A stretch of 64,000 bases of DNA from Rugalucina vietnamica (taxonomy: Eukaryota > Mollusca > Bivalvia > Lucinida > Lucinidae). Below the pieces are notes generated by a model. It made no database searches. It was not told where the DNA came from and saw only the letters and a program-made list of their open reading frames with translations. The position numbers and the translations under genes were made by a program. Shown piece by piece: positions 1 through 64,000 of the stretch (the first letter of the stretch is position 1; each line of letters begins with the position of its first letter). The stretch spans positions 146,501 through 210,500 of the forward strand of contig OZ024869.1 of assembly GCA_964017185.1 (NCBI GenBank), given 5' to 3'.

Positions 1-1430
1 CGATCGATAATTATTTTGTAGTACAGAACGGTATCAAAAATCTAAGAATTCTATTTTGTCACTTATTTACCATTGTTAGACAGCACCAAAACAGTTTGCA
101 ACATTACTTGATGTTTTTGGGGGTTATTTGTTCCCTCCTTCGAAACATGTGTTTCAACACGGCCAAGAACGGCAAAATACAACTAAAAATTGGGCAATTC
201 GCTGTTAAATATGATGTTTTTGCGAATGTTCCGCGACAAATTTGTAGTTATATATTAAATAAATTACAACTGATGTCTGCCACAGTATTCACTTTTCTTA
301 AGGTTCAACATTTATTTTTCGAAAGGAAGAAAAAAATGGTTAAGCATTTAATCATTGAAATAAGAAGGATTTATTTCAAGATATGTTTGAAAATCTCTGC
401 CTGTTTTATGATATTTAACATTTTCTGTACAGCATTTTAGATGAAAGCAAACAAAAAAAAAAAAAGCAAATTACAGTATTCACAATGTTTTAAAGTTTTT
501 TTTATCATAAACAGGAATACCATACATGTGAATTACAGTGTTTTGTATTGCATGTTTGTTGCAAAAATATTTGTATTTTGATATATACCAAGTATTCTCA
601 CTGCAAACATCACAAATAAACCAATTTTGGATTTTTTTTTTCATTTTCCTTGAGAGGGGTTGGGTATATGTAATAACTGGGTTAATTATTTTTAACATGA
701 TCACTCACTAAAACCATGAGCAAAAGGAAAACCAAGGTATATTTAAGGCTTTTGTATATACAGATTCTCGTTTGTTTGTTTTTTCTTGCACACCACTGTA
801 AGCCAAAAACCCTTCAATAAAACTTGATTTGTAGAGGTAAAAACCATACAAAGATGACGAGACACTGTGATAATTAAATTGTTAAACGTAGAACTCGAGA
901 GAGAAACTAAAATACAGGTGCTCTTAATGTCGATTATTATGCTATCATTCTAATGATTAAATGCGTGACCGAAATTTTGACACAGCTTTTAGCCACATTC
1001 ATAGAATGCAGCGGTCATGTCAAGAAAAGTGTTCACAGAACTTATACAATGTTAAAATCATCTGTTCGCTGCCTTGCCGTCCGTTTATAAAAACGCAATT
1101 ATAATAAGCGAGGATTTAAAAATATCCCTATGACTGACCCACATTTTCTTCTTGTAGAATGCAATCTCAACATGCATTTCGGAGGAGGGAATAAAAATCA
1201 CGATTATAAGGAGACAAATCTGGAAATCCTTTGCGATACGATAAGATCAATTTATAACTAACAAAATTGCATTGAGAAAATTTTAATAACTTTCTCCAGG
1301 TGAAAATAAATTACTTGGAAACGCGAGCTGCGAAAGTTTGTTTACCTTTTACTGCACCTCACACGCAAAACCGGAAGGACGTGAATCGGATTTCTTTTCT
1401 TAACCGCGGTTACGCATTTGACTGTTTGGT
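1..1430. other. AT-rich non-coding stretch
   Basis: I see no convincing gene here. The reading frames are short, AT-rich and resemble no protein family I recognise. Only short A and T runs stand out. Confidence 0.5.
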
Positions 1431-1995
1431 AGCCGTGAAGTAACAATGTTTCAAATCCCTTATGGTTACACTTCAGACTGAATTTCTGCGTTTGATGTAA
1501 TAATCTCGCTTATTTATTGCTTAGTGCTGGCATTTCCACATACATACGAACAACTAACTAAATGTTGTGAACCACTGAAGAAGATAAGGATGAGGTTATG
1601 CGCCTGTAAAACCGGTTTAAGCCCCCAGTAATTTTATATTACTGTTCTTTACAAGGCGATACTTCTGTTGTGGTTCTAATTGTTTTGTGTTTTGGAGTTT
1701 AAATTTGTGCTCTTTGGGCCTTTTGACGTTTTCATATTTTTAGTTAAGTTCGGTAACTGAGTGGCCGACTATTGGGCAATAGCTGCTCACTCGGCTTACG
1801 ATATATTCTCTTGGTATAAGTACCTAACAGACATTTTAGTCTTTTTTCCACCCCTCGGTTTGTGGAGTGGGAATTTCTTTCTGATTGCGCCATTTCCTGA
1901 TCATTGCCTTTCTGTACCTTTTTTTGATCTAATGGCGCATAAAATACATATTCGAAACCTATCTGTCAGGAAAGCAACCAATCAGTAGTCAGTGA
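1431..1995. repeat. Repeat D, copy 3 (split by an insertion)
   Basis: The two flanks, about 1431-1544 and 1923-1995, match the continuous sequence around 17975-18160 and 31295-31450. They share the stretch about a TTCAAATCCCTTATGG motif and the stretch ending in a conserved AATCAGTAG. The block between them is a solo retroelement tail missing from the other two copies. Confidence 0.65.
1545..1922 (+). mobile_element. Solo 3' tail of the endonuclease-less Penelope-like element
   Basis: This about 378-bp block starts at GAACAACTAACTAAATG and ends in TGTACCTTTTTTT. It matches the 3' untranslated end of the reverse-transcriptase copies at 49.6-50.0 kb and 61.6-62.0 kb. It interrupts repeat D where the copies at 18.08 and 31.4 kb are uninterrupted, so it arrived as a tail-only insertion. 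I see no clear target duplication. Confidence 0.75.
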
Positions 1996-2046
1996 TAATC
2001 GAAAACGTGCATATCGACAAAACAATCCTATTTTTGATCAGGTAGG

Positions 2047-2408
2047 AAGGTAAAAGTAGGCAATGATAATGAAATGGCGCAATCAGAAGGGAATTCCTAC
2101 TCCAAAATCTAAGGTGGAAAAAGAACTTAATTAACATTCGAGTACTTATAGTTAGAAAACTTTCTGAAAGCCTATAGTCGGCCACTCAGTTACCAAAACT
2201 TAACTTAAATAAGGTGCAAACAGCACAAAAATCAACGCCAAAAACATAAAACAGTAAGAACCATTACATAAGAGTATCGCATTGAAACGTAATTGAAAAG
2301 TAATATAAAATTTCCGAGGGACTTTAAATAAGTTATACAGGCGCTTAACCTCGCCCTCAATTTCTGCACTGGTTCACAACGTTTAGGTAGTTGTTCGATC
2401 CTCGTGGT
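2047..2408 (-). mobile_element. Solo 3' tail of Penelope-like element
   Basis: Diverged minus-strand tail. It runs from the terminal AAGGTAAAAGTAGGCAA through the GGCCACTCAGTTACC block to the TTCGATCCTCGTGG block. It lies inverted relative to the copy at 1545-1922. Confidence 0.7.
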
Positions 2409-2549
2409 TATCAATGATCAAGAACTTTGGTTATCATTAGCAAAGTCCAAACACAACCAGGCGAAAAATAGACAAAATAAGGAAATGATACAAAGAGAAC
2501 ATATAGCAAGCCAAGTGAAAAGATAAAGTAAACAGTAACAATTAATCAA

Positions 2550-2672
2550 ACCGAGGGTCCCTCTCAATAAAAGCGAGGTTGAAAAATTAAGGCAAAAACA
2601 CAAAACGAATATACCGTAAGCGGAGTCAGAGGCTATTTTCCTGGAGGTAGCCACTTAGTTACATGAACTAAA
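2550..2672 (-). mobile_element. Degenerate tail of Penelope-like element
   Basis: Weak minus-strand match to the tail, chiefly the CCGTAAGC...GCTATTTTCC...TAGCCACTTAGTTAC block. Heavily mutated, and its limits are uncertain. Confidence 0.4.
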
Positions 2673-2828
2673 TTATCTTCACTAATGCGCACAGAAACCA
2701 AAACCAGAAATAATGTATCTAAAACAGACTGATAACATTGGAAAGTAAGGTTATATAAAATTACTTTGGGTTTTAAGACGGACTCAACCACGCCACCAGC
2801 TTCTGCAGTGCATAAACACATCAAAGCA

Positions 2829-3174
2829 GGTGTTTTCTTCTGTTGTGGTTCTATTTGTTATATGTTTTGGAGTCGAATTTTTGTGCTGTTTGAACCTTGT
2901 ATGCGTATTCATAGTTCCCACCTCGGTGTTTGGAGTGGGAATCTTTTTCTGATTGCGCCTTTTCCTGATCTTTGCCTACTTGTATCTCTTTAGATAAGTT
3001 CGGATAACTAAATGGCCGCCTATTGGGAAATAGCTGCTCATTCGGCTTTAGATATGTTCTATAAGTATAAGTACCTAATTGTAAATTTGTTGTTTTTCTA
3101 ACCTTGGTTTTTGAGTGGGAATTTCATTCTGATTGCGCCTTTTCCTGATCGTTGCCCACTTGTACTTTTCCATA
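2829..3174 (+). mobile_element. Two adjacent Penelope-like tails
   Basis: Two plus-strand tail ends in direct order. The first runs from the CTTCTGTTGTGGTTC block to GCCTACTTGTATCTCTTT (about 2998). The second begins at AAGTTCGGATAACTAAATGG and ends CCCACTTGTACTTTTCC. Just upstream, 2776-2828 holds an inverted piece of the same family (CAGCTTCTGCAGTG). Confidence 0.65.
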
Positions 3175-4012
3175 GAGAATCTCATATTGGTCAATGAATC
3201 GTCACGGTAAAAACGGCATGTTGAATAAAAAAGGGGACTTTAGTTGTGTTCTAAATACCTAGAAGCTGCTTTTACAATTACACTGTTTTCAGTTTACTTC
3301 TTGATATTTTCGTTTCTGAATTCGATACCTCAAAACGCTTGTTTTATTTTGTACACGCCCTAATTTTCTAATTAAATAATATTGTGAATTATAACGACGA
3401 ACAAACACTAAAGTGCTGCTCGTTAGAACATATGGATTTACGATGCTAGAATATTGTCTTCTAATGTCGCAATAACAGAACCAAAGAAATGCCCGGCTCG
3501 AAAATTGTAGCATAGAAATAGTTGAAACAAAAATCACCAAACGTCCGAAGCAAGTCAGAGTCACGTTAAAACTTACTTATATGTGCGTTGTGTACACCTG
3601 GTGAGCATTGCTATACGTCGGTGCGCTTTTCTGATGCGTTTTGGGCACAACAAAAAATTCAAGCATGCTTATAAAAATTTCGAAAATTTCGGTGTATCTA
3701 CGTGTGTCTTTGAACTATTGCTTCCCCACTTTAATCAACTTTAATTTTGTATCATGTGACCTTTAAATTTGCAGATATAGGCAATCAAAAATTGAGTTAA
3801 TGAGGTTATGTGCACATTCAAGGTCAATGTCATTTTGATCATTTTTCAAAGACCAAATCTCAGGTGAGCGTTCTTACTACCAATGGTGCTCTGGTTAGCT
3901 TGAAACCCTGAATGCGAAGACATTGTGCCCCTTAGTCGGTATCATGACAAAACTGAACAGTTTGTTTAAGTAACTTTCTGTTCGCTCGATTTCTTCCCTA
4001 CTAGGAACATTT
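3175..4012. other. No gene seen; end of a bivalve-type repeat
   Basis: Nothing coding can be supported. Positions 3785-3905 match the 3' end of the repeat at 40.85-40.97 kb (GGTGAGCGTTCT followed by CCAATGGTGCTCTGGTTA). Confidence 0.5.
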
Positions 4013-4173
4013 TAGTAAGAATCAGATACAATAAAGCACAAACCGAGCAAATGGATTATCAATAGACATAATTTTGACAGTAATTTATGAAAATTGATTG
4101 CTGTTCTGTCTTTTGTTATTAATTAATGTTAGATTAGATTGGAATTGAAAGACACCGTGTCGAGACGACATTT
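4013..4173. repeat. Dispersed repeat shared with 28155-28322
   Basis: About 160 bp align closely with 28155-28322 in the same orientation, sharing blocks such as GACACCGTGTCGAGACGACA. I do not recognise the family. Confidence 0.65.
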
Positions 4174-5038
4174 TCGTCCGCAAACAATGAACTGAAGCTT
4201 GCTACTATCAAACATAGAAGTATAAATCAGTCCATTCATTCGTCGAGGGCCTAAGAGTCGAGAGACTATGCAAAGTCTCAACGACAGTAAGTAAGACATT
4301 TTCGTCCACAAACAATGAACACCAGCCTGATACTTTTTAATAAGTATCAGACCCTTCAATCTCAAACAGCAAAAAAAAAAAACAGGCAATGAGTAAGATC
4401 ACACAACAGAGACCCAATGCACCTTAAATATTGATATATATGATTATCATAGATGTTGATGGATGGCTGATTTATTTACTGCTAATCATTTTACTTTGCA
4501 CAAGTCTTCGTGGTGTTTACATTGTACATGTATCTCGTGCTTTCGTACATTAAGAAAAGAGGGACCAGGGATTTCCCAGAATTCAAACAAAATGTCAATA
4601 ACAGCAGCGCACATAGCACAGTTACAAAATAATTTCAATCTAATCGTTACTCATACTTTACGACGCATTCGTGCAGAAGTCAGCTTCATCACAATGTCAG
4701 AAGTAGCATCTGAATGGTCGCTTTAGGGATCTTATTTTATGTATCATTAAGCTAACGATGTCATTCCAAGGACCCTTTTATCGGCTTTGTTAAGTCATCC
4801 GTAAAGGATAAGAAGTATTTTGTCCTTGCGGGTAATGAATAGAGTTCCAGTTTGGCAGAAAATGACAACAACATTCCCATTATAGGCGTATTCTCTATTG
4901 AAAGTTTCTTTCGCGTTTGTATTCCATGCAATTCTCATAAATTCATTGCATTGCTGTAACCCAGTCATAAAGCATTTACATGATAAATCATTTCTGTTTT
5001 ATACTGTGTTGGATTTAAGTTATTCAAATATAAAATAG
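4174..5038. other. No gene seen
   Basis: Unique-looking AT-rich DNA between repeat 4013-4173 and the foldback element. One open stretch on the plus strand (4463-4726) has no recognisable domain and no splice context. Confidence 0.4.
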
Positions 5039-5046
5039 CGGTAACT
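5039..5046 (+). other. Left target-site duplication of foldback element
   Basis: CGGTAACT immediately precedes the left terminal repeat. Its partner AGGTAACT follows the right end, differing at the first base. Confidence 0.7.
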
Positions 5047-8000
5047 ACGAAAGCCGGGTAGGGCCATTTCTTATTTCTAACTTCTAACTTCTAACTTCTA
5101 ACTTCTTACTTCTAACTTCTAACTTCTAACTTCTTACTTCTAACTTCTAACTTCTAACTTCTAACTTCTTACTTCTAACTTCTAACTTCTAACTTCTATG
5201 TTTGTATGTTCACATACATGCTTGAGCATGTGTATGTTTGCGCATGCGCAGATACCATACCGTCCGTCCGTACGTCTGTCTGTGCATGGCTCTGTGCATC
5301 CGTGCGTGCGTGCGGGTGTGAGAATGTGCATATAAGCATCCCAATCCACTTGTGCCTAAGTCCGAAAGGAGGCGCACGTGCAAGCGTGCACACGTGCGCT
5401 TGCATGCATACTCGTTAGTATTCACCTCTGCATGTACGTATGTTCGTGCTAGTGTATGTGTGCGTGTATGCATGCGTACTCGGTCGTGCATGCGCACTGG
5501 CACGTGTGTAGGACCTGGTGTTTCCTTATTTCTAACTTCTAACTTCTAACTTCTAACTTCTTACTTCTAACTTCTAACTTCTTACTTCTAACTTCTAACT
5601 TCTAACTTCTAACTTCTTACTTCTAACTTCTAACTTCTAACTTCTATGTTTGTATGTTCACATACATGCTTGAGCATGTGTATGTTTGCGCATGCGCAGA
5701 TACCATACCGTCCGTCCGTACGTCTGTCTGTGCATGGCTCTGTGCATCCGTGCGTGCGTGCGGGTGTGAGAATGTGCATATAAGCATCCCAATCCACTTG
5801 TGCCTAAGTCCGAAAGGAGGCGCACGTGCAAGCGTGCACACGTGCGCTTGCATGCATACTCGTTAGTATTCACCTCTGCATGTACGTATGTTCGTGCTAG
5901 TGTATGTGTGCGTGTATGCATGCGTACTCGGTCGTGCATGCGCACTGGCACGTGTGTAGGACCTGGTGTTTCCTTATTTCTAACTTCTAACTTCTAACTT
6001 CTAACTTCTTACTTCTAACTTCTAACTTCTAACTTCTTACTTCTAACTTCTAACTTCTTACTTCTAACTTTTAACTTCTAACTTCTATGTTTGTATGTTC
6101 ACATACATGCTTGAGCATGTGTATGTTTGCGCATGCGCAGATACCATACCGTCCGTCCGTACGTCTGTCTGTGCATGGCTCTGTGCATCCGTGCGTGCGT
6201 GCGGGTGTGAGAATGTGCATATAAGCATCCCAATCCACTTGTGCCTAAGTCCGAAAGGAGGCGCACGTGCAAGCGTGCACACGTGCGCTTGCATGCATAC
6301 TCGTTAGTATTCACCTCTGCATGTACGTATGTTCGTGCTAGTGTATGTGTGCGTGTATGCATGCGTACTCGGTCGTGCATGCGCACTGGCACGTGTGTAG
6401 GACCTGGTGTTTCCTTATTTCTAACTTCTAACTTCTAACTTCTAACTTCTTACTTCTAACTTCTAACTTCTTACTTCTAACTTCTAACTTCTAACTTCTA
6501 ACTTCTTACTTCTAACTTCTAACTTCTAACTTCTATGTTTGTATGTTCACATACATGCTTGAGCATGTGTATGTTTGCGCATGCGCAGATACCATACCGT
6601 CCGTCCGTACGTCTGTCTGTGCATGGCTCTGTGCATCCGTGCGTGCGTGCGGGTGTGAGAATGTGCATATAAGCATCCCAATCCACTTGTGCCTAAGTCC
6701 GAAAGGAGGCGCACGTGCAAGCGTGCACACGTGCGCTTGCATGCATACTCGTTAGTATTCACCTCTGCATGTACGTATGTTCGTGCTAGTGTATGTGTGC
6801 GTGTATGCATGCGTACTCGGTCGTGCATGCGCACTGGCACGTGTGTAGGACCTGGTGTTTCCTTATTTCTAACTTCTAACTTCTAACTTCTAACTTCTTA
6901 CTTCTAACTTCTAACTTCTAACTTCTTACTTCTAACTTCTAACTTCTTACTTCTAACTTCTAACTTCTAACTTCTATGTTTGTATGTTCACATACATGCT
7001 TGAGCATGTGTATGTTTGCGCATGCGCAGATACCATACCGTCCGTCCGTACGTCTGTCTGTGCATGGCTCTGTGCATCCGTGCGTGCGTGCGGGTGTGAG
7101 AATGTGCATATAAGCATCCCAATCCACTTGTGCCTAAGTCCGAAAGGAGGCGCACGTGCAAGCGTGCACACGTGCGCTTGCATGCATACTCGTTAGTATT
7201 CACCTCTGCATGTACGTATGTTCGTGCTAGTGTATGTGTGCGTGTATGCATGCGTACTCGGTCGTGCATGCGCACTGGCACGTGTGTAGGACCTGGTGTT
7301 TCCTTATTTCTAACTTCTAACTTCTAACTTCTAACTTCTTACTTCTAACTTCTAACTTCTTACTTCTAACTTCTAACTTCTAACTTCTAACTTCTTACTT
7401 CTAACTTCTAACTTCTAACTTCTATGTTTGTATGTTCACATACATGCTTGAGCATGTGTATGTTTGCGCATGCGCAGATACCATACCGTCCGTCCGTACG
7501 TCTGTCTGTGCATGGCTCTGTGCATCCGTGCGTGCGTGCGGGTGTGAGAATGTGCATATAAGCATCCCAATCCACTTGTGCCTAAGTCCGAAAGGAGGCG
7601 CACGTGCAAGCGTGCACACGTGCGCTTGCATGCATACTCGTTAGTATTCACCTCTGCATGTACGTATGTTCGTGCTAGTGTATGTGTGCGTGTATGCATG
7701 CGTACTCGGTCGTGCATGCGCACTGGCACGTGTGTAGGACCTGGTGTTTCCTTATTTCTAACTTCTAACTTCTAACTTCTAACTTCTTACTTCTAACTTC
7801 TAACTTCTAACTTCTTACTTCTAACTTCTAACTTCTAACTTCTTACTTCTAACTTCTAACTTCTAACTTCTATGTTTGTATGTTCACATACATGCTTGAG
7901 CATGTGTATGTTTGCGCATGCGCAGATACCATACCGTCCGTCCGTACGTCTGTCTGTGCATGGCTCTGTGCATCCGTGCGTGCGTGCGGGTGTGAGAATG

Positions 8001-8502
8001 TGCATATAAGCATCCCAATCCACTTGTGCCTAAGTCCGAAAGGAGGCGCACGTGCAAGCGTGCACACGTGCGCTTGCATGCATACTCGTTAGTATTCACC
8101 TCTGCATGTACGTATGTTCGTGCTAGTGTATGTGTGCGTGTATGCATGCGTACTCGGTCGTGCATGCGCACTGGCACGTGTGTAGGACCTGGTGTTTCCT
8201 TATTTCTAACTTCTAACTTCTAACTTCTTACTTCTAACTTCTAACTTCTAACTTCTTACTTCTAACTTCTAACTTCTAACTTCTAACTTCTTACTTCTAA
8301 CTTCTAACTTCTAACTTCTATGTTTGTATGTTCACATACATGCTTGAGCATGTGTATGTTTGCGCATGCGCAGATACCATACCGTCCGTCCGTACGTCTG
8401 TCTGTGCATGGCTCTGTGCATCCGTGCGTGCGTGCGGGTGTGAGAATGTGCATATAAGCATCCCAATCCACTTGTGCCTAAGTCCGAAAGGAGGCGCACG
8501 TG
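5047..8502 (+). repeat. Left arm: eight tandem 441-448-bp units
   Basis: Each unit has a constant core of about 320 bp (first core from about 5197) followed by a variable run of the heptamer ACTTCTA with the variant ACTTCTT. Core starts recur near 5197, 5645, 6086, 6534, 6975, 7423, 7871 and 8319. Spacings are 448 or 441 bp, so units differ by whole heptamers. The eighth core is cut off at about 8502. The cores are rich in alternating purine-pyrimidine stretches and small palindromes such as GCGCATGCGC. Short open frames recur in every core on both strands but are by-products of the repeat. Confidence 0.9.
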
Positions 8503-9227
8503 CCCCATCCCACCTGTGCAAAGATATTAGGTCAAAAGAGGACGCCCTTCGTCACAGTCTTCACACAAAAATCAGGTGCCCTCTCTCCAAACCCAAACAA
8601 GGAAAAGTTTGCCGAAAGCATCACATACATATGTGTACTTTAAGTGTGCTCATACAAAATTAATGTATAATCCAAAGAATAATTGTGCCTCACCCCCGTC
8701 AGTCGTGTGTCCCACCCCTCACTACCCACCAGTGTACATTCCCATCTGTGCTATCACAGGAAAAGCTAACAAAAAAGAAAAAGAAAACTGTTTTCGCTGG
8801 ATGAAAATAGAATTAGGGCACTGCGGTCTGTTTCTTTTTGAGAGAATGATATTTAATGACTAGTTGCATTATAAGTTAACGGCACCTAGTGTGATAGGCT
8901 ATCAATCATTTTCATTATGTTGTCCAACATCAAACGACGTGGCAAACGAAACCATATTCCTTTTCATAATCTCTTATTTCACCAATTAGTCACAGGGGAA
9001 TTACCCGTCCAATAAAATTAGTCGTTGTAACTTCCATTGAGCCCAGTGGGGTGCAAATCTGGTTTGTGGTAATGTGCAGTAAGCATGGTATGTGGTTAAG
9101 ATAACAAATATCATTAACTAGATAAGTACTTCCAGGGGCACAAGAACTACAACAGACACAGTTACAACTTATTAATTTGGGGCACTAGAAAAATATGCTA
9201 ACTTATTATAAAAATTTGGGCACATAA
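8503..9227. other. Foldback centre, unique part
   Basis: Sequence between the arms that is neither core nor heptamer. It contains an open stretch (8576-8863, plus strand) with no recognisable domain. No transposase motif is seen. Confidence 0.5.
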
Positions 9228-10395
9228 AAATGCCATTACTTGCAGGACAAATGGGGGTCAGCAAGTACCTCTATCATACCTATACGCACAGGTGGGGTCA
9301 ATAAGTACTTCTAGAATATCTATAGGGCAGGTGGGGTACACAAGAAATTCTAGTATACCTATTAGGACAGGTGGGGGTCAATAAGTACCCTAGCATACCT
9401 CTACGGACATATGGGGGTCAGTAAGTACCTAGCGGTCAGTTGGTGTCAGTAGGTACATCTAGCATAGCTATACGGACAGGTGGGGGAAAGTAAGTAATTC
9501 TAGCATACCTATACAGAGAGTTGGTGGTCAGGAGGTACCTCTAGCATACCTTTACGGACAGGTGGGGTCAGTAAGCACCTCTAGCATACCTATACGGACA
9601 TGGGGGGTCAGAAATTATCTAAAGCATACATGTACTGACAACTGATGGTCAGAATGTACATACACGTTTTGGTCAGTAAGTACCTCTTGCATACAAACGG
9701 ATAGGTGGGGGTCAGTATGTACCTATAGCATACATATACAGACTGATAGGGGTCAGTAAGTACCTCTAGCATAACTTTACACACAGGTGGGGGACAGTAA
9801 GTAGCTCTTGCATACCTCTACGGACAGGTGGTTGCCAGTAAGTACATTTAGCATATTTATACGGTTAGGTGGGGGAAAGTAAGTACCTCTAGCATATCTA
9901 TACGAACAGGTGGTGGTAAATAAGTACCTATAGAATACCTATACAGACAGGTGGGGGTAATAAAGTTCATCTAGCATACATCTACGGACAAGTGGAGATC
10001 AGTACGTAACTCTAACATACCTCTATGGACTAACTCTAGCATACCTCTACGGACAAATGGGGATCAGTAAGTACCACAAGCATACCTATATGGACAAGTT
10101 GGGGTCAGTAAGTACATCTAGCATACCTATACGGACGGGGGAAAGTTAGTACCTCTAGTATACATATACGAAAAGGTGGAAGTCAGTACGTACCTTTCGC
10201 CTACCTGTACGGACAGGTAGGGGTCATTTAGTACTTAAAACATACCTATACGAACAGGAGGGGTCAGTAAGTACCGCTAGCATACGTTTACAGACAGGTG
10301 GGGGCTAATACGTACCTCTAGCATATCTATACGAACAGGTGGGGGTCAGTAAATACCCGTACTCTTACATATCTATACAGACAGGTTGGGGTTGT
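9228..10395. repeat. Degenerate minisatellite, about 41-bp period
   Basis: Roughly 27 imperfect copies of a unit built from GGGGGTCAGTAAGTACC, then CTAGCATACC, then TATACGGACAGGT. Copies differ by substitutions and small indels. It fills the right part of the foldback centre up to the right arm. Confidence 0.85.
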
Positions 10396-13087
10396 ATATG
10401 TTAGAAGTTAGAAGTAAGAAGTTAGAAGTTAGAAGTTAGAAATAAGGAAACACCAGGTCCTACACACGTGCCAGTGCGCATGCACGACCGAGTACGCATG
10501 CATACACGCACACATACACTAGCACGAACATACGTGCATGCAGAGGTGAATACTAACGAGTATGCATGCAAGCGCACGTGTGCACGCTTGCACGTGCGCC
10601 TCCTTTCGGACTTAGGCACAAGTGGATTGGGATGCTTATATGCACATTCTCACACCCGCACGCACGCACGGATGCACAGAGCCATGCACAGACAGACGTA
10701 CGGACGGACGGTATGGTATCTGCGCATGCGCAAACATACACATGCTCAAGCATGTATGTGAACATACAAACATAGAAGTTAGAAGTTAGAAGTAAGAAGT
10801 TAGAAGTTAGAAGTTAGAAGTAAGAAGTTAGAAGTTAGAAGTTAGAAGTTAGAAATAAGGAAACACCAGGTCCTACACACGTGCCAGTGCGCATGCACGA
10901 CCGAGTACGCATGCATACACGCACACATACACTAGCACGAACATACGTACATGCAGAGGTGAATACTAACGAGTATGCATGCAAGCGCACGTGTGCACGC
11001 TTGCACGTGCGCCTCCTTTCGGACTTAGGCACAAGTGGATTGGGATGCTTATATGCACATTCTCACACCCGCACGCACGCACGGATGCACAGAGCCATGC
11101 ACAGACAGACGTACGGACGGACGGTATGGTATCTGCGCATGCGCAAACATACACATGCTAAAGCATGTATGTGAACATACAAACATAGAAGTTAGAAGTT
11201 AGAAGTTAGAAGTAAGAAGTTAGAAGTTAGAAGTTAGAAGTAAGAAGTTAGAAGTTAGAAGTTAGAAATAAGGAAACACCAGGTCCTACACACGTGCCAG
11301 TGCGCATGCACGACCGAGTACGCATGCATACACGCACACATACACTAGCACGAACATACGTACATGCAGAGGTGAATACTAACGAGTATGCATGCAAGCG
11401 CACGTGTGCACGCTTGCACGTGCGCCTCCTTTCGGACTTAGGCACAAGTGGATTGGGATGCTTATATGCACATTCTCACACCCGCACGCACGCACGGATG
11501 CACAGAGCCATGCACAGACAGACGTACGGACGGACGGTATGGTATCTGCGCATGCGCAAACATACACATGCTCAAGCATGTATGTGAACATACAAACATA
11601 GAAGTTAGAAGTTAGAAGTTAGAAGTAAGAAGTTAGAAGTTAGAAGTTAGAAGTAAGAAGTTAGAAGTTAGAAGTTAGAAGTTAGAAATAAGGAAACACC
11701 AGGTCCTACACACGTGCCAGTGCGCATGCACGACCGAGTACGCATGCATACACGCACACATACACTAGCACGAACATACGTACATGCAGAGGTGAATACT
11801 AACGAGTATGCATGCAAGCGCACGTGTGCACGCTTGCACGTGCGCCTCCTTTCGGACTTAGGCACAAGTGGATTGGGATGCTTATATGCACATTCTCACA
11901 CCCGCACGCACGCACGGATGCACAGAGCCATGCACAGACAGACGTACGGACGGACGGTATGGTATCTGCGCATGCGCAAACATACACATGCTCAAGCATG
12001 TATGTGAACATACAAACATAGAAGTTAGAAGTTAGAAGTTAGAATTAAGAAGTTAGAAGTTAGAAGTTAGAAGTAAGAAGTTAGAAGTTAGAAGTAAGAA
12101 GTTAGAAGTTAGAAGTTAGAAGTTAGAAATAAGGAAACACCAGGTCCTACACACGTGCCAGTGCGCATGCACGACCGAGTACGCATGCATACACGCACAC
12201 ATACACTAGCACGAACATACGTACATGCAGAGGTGAATACTAACGAGTATGCATGCAAGCGCACGTGTGCACGCTTGCACGTGCGCCTCCTTTCGGACTT
12301 AGGCACAAGTGGATTGGGATGCTTATATGCACATTCTCACACCCGCACGCACGCACGGATGCACAGAGCCATGCACAGACAGACGTACGGACGGACGGTA
12401 TGGTATCTGCGCATGCGCAAACATACACATGCTCAAGCATGTATGTGAACATACAAACATAGAAGTTAGAAGTTAGAAGTTAGAAGTAAGAAGTTAGAAG
12501 TTAGAAGTTAGAAGTAAGAAGTTAGAAGTTAGAAGTTAGAAGTAAGAAGTTAGAAGTTAGAAGTTAGAAGTTAGAAATAAGGAAACACCAGGTCCTACAC
12601 ACGTGCCAGTGCGCATGCACGACCGAGTACGCATGCATACACGCACACATACACTAGCACGAACATACGTACATGCAGAGGTGAATACTAACGAGTATGC
12701 ATGCAAGCGCACGTGTGCACGCTTGCACGTGCGCCTCCTTTCGGACTTAGGCACAAGTGGATTGGGATGCTTATATGCACATTCTCACACCCGCACGCAC
12801 GCACGGATGCACAGAGCCATGCACAGACAGACGTACGGACGGACGGTATGGTATCTGCGCATGCGCAAACATACACATGCTCAAGCATGTATGTGAACAT
12901 ACAAACATAGAAGTTAGAAGTTAGAAGTTAGAAGTAAGAAGTTAGAAGTTAGAAGTTAGAAGTTAGAAGTAAGAAGTTAGAAGTTAGAAGTTAGAAGTAA
13001 GAAGTTAGAAGTTAGAAGTTAGAAGTAAGAAGTTAGAAGTTAGAAGTTAGAAGTTAGAAATAAGAAATGGCCCTACCCGGCTTTCGT
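10396..13087 (-). repeat. Right arm: six units in inverted orientation
   Basis: Reverse-complement copies of the left-arm units separated by TTAGAAG heptamers. Spacings are 413, 413, 420, 441 and 448 bp, all differing by multiples of seven. Cores are nearly identical to the left arm, with single changes such as GTGCATG for GTACATG near 10532. The inner end lies in heptamers while the left arm's inner end lies mid-core, so the arms are not mirror-complete. Confidence 0.9.
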
Positions 13088-13095
13088 AGGTAACT
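13088..13095 (+). other. Right target-site duplication of foldback element
   Basis: AGGTAACT directly after the right terminus, partner of 5039-5046. Confidence 0.7.
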
Positions 13096-13362
13096 CTTAT
13101 AAATACGTAGATCTTATTTCTGTAATCATACTATATATAGTTGCTATCATTTCCACAGCTTATTGTATATAGTGCACATATGTTCTTCAATAGTCGCAAT
13201 CAAAGCCTTACAGAGCTTATGATGATTGTCGAAATATGAAGCGATTTTAAATAAAGATTAATATGCATCATTATATCATTTTATGACTCAGTGGTGTGTT
13301 GGAAATCGCGGAGAAGCTATTTATTATGTAACCAAGGTACTGATATTCAATTACAAAACTTA

Positions 13363-13592
13363 CGAGGACCGAACAACTAACTAAATGTTGTGAACCACTG
13401 CAGAAGCTGAGGGTGAGGTTAGGTACTTGTAAAATCGATTTAAGCCCGCCAGAAATTTTATACTACTGATCGTCCCAAGGCGATACTGCTGTGGTGGTTC
13501 TTATCGTTTTATGTCTTGGTGTTTAAAATATTTGTGCGGGCTTAAAACGGTTTTACATGGCAATAACCTCACCCTCATCTTCTGCAGTGGCT
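13363..13592 (+). mobile_element. Penelope-like tail fragment with folded-back end
   Basis: 13363-13536 matches the inner part of the 3' tail (CGAGGACCGAACAACTAAC to TGTCTTGGTGTTTAAAATA). It continues straight into 13537-13592, the reverse complement of part of the same tail (GGGCTTAAAACGG ... CTTCTGCAGTGG). The terminal GTACCTTTTT end is missing. Confidence 0.6.
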
Positions 13593-14159
13593 CTGATATA
13601 CACACATATAAACAAGCAGTAAGTAAATCATGTTAAGAGATATAAAATATAGGTATCAACGTATAACATGTATAACGGAAAGCAGGGTTTATGCATTTGC
13701 ATTGAAAATCAATACACACTCTTAGCACTTTGTAGCAATGTCATCATATAGCAGAATTTCTAGAGTCGGTAGGCTCATCAGGTGAGCTTAAATTATCTTT
13801 CTACAAAATTCAAAAATATAGTTTTAATGAGAGCGAGCGCAAAGAAAAATAAAAGTGAAGAGAATTGCCCATGTCTCATTTACGAGGTAGTCACAACAGT
13901 CATATGTAACCTCAACCATAAATATATAGAGTGTTCAGAATAAGGTAAATTGGCATGGAATATGAGATTTATATTCTGTATCAGACTATGCCATTACTGA
14001 ACTCATGACATAGTTGAAATGTGGCGGGACTTGTTAGAAGGTTCTTTAATGAGAAAGTAACAGCAATTAACAACGACAGTACAAGAATATCCTTGAAATC
14101 AAGTGCAAGGCAGACGACTATAAAAACCTTTCGAATAGAACAAGTAAACGGGGATCGTA
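13593..14159. other. No gene seen
   Basis: AT-rich sequence without recognisable coding or repeat content. Confidence 0.4.
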
Positions 14160-15480
14160 AAAAGGTACAAAAGTACAAGTAGGCAAAGATCAGGAAAAGG
14201 TGCAATCAGAAAAAGACTCCCACTCCAAAAACCTAGGTGGGAAAAAACCAAACTAACAATCAGGTACTTATACCATGAAAACATTTCGTAAGCCGAATGA
14301 GCAGCTATTTTCCCAATAGGTGGCCACTCAGTTACCTTAACTTAACTAAGAATATGTAAACATACATAAGGCGCCAACAAGTAGGCAAAGATCAGGAAAA
14401 GGCGCAATCAGAAAGAGATTTCCACTCCAAACACCGAGGTGGGAAAAAACCAAACTAACAATCAGGCACTTATACCATGATACATATCGTAAGCCGAATG
14501 AGCAGCTATTTTCCCAATAGGTGGCCACTCAGTTACCTTAACTTAATTAAACATTGAGAACATACATAAGGCGCCAACAGCACAAAAAAAAATTAAACAC
14601 CAAGACTACAAACATCAGCAAGAAAGCGAAAAGTGGCTGTAGACTGAAATCAACATCGCAAGATGAAAATTAACTATTTTCGTGAGAAGTTAATGGCAAT
14701 TTTACATGACGCTAAATATCCTTAATGGTGTCCCTGAAAGAACATATTTTAAAAAGGTGCAAGAAGGCAAAGATCAGGAAAAGGCGCAATCAGAAAGAGA
14801 TTCCCACTCCAAAAACCGAGGTGGGAGAAAAGCAAACTTACAATCAGGCACATATACCATGAAACATATCGTAAGCCGAATGAGCAGCTATTTTCCCAAT
14901 AGGTGGCCACTCAGTTACCTTAACTTATTAAAAATATGAAAACATACATAAGGCGCCAACAGCACAAAAAAATTTAAAACACCAAGACATAAAACAAAAA
15001 GAACCACCACAGTTTAAAAAGGTACAAGTAGGCAAAGATCAGGAAAAGGCGCAATCAGAAAAAGATTCCCACCCCAAAAACCGAGGTGGGAAAAAACCAA
15101 ACTAACAATCAGGTACTTATACCATGAAAACATTTCGTAAGCCGAATGAGCAGCTATTTTCCCAATAGGTGGCCACTCAGTTACCTTAACTAAAAATATG
15201 AAAACATACATAAGGCGCCAACAGCACAAAAATATTTTAAACACCAAGACATAAAACAAAAAGAACCACCACAAAAGTATCGACTTGGAACGATCAGTAA
15301 TACAAAGTTACTGGCGGGTTTAAATCGATTTTACATGGCCATAACCTCACCCTCAGCTTCTGCAGTGGTTCATAACATTTAGTTAGTTCTTCGGTCCTCG
15401 TGGTGAATCTCTAACTAGTCATTGAATCATCAAGAACAAATAAATAAATCATGATAAACATCCTGATGAATCAAAAACCA
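14160..15480 (-). mobile_element. Tandem array of four Penelope-like tails
   Basis: Four minus-strand tails follow one another, with terminal ends near 14166, 14378, 14752 and 15013. Each contains the GGCCACTCAGTTACC block and the CATACATAAGGCGCCAACAG block. Some junctions fuse one tail end directly into the GGCGCC block of the next. The last tail is complete and joins the reverse-transcriptase fragment at 15634-15968. Confidence 0.8.
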
Positions 15481-15633
15481 GGACTCACAGATTGAGTAAG
15501 CTACACGACGATGGAGATCCCTGGGCGCCAAATAACTTACTAACTCCGGAGCAAAAGAAAAACATCAGTTGGACCCCGGTGGGCCAAGCAACAGACAAGA
15601 AGCTCCGGCCCCAACCATCTAAAATGAATAGCG

Positions 15634-15968
15634 TTAAGTCGGGGCCATCATAGAGTCTGACGCCCGACCCACCGGCGTGCAATTAAAGAAGGCAGCATAG
15701 TTATTAACCGTGATTGGATTAAAAACTAAGCATGCAGACTGTCGCATAACATTCAAGTTATAACCTATACGTCTGTAACGTGTTATGATTTTTCTAAACT
15801 GAAAAGAAAAATCATTACTTCCTATAAGTTTCTTAAATTTGTAAACCAAGTCACCATAAAATTCTGGTTCCGAAAGGCCCTCACTTAAAAGCGTCTTTAA
15901 CCCAACATTATATTTGGAAATCAATTCATAGTGTCTACGATAAAATTTAGAAAAGGTTTTTCGAAGTT
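15634..15968 (-). pseudogene. Penelope-like reverse transcriptase, C-terminal fragment
   Basis: The minus strand encodes the last about 110 residues of the protein seen more completely at 58970-61420, ending in the same SDSMMAPT. It is cut off at about 15968, where it fuses to repeat D, leaving none of the catalytic motifs. The untranslated tail follows directly (15481-15633). This is a 5'-truncated retroelement insertion at the end of the tail array. Confidence 0.85.
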
Positions 15969-18130
15969 TAAAAGCTTCATTTTCTGTTGGCGGTGCAAGT
16001 GGGCGTTTACGGGCGTTGCTGTAAAATGTAGCCTTAGGAAGAAAACGGTAATCGAGATTATTCAGTCCCTCCACATTGACTCCCAAACATTACGCTAACT
16101 GAGGGGTATGCCTTACTTTATTTATGGGACTTATTACGGTAATCTCTAACGATATATTTTCTTAGTATAAGTACCTAAGTATTAATTTATTTTCCCCCCA
16201 CTCCTCGGTTTCTGGAGTGCGGATTTCTTTCTGATAGCGCGATGTCTTGATCATTGCATACTTGTATCTTCTTAAACATTGTTTTAAGTGTAAACATTCG
16301 TTCGATCTGATGTTTTATTGGAAAAAAAAATTCTTTGATAGTAGTATCTTGGAATTGCAGAACCAGCACAAGCGTTTATCAATGATGCCGATTTTATTGG
16401 ACTCTAATTTACAGTTGGCCTTCAAGCCACTGAAACCATTAAGGCTTATTTTGACAAAGCATTAGCCGATTTCTATGCAGTGACAAGTTCTTTCGATTAA
16501 AACTATTTTGCATTCCTCTAGGAAATCAATAGCTGTCACCAACTTTATTGTTTTGTTTAAGCGTAGGACTCGCGTTACGATTTTGCAAATTAACTGTTTA
16601 GTAAAGCGCATATCCCGTTCGTTCAATATTACTTGTAGGCACTTCTGTCGCATTATACATCTAATTATCTACAAAGAGGTTTAGATTGAATGAAAATTAA
16701 AAGTGAGATCCTTTAAGAGCAGTGAACACATTAATGAGAAAGGGGATGGGCCATACCGCGGTTTCAACTATTAAAGTCTCGTCAGTGACCCTTTAGATTT
16801 GGCCACATGAAGCCAAAGAGATTTACTGAAATTTTGCACTTTTCAACAAGGTAGTCGATACAAAGACTAGTAATATCTAAATGGGACCATATATGTTAAA
16901 AATTGGTTAGAAAATGAATCTTAACCGATAATAAATTTCTGATTTCTCCGAATATTCTCGCTGATCTCAAAGGACCAAAAAGAAAATATAACCTGCACTA
17001 TGGATGATGTACGGGGAGACCTTTTAGGGCCGCCACACGGCACAACACCAGCTGCAGTAATAGCAAATAAAAATTAAAACTGAGATCCTTTAAGAGCAGT
17101 GAACACATTAATGAGAAAGGGGATGGGCCATACCGCAGTTTCAACTATTAAAGTCTCGTCAGTGACCCTTTAGATTTTGCAACATGAAGCCAAAGAGATT
17201 TACTGAAATTTTGCACTTTTCAACAAGGTTGTCGATACAAAGACTAGTAATATCTAAATGGGACCATATATGTTAAACATTGGTTAGAAAATGAATCTTA
17301 ACCGATAATGAATTTCTGATTTCTCCGAATATTCTCGCTGATCTCAAAGGACCAAAAAGAAAATATAACCTGCACTATGGATGATGTACGGGGAGACTTT
17401 TTAGGGCCGCCACACGGCACAACACCAGCTGCAGTAATAGCAAATAAAAATTAAAACTGAGATCCTTTAAGAGCAGTGAACACATTAATGAGGCATACCG
17501 CGGTTTCAACTATTGAAGACTGAACTTTTTGCCATGTGCTTACTCAATTCTCATTGAACCATTACTTGTTTTTCTACCTAGGTTTAGGGTCAGACTTGAG
17601 TTCTGATTATGCCAGTCTTGCCCATTCCTTACCCTTTACTTTAAAGATCTAAGCTTTTGGAAAAAATCTTCTTCATCAATAAACAAAACTTTTCGCTGTT
17701 TTGATAAGGTGTTTTCATTTCCTAGCTTGAGTTTATTAATAAAGTTCGCGTTTAGTTTGTCAACGCCTATTACCTTAAATGTGTTAAGTGCTAAAAAGTT
17801 ATGATGGTTTGACGCTTTTGTTATATACAAGACTAATTCACTACCTATTTGTTCCAACAGATTCTATCAGAAATAAATCAGAACACATTACAGAAAATGA
17901 GAAAATCGTTTGTCTGCAAATCCCTTTCTGATGACTTGAGACAGAGATGGGAATAAATATCACACATCTGGCTAACCATGTAACAATGTTCTAAATCCCT
18001 CATGGTAAGACTTCTGGCCGATATTTGCGTTTGATGTAATAAACTCGCCCATTTATTGCCTAGTGCTGACATTTCCACAGACATACTTGATTTTATGGCG
18101 CATCTAAGACATTATCTGAATACAAAACAT
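15969..18130. repeat. Repeat D, copy 1 (protein-like, unknown)
   Basis: This segment aligns in patches with 29490-31450. Shared blocks include CAGAAATAAATC near 17868, ACACATTACAGAAAATGAGA near 17883 and CTAGGAAATCAATA near 16519. Minus-strand frames here (16462-16653, 17636-17857, 17878-18084) look protein-like, and remnants persist in copy 2. I do not recognise a family. It could be the decayed coding part of a mobile element. A tail remnant on the plus strand (about 16150-16275) and the repeat A array interrupt it. Confidence 0.6.
16690..17515 (+). repeat. Repeat A, 377-bp tandem array (2.2 units)
   Basis: TGAGATCCTTTAAGAGCAG recurs at 16704, 17081 and 17458, exactly 377 bp apart. The first two units are almost identical over their whole length and the third stops after about 55 bp. 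The array is absent from the corresponding position of repeat D copy 2 (about 30235), so it is an insertion. No RNA polymerase III boxes or coding frame are evident. Confidence 0.85.
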
Positions 18131-18174
18131 ATTTGATAGGAACGCAACGAATCAGTAGCAACGTCCTTATCAGT

Positions 18175-18245
18175 AAAATAATGTAAACCGTGGCCCATCC
18201 CCTTTCTCATTGATATGCTCACAGCTCTTAAATGATTTCAGTTTT
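18175..18245 (-). repeat. Repeat A fragment
   Basis: Reverse complement of the 5' end of repeat A (GGCCCATCCCCTTTCTCATT ... GCTCTTAAATGATTTCAGTT). Confidence 0.7.
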
Positions 18246-18519
18246 ATTTTTATTTAATGGAGGTATGTGGGGATTCCGAAGCGCTCAATGAAAACCCATG
18301 ACTAGGGCTGACATATTGCATTCATTGAAAAATTTAACGACTCCACAATGTATACTATAGCAAAACCATGTGTGTTCAACATCTGTGTGAATACTGATAC
18401 CATGGCCGACAACTTGAAGTACATATAAGGTAACTAAAAAGTGTGCAAGGATATGGATGCACAAAATATAGCTCCGATTCTTATTTATGCATATTTCTCC
18501 GTCTGATGATTATTCGCAG

Positions 18520-18675
18520 TAACAAAACTGATTATTTTCGAGAATTATAAATTGTCTAGTAATAGATGATTAGTCTGTGTGGCGCTGCTGGTTTGCGATG
18601 ATAACGCTGAGAATACAAAAGATGAAATGACAAAACGTGTCTTAATTTGAGGCGGGTCATGAAAAGTGTGAAATA
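18520..18675 (+). repeat. Dispersed repeat shared with 34845-34985
   Basis: Imperfect match centred on GCGCTGCTGGTTTGCG followed by CAAATGACA-like and TCTTAATTTG blocks. Family unknown. Confidence 0.5.
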
Positions 18676-18681
18676 AAACGA

Positions 18682-18990
18682 AACAACTGAGATCCTTTAC
18701 GATCAGTAAACATATTGATGAGAAACGAAATGGGCCATACAGCGGTTTAAGCTACACACGCCTCTTCATTGACCCTATAGATTTATAAACATGGAGCCAG
18801 AAAGTACTGTTGTTTTGCAACTTCCATCGGGGTAGTCGATACAAAGACTAGAATAATCCAAATTGGGCAAAACACATGTAGATTAAACGTTGGTCAGAAA
18901 ATGAATCTAAAGAAAATGAATCTAAACCGACCATAATTTTCTGAACTCTCAGAATACCCTCGCTGATCTCAAAGGACCAAAAGAATGTGT
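18682..18990 (+). repeat. Repeat A, single diverged copy
   Basis: A full-length but diverged copy running from CTGAGATCCTTTACGATCAG to CTCGCTGATCTCAAAGGACC, with a short internal duplication of GAAAATGAATCTAA. Confidence 0.8.
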
Positions 18991-19070
18991 AAAACATCTA
19001 ATGAAACAGTTCCCTAATGGGTCAATGTTTGGTTTAAACTTTATTGCATTTGTATAATACACATAAAATA

Positions 19071-20234
19071 TACTGAGAGGAACTAGAAACTTAAGTTTTT
19101 AACATTACAATTTCTTTTCTGATTTTAAGATTAATTTTATATAGAACCGTTTGGTATATTTTGATTGTGACAATGTGTAACTTCTGCTTCACAGTTAGCT
19201 CTCTAAAAATTGTATTCCGCCAAATGGAATTGAGACGTCATTTTGACGTTTTCATCACAAAGCACGTGAAAGGCTGTGATAAGAGAATTTTTCTCTTATG
19301 TAAATAAACGGGTATAAACATCTGTGATCGAGGTTGTTAGAATTTGTTTAAAATATTGTTAATTTGAGGTTTTAAGCGTAAAACGTTAAGATTTATTTTT
19401 AACGTCAATCTCGAAAATGCAAGTTCGACGTTTTCTTACGCCGTGAAAGAATTTTTATAATGAATGATTTAAGTTTGTGTTTATGGAAACTCAGAGTAGT
19501 CATTTGTCTTCTCGACAGTGAAACCATTGATCCGTTAGCGGTGTTTACGCTTTGTACCGTTGAATTGTTAGCGTTACGTCAACGTTAAAAATGGAGGTCC
19601 CATTTTTTGTAAAAAAGACGTTTCATTACATCAAAAATGATATACGCATTAAATTAATGAGTTATTGGATTTTGTTCCTTTCACAAATCATTAGGAGTCA
19701 CCAATTCTTCAAACGCCAACGTAACGTAACGCACAGTTGAGCGGACTTTGACGTTTATGCAAAAATCTGCTTAGAGTGCAGAAATCGAAACCATATCACC
19801 ATTTCAAAAACATGATCAAAGAAATATTTTGCAAACACAAAGTTGACGCAACATAATGGCTACGTTTATGACGTTTATTTGAAAACGCCGGTGGAACCTT
19901 GTGAGTGGTTGGCGACGCATGAAATGCATCTGTGGACAGCGTTCTTAAAGCCGCATTGATTTGAGACACAAATCATGCAGATTTATTGTTCTAAACCGCT
20001 ACAAACACTTAAAATTTCGATTTAATAAATGAACTTGAACACCCTGATTTTGACCGTTGCATTAATAAACTGACCCTAGACAGTCCCCTAGGAAAATTTC
20101 ATCTTTTTCAACGAACCAAAATTGTAAACGAAATGCTACTGCAAGCAAATTTTATAAAATCAGACAAAACTTATGTATCGGCTAAAAGCAGGAACTCTCT
20201 AAGTCAAGACTTAAGTTTCTAGTTCCTCTCAGTA
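19071..20234. mobile_element. TIR element, 1.16 kb, TA target duplication
   Basis: Both ends carry the 26-bp inverted repeat beginning TACTGAGAGGAACTAGAAAC and both are flanked by TA. The interior holds many AACGTT and GACGTT motifs and no transposase-like frame. It looks like a non-autonomous DNA transposon, perhaps of the Tc1/mariner type given the TA target. Confidence 0.75.
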
Positions 20235-20594
20235 TATATATAACATAAAATAGAATAAATGCTATACAATACAAGCATTATACAAATGGGGTCAAATTTT
20301 AAATTACGTCAGATAAATTCAACGTATGTCGGATAAGCTAAACACCACCCGAGAGTTTTTGTTTTATAATTGTTTTGCATATCGATGCATTTAAGTTGTA
20401 TTTCCAAGAAAATTATCCAAATCAAGTAGGTTTGAAACATCAACCCATAAGTACATTAAAGCAGCCTAATAAGCTTTTGCAACGAAGAATGCGTACACGA
20501 TACCTGATATCTACATGTTTGGATATTTTAAAAAAAAGTTGGTGAACGTTTGGTCTAACATGTTACTTTTGATTTAGTCTTTTGGTCTTTTTTA
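20235..20594. other. No gene seen
   Basis: AT-rich sequence without recognisable features. Confidence 0.4.
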
Positions 20595-20850
20595 AGGTAA
20601 ACGTTAACAAAGATCAGGAAATGGCGCAATCATAAAGAAATAAATTCCCACTCCGAAAACCGAGATGGAAAAAAACTTAATTAACAATCAGGTACTTATA
20701 CTAAGAAAACATAGTGAGCAGCTATTTTCCCAGTAGATGGCCTCTCAGTAACCGAAACTTAACTAAAATATGAAAACGCACATAAAGTGATTACAGCACT
20801 CAAATTAAACCACAATACATAACGCAATTAGAACCACCACAGAAGTATCA
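20595..20850 (-). mobile_element. Solo Penelope-like tail
   Basis: Diverged minus-strand tail: CAAAGATCAGGAAATGGCGC, then AACAATCAGGTACTTATAC, then GCAGCTATTTTCCCAGTAG, ending near the GAACCACCACAGAAGTATC block. Confidence 0.75.
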
Positions 20851-20957
20851 ATGTGCAAACAATCTCATCTTCTTAAAATCTGAATTATTAAATCGTGTGA
20901 TTCTTTGCAATCTACAAGATTATCGATAATTGGGTACCGATTAATTCAATCATTTTA

Positions 20958-21236
20958 TCCAAGTCGATACTTCTGTGGGGGTTCTTTTAGTTTTATGTCT
21001 TGGTGTTTAATATTTTTGTGCTGTTGGCGCCTTATGTATGTTATCATATTTTTAGATAAGTTAAGGTAACTGATTGGCCACCTATTGGGAAAATAGCTGC
21101 TCATTCGGCTTACGAAATGTTTTCATGGTATAGGTACCTGATTGTTAGTTTGGTTTTTACCCACCTCGGGTTTTTGGAGTGGGAATCTTTTGCTGGTTGC
21201 GCCTTTTCCTGATCTTTGCCTACTTGTACCTTTTCA
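20958..21236 (+). mobile_element. Solo Penelope-like tail
   Basis: Plus-strand tail from the TCGATACTTCTGTGG block to GCCTACTTGTACCTTTTC. Lies about 110 bp from the inverted copy at 20595-20850. Confidence 0.8.
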
Positions 21237-21574
21237 TATGATGATCGACAAAAAATATGTAGAAATGTAGAAACTATAAAATAAAATATTTTCTTATTGC
21301 CTAGAAACTGCATTTAAAGGATCTCAGTTATAATTTCTATTTACAATGACATTGTTGTAAGTTTGCTTTTTCGAAATCGATACCTCTTAATGCTTGTATT
21401 AGTTTGTACACGCTCTTTCCTAGTTAAATAATCTTGGGAATTATAACGACGGACACGCATTTAAGTTAGATCAAATGAATTCCCAATGCAGAGATATGAC
21501 AAGTAATTATCCTTTATGTCGCAATGACTCCGTCTTAAGCATAGTATTGCTACGTGTATATGATAAATGCTTAT

Positions 21575-21790
21575 CCTGATCTTTGCCTAATTGTACCTTT
21601 TTAGTCCAATCCTTTACTGTTGCTTGGACCATAATTGTGTAAGAAGCTAAAAGTAGGCAATAATCAGAAAGAAATTGGGAAGCATATTTTCGCAATCAGG
21701 TACTTGTACTAAGAAAACATATAGTGAGCAGCTATTTCCAAAGAGACGGCCACTCAGTTACCCGAATTAGAATAAAAGTATATCAAAACG
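21575..21790. mobile_element. Penelope-like tail fragments
   Basis: 21575-21603 is only the last about 28 bp of the tail in plus orientation (CTGATCTTTGCCTAATTGTA). 21643-21790 is a diverged, internally deleted minus-strand tail. Confidence 0.6.
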
Positions 21791-22029
21791 AACGAAGAGA
21801 GGTGTTCACAGTGCTAGCTTGGACAGAACAGTAAACTGCAGAGGGCTAAGTGAATAGACAAAGTATATTCGGGTGGCCACAAAGTAATTCAACAAGAAAC
21901 TCATATTTGAAATAACTTGGATAAATGGTAAGCACAACAGCAGTACTGCCTTGTAACGGTCAGTTATAAATAAATGCGACTGGATGGTTAAATCGGTTCT
22001 CGTTTGCATTTTTATAATTTGTTATTACT

Positions 22030-22200
22030 GCACTTGTGGTGTGTTCTTTGGCGGCCTAAAAAGTCTCTCCGCACATCTAGTGCAGACCATATTTTTCTGT
22101 TGGTCCTTTAATATCAGCGGCGGTATTCTGAGATATTAGAATTTCATACTTTTCTAACCACCTTTTTACATACTGGACTCTGTTGGGATAGTGCTAGTCT
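22030..22200 (-). repeat. Repeat A fragment
   Basis: Reverse complement of the 3' half of repeat A (GGCGGCCTAAAAAGTCTC, TTGGTCCTTTAATATCAGC, TTCTAACCA). Confidence 0.6.
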
Positions 22201-22217
22201 TTTTATCGGATATACCA

Positions 22218-22480
22218 TTAAAAAGGTACAAGTAGGCAAAGATCAGGAAAAGGAGCAATCAGAAAGAGATTCCCACTCCAAAAACCGAGGTGGGAAAAAA
22301 CCAAACTAACAATCAGGCACTTATACCATGAAACATATCGTAAGCCGAATGAGCAGCTATTTTCCCAATAGGTTGCCACTCAGTTACCTTAACTTAATTA
22401 AAAATATGAAAACATACATAAGGCGCCAACAGCACAAAAAAAATTAAACAACAAGACATAAAACAAAAGGAACAAAACAA
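22218..22480 (-). mobile_element. Solo Penelope-like tail
   Basis: Well-preserved minus-strand tail from AAAAAGGTACAAGTAGGCAA to the GGCGCCAACAGCAC block and the AACAAGACATAAAAC block. Confidence 0.85.
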
Positions 22481-22517
22481 AAAGCTGCAATATTACAGTA
22501 AGTTTATCTGACTTCTT

Positions 22518-22600
22518 TTTGCCAAATCTAAAGGATCACTGAAGAAGCTTAAGTAGCGAAACCGCGATATATGCTCGCTGCTCTTACATAATCTTAGTTT
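22518..22600 (-). repeat. Repeat A fragment
   Basis: Reverse complement of the 5' part of repeat A (CCAAATCTAAAGGATCACTG ... GAAACCGCGATAT). Confidence 0.55.
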
Positions 22601-22604
22601 AATA

Positions 22605-22970
22605 TATTTACATGGCCATAACCTTAGCCTCAACTTCTGCAGTGCTTAACTACATGTAGCTACTTGTTCGATCCTCGTGGTGAATCTCTAACTAGCCAAT
22701 GAGTCATCAAGGACTAACCAATAAATTATGATAACCACCATGAAAAATAACAAACGAGGACTCACAAATACATTAAGCTGTCCGAGATTACTCGGCGCAA
22801 AACAACGCCATAAAAAATATGAAACCAAAATTAAACACCATTTAAACCCCGGTGGACCAAGCAACAAACAAAAAGACCCGGCCCCAACGAACTAAATGAT
22901 CAGCTTTCAGCGAAGGCCATCAAAGAGTCTGATACCCGACCCACAAGCGTGCAAGTTAAAGAAGACTGTT
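22605..22970 (-). mobile_element. Penelope-like 3' UTR without terminal end
   Basis: Minus-strand match to the 3' untranslated region just after the reverse-transcriptase stop codon (CCCGGTGGACCAAGCAAC, GGCCCCAAC, TCTGATACCCGACCCAC). The distal tail is missing. It ends about 10 bp before a (GA)n microsatellite. Confidence 0.7.
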
Positions 22971-22979
22971 TCACACACT

Positions 22980-22981
<2 letters not shown>

Positions 22982-23048
<67 letters not shown>
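22982..23048 (+). repeat. (GA)n microsatellite
   Basis: Perfect GA dinucleotide run of about 67 bp. Confidence 0.98.
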
Positions 23049-23051
<3 letters not shown>

Positions 23052-24166
23052 ATGACTTGACCTTTCACTTCAGTTGAAACAATTCTAAAGTAAATCAAAG
23101 AATGTAGACTCGACATTCATGTCCCACGGTAGGTAACCAAAACGGATCCTTTCAGAGGAAATATGCGTCCCCAGTTCCTTTCGGAGGAAGGGACGGTTCC
23201 TTTCAGAGGAAATTGGAAGACGAAGATTTTTAGACCCTAGGAACATAAACAAGCGTTGGGTAATATCCTCAAATAAATAATCCACGTAATGCACAACAGA
23301 TTGAAATTGGTAGCTGAAGCAAAAATTCGCAATGTGCTTCAGTCTTTGTTTTCGCCGTTTTATATGAAATAAGTACCATTTTTTAAGAATGCGACAGTAC
23401 AGGCTGCACTGAAAACGGCTTGTTTAATCGCAAATGAAGATATTTGCAACGAAATGACTTCGAAATACAATATAAAATATATTCCTTGTACTAGCACACA
23501 GTAAAACTCAATCAAAATACATTAATTTGCTCACAAAAAGTAAAATATTAATCATCACCAGAAAGTGATGTAGAAACGGATCCTTTCGGAGCACGCCTGA
23601 AGTTGTGATTTTTGGGCACCGGCTGTAATCAGAGTATCTGGCACCGGATCCTTTAGGAGATATTTTACCACTAAAGCATATCTTAATGGCATATTCACTA
23701 GCTCTTATTTTCTATAAGATTTTTTTATAGCCACTGATACTGTCATTCCATTCAAGACGCCGCAAAGTCCTAAATGCGCCAATCAACCAGAAAACAAATT
23801 TGTCTCATTGGACTGTAGACACCTACAATCCAGCAATACCGTCGTGTTGCTCCCTAAGACATGCTCCACGAAAGGCTTGAACAAAAACATGAAATGGCAG
23901 AATAACTTCCTTATGTACCGAAAAAATAAACATTTAAGGGACTGTGCGTTTCTTATTGCCATATTTTCTATTTGTATTGTCTAGCAAACCTGCACTTCGT
24001 GACCTCGCTCCTATTTCCGTGACAACATTAGTTACATTCAAACAAATGTCGAACTGATTGTGGATTTTTTTTAATTTACCTGTACCTGCATTATTTTCGT
24101 GTTAATCGTGTTTTTTTTATTTTAGCAGCAGCATAAAGCTTCCAGTAAAAACATAAAATGGCATAT

Positions 24167-24190
24167 AAAAAGGTACAAGTAGGCAAAGTG
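24167..24190 (-). mobile_element. Minimal tail-end fragment of Penelope-like element
   Basis: Only the terminal AAAAAGGTACAAGTAGGCAA plus AG is present, followed by unrelated DNA. The same minimal piece occurs at 50848-50869. Confidence 0.7.
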
Positions 24191-24279
24191 GCTTATAAAT
24201 GGCATATAAAACTAGTAAAATCAAACGATTTTCGGCTTTGTCGCTAATTCTACTATTGTTTCCCCTGATCTATTTATAG

Positions 24280-26660
24280 AAAGGCACAAGCAAGCAAAGA
24301 TCAGGAAAAGGCGCAATCAGAAAGAGACTCCCACTCAAAAAACCGAGGTGGGAAAAAACCAAACCAACAATCAGGCACCCACACCACAAAACACACCGTA
24401 AGCCGAACGAGCAGCTATTTTCCCAATAGGTGGCCACTCAGTTACCTTAATTAAAAATATGAAAACATACATAAGGCGCCAACAGCACATAAAAATTTAA
24501 ACACCAATACATAAAACAACAAGAACCACCACAGAAGTATCGCCTTGGAACGACCAGCAACACAAAGTCACTGGCGGGCTTAAACCGGTTTTACAGGATC
24601 TTAACATCACCCTCAGCTTCTGCGGTGGTTCATAACATTTAGTTAGTTCTTCGGTCCTCGTGGTGAATCTCTAACTAGTCAATGAATCATCAAGAACAAA
24701 CAAATAGATCACGATAAACATCCTGATGAATCAAAAACAAGGACTCACAGATTGAGTAAGCTGCCCGAGGATGGAGATCCCTTTGCGCCGAATAACCTAC
24801 TAACTCCGGAGCAAAAGAAAAACACCAGTTGGACCCCGGTGGGCCAAGCAACAGACAAGAAGCTCCGGCCCTAACCAACTAAAATGAATAGCTCTAAGTC
24901 GGGGCCATCATAGAGTCTGACGCCCGACCCACCGGCGTGCAATTAAAGAAGGCAGCATAGTTATCAACCATGATTGGGTTAAAAACTAAGCATGCAGACT
25001 GTCGCATAACATTCAAGTTATAACCTATACGTCTGTAACGCGTTATGAGTTTTCTGAACTGAAAAGAAAAATCATTAATTCCTATAAGTTTCTTAAATTT
25101 GTAAACTTAGTCACCATAAAATTCAGGTTCCGAAAGGCCCTCACTTAAAAGCGTCTTTAACCCAACATTATATTTGGAAATCAATTCATAGTGTCTACAA
25201 TAAAATTTAGAAAAGGTTTTTCGAAGTTTATGATACCGATAGCCCTGTTGGAGTAGTTTTACCGTTAAACATTTATTTCGAGCGTTGAAGTCTGTAACAT
25301 GATTGCAGACTCTAGCAAACCTAATTAGTTGCGAAATGTATACACCATAAGAAGCACGACAAGGAACGTCACCATCCAAAAAAAGGAAAATTTACATTAT
25401 CAAAATCAAAGTCATCGCGCTTATCATAAATTTTAGAAGAAGCAAATCCATTTGCAACAGAAAGATGTAGATCTAAAAAGGGGGCTTCGGTATCTGAGAA
25501 ATTGGCTTTGTTCAACTGAAGTTCAGGTGGATAAATTTGATTGACCATACCTTCAAAATAAGGGATGTCAATGTTCAAAAGGTCATCGAGGTACCTAGAT
25601 GTGGAATAAAAAGCCTCGATAACATCAGCTTGATTATCATGGTTAAGAGAATCCATGAAAAAGTACAAGTAGGCAAAGATCAGGAAAAGGCGCAATCAGA
25701 AAAAGACTCCCACTCGAAAAACCAAGGTGGGAAAAAACCAAACTAACAATCAGGTACTTAGACCATGAAAACATTTCGTAAGCCGAATGAGCAGCTATTT
25801 TCCCAATAGGTGGCCACTCAGTTACCTTAACTTAACTAAAAATATGCAAACATACATAAGGCGCCAACAGCACAAAAATATTTTAAACACCAAGACATAC
25901 AACAAAAAGAACCACAACAGAAGTATCGACTTGGAACGATCAGTAACACAAAGTTACTGGCGGGTTTAAATCGATTTTACACGGCCGTAACCTCACCCTC
26001 AGCTTCTGCAGTGGTTCATAACATTTAGAAGTCTCTTTCGTAGCAGTATAAAAATAAATCAGCTACGAGAGGTGCGCAATTTGTACCCATCGGAACTCCA
26101 ACAATTTGTCTGTATAACTTGGTCCCAAATCTAATATAAATATTATCAAGGAGATAGGACAAGGCGTCGCACACATTCTGACATGACCAAAGTGTATACC
26201 GACTTTGGTCAGAGGAAGTGAAAAAAGCCTTTCTGTCATTACATGCCAAATAAAGTGAACCATAGTTTTTTAATGCCCTTTTGAAGGTCCACTCTATCAA
26301 ATCCAGAAGTTTTTCTTTTATTAGATTATGGGGTAATGTTGTATACAGAGTAGAAAAATCATACGTGGACAAGCTTGTCGCACGGAACCCTCTACACGTC
26401 AATTTACTGAGCACCTCACCAGAATTTTTTATTGACCAAAACTAATTTTTATTTGAAGTTTCATACACTGTCTCACAGTATCGTATAACATGAGATTTAA
26501 TAGCAGTAAGACAGGAAGTTAATAATTTAGAAAGTTCAGTGGTAGTACAAGAGCTAGAATTTGCAATAAATCTAGCTTTGTATGGTCTTTTGTGAAGCTT
26601 GGGTAACCAATACATCGTAGGAAGTTTGTCTTGGCCTTCATTGACACAAACAGAAACTGT
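24280..26660 (-). pseudogene. Penelope-like reverse transcriptase copy, broken
   Basis: Minus-strand retroelement copy with its full 3' tail at 24280-24930. Coding matches run from about 24930 up to 26660, covering the conserved LPKLHKRPYKARF block, motif A (STYDFSTLYTTLP), the PMGTNCAPL block and the C-terminal part. It is truncated at the 5' side near 26660. A 367-bp tail of the same family is inserted at 25661-26027, two codons before the MDSLNHDNQ segment. A frame-disrupting change lies near 25379, and an amber codon interrupts the NWFW block near 26440. The tryptophan before LPKLHK and the leucine after SK are intact here, whereas the 59-62 kb copy has stops at both. Confidence 0.85.
25661..26027 (-). 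mobile_element. Nested solo tail inside the reverse transcriptase
   Basis: A 367-bp tail interrupts the coding sequence that is continuous at 60650-60670. The flanks are GAAA (25657-25660) and GAAG (26028-26031), a likely 4-bp target duplication with one mismatch. It has the same orientation as its host copy and starts at TAAATGTTATGAACC in its own sense. Confidence 0.85.
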
Positions 26661-28154
26661 ATTTCCTGGACCTTCTTTACTTAGTCCTACTTCCTGTCCT
26701 TAACGTTTATAAATAAAAACTCGTTTGTTACAATGCGGAATGTCTACGTATTGAAAAGAATTTGGAGTAATGAAAATATCACAAAGTGTTCTCTTTTCCG
26801 ACCTTATTTTTGACAAACTAGCAGAAACTCTCTTAATTTTTCACGTCTAAGTTATTTACAGTGCATACGTATAGTACCAAACATTTTGTTAGCCGTAATC
26901 ATTTTCGCTGATTGAAAGAATAACTCGGAAGTGGTATCATCATGTGAAGGTTTATGCCTGTTACAAGCACATTTCCTCCTGAAGGATCCATAGCCTCATC
27001 TCCAAAAGGATCCTGTGCCCGTCTACCTGAGGAACCGTTACCGCCAACAGAGGTTGTTTTTTATGTACAAGAATATTACCACTTTATTTATTTAATTTCA
27101 GATTGGCAAATGCAATATCTAGTGACAAGAATTGCTAAAAAGTTTTGATCAATGACATTTCCCCAAATATTCAAGGGTTTTCACCTGCCTGTCGTCACAA
27201 AATGCAGTTCTCGGACAACATTTTTATCTCGTAAACAATAACGAAATGTTTGTGCACATAAATTAAGCGCTGAGATTGTAACTTGATTACCGCGTCAATA
27301 CGTGCGCATACGTTTTGTACTTACTGTTCACGATAAAACCTCAAAAAATCGTTTCTCCAAACACAACCACGACGATACTGACGTTTTCCTTCGAAAGGAA
27401 CCGTCCCTTCATCCGAAAGGAACGGGCAACGCACATTTCCTCTGAAAGGATCCGTTTTGGTTACCTACCGTGTGTCCTCCTTAATCAACATTACATCTAT
27501 ATCAGCAAACCTTACAAAATTGCCATAATTCGTTCATGACGACCAATTTCGAAGTTCAACTGCTCTGACAAGAAAGAATGATCGAAGCAATTACAAGTAT
27601 ACCTCAAGCAAAAAATATGCTAATTATTTCCATTTTGCTTGAACACATGTGTCACAATTCTCTGTGTGATAAATGGTGAACGCTACAAACACAACAGTGC
27701 CTATCGGAATTCTCGAATTCAGAAACGAAGCCTGTTACCAACTATTTAGTGAACTTGTAGATGTGATAGCATTTTGTACTTCAGTTGTCGTGTCGGTGAC
27801 TTATCTTTGTCAATGCGTTGGTTTGTCCGTGGCTTTTTAACTTTCGTCGTGTCATACCGGTCAGCTGTCAGTCGGTGAGTAATACCTTAGTATTAGCTTA
27901 CATCGCTGCAGCCTAATCTGCGCCACTTGTACAAACGATCAGCCACTAATTTAACAGTTTCTTGATCTTTCTATTTAAATACAGTAGATCAATCATAGGG
28001 CGAATACAAGTATGCCCCGCAATTTTTTTCTATATGATAAATGATTCTGCATTTTGTTAGATCGTGAGCTTTGACTGTTAAGACATTGCTTCCTTGCTGA
28101 CGGAATGATGACGCTGAACTGTTAATTTAGGTGAAATTCTGTATTTTCGATTCT
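26661..28154. other. No gene seen; right part of TIR element and flank
   Basis: Up to 27472 this is interior and terminus of the TIR element, with GGATCC-type motifs near 26984, 27004 and 27386-27440. From 27478 to 28154 I see nothing recognisable. Confidence 0.4.
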
Positions 28155-28322
28155 TTAAAAGAAAATCAGACACAATAAGGCACAGACCGAGCAAATGAGT
28201 TATCAATAGACATAAATTTGACAGTAAGTTATGAAAATTGATTGCAGTGCTGTCTTTTGTTATTTAATAAATGTTATATTAGTCTGGAATAGCAAGACAC
28301 CGTGTCGAGACGACATTTTCCA
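28155..28322. repeat. Dispersed repeat shared with 4013-4173
   Basis: Second copy of the repeat described at 4013, ending in the same GACACCGTGTCGAGACGACA block. Confidence 0.65.
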
Positions 28323-28729
28323 TCTATTCTATCAAGCATAGGAACAAAGCAAACAGTTCCTTTAATGTCCAAAATCAATAAAAGTAGTATAGCATTGTGA
28401 GTGAGATCATGCGGACTCGGAATAAACAAACATTGAAAAAGCAATTAAAATCAGTCGGACAAAAAAACACGTTTTCTGGTTTGCCAGATAAAAGGTCAAA
28501 TAATGCATGTAAAATATTTTTGGGTTGATGCTTGAAACTTTGATTATCATCGGATTGGCGCTATGACAGAATTTAATCACATGAAAATGTTTAAAATAAA
28601 TAGGTTACTCATTTCCTAATATTTTAACACGTATTGCATTGTCTACAATAAAGAATCGTGGCGTCTCATGTTCAAAGTGGAACGCGGGAAGCTGGTAGAG
28701 GATTTGGGAATGATTCCTCTTGTGGAACA

Positions 28730-28882
28730 TTTGGGATCAAGGAACGGCGCAATCAGAAAGAAATTCCCACTCCAAAAACCGGGGTGGGAAAACTATATTG
28801 ACAATAAGGTACTTATACTACGAAATTATACGGTAAGCCGAGGGAGCAGCTATTTTCCAATAGGCGGCCACTCAATTACCAA
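28730..28882 (-). mobile_element. Truncated Penelope-like tail
   Basis: Minus-strand tail portion from GGCGCAATCAGAAAGAAAT to GCGGCCACTCAATTACC. Both ends of the usual tail are missing. Confidence 0.65.
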
Positions 28883-29059
28883 CGAAACGTGCTATTTTAC
28901 ACATTGTGGGTGGGGTAGTAAAATTTTGAAATTGTCTTGATTTCGCAATATCGTTGCTGTAGATGTCAGCCTTACAGTTGGGTAAGTCTATCTTGGGTCT
29001 GTTCAACTTCCGATCGGAATCTCTGAATCAACTTCCGGATGCCAACAATAGGAATCATT

Positions 29060-29146
29060 CCCAAATTCTCAGAATACCCTCGCTGATCTCAAAGGACCAA
29101 AAGGATAATCTGCACTATGGATGATGTACGGGGAGACTTTTAAGCG
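29060..29146 (+). repeat. Repeat A 3' fragment
   Basis: Matches CTCGCTGATCTCAAAGGACC and the following TGCACTATGGATGATGTACG block of repeat A. Confidence 0.7.
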
Positions 29147-29168
29147 CAAATTGACCTGAGCTTACGTT

Positions 29169-29233
29169 GTTTTTTTTTTGTTTTTTTTTTTTTTTTTTTT
29201 GTTTTGTTTTTTTTTTTTTTGTTTTGTTTTTTT
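29169..29233 (+). repeat. T-rich tract
   Basis: Long T runs interrupted by single G residues. Confidence 0.9.
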
Positions 29234-29282
29234 TCTGACAAACATGGGGCGTATGGCTAAGTTTACAATTTAACGGCCATTT

Positions 29283-29430
29283 AAAAAGGTACAAGTTGGG
29301 AAAAACCAAACTAACAATCATGTACTCATACCATGAAAACATATCGTAAGCCTAACGAGCAGCTATTTTCCCAATAGGTGGCCATTCAGTTACCTCAACT
29401 TAATTAAAAATATGAAAACATACATAAGCG
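29283..29430 (-). mobile_element. Internally deleted Penelope-like tail
   Basis: Begins with AAAAAGGTACAAGTTGGG, skips the usual GATCAGGAAAAGGCGC part, and resumes at AAAAACCAAACTAACAATCA. Confidence 0.75.
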
Positions 29431-29755
29431 GTATTTTAAAGTAACGTGCAAGTACGAGGTCGTTTACGGTTATGGCTTGAAAATGCAGCGTGTAATCGAG
29501 ATTGTCCCATCCATCCACATTTACTCCCACATAACATCTACACTTTTATATAAAACAGAGGGGTGTGATTTAATTAGGACTTTATTATTATACTCTTAAG
29601 CATTGTTTTGTGTATAAATATACATGTTGTTTGATCTGAAGTTCCATGATAGTAGTTTTTTTGAATTGCATAACCCTCACAAGAGTATATCATGTATATT
29701 CATACGTATTTAATTGGACTCCAATAAACAGCTGGACTTGAAGCCACATAGTCTA

Positions 29756-30038
29756 ATGTTACGTCTACATTGGGCCACGTTCTCATCACGTCCTCAATTC
29801 AAGAACGTGGCGAGGACGGGGTCAAAATGAAGTTCCTACTACGTCCTTACCACGCCCTTACTACGTCCTTACTGCGTTCTTATTCCACCCTGTCCTCGCC
29901 ACGTTTCTTTTGAGCATGTTTAAAATTTGACCAAGACATTCACGTCCATCAAGACCTCGCTACGTCCTTACTACGTTCGCCCCACGTCCTACAAGACCGT
30001 ATCACGTCCTTACGGCGTCCTTACTAAAGACGTAACAT
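29756..30038. mobile_element. MITE, 283 bp, TA target duplication
   Basis: Ends are ATGTTACGTCT and its reverse complement, both flanked by TA. The interior is built of ACGTCCTTACTACGTCC-like repeats. Repeat D copy 1 lacks it at the matching position near 16442. Confidence 0.8.
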
Positions 30039-30313
30039 TATTGAGTCTTATTTAGACGATGCATCAGCCAACGGCGATGCAATGACAAAATCTTTTGATT
30101 GAAGTTTGCATTCCCTAGGAAATCAATATATTGTTTTGTTTAAGTGTTTAAGTGTAGGAATGGTTTGTTCAATATTACATGAAGACATTTCTGTTGTAGT
30201 GTGCGTTTTAATTATCTATGATGAGGTTAAGATCTTGTTTAACAATATGCGTGTGGTTACTTAGTTCCCATTGAATCATAACGTATTATTCTACATGTAC
30301 CTTCGTTGTAAAC

Positions 30314-30923
30314 AGCAGTCACACATTTTCGTATAACCCAAACGCGCGCCGGGCGTATGAAAGATCTCAACACGCTGAAGATTTTGGACGTATAAAAATT
30401 AACTTGTACCTTTAATTCGCTTAAGCAGTCACACAGCGCGTGACTGATGCGTGTGCCGGACGTATAAAAATCTCAAAGTTTTAGAGTACGTTTGTGTTAC
30501 GTCCAAGACACGCTAAGCAGGCGCTATAGGCGCGCAGCAAACGTTCAACGCACGTCTCACATACGCTTGGTACACGCTACTAAAGCAATATCTCATAAAA
30601 TCGGAACGCGTACACTGGCGTCCCTAAAACTTGCACCAAACGCGTTCGAAGCGTATTCAACGCGCCTGTAACGCGCCCGGGACACCCGAGCTTATAGAAA
30701 ATTTTGTAAGCATGTTTAAAATGTTTGATCTCAAACGCGCACGAAACGCACAACAATTTTTAGCGATGTACAGCGACGCGTACCGGACGTACACCAAACG
30801 TACCCAATGTACTCGTAACGCGTTTTGAACGTGTCTCCGACGTGCGTCTGGCGTATGTGGAATTTTGCACTTTTTTCAACACGTCCGGTGCGCGTGTCAC
30901 TTATACGCTAATGTGTGACTGCT
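30314..30923. mobile_element. CpG-rich TIR element, 610 bp
   Basis: Terminal inverted repeat AGCAGTCACACATT at 30314 and its complement ending at 30923, with an imperfect extension CGTATA/TATACG. An internal AGCAGTCACAC lies near 30424. The interior is unusually CpG-rich (ACGCG, CGCGCC) compared with its surroundings. No target duplication or transposase is evident. Confidence 0.65.
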
Positions 30924-31499
30924 TTTTAGGCAGGGACATTTGTTCTATTTATGCCAGTTTCTGGTTATTACTTTGATTAAAAAATAATCGTTTGGAAAAT
31001 AGTATCTTTATTAAATAAGTGAACCAAACCTTTCCATTGTTTGTGATAATATTGTTACTGAGCTTGACTGTGGGAACAGAATCCGAGTTTTGTTTCCGTT
31101 GTGTTAAGTGCTTAAAGTTGCGATGGTGTGATGCTGTTGTAATGCACACATCAACTTAACTAACTATTTGCACCGGAACGCATCTATCAGAAATAAATCT
31201 GAACACATTACAGAAAATGAGAAAATCGTTTGTATTTAAATCCTTTTCTGATGACTTGAGACAGAGATGGGAATAAATATCACACATCTGGCGAACCATG
31301 TAACAATGTTTCAAATCCCTTATGGTTAACTTAAGGCCGATTTTTGCATTTGATGTAATAAACTCGCCTATTTATTGCCTAGTGCTGACATTTCCACAGA
31401 CATACTTGATTTTATGTCGCATCTAAGACATTATCTGAATACGGAACATATTTAAAAGGATCGCTATCGAAAATATCATTATAAATTAAAGAATACGAA

Positions 31500-31512
31500 A
31501 TATTGCCGTTTG
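31500..31512 (+). other. Left 13-bp target duplication
   Basis: ATATTGCCGTTTG, repeated exactly at 34632-34644. It brackets the SINE plus the palindromic insertion. Confidence 0.8.
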
Positions 31513-31918
<406 letters not shown>

Positions 31919-32046
31919 GAGATTTAGGTAATATACATCAAACAATCAAACCCTGTCGGTAGCACTGGATCCAATTTGGATGCTAAAATGATATGCGGTA
32001 AGTATATATGGAGATTTTATCATCAACAGTGCAAAATCCTATTTGT

Positions 32047-32084
32047 GCCTGAGCGCGCTTTCGCCTTTCGGCTTCTTCAGAGGC
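32047..32084 (-). ncRNA. Hammerhead ribozyme-like motif, left arm
   Basis: Read on the minus strand: GCCT, then CTGAAGA, a small GCC-GAAA-GGC hairpin, GAAA, a minimal GCGCGC loop, TC, and AGGC. This matches the hammerhead layout CUGANGA / stem II / GAAA / short stem III / UH with GCCT-AGGC as stem I. One A beside stem II is unpaired. Hammerheads are known in Penelope-like elements. Confidence 0.55.
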
Positions 32085-32747
32085 TTACTAAATACTACAT
32101 AATAAGAGTGTGATATCTACATCTGCCTGTCATAGGCAGTCCAAAACTAGGAGACAAAATGTAATCTAAAAATTCTACATACTACCCATAACATTGGAAA
32201 ACCTTATATAACTACATAAGAAATAAACACACCGCTACAAACTTGAAAAATGTAAATACAGCAAAATGGCTACGGAATTTTGAAAATGAAGAAATTTGGA
32301 AAATTAAACAGAAATTTAACAAAATTATGATTTTTGTGGGCTAATACATCTTGGAGAGGTTGGAAACAGTGTTAGAACTGTCAAAGTTGAAAATAAAAAG
32401 TACTAAGTGGCGTAAAATCGTATAACTGAAATTGAGAGAATTTCGTGACCGTTCACCTGTAGGATTATCGGAAATCTGAAGCGTCACCTGTAAGATTATC
32501 GGATTTCTATAGCGTCAGTCGTTAACACACCGCTACAAATGTAAATTATAAGAACAGCTCATAAGTAAGGTACATGTGAAGGCGGAGTCTCTATGTGCAA
32601 AATGAAGGAGTAAAGCCTATCAGGATATGGATAGACAATGTGTAAAGGGGGATGAAGTCCAAAACGGGACATCAAATCGGATCAAATATCCATGTTAGGC
32701 TAACTATACATGCTGGCCTATTGCACTATGCTGTAACACTACTGTGT

Positions 32748-33257
32748 TTAATCACCTTTATTGATACCATGTGGCTGGAGTGTGTTCAGACGTCTGATCC
32801 AATACGTTTCACGAGCTTTTCTTGCCGAATCAGACCAGTTGATGTCATGGTCAAGACAGCATAGAGCAACGTGGCTGTTAAAGTCATGTCCAGGTAAAGT
32901 GAAGTGTTCCGCTACCGGTGCCCTTTGAAACCTCCGGTGTTTCCAATCAGAGCGGTGACCATTGATACGCTTATGGAGGGGTTGTCCAGTCTCACCTATA
33001 TACTGCTTGTTGCACTTTGTGCAGGTGATCAGATAAACCACATTCTTGGATTTGCAGTTTGTCTGATGTTTGAGTTTCACTGGCGCGCCGTTGGACGACT
33101 TGGCAACCTGAGTAGGTGTCATGACCTTGCAACAAGAACATGCCCTTCCCCCACAAGGCTTCGACTCCCCAGGTGGGGTGTTGTCCATAGGGTCTTGTGG
33201 TAGTCTAGCTTTGACTAGAAGGTCCCTGAGACTCTTAGGGCGTCTATATGCCATCAC
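32748..33257 (-). CDS. GIY-YIG endonuclease domain of Penelope-like element
   Basis: 169 codons on the minus strand, identical to the frame at 33297-33806 except for one residue (H instead of R at about position 95). Residues 35-43 form a cysteine cluster (C....C.CC) and C68, C79 and C82 complete a probable zinc knuckle. Residues 73-91 are the GIY-YIG signature (VVYLI ... KQYIGETG), followed by conserved R and H residues (KRINGHRSDW) and AEHF. This is the C-terminal nuclease of Penelope-like retroelements, which nicks DNA to prime reverse transcription. The upstream reverse transcriptase is missing, so this copy is a truncated insertion. Its 5' end stops at 33262, the palindrome centre. Confidence 0.9.
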   Translation of the reverse strand: MMAYRRPKSLRDLLVKARLPQDPMDNTPPGESKPCGGRACSCCKVMTPTQVAKSSNGAPVKLKHQTNCKSKNVVYLITCTKCNKQYIGETGQPLHKRINGHRSDWKHRRFQRAPVAEHFTLPGHDFNSHVALCCLDHDINWSDSARKARETYWIRRLNTLQPHGINKGD

Positions 33258-33296
33258 GGGCTCCTTCGCCTGAAGAAGGTATTTCCTAAGAAGCCC

Positions 33297-33806
33297 GTGA
33301 TGGCATATAGACGCCCTAAGAGTCTCAGGGACCTTCTAGTCAAAGCTAGACTACCACAAGACCCTATGGACAACACCCCACCTGGGGAGTCGAAGCCTTG
33401 TGGGGGAAGGGCATGTTCTTGTTGCAAGGTCATGACACCTACTCAGGTTGCCAAGTCGTCCAACGGCGCGCCAGTGAAACTCAAACATCAGACAAACTGC
33501 AAATCCAAGAATGTGGTTTATCTGATCACCTGCACAAAGTGCAACAAGCAGTATATAGGTGAGACTGGACAACCCCTCCGTAAGCGTATCAATGGTCACC
33601 GCTCTGATTGGAAACACCGGAGGTTTCAAAGGGCACCGGTAGCGGAACACTTCACTTTACCTGGACATGACTTTAACAGCCACGTTGCTCTATGCTGTCT
33701 TGACCATGACATCAACTGGTCTGATTCGGCAAGAAAAGCTCGTGAAACGTATTGGATCAGACGTCTGAACACACTCCAGCCACATGGTATCAATAAAGGT
33801 GATTAA
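33297..33806 (+). CDS. GIY-YIG endonuclease domain of Penelope-like element
   Basis: Mirror copy of 32748-33257. The frame as given begins at a GTG directly before an ATG. The true frame has no stop upstream and continues back through about 33264 with FPKKPVMAYRRP, the linker usual before this nuclease domain, so no real start codon is implied. The GIY-YIG motifs, the cysteine cluster and the C-terminal HGIN segment are intact. The reverse transcriptase is absent. The near-identity of the two arms suggests a recent or sequence-homogenised event. Confidence 0.9.
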   Translation: MMAYRRPKSLRDLLVKARLPQDPMDNTPPGESKPCGGRACSCCKVMTPTQVAKSSNGAPVKLKHQTNCKSKNVVYLITCTKCNKQYIGETGQPLRKRINGHRSDWKHRRFQRAPVAEHFTLPGHDFNSHVALCCLDHDINWSDSARKARETYWIRRLNTLQPHGINKGD

Positions 33807-34470
33807 ACACAGTAGTGTTACAGCATAGTGCAATAGGCCAGCATGTATAGTTAGCCTAACATGGATATTTGATCCGATTTGACGTCCCGTTTTGGACTTC
33901 ATCCCCCTTTACACATTGTCTATCCATATCCTGATAGGCTTTACTCCTTCATTTTGCACATAGAGACTCCGCCTTCACATGTACCTTACTTATGAGCTGT
34001 TCTTATAATTTACATTTGTAGCGGTGTGTTAACGACTGACGCTATAGAAATCCGATAATCTTACAGGTGACGCTTCAGATTTCCGATAATCCTACAGGTG
34101 AACGGTCACGAAATTCTCTCAATTTCAGTTATACGATTTTACGCCACTTAGTACTTTTTTATTTTCAACTTTGACAGTTCTAACACTGTTTCCAACCTCT
34201 CCAAGATGTATTAGCCCACAAAAATCATAATTTTGTTAAATTTCTGTTTAATTTTCCAAATTTCTTCATTTTCAAAATTCCGTAGCCATTTTGCTGTATT
34301 TACATTTTTCAAGTTTGTAGCGGTGTGTTTATTTCTTATGTAGTTATATAAGGTTTTACAATGTTATGGGTAGTATGTAGAATTTTTAGATTACATTTTG
34401 TCTCCTAGTTTTGGACTGCCTATGACAGGCAGATGTAGATATCACACTCTTATTATGTAGTATTTAGTAA

Positions 34471-34508
34471 GCCTCTGAAGAAGCCGAAAGGCGAAAGCAC
34501 GCTCAGGC
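34471..34508 (+). ncRNA. Hammerhead ribozyme-like motif, right arm
   Basis: Same motif as 32047-32084 on the plus strand: GCCT CTGAAGA ... GAAA ... TC AGGC, with predicted cleavage after C34504. Its stem III loop reads GCACGC rather than GCGCGC. Stem II has three pairs plus one unpaired A. Confidence 0.55.
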
Positions 34509-34543
34509 ACAAATAGGATTTTGCACTGTTGATGATAAAATCT

Positions 34544-34545
<2 letters not shown>

Positions 34546-34635
<90 letters not shown>
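34546..34635 (+). repeat. (TA)n microsatellite, right
   Basis: TA run of about 90 bp directly after the right arm, ending in the 13-bp target duplication. Confidence 0.97.
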
Positions 34636-34637
<2 letters not shown>

Positions 34638-34644
34638 CCGTTTG

Positions 34645-35432
34645 ACAGAATTGAGTGTTTGAGATGCGGACGTTTTCAAATGAAGAAATGTTCAAAATTT
34701 GTGTAGCCCCGAAAAGTCGCATGTTTTACATAAGTTGAAATGGTCAAGGTTGTGAAAGTACATGTATAGTTTTAGTTCTAAGTTACGACTCAGGAAAATA
34801 AACAATTTCTTCTGGTTATATCTAGAATTTGTTTCATGATTACTTCCGAAAATCGGTAAATTGCCTAGGATTAGAAGATTTCTCTGAATAGCGCTGCTGG
34901 TTTGCGGTGATTACGCAGAGACGACTAATGAACAAATGACAACCTGTCACGTTTCTTAATTTGCGGCTGAATAAGAAAATATAAAACAGTTTCATTTAAA
35001 ACAATCATATACTGGGCAATATTGTACAAGTATGTAATTTGGTCAAAGTCGATGTATACACTGTTTTACACAGAAAGGAAGTGAAAGTACATGATGAGTG
35101 GAAGGAGCTCTTACTTAATATGTTGATGCACAGAAGCTTGGTGCACATGTGTATACAATAGAAACTAGACTGAAACAATGCTTATGACTCTTATAGTTGA
35201 AGTTAAGTAAAACAATGTAGTCAAAACGGACCTATTGTCGTATAAAGCTTATTGTATTTTGCAATGCGCACATATGCAACATGGTATGCAATTTTAAGGT
35301 ATATTGCAAAACTAATGAATGTGTGCCCATGGCGTTGAAGTGACATAAGTGCGGCCCTACACCAACGCATTGTTTAGCATGCACCTCATGACACATTACC
35401 CACAAGACTCCCAATCATCAACTAACACTTAC
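34645..35432. other. No firm gene; possible receptor exon remnant
   Basis: 34845-34985 repeats 18520-18675. On the minus strand 35300-35411 is an open stretch (CHEVH, VGVGPH, HFNAMGTHS) that vaguely resembles the next part of a glutamate-receptor amino-terminal domain. The gap to the preceding exon would be only about 25 bp, too short for a normal intron. I do not call it an exon. Confidence 0.3.
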
Positions 35433-35582
35433 TTGAAGAAGCCAGTTTGTAGCTGTCTGAGACGTCAGTGACGTTAACGTCAGTTGAGATTTCAAACGAT
35501 TTATCACGTCGACCATTGAATCGCTGTACTCCAAACAGAAAACCTGTCTTTGTCGCTACATCAGACTCGTCAAAAATGGCTC
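35433..35582 (-). CDS. Glutamate receptor gene 2: amino-terminal domain exon
   Basis: A 150-bp exon on the minus strand with an acceptor (TTTTACAG) and a donor (GTAAGTGTT). It encodes AIFDESDVATKTGFLFGVQR followed by FN and DSYKLASS. This is the opening of the amino-terminal (LIVBP-like) domain of AMPA/kainate receptors, where IGAIFD, then a helix ending in VxxxN, then DSFKLA-type sequence are conserved. It starts in phase 1 and joins in frame to the signal-peptide exon at 44125-44203, giving ...RVPIGAIFDE, the standard mature start. Later exons of this gene are not identified in the window and may have been displaced by the mobile-element-rich DNA downstream. Confidence 0.8.
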
Positions 35583-35665
35583 CTGTAAAATAATTTCTGA
35601 ACAATAAAACCAAGTTAGAACATCCGCTTGAAACAGTGCGAGATATTTTGTATAAGTATGCATAC

Positions 35666-35779
35666 CAAAACTAGAATTCCTTTGGTAAATGACTGCAGGA
35701 TCTGTATGCATTAAATGGGGATTCTCCGTAATAAGACGGTATATTTCCATCGGTATTCCGTTAAACTTCTCCATACCGA
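35666..35779 (-). CDS. Possible 114-bp cassette exon of receptor gene 2
   Basis: Bounded by a good acceptor (TTTCCCATTTCAG) and a donor (GTATGCATAC), this open segment begins and ends in phase 1. It could therefore be included or skipped without shifting the frame between the signal-peptide exon and the amino-terminal-domain exon. It would encode 38 residues including GIPMEIYRLITENPHLMH, which resembles no receptor sequence I know. Skipping gives the canonical junction, so this is an alternative exon, an exon of something else, or chance. Confidence 0.3.
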
Positions 35780-35782
35780 CTG

Positions 35783-36308
35783 AAATGGGAAATATTCAGA
35801 CCTTGGTCGAAAATGAAATTTCAGCAAAACTGCAAAACTATGTTATTCTAACTTATTTAGATCTTTGTTTTGCATATATGACATGAATTATAAATATTCT
35901 AGTTGTTAAAATACGCAGAATCATAAAATACTTCATTATGTCTATGGAAAATTTCAAAGATGTCTATAAATAGATCAGGGGAGACTGCTGTAGAATTAGC
36001 GACTCAAAGTCGAAAATTGTTTGTTTTGCTACATCAATTTTAACATTTTTAGGCAATTTTATGTGCTTACTGGAGATCTTTGGAATTGGTTCACATTCAT
36101 AATAAAAATGATTCGATTAATAGCAAAATAACATAGCTGTAAGTCGCTTACGAAATCCGCAATCAGTTCGACATTGGTTTAAATGCAACCTATGCTAAGT
36201 TGTCAGGGAAGTGGAACGAGGTGCCGAAGTGGAGCGGAGTGACAGTTAGCCAGCTGATCTACTCCGTAATTGATCAAAACTTCACTTTCAAAGACGAAAA
36301 TGCCTAGC
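35783..36308. other. No gene seen
   Basis: AT-rich intron-like sequence of receptor gene 2. Confidence 0.4.
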
Positions 36309-37160
36309 TTTTTAGCTCACCTGAGCCGAAGGCTCACAGGTGAGCTTATAGTATACCCATGATCCGGCGTCCGTCCGTCCGTCGTCCGTCCTTCGTCGTC
36401 CGTCGTCGTCCACAATTTCACAGATCTTCTTCTCTGAAACAGCTTGGCCAATCAAGTTGAAATTTTATGTGGAGCCTCCTTGCGTAGTGGCATTGAAATT
36501 TTGTTCGCGATATTTTGATCACATGACCAAGATGGCCGCCACGCCCATATATGGTAAAAATCCTTCAAAAATCTTCTTCTCCAGAACCGGTGAGCCGATT
36601 TCCACGAAACTTGGTATGTAGCATTCAGGACTCCACCCCATCATAATTTGCTAAAATGGTGACCCTGGGTTGACCTTGACCTATTTTACGGCAAGGTCAA
36701 TTTTGGAAACATATGCTTTTACATGGGAAAAAGGGAAAACTATGTTTTTTTTTTTGAAAACTATTGCAGCCTGAGGCCTGAAAAGTGGTAGATGAAAACA
36801 ACTAATGGAGTTGATGAAGGTATGTGATTAATTTAGGTCAAGGTCATCTCTTGACCTTGGCCAGTCTGTAGTCCATACACACTTTTCAAAGATCTTCTCC
36901 TCTGAAACCGCTTAGCCAATCAAAGTGAAATTTTATGTGGAGCATCCATGGGTAGGGGAGACGAAAGTTTGATCGCGAAATCTAGGTCACATGACCAAGA
37001 TGGCCACCACGCTCACACATGGTAAAAACCACTCAAAATCTTCTTCTCCAGAACCGGCAGGCCGATTTTCACGAAACTTGGTATGTAGCATTTGGGACTC
37101 CAGCCCATCATAATTTGATCAAATGATGACCCTGGGATGACCTTGACCTCATAGGGAATA
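36309..37160 (+). repeat. Bivalve-type dispersed repeat with 5' hairpin
   Basis: Opens with the hairpin at 36314-36346 (AGCTCACCTGAGCC, loop GAA, complementary arm). A GTCCGTCCGTCGTCC-rich stretch follows, then a body with the recurring phrases GAAATTTTATGTGGAGC, ATGACCAAGATGGCCGCC and TGACCTTGACC, partly as internal duplications. Sequences of this kind are abundant in bivalve genomes. Another part of the same repeat is at 40085-40975. Confidence 0.75.
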
Positions 37161-38029
37161 ATAGTCTTCACTAGCACCATCGGCTATTATCGGATTTACG
37201 GAAATACCCGAGCGCTTACCTGTGAAATTACTGTTGAGCGATGTACACAATTGAATAGGAAAACCATATAAAATGTTAAAAATGACACTTTTTCCGTTTT
37301 ACGACAAAATTTTATAAGTTATGGTCATAATGTTTATAATATGCCATAAAATGTGGTATAAAAATATACAAAATAAGTATTTGCCTTGTTTCTTCCTTTT
37401 GCGATTGAAAATCCTTCCATATTCGAAAGTTCGTCCATATTAATCTCATAGACTCCGTAGGAATTTTGCGAAAAGGTGTAAGAAGTCATTTTTAGCCTTA
37501 AATTTCATAAATTTGGGATTTTTTGCGAACTTTTTATAAGTTATCACCATTTAGAAAATTTTATAAGCTTTAATCTGATGTGTTTTATAATAAGATAAGT
37601 ATTTTCAAAATTTCTTCCATTTGACTCAGAAGATGCAAAATTACGCGTTTCGCAACTACCATCCTGACTTACTCTATTAAATGCCTAAGTCCAAACCAAG
37701 AGGAGCAGCGTCGCTACCACTGTAACCAGTTGAGTCGGTTATTCAATAAAGAAATAAAGAAAGAATGAAAGATCGTGTTTAATTAAAGAAATCATTTTAA
37801 TAAAAGGAGCCGAATTCAATGCAGAAATTAAAGGTTTGTACTCGCTATAGTGATTTGTTTTACTCAACAGCAGTTTAGCTGGAAGTGAGAACTTTAAATC
37901 ATTTAATATACCGCGACATACATGTTGACACCATGATCGACAACTTTTAACAGGTAGAAATCAACTGCATGGCAATTGTACATATATTTAATCAGTGCGT
38001 GTTAGAATGCATAGTATAAGAAAGAATGA

Positions 38030-38081
<52 letters not shown>

Positions 38082-39230
38082 AAAAAAGAAAAGATAATAA
38101 AATATGAAGTTCAAATTATGTTTAATTAAAGAACTTATTTTAAGAATTGTGGAATTTAAAGATTTTGACTTACTAAATGCATCTTTTTTAATAAAACTAT
38201 TACCTCACAATGAGAACTTTTAACGCGAAATACATGTTAGATACCTTTTTATAGATGAAAATAAGCTGCATGAGAATTGAACATGTATTTAATCAGCGTG
38301 AATGATTTTGCTATGTAGACAGTATACCTGTCCCAAACTCCGAGTTTTGTAAGAGCGTTATCATCTGTAGTCACAAACCGGCCTGGTTTGATGACAGGCT
38401 GGTGAAAACATTAAGCAAGATTTTTTTTTCATGTCGCGGCCAAACTGATTGTTCACACATTGAATCAGGTTGTCATTCTCAAATCAACTTGTGGCGCGTG
38501 TCTTAAATAAACATTCCCTGCAATAAAAGCTGGGGCCTGCGGCCGTATTGCCTTGGCGATAGGTGATTTTGACAAATTCAGCGTTTGGAATAGAGATTGC
38601 ATCTTGCCTATTTAGAGCTACATGTAGAAAAAAAAATCGCTGTGGAAGAGGACTAGGCCCAACATTATATATTCTACGCAAGTACAGAAACTAGATGCAC
38701 CCAAGACTTTGGATATAGATCTGAGTATATGGATAAGAAAACATGTTTCGATCAGCCTGCACACCATATCTGCTCCATAAACACGTACATACATATTGGT
38801 GAGTCTCCGAGATTGGCAATGTAACAAAGCATTATTTCTAGGCGCAAAACGAAGGAAGCTAATTTTCACCTACAAAAATAGACTTTTTTTTATTACAAAC
38901 AGTTTTTAGTCTGAAAAATAATGCGTCTAAATTCCAATTCATTTTAAGACATGAGACTGTGTTTGTGCAAATCAACATATGTGTTAATAACTGCATCGAG
39001 GTGATAGACGCTTCAGTTTTGTCAAGTGACAATTCACAACTAAAATTAACGACAATAGGCCATCGGACCGGTCCCTATTCACTCTCTTAACTCTTAAGAT
39101 TAGCCTGCACACTGAATCCCCGCAGGCAATTTGTACCTCTATTGTGCGATTCGTGCCTGATCATAAAAAATAAATTGCATTATTGCATCATGTTATATTT
39201 TCTTTCTTTCTTCCCATGCATACAACGTTA
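37161..39230. other. No gene seen; duplication around (GAAA)n
   Basis: 37765-38000 and 38105-38310 are diverged direct duplicates (TTTAATTAAAGAA, GAGAACTTT, ACATACATGTT, TATTTAATCAGCG). They lie on either side of a (GAAA)n microsatellite at 38022-38092. Minus-strand open stretches at 38484-38869 show no recognisable domain. Confidence 0.45.
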
Positions 39231-39367
39231 CTCTAGGGAATTAATGCGTCGTGCTAAAGGACAAAACACAGTGCCCCATGAGGGTTTCGAACCCAGGAGT
39301 CCTGGGTTCGAAACCCTCATGGGGCACTGTGTTTTGTCCTTGAGCACGACGCATTAATTCCCTAGAG
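39231..39367. repeat. 137-bp near-perfect palindrome
   Basis: Two 68-bp arms, 39231-39298 and 39300-39367, are reverse complements around a single central G. I see one mismatch (GCTAAAGG against GCTCAAGG). Each arm contains GGGTTTCGAACCC, which reads as a tRNA B box in either direction. Transcription from either side would give a long perfect hairpin. It could be a tiny foldback element. Confidence 0.9.
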
Positions 39368-40084
39368 ACCGCTCGATATGGAGCTCCCTTCTACTGTATT
39401 TTAATTACCAAAAAGCACCCAGACCGACAGCAAAGTCCGCTCTTGCAATTCTAAGGAGCATGCACATGCGTGGTAAATTTTATGAAAAATAATTGTTATC
39501 TTTTCTAATTTCAAGAATTCAAATATAGTTTACCCATTGCGAAAACTTTCTCGTGCAATATATAGAGATTTTTTCTCGTGCAATATATAGAGATTTTTTT
39601 CAGCGGTAATGATAGAAACATTTCACTGGAAATATTTGATATTTTTCATATTTTTGCTCGAAACATGGAATAAGGATACACGTTAGAACCGCTTTGGAGC
39701 AAAAATATGAAAAAAAATAGGTTACCCTGTATACCCTAGATTAACTAAATAATTTTGAGATTTAAGGGAGTATTCATTGCATCGACATGTTTTCATGATG
39801 CATTTTTGACTGCACAGACGGAATACGTCTAATCTGGTCAGAACCCTTGAAACATCCATTTCTTACTATTACTATGATGGGCTCTTTTTCTTTCAATTTC
39901 ATATAACTCAAATTGCATAAATCTATCCCAGGCCTTAGCCACAAGTTACCTGTAAAACACAGGTAATTGTCCCTCAGGTGTCAAAATAGGACATCGCGCA
40001 CATCGCAATCTATGGGAAACAATCGAAATTTGATCTGCACAGGTAATTTTCCAGGTAACGCCTTGGTAACGTCCCTTAGCTGAC
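39368..40084. other. Non-coding with short direct and inverted repeats
   Basis: A 26-bp direct duplication (CTCGTGCAATATATAGAGAT) lies at 39549-39601. A 17-bp inverted repeat (TTTTCATATTTTTGCTC) lies at 39644-39712. No gene. Confidence 0.6.
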
Positions 40085-40975
40085 TGAGGTAAATTGTCCC
40101 AGTTGTATTTTACGGCAATGTCAATTTTGGAAATATAGGCTTTTACATGGGAAAAGTGAAAACTATGGATTGTTTTGAAAACTGTTGCAGCCTGAGACCT
40201 GAAAATTGGTAGATGCAAACAACTAATGGAGTAGAAGAAGGTATGTAATTAATTTAAGTCAAGGTCATCTCTTGACCTTGGCCAGTCTGTCGTCCATACA
40301 CACTTTTCAAAAATCTTCTTCTCTGAAACTGCTCGGCCAATCAAAGTGAAATTTTATGTGGAGCGTCCACGGATAGGGGGAACGAAAGTTTGATCGAGAA
40401 ATTTGTGGCACATGACCAAGATGGCCGCCATGCCCAACTATGGTAAAAAGCACTCAAAAATCTTCTTCTCCAGAACCGTCTGGCCGATTTGCGCGAAACT
40501 TGGTATGTAGCATTTGGGGCTCCAGCCCATCGTAGTTTGTTGAAATGATGACCCTAGGATGACCTTGACCTATTTTACGGCAAGGTCAATTTTGGAAACA
40601 TAGGCTTTTACATGGGAAAAGGCGAAAACAATGGATATTTTGGAAACTGTTGCAGCCTGAGACATGAAAGTTGCTGGATGCAGACAACTAATGGAGTCAA
40701 TGAAGGTAAGTAATTATGAAGGCCAATGTCTTTTCTTGACCTTGACCCAAGGTCATTTAAATACCAAAATTAAAATTATGGTTTTCTCAGAAATCACTGG
40801 GTTTGGAAACTATTGCAGCCTGAGACCTGAAACTTTGCAGATGCAGACAACTAATGAAGTCAATAAAGGTGTGTGAGTATTCAAGGTCAAGGTCATTTCA
40901 TGATGACTTAATACTCCACGATCAGCTTCAGGTGAGCGTTCTCAGGACCAATGGTCCTCTGGTTATTGTTACTGT
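40085..40975 (+). repeat. Bivalve-type dispersed repeat, 3' portion
   Basis: Continues the family at 36309: repeated blocks with TTTTACGGCAAGGTCAATTT, CAGCCTGAGACCTGAAA and GTCAAGGTCAT. It ends with CAGGTGAGCGTTCTCAGGAC and CCTCTGGTTA. The same end is found at 3785-3905. Confidence 0.75.
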
Positions 40976-41227
40976 ATTATGGCATATTTCAAAAGTCAGT
41001 AATACTATTTATGTCAATTTTAACAATTGTTTGGGAATTCACAGTACTAAGCACAATGCAATACAGATACGAGATTGAAAGCAAATTTACTTTTGAACAT
41101 GTACTGTTTATCTGTTCATACATCTACAGAAACTAAATATTTTCACCCTGACACCTGTTTGACAAGAAATAGGGCCATGATTGTTTAGAGTTCAACAGTT
41201 GATGTCTTTAAATTGGTAATAATAACT

Positions 41228-41775
41228 GTGCCCACCGGGGTTCAACTGGTGTTTTTCTTTTGCTCAGGGTTTCAGTAAGTTGTTGGGCGCCGAGGAATAT
41301 CCATCGTCGAGCAGCTTACTAAATCTGTTGAGTCCTCGTTTCTGATTCATCAGGGTGGTTTTCATGATTTATTTGTTTATCTTTGATGATTCATTGACTA
41401 GTTGGAGATTCACCACGAGGACCGAACAACTAATTAAATGTTGTTTACCACTGCAGAAGATTAGGGTGAAATAAGGAGCCTGTAAAACCGCTTTAAGCCC
41501 CCCTCCTCCCAGTAATGTTATATATCTGGTCGTTCTAAGGCAATACTTCTGTTGTGGTTCCTTTTGTTTTATGGTTTGGAGTTGAATTTTTGTGCTGTTT
41601 GAACCTTATGTACGTTTTCATATTTTTATTTTTAAGTTCGGGTAACTGAGTATAAGTATTTCTAAGTATTTGTCAAGTAATTGTCATTTTAGGTTTTCCC
41701 AACTCGGTTTTTTAAGTGGGCGTTTCTTTCTGATTGCGCCTTTTCCTGATCATTGCCTACTTGTATATTTTAAGT
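41228..41775 (+). mobile_element. Penelope-like 3' UTR and complete tail, no coding part
   Basis: Starts in the untranslated region just past the reverse-transcriptase stop (CCCACCGGGGTTCAACTGG). It continues through the CGAGGACCGAACAACTAA block to GCCTACTTGTATATTTT. The longest solo untranslated copy in the window. Confidence 0.85.
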
Positions 41776-41855
41776 TCATGGAAAATTTCAGAAAATCATG
41801 CATTCCCCTCGACCCAGGATGCCACTTTGATAAGATGTGTAAATGTCAAAAACAC

Positions 41856-41897
<42 letters not shown>

Positions 41898-41898
41898 T
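41856..41898 (+). repeat. (AAT)n microsatellite
   Basis: ATA/ATT trinucleotide run of about 43 bp. Confidence 0.97.
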
Positions 41899-41924
41899 AA
41901 TAATCTCTATATTTATAGAGGATT

Positions 41925-42222
41925 ACGTATTTAGCACGACGGCCAGTCTTCCATACGGTCCTCTAGTGAATACAGACATTGATTATTTTCGGACCTTTTT
42001 TGTTATTATTCGGACTTTTAATATTATTAGAAATGCGACGTTAGTGATGCTTTATTTTGTTTTGGGAGAAGAGAAGCCAGTGCTTGCCTTATAATGCTGA
42101 GCGCCAAGCAAGGTAGACACTGGTACCATTTTTAAAGTCTTTGGTATGACCCGGCCCGGGATCGAACCCACGACCTCCCGCTCCCGAAGCGGACGCTCAA
42201 CCATTACGCTATCGGAAAGGGC
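41925..42222 (-). mobile_element. tRNA-derived SINE, bivalve type
   Basis: The minus strand reads tRNA-like near 42150-42215: A box TAGCGTAATGGTTGAGCG, anticodon-arm-like CCGCTTCGGGAGCGG, B box GTGGGTTCGATCCCG. A body follows with GGTCATACCAAAGAC and the GCTTGGCGCTCAGCA block. This arrangement is typical of SINEs widespread in bivalves. The exact 3' end on the low-coordinate side is uncertain. Confidence 0.8.
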
Positions 42223-42549
42223 ATGTTGGGTCTAGGGGGGAACACACCTAGAAATAAACTGTAAGATTGTTAATCAAAGATCTTACAGTACTAAGCTACC
42301 ATTCCATTCAAAATAAACTTTAAAATACAAAATAATTAACATTCGATGCGTAGACATTGTTCAGTATGCATATAGCAAACAAACCAATATTTGTTTGCTT
42401 GAAAAATGCTGTTGACAAACAACTGCAAATCAGTTCAAAGTCAAATGATTCATTTTGGCCTAAGATAGGGTGGGTTGTGAAATTATTTAGTTGCATTATC
42501 GGCATTCTGTTAAATTAGCCAAACTGTTTTATTAACAAAAGCGTATATA

Positions 42550-43510
42550 CGAGGGGGGTTCAAAAAGTTCGAGGAAAAGTGCTGCCAAATTTGTAACTGT
42601 CTTCGGAAATTTACGTTCTCTGTGCATTTTGTAAATTAACATATAGTTAACATATGCACAAAATTTGAATAACATCGGATGAAAATAAGGCATTAAATCA
42701 CGTGCGTTTCTAAGGTAACAACAGTAAAACCGGCCCAACGTCACAACAACGTCATGCTACACGCATTCATGCCGCTGTTGGCTGGCTCTTAAGCATTTTC
42801 GGAATCAACCTGGCATACGGGCGTCTAATTGTCAGTTCTGTGTGTGTAATGCGGTAAATGTGCCGAAACTACGATTCGATATGTTGTGTATTTCACTAAT
42901 TCTACTCTTTTCTATCGCGACGATCATTTTCGACAATATGACGTTATTTGACGTTACGCTGCGCGAGTCGACATGGACGCTTTTCTGGTCGTGTAGAAAT
43001 CATGCATACTACTTGTTGATTGCCGTTTTCTTAATTTTCTTGTTGCCATATGCGCTTTCTGCTCTTAGCAGTGTTTCTTTCATTTATAGTCCGTTCCTAA
43101 CACACAATTTATCGAATAACGTTGTTCCCTTCGCATTTTAGGCATACCCACTAAACAGTATGGGCGCTTATCGCCTAAATTACGTCACATTCTTATATGA
43201 CGTAATGTGCTCATCGCAAACATATTGAACTTTGCTCATACAAAGTTTGGTGAAAAAAAGTATTATTAATTATCAAATGCAACCTCATCATTAAACATCG
43301 ACTTTTTGGGAAAATGAAAAAAGTGGGCCGGTAATCGTGATGTACGGTTTCCATAGCAACCACTGTTAACATTGTGTTCATGCCAGAGCAGCAAAATTTG
43401 CTGTATAAGTACAAATCATGTTGGTCTATATAACTGTATTAGTTTAATTCAGCTGATTTACAAAATAAGAATATGATGGCACTTTTCCGCGAACTTTTTG
43501 AAACCCCCTC
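42550..43510. mobile_element. Mariner-like TIR element, 961 bp, TA duplication
   Basis: Inverted repeats of about 32 bp start CGAGGGGGGTTCAAAAAGTT on the left and CGAGGGGGTTTCAAAAAGTT on the right, each flanked by TATA. A CGAGG...TTCAAAAAGTT terminus with a TA target is typical of mariner elements. The interior shows no intact transposase. The open frame at 42842-43141 is hydrophobic and unrelated, so the copy is non-autonomous or decayed. Confidence 0.75.
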
Positions 43511-43694
43511 GTATATACTTTTCCCTATAAATGCTAAATTCAGCCCCATAGTCATAACTTTAAAATCTTGTCCCCCTAAATTTGTGATTAAGGGACTTTT
43601 TTTTCTTATCCATAGAGATCATTTGTTGTAGATCATGCTTTAATTTAATTGTTGTTCGTATTAATTAGTTCGTACTTTGGTTTATAAAAAAGAA

Positions 43695-43945
43695 CTGTTT
43701 TTCTGTGGTGTTTTTTATGTCTTGGTGTTTTTTGTGCTGTTAGCTCCTTATGTGCGTTTTCAAAATATTTAGTTAAGTTTGAGTGGCTGAGTTGCCACCT
43801 ATTGGGAAAATGGCTGCACATTCGGCTCACAATGTGTTTTCTTAGTATATGTACCTGATTGTAAATTTATTTTTCCCACCTTGGTTTTTGGAGTGGGAAT
43901 TTCTTTTTGGTTGCGCCATTTCCTGACCGTTGCCTACGTCTTTTA
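43695..43945 (+). mobile_element. Solo Penelope-like tail
   Basis: Diverged plus-strand tail from the TCTGTGGTG...TGTCTTGGTGTTT block to CCGTTGCCTACGTCTTTT. Confidence 0.7.
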
Positions 43946-44124
43946 ACAAGTTTGTCTATTTCTGATTTTTGATTTTTATAATTACTTTCGCTGACTATAG
44001 ACGCTACATATAATACGCATTTCGAAACTTTCAAGTAAAAATTCAGAAAAAAATATAGCATACAAGGCAAATTTAAGAATTGCTGGGTGATACTTTGTTT
44101 TGAGTAAATATAGTCAAAACTCAC

Positions 44125-44203
44125 CTATTGGTACTCTAGCATTGAACTGAACGCATACGGAGCACTGCAGGAATAGAGGTACGATCCAAAGAATATAATC
44201 CAT
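44125..44203 (-). CDS. Glutamate receptor gene 2: signal-peptide exon
   Basis: Minus-strand first coding exon. An ATG at 44203 opens MDYILWIVPLFLQCSVCV, a short hydrophobic signal peptide, then QFNARVPIG, with a GTGAGT donor directly after phase 1. Joined to the exon at 35433-35582 it gives the conserved start VPIGAIFDE of AMPA/kainate receptors. Phase and sequence both fit, which makes a chance match unlikely. The intron would be about 8.5 kb and contains a mariner-like element, a SINE, the 137-bp palindrome and the bivalve repeats. The gene follows receptor gene 1 on the same strand, its start lying about 2.6 kb past that gene's stop codon. Confidence 0.8.
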
Positions 44204-46836
44204 TGCCTTCTTATCGTTATTTGTCACAGCCCTATAAACGTATAGCTTTAACACTGTTCGAAGAAATGTCAGTTCGTTAGTGACTTAATGTATCAATGAT
44301 AGGTTCCCAAGACATGAACATCCGCACAAAGACTGCAATGGTAATTTGGAGAACTGCGAAAATCAGGGACTCCAACAATCTTGAAAGGGCACCTAGACTT
44401 GCACATTTTCACTAATCAAGAAAAAGAATACACAAAATAATAAAGACAATGTTGCATAACGTTAGACATCCAGACTTAATTATCTCAGAAGCAGATTTGT
44501 CAAATACTGCCAAGGAGAGACGGCGTACATGCTATATTGGTTCCTCGATATTACTCCTCAGACCGTAAAAGACTTATTGAATATAAATAGGCCAATATAC
44601 AGGAGAAAACATTCACAAAGTTATATTTCCAGCATGGGATGAAATCCAAGCTAATATCCGCGAGACATTTTCAGAGTAATCCATATAGTATAATGTCGCC
44701 TATTTTATCGAATTACAAAAAACATCGAAGGCGTATCAGTCTGTTATTCGATAGACTGATCTAAATCTCTGCTGGGAGATATGCCAGTTTTTTGCTGTTC
44801 AGACTACAATGATACAGCTCTATTCCTAGACTATTGTATTCCGCAGAGCAATTCTTCTTCAGACTCCAACAAATCTTAGACGGAACTGAATTACAGTAGC
44901 TAGCCGTCATTAATCAGGGGTCTCGCGCCGTTCAGAGTGTAGAATGATCAATATCAATTGGCTTCACGGAAAGACACTGTCTAATTCGTGTAATTTTAAA
45001 ACCCTTGTTGATAAAAATTATTCGACTTCTATAACACATGCGTGTCTTTATTCCTGGTAGACACAATGCGCGTACACACGAACGCCATGTACTTCTCAAT
45101 GAAAGATGTAAAGAAATAACATTTGAAGTTATCGGAATTCTACGACCTTTTATATTGAACGATGCTGATTGGGTCTATTTAATCAGCTGGTGTTTTCCGA
45201 TGAGTGTCTCAAGATTTTCCTTAAACATAATTGGTGCCGTTGTCATCATGCTAATTTGACACCACTGAGTTCTGTGTAATTTGAGCAGAGGAATAACTAT
45301 CAGTAGAATAAATAGTTCAAGGGCAGTTCCATACGGATATCTTTGTCACTGCATTAAGTTTACATACATGTACATTGTTCGACACAGAACTACGTTACCC
45401 ATATACAAAATGTATTTTCAGATTGACGAAATCAGCTCTTTCCAAACGCCGGCCATAGCTTGTCTTACCCCATCAAACAACATGATCATATTCTATAAAT
45501 TCACATCACCGACATCCAAGCAATATGTAGAACAAGTGACAACAAAGCTACATCGTTCGAACGATCAGTACTTGTACTACGCTAATGACTCATAGCCTAT
45601 AATGCATCCATAAAAATAGACAGCATCCATAAAAATAGCATCCATAAAAATAGACAGCAGAACGAAACTTCCATTTTGCAACATTTAAGAATCATAACCG
45701 TTCTATTTTGTCCATGTAGGTTCATATTATATATAGATTGAGTGTCTACCAGTGTTGCATACTGACAGTGATTCACATATGACAAGTGTGTGTGTGAACC
45801 AGTTTTTTCCTGATTTTACATGTCAAGGCGAAACGAAAGGACTAAAAGAAAGACAAGAAAAACATAGCAAATTTAACAAAATACATTTTATTAAAAACAC
45901 AGGAGTACAAAGGCACCCTTCACTGTCATGATAGTAATACTAAATAACATCCATCATCATCATTTTACATATTATAATTTACTAAAATATAAACCCATTA
46001 AGCTGTCACGTGAACTATATATACTATACAGTGATGGTGTCGGGTCGAGGACGTGGTTTGTTTTCATTCTTGTCCGAATTACGTGCTCTATGCAGGAAAC
46101 ATTTAGCTCACAAGAACCGGTTAATTACCTACAAAACAATGCATGGGTTCAGACATAGCTGACGAAAATGTCGACTTAAATGTTACTAATCATTTCAGCA
46201 AAACATTTCCATGAGCCAATAAAGAATATATTTATAAGCAATAAATGAGTGATAAAATGTTTCATAACAGTAAAGCAAGAATACTTCAATGAGACCAGCT
46301 TCAAACAATAAATGTCAATTATTCGCTATTTTATCTCCTTTAAGGATGCTTTATGCATCTTTATTCACAACCTTTTACCGAAAATGCATAGCAAAACACA
46401 ATGTTACAACATCATCAAAACTCTGCAACATATCTTGTTAAAAACGCAGTAATGGGTCATTATTTCTTGTCGCACAATTTTCTCAATCACTATTTTCTTC
46501 GATGTATTATCTTTGTCTGCTCCAGTCTTATCATTGTAAGACAACACCATACAGACATGTCATTCCAGTTTTTTTATTTTAATGCGCACGAGTTTTTTAT
46601 CTACTGTTGACGATAGCATTTGAGATGTTCTTATACACAATTCGCTATGAATCCTTTGGTTTAAGTATATACTCTCGATCCACATACTAGTATAATCCTC
46701 ACATGTATCAAACTCAACAAGCACATGGATCTTCATTCCAAACACGCTTGTACACATCATCAGTGTTCATCTGTCCCATGATTTGATGTTTTATGTGAGA
46801 AGCAGCACCAGCCAACAATTACTCCATTCTGCTACA
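44204..46836. other. Intergenic region between the two receptor genes
   Basis: It should hold the promoter and 5' UTR of receptor gene 2 and the 3' UTR of gene 1. No further gene is supported: plus-strand open stretches at 45038-45259 and 45281-45595 lack recognisable domains. A short direct repeat (CATCCATAAAAATAG) occurs three times at 45604-45655. Confidence 0.5.
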
Positions 46837-57307
<10,471 letters not shown>

Positions 57308-58969
57308 CTGCAATGTAAATGTTTGTTACTTATATTGAGTACAACAAATAGATTCATAGTACTCATATGTAGGGCCTACCTGTTTTTGTAATCCATACCA
57401 AAAAGATATGACATAATTATAAGATTTGAAATCACACTGTATTAATTGATAAAGAATATTTGTTGATTCTCATTTCCATGGCCTCTTGTGTTGAACGTCC
57501 ACATTTCTTTATATAAATCATCAAACAACTAAGCTCTTTAAATACTCGCGCGTACATCATAACCTTGCATCGCCAGCTTCCCAAAGGTTTTGTGCCGAAT
57601 TCTTCTGAAATGAGCTTTAGAAAAATGAAAAAGGGTTGCGAATAAAGGTCACTGTAAATTACAATTCATGTTCAAATAACGCTTTTAGCAGCCGAAGAAA
57701 GAAAGTTGGTGTTTGGTGTAACATAGTGCATTCAGGTTCATCAATGTGCAATTCATGTTCCTATCAATCTCTAACGAAAAATCACTGCTAATTCAAGAAA
57801 TAATGTTTCTACTATATAGATGGCCACATCTCTTTCGAATCTTATACATGTACAATCTGTTATTATTCCTAAGCTACTCAGTAGGCCGTATGTGTCGTAC
57901 CTTAGAAAAAGTTTTTACAAGGTAATGCGATATTTAAAGTCTAAAAACTTGTCTCTGATAATGGTTTCATCAAAGTTTTGTATGGGAGACGACAGAAAAA
58001 ATATTTAATCGTGAAAATGCATATTTTTAGTGAATTTTAACTTGAACAAGATTTTGTCTCGGGTATGTCTTTTGTGTCATTTTTTAATGATTTTGAGCAG
58101 TCATTATTAGATAGTAGAAATTTAACATTTTTTCGGGAAAATACCTCCCTTCCATGAGCTTTTTGTACAAGAAACCCCTATTCAAAAACGTTTTAGACCA
58201 GAACTTTTTTTTATTTTTCAACCGATTTTCAAACTTTTTGCGACAAACAAGAAACTCATTTAAAATTTGAAAATATTTATTCTACATTTGAACTGTACTG
58301 TACATTTACAGATATAAAATCATAATCAAACACTACGAAACGCACTTTAGGTTAAGAAATGCATGGACGAGACGTTATCAATGAAGCAAAAAAAAAAAAA
58401 AAAAAAAAAGAGAATGACATAGAAAAAGAAGACATTTTTTCATACAGTATTATTTTATTACCAGTCTTTTATTATTCCAATGTCTTTATAGCAAGATACA
58501 GTTTTCATAAAACTTACATTCCAATGAGTACTTGTTCAGATGTTCATAAGAACAATTTACAGAGACGGTCAAACCTATACTTTATGTAGCGATAATGTAA
58601 AGTCACCCCTCTGCAACTTAGAACACTTTTTACATGCGTTCATTGTCAAATTTATCGATTTCGAAGTAAAAAAGTACATGTACAATGACAGTAATAAGAA
58701 ATTTATGGCATGCAACTATACTGATCAAAATAAGTCTATTCCTACTTTAAAATTGCCAGTTATTCTTATATGTGTGGGGTATTTCTTAATTTATGTTATA
58801 TAGTAATTTAGAAACACATTCAATAAAAGGTACACGGCAAAAGTTTACTTAAAAACTGTCTTGACGTCATTAAACGTTGTTTTATCCGTGTTTATACCAT
58901 TCAGGCCCACAGTTTTATGTGCAGTCCCATTCAATCATATTTGCTTTCAAACATCTGTTTAATGTCTAG
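57308..58969. other. No supported gene; upstream of receptor exon A
   Basis: The missing amino-terminal-domain exons of receptor gene 1 should lie in or beyond this stretch, but I could not identify one. An A run is at 58388-58409. Plus-strand open stretches at 58359-58803 are low-complexity or featureless. Confidence 0.4.
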
Positions 58970-61420
58970 AAAGCAGAAATCCGCTCAAAGTTTTGCAATT
59001 TGTTTCTTCAGACACCCGTAAGAGACTACGTTAAACGGTGCGCTACAATGAAATTGAACACTTCCCTTAATGATTTAGCTGTTAAACTAAGGATTCACGG
59101 TCGACATCCAATGCTGTCTTATCTTAGTTCTCTACCTATTGCTGTATTACGTTCTTTGGACACAGAGGCTAATAGATTTTACGATAGAAATCATCAAATG
59201 TATGACGCTGCACTGTTAACAAGATGTTATACTCAGCATGCTCTTCGTCCATTTATCGATTCCGAATCTAATCACATTAGAAGTTTTATTAAAATTCCTT
59301 TTATTAATAAAGGAATTGACTTTATTGATTTACCAAGCATATTCCGGGATAAATCAGTAATACAGTCTATACCTACGTACTTCCAAAATTCAGAACCTCC
59401 TATTATTTGTTACAAATATAATAAACCAATCAGAAATACTATTTTTAATTTCAATAAACTTGTTTCTGATCTTGATATCCATGCAAATACTCCTAAGTCT
59501 TGAGATTGTAAAGATTCAAAATTTGTTTATCAACCAGCCGGACATATAGTTACTGGAAATTTAAAAATAATTTCGGATTCTAGAATTCGCAAAATTGTTT
59601 CTAAAGGTCCGAAATATAGATTCCCCTCCTACATCAATTTCGATAAATGTAGAGAGGTGATTGCATCTGCATTGAATGATTTCGGTAATCGATGGTGTAA
59701 ACGAGAGGGTGTTGAGGATAATGCTCTTAAAGAATGGAAAAGAAGTATCTTCACGTATAAACGTATACAGTTTTATTCACAAAATACTAATCTTTTACCT
59801 CCTAAACCTAAATCGTCATTTAGGCATTTGAAGCAGGATATCCAAGAATTTCACAGAAAGTATGTCTTGGTTCCGGCAGACAAAGCCGCAAACAATGTTG
59901 TTGTTGTTTGTAGGCTTCACTACGTTAACACCTTAAAACAGGAGCTGGATGGTACCAGGGCTTATCTGGAGACAGATACTGATGAGGTGTCTGTAGTAAA
60001 TGCCCACTTAAACGATTTACCTGTTAAGTTTTCTGTTTGTGCCAATGAAGGCCAAGACAAACTTCCTACGATGTATTAGTTACCTAAGCTTCACAAAAGA
60101 CCATACAAAGCAAGATTTATTGCAAATTCTAGCTCTTGTACTACTACTGAACTTTCTAAATTATGAACTTCCTGTCTTACTGCTATTAAATCTCATGTTA
60201 TAAGATACTGTGAGACAGTGTATGAAACTTCAAATAAAAATTGGTTTTGGTCAATAAAAAATTCTGGTGAGGTGCTCAATAAATTGAAGTGTAGAGGGTT
60301 CCGTACGACGAGCTTGTCCACATATGATTTTTCTACTCTGTATACAACTTTACCACATAATCTAATTAAAGAAAAACTTCTGGATTTGATAGAGTGGACC
60401 TTCAAAAGGGCATTAAGAAACTATGGTTCACTTTATTTGGCATGTAATGACAGAAAGGCTTTTTTCACATCCTCTGACCAAAGTCGGTATACACTTTGGT
60501 CATGTCAGAATGTGTGCGACGCCTTATCCTATCTCCTGGATAATATTTATATTAGATTTGGGACCAAGTTATACAGACAAATTGTTGGAATTCCGATGGG
60601 TACAAATTGCGCACCTCTCGTAGCTGATTTATTTTTATACTGCTACGAAAGAGATTTCATGGATTCTCTTAACCATGATAATCAAGCTGATGTTATCGAG
60701 GCTTTTAAATCCACTTCTAGGTACCTCGATGACCTTTTGAACATTGACAACCCTTATTTTGAAGGTATGGTCAATCAAATTTATCCATCTGAACTACAGT
60801 TGAACAAAGCCAATATCTCGGATACCGAAGCCCCCTTTTTAGATCTACATCTTTCTGTTGCAAATGGATTTGTTTCTTCTAAAATTTATGATAAGCGCGA
60901 TGACTTTGATTTTGATATAGTAAATTTTCCGTTTTTGGATGGTGACGTTCCTCGTCGTGCTTCTTATGGTGTAAACATTTCGCAACTTAATAGGTTTGCT
61001 AGAGTCTGCAATCATGTTACAGACTTCAACGCTCGAAATAAATCTTTAACGGCCAAACTTCTCCAACAGGGCTATCGGTACCATAAACTTCGAAAAACCT
61101 TTTCTAAATTTTATCGTAGACACTATCTATTGATTTCCAAATATAATGTTGGGTTAAAGACGCTTTTAAGTGAGGGTCTTTCGGAACCAGAATTTTATGG
61201 TGACTTGGTTTACAAATTTAAGAAACTTATAGGAAGTAATGATTTTTATTTTCAGTTTAGAAAAATCATAACACGTTACAGACGTATAGGTTATAACTTG
61301 AATGTTATGCGACAGTCTGCATGCTTAGTTTTTAACCCAATCACGGTTGATAACTATGCTGCCTTCTTTAATTGCACGCCGGTGGGTCGGGCGTCAGACT
61401 CTATGATGGCCCCGACTTAA
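58970..61420 (+). pseudogene. Penelope-like reverse transcriptase, longest copy, three stops
   Basis: One reading frame of about 815 codons runs from 58970 (just after a stop at 58967) to TAA at 61420. It is broken only by in-frame stops at 59501 (TGA), 60077 (TAG) and 60164 (TGA); there is no frameshift. In order: an unrecognised N-terminal region; VLVPADKAANN near 59870, matching the conserved DKG-type block of Penelope-like proteins; LPKLHKRPYKARF; motif A STYDFSTLYTTLP near 60310; GIPMGTNCAPL near 60590; catalytic RYLDD near 60720; and a conserved C-terminal region ending SDSMMAPT. No GIY-YIG nuclease follows. Two of the three stops are sense codons in the 24-26 kb copy, so they arose after insertion. 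The 5' end is not defined. Confidence 0.85.
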
Positions 61421-62046
61421 AGCTATTCATTTTAGTTGGTTGGGGCCGGAGCTTCTTGTCTGTTGCTTGGCCCACCGGGGTCCAACTGATGTTTTTCTTT
61501 AGCTCCGGATTTAGTAAGTTATTTGGCGCCCAGGGATGGATCTCCATCGTCGGGCAGCTTACTGAATCTGTGAGTCCTGGTTTTTGATTAACCAGGATGT
61601 TTATCATGATTTATTTGTTTGTTCTTGATGATTCATTTACTAGTTATAGATTCACCACGAGGACCGAAGAACTAACTAAATGTTATGAACCACTGCAGAA
61701 GCTGAGGGTGAGGTTACGGCCGTGTAAAATCGATTTAAACCCGCCAGTAACTTTGTGTTGCTGATCGTTCCAAGTCGATACCTCTGTGGTGGTTCTTTTT
61801 GTTTTATGTCTTGGTGTTTAAAATATTTTTGTGCTGTTGGCGCCTTATATATGTTTGCATATTTTTAGTTAAGTTAAGGTACCTGAGTGGCCACCTATTG
61901 GGAAAATAGCTGCTCATTCGGCTTACGAAATGTTTTCATGGTATAAGTACCTGATTGTTAGTTTGTTTTTTTCCCACCTTGGTTTTTGGAGTGGGAGTCT
62001 TTTTCTGATTGCGCCTTTTCCTGATCGTTGCCTACTTGTACTTTTT
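61421..62046 (+). mobile_element. 3' UTR and tail of the longest Penelope-like copy
   Basis: About 625 bp common to all copies. It opens with GGGGCCGGAGCTTCTTGTC, carries the CGAGGACCGAAGAACTAAC, GGCGCCTTATATATG and GGCCACCTATTGGG blocks, and ends GCCTACTTGTACTTTTTTT. Most solo insertions in the window correspond to the last 180-480 bp of this segment. Confidence 0.9.
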
Positions 62047-63925
62047 TTGTTAATCTGACGTTAATATGCCTTATTTTTCAATGTGCCGCAAAACATTCAA
62101 AATCTCTCAATTTAGACAATTTCTTTCTGAATGACTGTTCTCTGTATCAAGAGCTTCTGATTATGACAAAAATGTCGTCTGTACATTTCTCGATAGTCTA
62201 CTGAATAAGAAAATTGTGCATAATTTTGCGTGACTGCCGTTCGTTTACGCTAAAATGAGTCACTGCTTTTCAAAAGAGACACAACAGAAATTGTTAAAGA
62301 ATGATGTGCTTAAACCACAAAATGACGTTCTCAGTAAAGATCACTTGTAATGTCAGCTTTGACGTTTCAGTCACGTAATGCGAAAACCAGTCTTTGGTCG
62401 CTAGCTTAATCCAATATTTAGACAGCTTTTAATATTTCAAATGACCAACGAGAATACAAAATGTTTTTATCGGTGACCTAAACCCAAATGACTTCCAGCC
62501 TCGATTCTAAAGCGAAATGATGATCTTTTCTGTCACTACCAATTTGACGTCACTTGTAACGCACAAACAAATTCATATGCACCAAATTCCAAGCCGAAAT
62601 AACACTTTGACATGTACTTATTTGTGCTTAATATAGAGATGAATTTTTTTACATGACAAAATGGTAAAATTATCGCTTGCATTTTGTTATGAATATTCCT
62701 AGCAAACATAGCATTGTAAGAACTCGGTAAGAACATCGCACACGTTTTCTGGAATAAAACTTAAAATTGAAACGGTGATACTTATTAGAACGAAAGTAGT
62801 CAATACCAGGATTTCGGCTATATAGCCTGGTAAGTATCCCTTTTCGAGCCAGAATTGGTCATTAATGTCTGTCAACTGTTACATTGCCATCATGTTTTGG
62901 TTCAAATTGAAACAAATTACATGTGACTTAAATGTAAAAACGAACAACCAATTATGTGAAACATGGCACTGGGATGTTCATATTATTTAATGGCGCAGTA
63001 CTAGTATATGTTTGTTATACAAAATTCCGTAATATCAGCGATGATAAGGTAAGAAGAAACTGTAGATTAATTTTCGATCCCCTGTTAATAACAGAATATG
63101 CAAGAGTTGTGTTCGGTCCAGTATGCATCATGTTCGTTGTAACAATAACAGTTTCTCTGATATAGTCAAGCTTTTCCTTTTGCTTTCGAAGTAACTCGTC
63201 CAGGAAAAATATAAAACTGTCTGTCGAAGTTGTCACGCTTCTTCCAAAATTCGATCGTAAAGTCGCTTCCTGATAGACGGATTCTGTTTGTTTTGTAGTT
63301 GGTTTGGGACTTTCAAGGGAAGCCATGCTTGAAGCTGATGATGGTGACTGCAATAAAACAATATGGTGAAAGACATAATAGAATGCATGCCTCCACATCA
63401 TTGTAAAATAACAGAAAAAGAAGATCGCGGTAGCTTATTGGTAGAATGTTGGACTCTACGTTAGAGGACGAACTTCTGTCTTGTTGTGCCCCTCAGACAT
63501 AAATATGCACTATAAGTATAAGTGGAGCATTGTTATATGAATTCTGATCAATCTGAATTAGTATGTCTTTTAATGACGTTCATCTCCAAAAGTATATATA
63601 AAATAATCATACTTACATGTCGCTTGGTGAAGAAGTGAAGCAAGTGTCACAATCCAAAACAAAACATGTTGTAAAATAAATACTGTCTTCTAAAATAACC
63701 GTGAGCTGCGTGCAAGAACGGTACTGAAAGTAGCTTCCAAAGAGATGTATGCAATTAAAAATGTAATGATTATTGTAATACTGAAAGTATCAAACGTTAT
63801 ATGCAATGCTATTACTCTTCGACTCTCATATCTTCTGTAGTCGTAGAGAAGATGTATATTGTGACATTGTGGTATTGTTCGTTTTTTGTTTTTATCTTTT
63901 TCGTGAAATTAGAACGGCTAAAACG

Positions 63926-63964
<39 letters not shown>

Positions 63965-64000
63965 ATGTATTTTGATTTGATTTTATAAATCATATTTACA
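62047..64000. other. No supported gene
   Basis: Mostly AT-rich sequence. 63015-63353 on the minus strand is open for over 100 codons after a fair acceptor (TTTATTGCAG) and reads SPSSASSMASLESPKPTTKQ and beyond. It is unrecognised, and a donor is not evident. An A run lies at 63926-63963. Confidence 0.4.
63424..63492 (+). other. Decayed tRNA-like (SINE-like) segment
   Basis: GCGGTAGCTTATTGGTAGAA is a good A-box match, and GGACTCTACGTTAGAGG resembles an anticodon arm. The B box is not recognisable, so this is at best a degenerate SINE head, not a functional tRNA. Confidence 0.35.

Follow-up and report, generated by a model that had tools for sequence, protein, structure and literature searches.

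A probable non-autonomous IS3EU/GingerRoot-type transposon with long, satellite-like inverted arms in the bivalve Rugalucina vietnamica

We have analysed a window of 64,000 nucleotides from the lucinid bivalve Rugalucina vietnamica (contig OZ024869.1, positions 146,501 to 210,500 of the forward strand; positions below are counted within the window) and found that it contains a foldback element of about 8 kb. We consider with high confidence that this element is a non-autonomous copy of an IS3EU/GingerRoot-type DNA transposon, with satellite-like inverted arms that were reshaped by unit exchange and fold-back switching. Judged from its sequence, it is an internally deleted copy of a transposase-bearing element.

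The element extends from 5046 to 13088, one base further on each side than in a preliminary description of this DNA. Its terminus, TACGAAAGCCGGGTAGGGCC, is found at both ends (5046-5065, plus strand; 13069-13088, inverted, minus strand), as had been proposed; this 20-bp sequence occurs twice in the window, each time without mismatch, where 0.01 occurrences are expected even with up to 3 mismatches, and the 22 paired copies described below carry the left terminus with no more than one mismatch. The element is flanked by the direct repeat GGTAAC (5040-5045 and 13089-13094), delimited by comparing the ends of the paired copies. On both flanks GGTAACT can be read as a 7-bp repeat, and a duplication of 7-8 bp had previously been reported. 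However, all 22 paired copies begin with TACGAAAG, so the T following GGTAAC belongs to the element and the target-site duplication is 6 bp long; the longer duplication was rejected on this basis.

The left arm (5046-8503; 3,458 bp) comprises, on the plus strand, an outermost run of TTCTAAC/TTCTTAC heptamers (5066-5197) and then eight cores of 335 bp separated by heptamer runs of 111-118 nt (5198-8503), the innermost core being truncated at core position 184. The right arm (10400-13088; 2,689 bp) is inverted with respect to the left one and contains, within 10400-13068 on the minus strand, an inner heptamer run, six cores (10439-12908) and an outer run of about 21 heptamers. In both arms the unit is thus a 335-bp core plus a heptamer run, with a spacing of 441 or 448 bp in the left arm and 413-448 bp in the right arm, and the 14 cores are 99.7-100% identical. 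Long inverted arms of tandem repeats, variable in length, are the anatomy of foldback elements; together with the copies at other loci, they bear out the earlier reading of two inverted arms of 3.5 and 2.7 kb built from matching units.

The DNA between the arms had been taken as unrelated to them, but it corresponds to the interior of an autonomous copy (8504-10399). Indeed, the segment 8504-9253 is found at approximately 100% identity, in reversed orientation, in three transposase-bearing copies (C7, C12 and C6), which led us to reject a capture of host DNA, and the 41-bp tandem array that follows it (9254-10392) is shared with the C7 interior. An alignment of 8504-10392 with that interior gives 99.7% identity over 1,889 aligned bases, with one gap of 162 bp and another of 1 bp. 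The two deletion junctions carry different signatures: a 4-bp microhomology, GTGC, in which core and interior overlap (8500-8503), and a filler of seven bases matching neither side between the 41-bp array and the heptamers of the right arm (10393-10399). The search with 8504-9253 also returned two weak matches elsewhere (68-69%).

We searched the genome (1.09 Gb) with the 20-bp end, as a pattern starting with TA and allowing up to 2 mismatches. It matched 68 times in forward and 64 times in reverse orientation, whereas the control had 0 matches in either. Among the matches listed, 22 two-ended copies of the main family could be paired, ranging from 430 bp to 79 kb; the element is therefore not single-copy, and copies with the same ends and different arm lengths, for which a search had been advised, do exist. 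Duplications were scored on these paired copies. An exact 6-bp duplication was observed for 21 of the 22, that is at 20 of 21 independent loci since two of the 21 copies share flanks; the exception is C1:16573755, and C1:77715037 was counted as duplicated on the basis of the outer of its two right ends, the inner one giving no duplication. In a second subfamily (seven pairs seen), the 6-bp duplication is exact in four of the five copies tested and has one mismatch in the fifth. The ends are TA..TA in 22/22 paired copies of the main family and in 5/5 tested copies of the second subfamily. For one insertion we found a paralogous empty site (C3:79530671-79530745), located in a 91% paralogue and with ATGCAT, not ATGTAC, as its 6-bp site. 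Elements with exact ends and exact 6-bp duplications were observed on 11 contigs, which makes an assembly artefact, envisaged in the preliminary description, unlikely. The near-identity of the copies suggests that the family has probably been active recently. The right end of the copy at C12:22650156 is absent among the matches listed. In viral_contigs, the 20-bp end gave 0 matches, and the heptamer pattern was observed at five loci.

No transposase had been visible in the window and the family had not been recognised; the long copies (28-79 kb) carry a transposase, which also answers the call for an autonomous copy. Eight intact transposase ORFs, at least 99% identical, were found, seven of them between paired ends among the matches listed. 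Long copies lacking a transposase also occur, for example C4:63942297-63969724. The ORF of 417 codons matches the Pfam integrase core rva_4 (2.9e-34) and, among NCBIfam profiles, IS3 (2.5e-6) and IS481 (8.4e-4), both under the curated cut-offs, IS3 being the best bacterial profile for the core. Apart from rva_4, the Pfam scan of this ORF (E up to 1) detected nothing but HTH_21, which was not significant (0.11), and there was no MULE, THAP or H2C2/HHCC zinc domain match; a PDB sequence search gave 0 matches. D158, D217 and E258 are invariant in all five aligned sequences (the transposase and four homologues at 40-47% identity) and, from reading the alignment by eye, are putative catalytic residues.

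The IS3-like integrase core and the TA..TA ends are the reason why the family appears to fit the IS3EU/GingerRoot type, and the length of the duplication agrees with this. The available parts of PMC10045372 and PMC12730594 describe for this group the same traits that we observed here: TA..TA termini, 6-bp duplications and an integrase-like, IS3/IS481-like DDE transposase with an IS3 match and no HHCC match. The rust-fungus set described there has TIRs of more than 30 bp and ends TAYGG..CCRTA, whereas in the present family the ends read TACGA.. and the inverted arms contain as many as 25-26 cores, for a length reaching about 10.5 kb. In the literature searched we found no earlier foldback IS3EU element; where the two terms co-occur, foldback appears in the reference list only.

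How the arms evolved was examined in nine of the 22 paired copies, in which the arms were read (C7 in part); the other 13 were read at their ends only, except C1:77715037, read whole. Counting truncated cores, the arm pairs contain 26 + 14 cores in C4, 25 + 15 in C3:40259301 and 23 + 18 in C6, and the longest arms among the nine are those of transposase-bearing copies. Heptamer runs of at least 104 nt make up 9/12 inner runs in the window copy versus 5/171 in eight other copies (Fisher p 8e-10, with a threshold set after the data were seen), which suggests that units homogenise within a copy. In addition, heptamer numbers change in single steps. Both observations would be expected if the arms grew by unequal exchange and slippage alone, the palindromes arising from later recombination between separate copies, a scenario that we regard as possible but doubtful. 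Several copies indeed seem to need template switching. In C1:77715037-77715466, 35 bp of the left flank are inverted inside the copy, with an outer duplication ACGAAC, and in C1:16573755, 15 bp of the left flank are inverted at the right end; in two small copies, L039 and L038, the arms meet at the centre with 0 and 25 bp between them, respectively. Both features are expected from template switching on a folded strand. Moreover, the long copies C3:40259301 and C3:1747859-1792117 each contain two inverted transposase genes, and the C3:40259301 palindrome is still bracketed by one duplication, which argues against recombination between separate copies. From the inverted flank pieces, the double-transposase copies and the centre-meeting arms, we infer that the arms were shaped both by the exchange of units and by fold-back template switching. 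The proposal of arm growth by unequal exchange hence stands in part: the homogenised heptamer runs favour it, but when individual arms were shuffled to look for blocks of units in a set order, at lags 1 to 3, significance was reached in a single case (C4 right arm, lag 3, 0.029, uncorrected). Regular higher-order blocks in single arms are not supported by these tests.

Concerning the superfamily, a Ginger, Polinton or retrovirus-like integrase element instead of IS3EU is improbable. The core is of integrase type and Polintons are also described with 6-bp duplications, but the absence of an H2C2 match and IS3 as top bacterial profile speak against this placement, and the TA..TA ends correspond to the description of IS3EU/GingerRoot in PMC10045372, which gives Ginger1 and Ginger2 duplications of 4-5 bp. 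In addition, the frames listed in the read parts of the long copies (thresholds of at least 120 or 150 aa) correspond to the transposase and to arm repeats, plus a kinase with an antisense frame in C6.

Even less probable is a Mutator- or P-type foldback element (Tm1, Tetris, Galileo, FB) with arms lengthened after loss of the transposase. Elements of the P superfamily have duplications of 7-8 bp and a P/THAP transposase. According to PMC4079207, the majority of foldback elements are believed to belong to the Mutator type, and the anatomy is alike, with long composite inverted arms, deletion derivatives and unequal arms (PMC3169594, PMC4079207, PMC3573991). As portrayed in the sections available, Tm1 (PMC3169594) and Tetris (PMC4079207) have composite inverted arms, with 220-bp tandem repeats in Tetris, and Tm1 has a transposase-bearing member; Galileo (PMC3573991) has long TIRs, one subfamily with internal tandem repeats, 2-TIR deletion derivatives and chimeric copies. 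However, duplications are of 9 bp in Tm1, whose elements measure 0.17-2.5 kb and whose transposase is a MULE, of 8-10 bp in Tetris, for which those sections report no autonomous element, and of 7 bp in Galileo, which has a P-type transposase, against 6 bp (21/22) here. Since the long copies encode an IS3-like integrase core and the 417-codon ORF matches neither MULE nor THAP, membership of Mutator and P was rejected on duplication length and profile matches. Foldback copies with a transposase are described as often missing or short-armed (PMC4079207, PMC3573991), and the Galileo TIRs, up to about 1.26 kb, are longest in copies without a transposase ORF (PMC3573991). Literature searches on sea-urchin TU elements found nothing, and those combining long TIR, integrase and giant gave nothing on topic by title and the start of the abstract.

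Two independent short inverted elements trapping host DNA, or an inverted satellite array of assembly origin, can practically be dismissed: the window alone does show unlike arms flanking seemingly unrelated DNA, but its middle is the interior of an autonomous element, a single 6-bp duplication brackets the whole, and loci with the same ends lie on 11 contigs.

For the IS3EU/GingerRoot-type element, we propose that a transposase made elsewhere would bind the TACGAAAG... ends, and perhaps also the heptamer repeats, and insert the element in trans with a 6-bp stagger. Unequal exchange among the tandem units, or their slippage, would make the arms longer or shorter and, as the anatomy of several copies suggests, exchange may also take place from one arm to the other. 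In the course of repair or replication, the inverted arms may also fold back and synthesis switch template, which could generate deletions, arm-only palindromes, double-transposase palindromes and the inverted flank piece in two copies. Related processes are known: fold-back inverted insertions at yeast breaks (PMC11724301) are short inverted copies of local DNA made by microhomology template switching, and in FoSTeST of FB4 and metazoan Pack-TIRs (PMC8277862) repetitive TIRs serve as switch sites; the available parts of these two papers do not deal with the building of transposon arms.

More tentatively, fold-back DNA synthesis may build and rebuild the arms in the normal life of the element, the satellite-like arms being a selected reservoir of putative transposase binding sites, not a product of decay. 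The inverted arms would snap back in excision repair or replication, and copies would turn into palindromes carrying one transposase gene or two. If true, this would explain why the largest arms belong to autonomous copies among the nine read. The family combines an IS3-like superfamily with foldback anatomy and copies keeping an intact transposase ORF. Its heptamer bar codes and inverted flank pieces make it possible to follow, copy by copy, how arms grow, exchange units with each other and undergo template switching, so that the origin of foldback arms becomes testable in one genome.

In the window copy we observed the two inverted arms and the common terminus put forward in the preliminary description. 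The arms (window 5046-8503 and 10400-13088) are composed of a 335-bp core and of tandem runs of the heptamers TTCTAAC and TTCTTAC between cores, with eight cores on the left (the innermost cut at core position 184) and six on the right, 99.7-100% identical. The terminus TACGAAAGCCGGGTAGGGCC has two exact matches in the window, one per strand, for a chance expectation of 0.01 at up to three mismatches. The direct repeat adjoining the ends is GGTAAC (5040-5045 and 13089-13094), a 6-bp duplication rather than the 7-8 bp first proposed; a 7-bp reading, GGTAACT, is possible because the element itself begins with T.

The DNA between the arms, first taken to be unrelated to them, proved to be element interior. 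A genome search placed window 8504-9253, at about 100%, inside transposase-bearing copies on contigs C7, C12 and C6, with two further matches that are weak (68-69%). Window 8504-10392 is 99.7% identical to the interior of the C7 copy over 1,889 aligned bases, with one 162-bp gap, in a 41-bp array, and one 1-bp gap. Read backwards, the window copy consists of arm, partial 41-bp array, 741-bp segment and arm; at junction A, GTGC is common to core and interior, and at junction B seven bases are without match. The window copy is thus an internally deleted derivative from which the transposase has been lost. To the right of the element, a 175-bp inverted repeat pair (13362-13536 and 15227-15401; 90%, 1.7 kb apart) is perhaps a different short transposon, and a 377-bp unit lies in two near-identical tandem copies at 16689-17492.

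The search for an autonomous copy was successful, since long copies contain an intact transposase ORF. This 417-codon frame (stop to stop) matches the Pfam rva_4 integrase core (2.9e-34); a second Pfam match, HTH_21, is not significant (0.11), and NCBIfam matches to IS3 (2.5e-6) and IS481 (8.4e-4) are weak, both under curated cut-offs. The matches listed include eight intact copies with 99% identity or more. C3:1747859-1792117 and C3:40259301-40293092 hold two apiece; C4:64692221-64720346, C6:56308141-56387222 and C7:38625936-38666125 (hereafter the C4, C6 and C7 copies) hold a single one, and the last lies near the single end C12:22650156. The next relatives show at most 47% identity over most of the protein (100 of 262 candidates scored). 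When the protein is aligned with four relatives, D158, D217 and E258 are unchanged throughout, with 40 residues between D217 and E258. PMC10045372 describes TA..TA termini as constant in complete IS3EU families, 6-bp duplications as usual and the HHCC motif as lacking; the present family is alike in all three respects. Its TACGA ends differ from the TAYGG..CCRTA ends given for a rust-fungus set in PMC12730594.

Further copies were sought in the 1.09-Gb genome (47 contigs). The 20-bp end, at up to two mismatches, gave 68 forward and 64 reverse matches, and its reversed control none on either strand. Pairing among the matches listed yielded at least 22 two-ended loci of the main family, the shortest measuring 430 bp (C1:77715037) and the longest 79,082 bp (C6:56308141). 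Duplications are exact and of 6 bp in 21 of these 22 paired loci, the sole exception being C1:16573755, which has none. C1:77715037 is counted among the 21 by its outer right end, the inner one giving no duplication; C1:80391203 and C4:18019319, though two of the 21, have common flanks and are counted as a single insertion event. The joined flanks of this insertion had 15 genome matches, of which one was full-length, an uninterrupted site (C3:79530671-79530745, 91% identical) with a single 6-bp ATGCAT, versus ATGTAC at the insertion. Since the same flanks also occur beside or across seven listed single ends, the insertion seems to sit within another repeated sequence.

A second subfamily, with end TACGAAAGCCGGATAGGGAC, has at least seven two-ended pairs among the matches listed, and at five tested loci the 6-bp duplication is exact in four and has a mismatch in one. 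Its elements span 4.5-55 kb (e.g. C1:8772024-8793287 and C6:63531612-63586932). The 101 listed matches to the transposase all lie outside the seven pairs.

Interiors vary among autonomous copies, since C4 and C3:40259301 lack the 741-bp segment and have 41-bp arrays only about 72-74% identical to that of the window copy. The C7 copy contains a further palindrome, in which about 100 copies of the 41-bp unit are followed back to back by about 58 inverted ones (C7:38636120-38642633). Between the ends of the 79-kb C6 copy lies a 627-aa ORF (C6:56362920-56364800) that matches a protein kinase domain (1.4e-50) and, weakly, Ig; it could be captured host cargo or a piece of a nested insertion. Cut cores included, we counted 26 left and 14 right cores in C4, 25 and 15 in C3:40259301, and 23 and 18 in C6; C4 and C3:40259301 have left arms of about 10.6 and 10.3 kb. 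In C7 the left arm extends less far, with 13 core matches reaching about 4.8 kb, and the right arm is partly covered. Among nine copies compared (four with and five without transposase, long transposase-less copies such as C4:63942297 and C17:2475629 being left out), the longest arms are those of transposase-bearing copies; for Galileo, PMC3573991 describes the copies with the longest TIRs as never nearly complete.

The order of the two heptamers provides a bar code of the arms. Outermost runs excluded, 9 of 12 runs in the window copy reach at least 104 nt, a threshold set post hoc (left 7/7, right 2/5, thus in both arms); across eight further copies, 5 of 171 do so (Fisher p 8e-10). Because long runs cluster in this way, the units look homogenised within a copy. 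In addition, two end types, aaaaata (I) and aaaataa (II), allowed 20 of the 22 paired loci to be classified: nine are mixed, six, window copy included, are II/II, C4:64692221 is I/I, and C4:18019319, C4:63942297, C12:22353156 and C17:2475629 carry some other pattern at one end or at both. Such mixing within loci suggests exchange between arms. Lag-1 to lag-3 shuffles for ordered unit blocks in single arms were non-significant, except for the C4 right arm at lag 3 (0.029, uncorrected), which counts against simple block duplication. The proposed arm growth by unequal exchange is thus partly supported: the units of the window copy look homogenised, but nearly all the shuffles were non-significant.

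Elsewhere in the window, 31771-34636 contains a head-to-head inverted unit pair between (AT)n tracts, with arms of 877 and 397 nt (99% identical) and a 195-aa ORF per strand, the one tested having a GIY-YIG match; we take it to be a Penelope-like element. ORFs at 26025-26441, 48680-49414 and 58970-61420, without match in a Pfam search, appear to resemble the reverse transcriptase of this element.

No description of a foldback IS3EU family was found in the literature searched, the original GingerRoot description lying outside it; of 35 papers there that mention IS3EU, the sole one also naming foldback has that word in its references and IS3EU in an oyster satellite-DNA table. Within this scope, such a family, in which copies of 28-79 kb bear a transposase, seems undescribed.

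Several copies bear probable fold-back signatures. C1:77715037-77715466 reads left arm, inverted copy, 35 bp of inverted left flank and a right-arm piece (3 of 78 bases differ), with the outer duplication ACGAAC. The right end of C1:16573755 has an additional 10-bp terminus piece, beyond which lie 15 bp of the left flank in inverted form. Most of C3:40259301 is a palindrome made from its own 5' half (halves 97.4% identical over 11.2 kb), with two inverted transposase genes in 5.5-kb regions 99.7% identical and the same 117-bp core fragment (89.7%) at both inner arm ends; CGGAAT flanks the copy on either side. In the transposase matches listed, C3:1747859-1792117 also has two genes in opposite orientation. 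Two small copies have arms that abut with zero spacer (C2:57158355) or stand 25 bp apart (C3:5085478). Yeast breaks acquire short inverted templated insertions via fold-back, as PMC11724301 describes, and for FB4 in flies PMC8277862 describes template switching in repetitive TIRs. By analogy, we infer that the same kind of fold-back or template-switch event would have made these copies.
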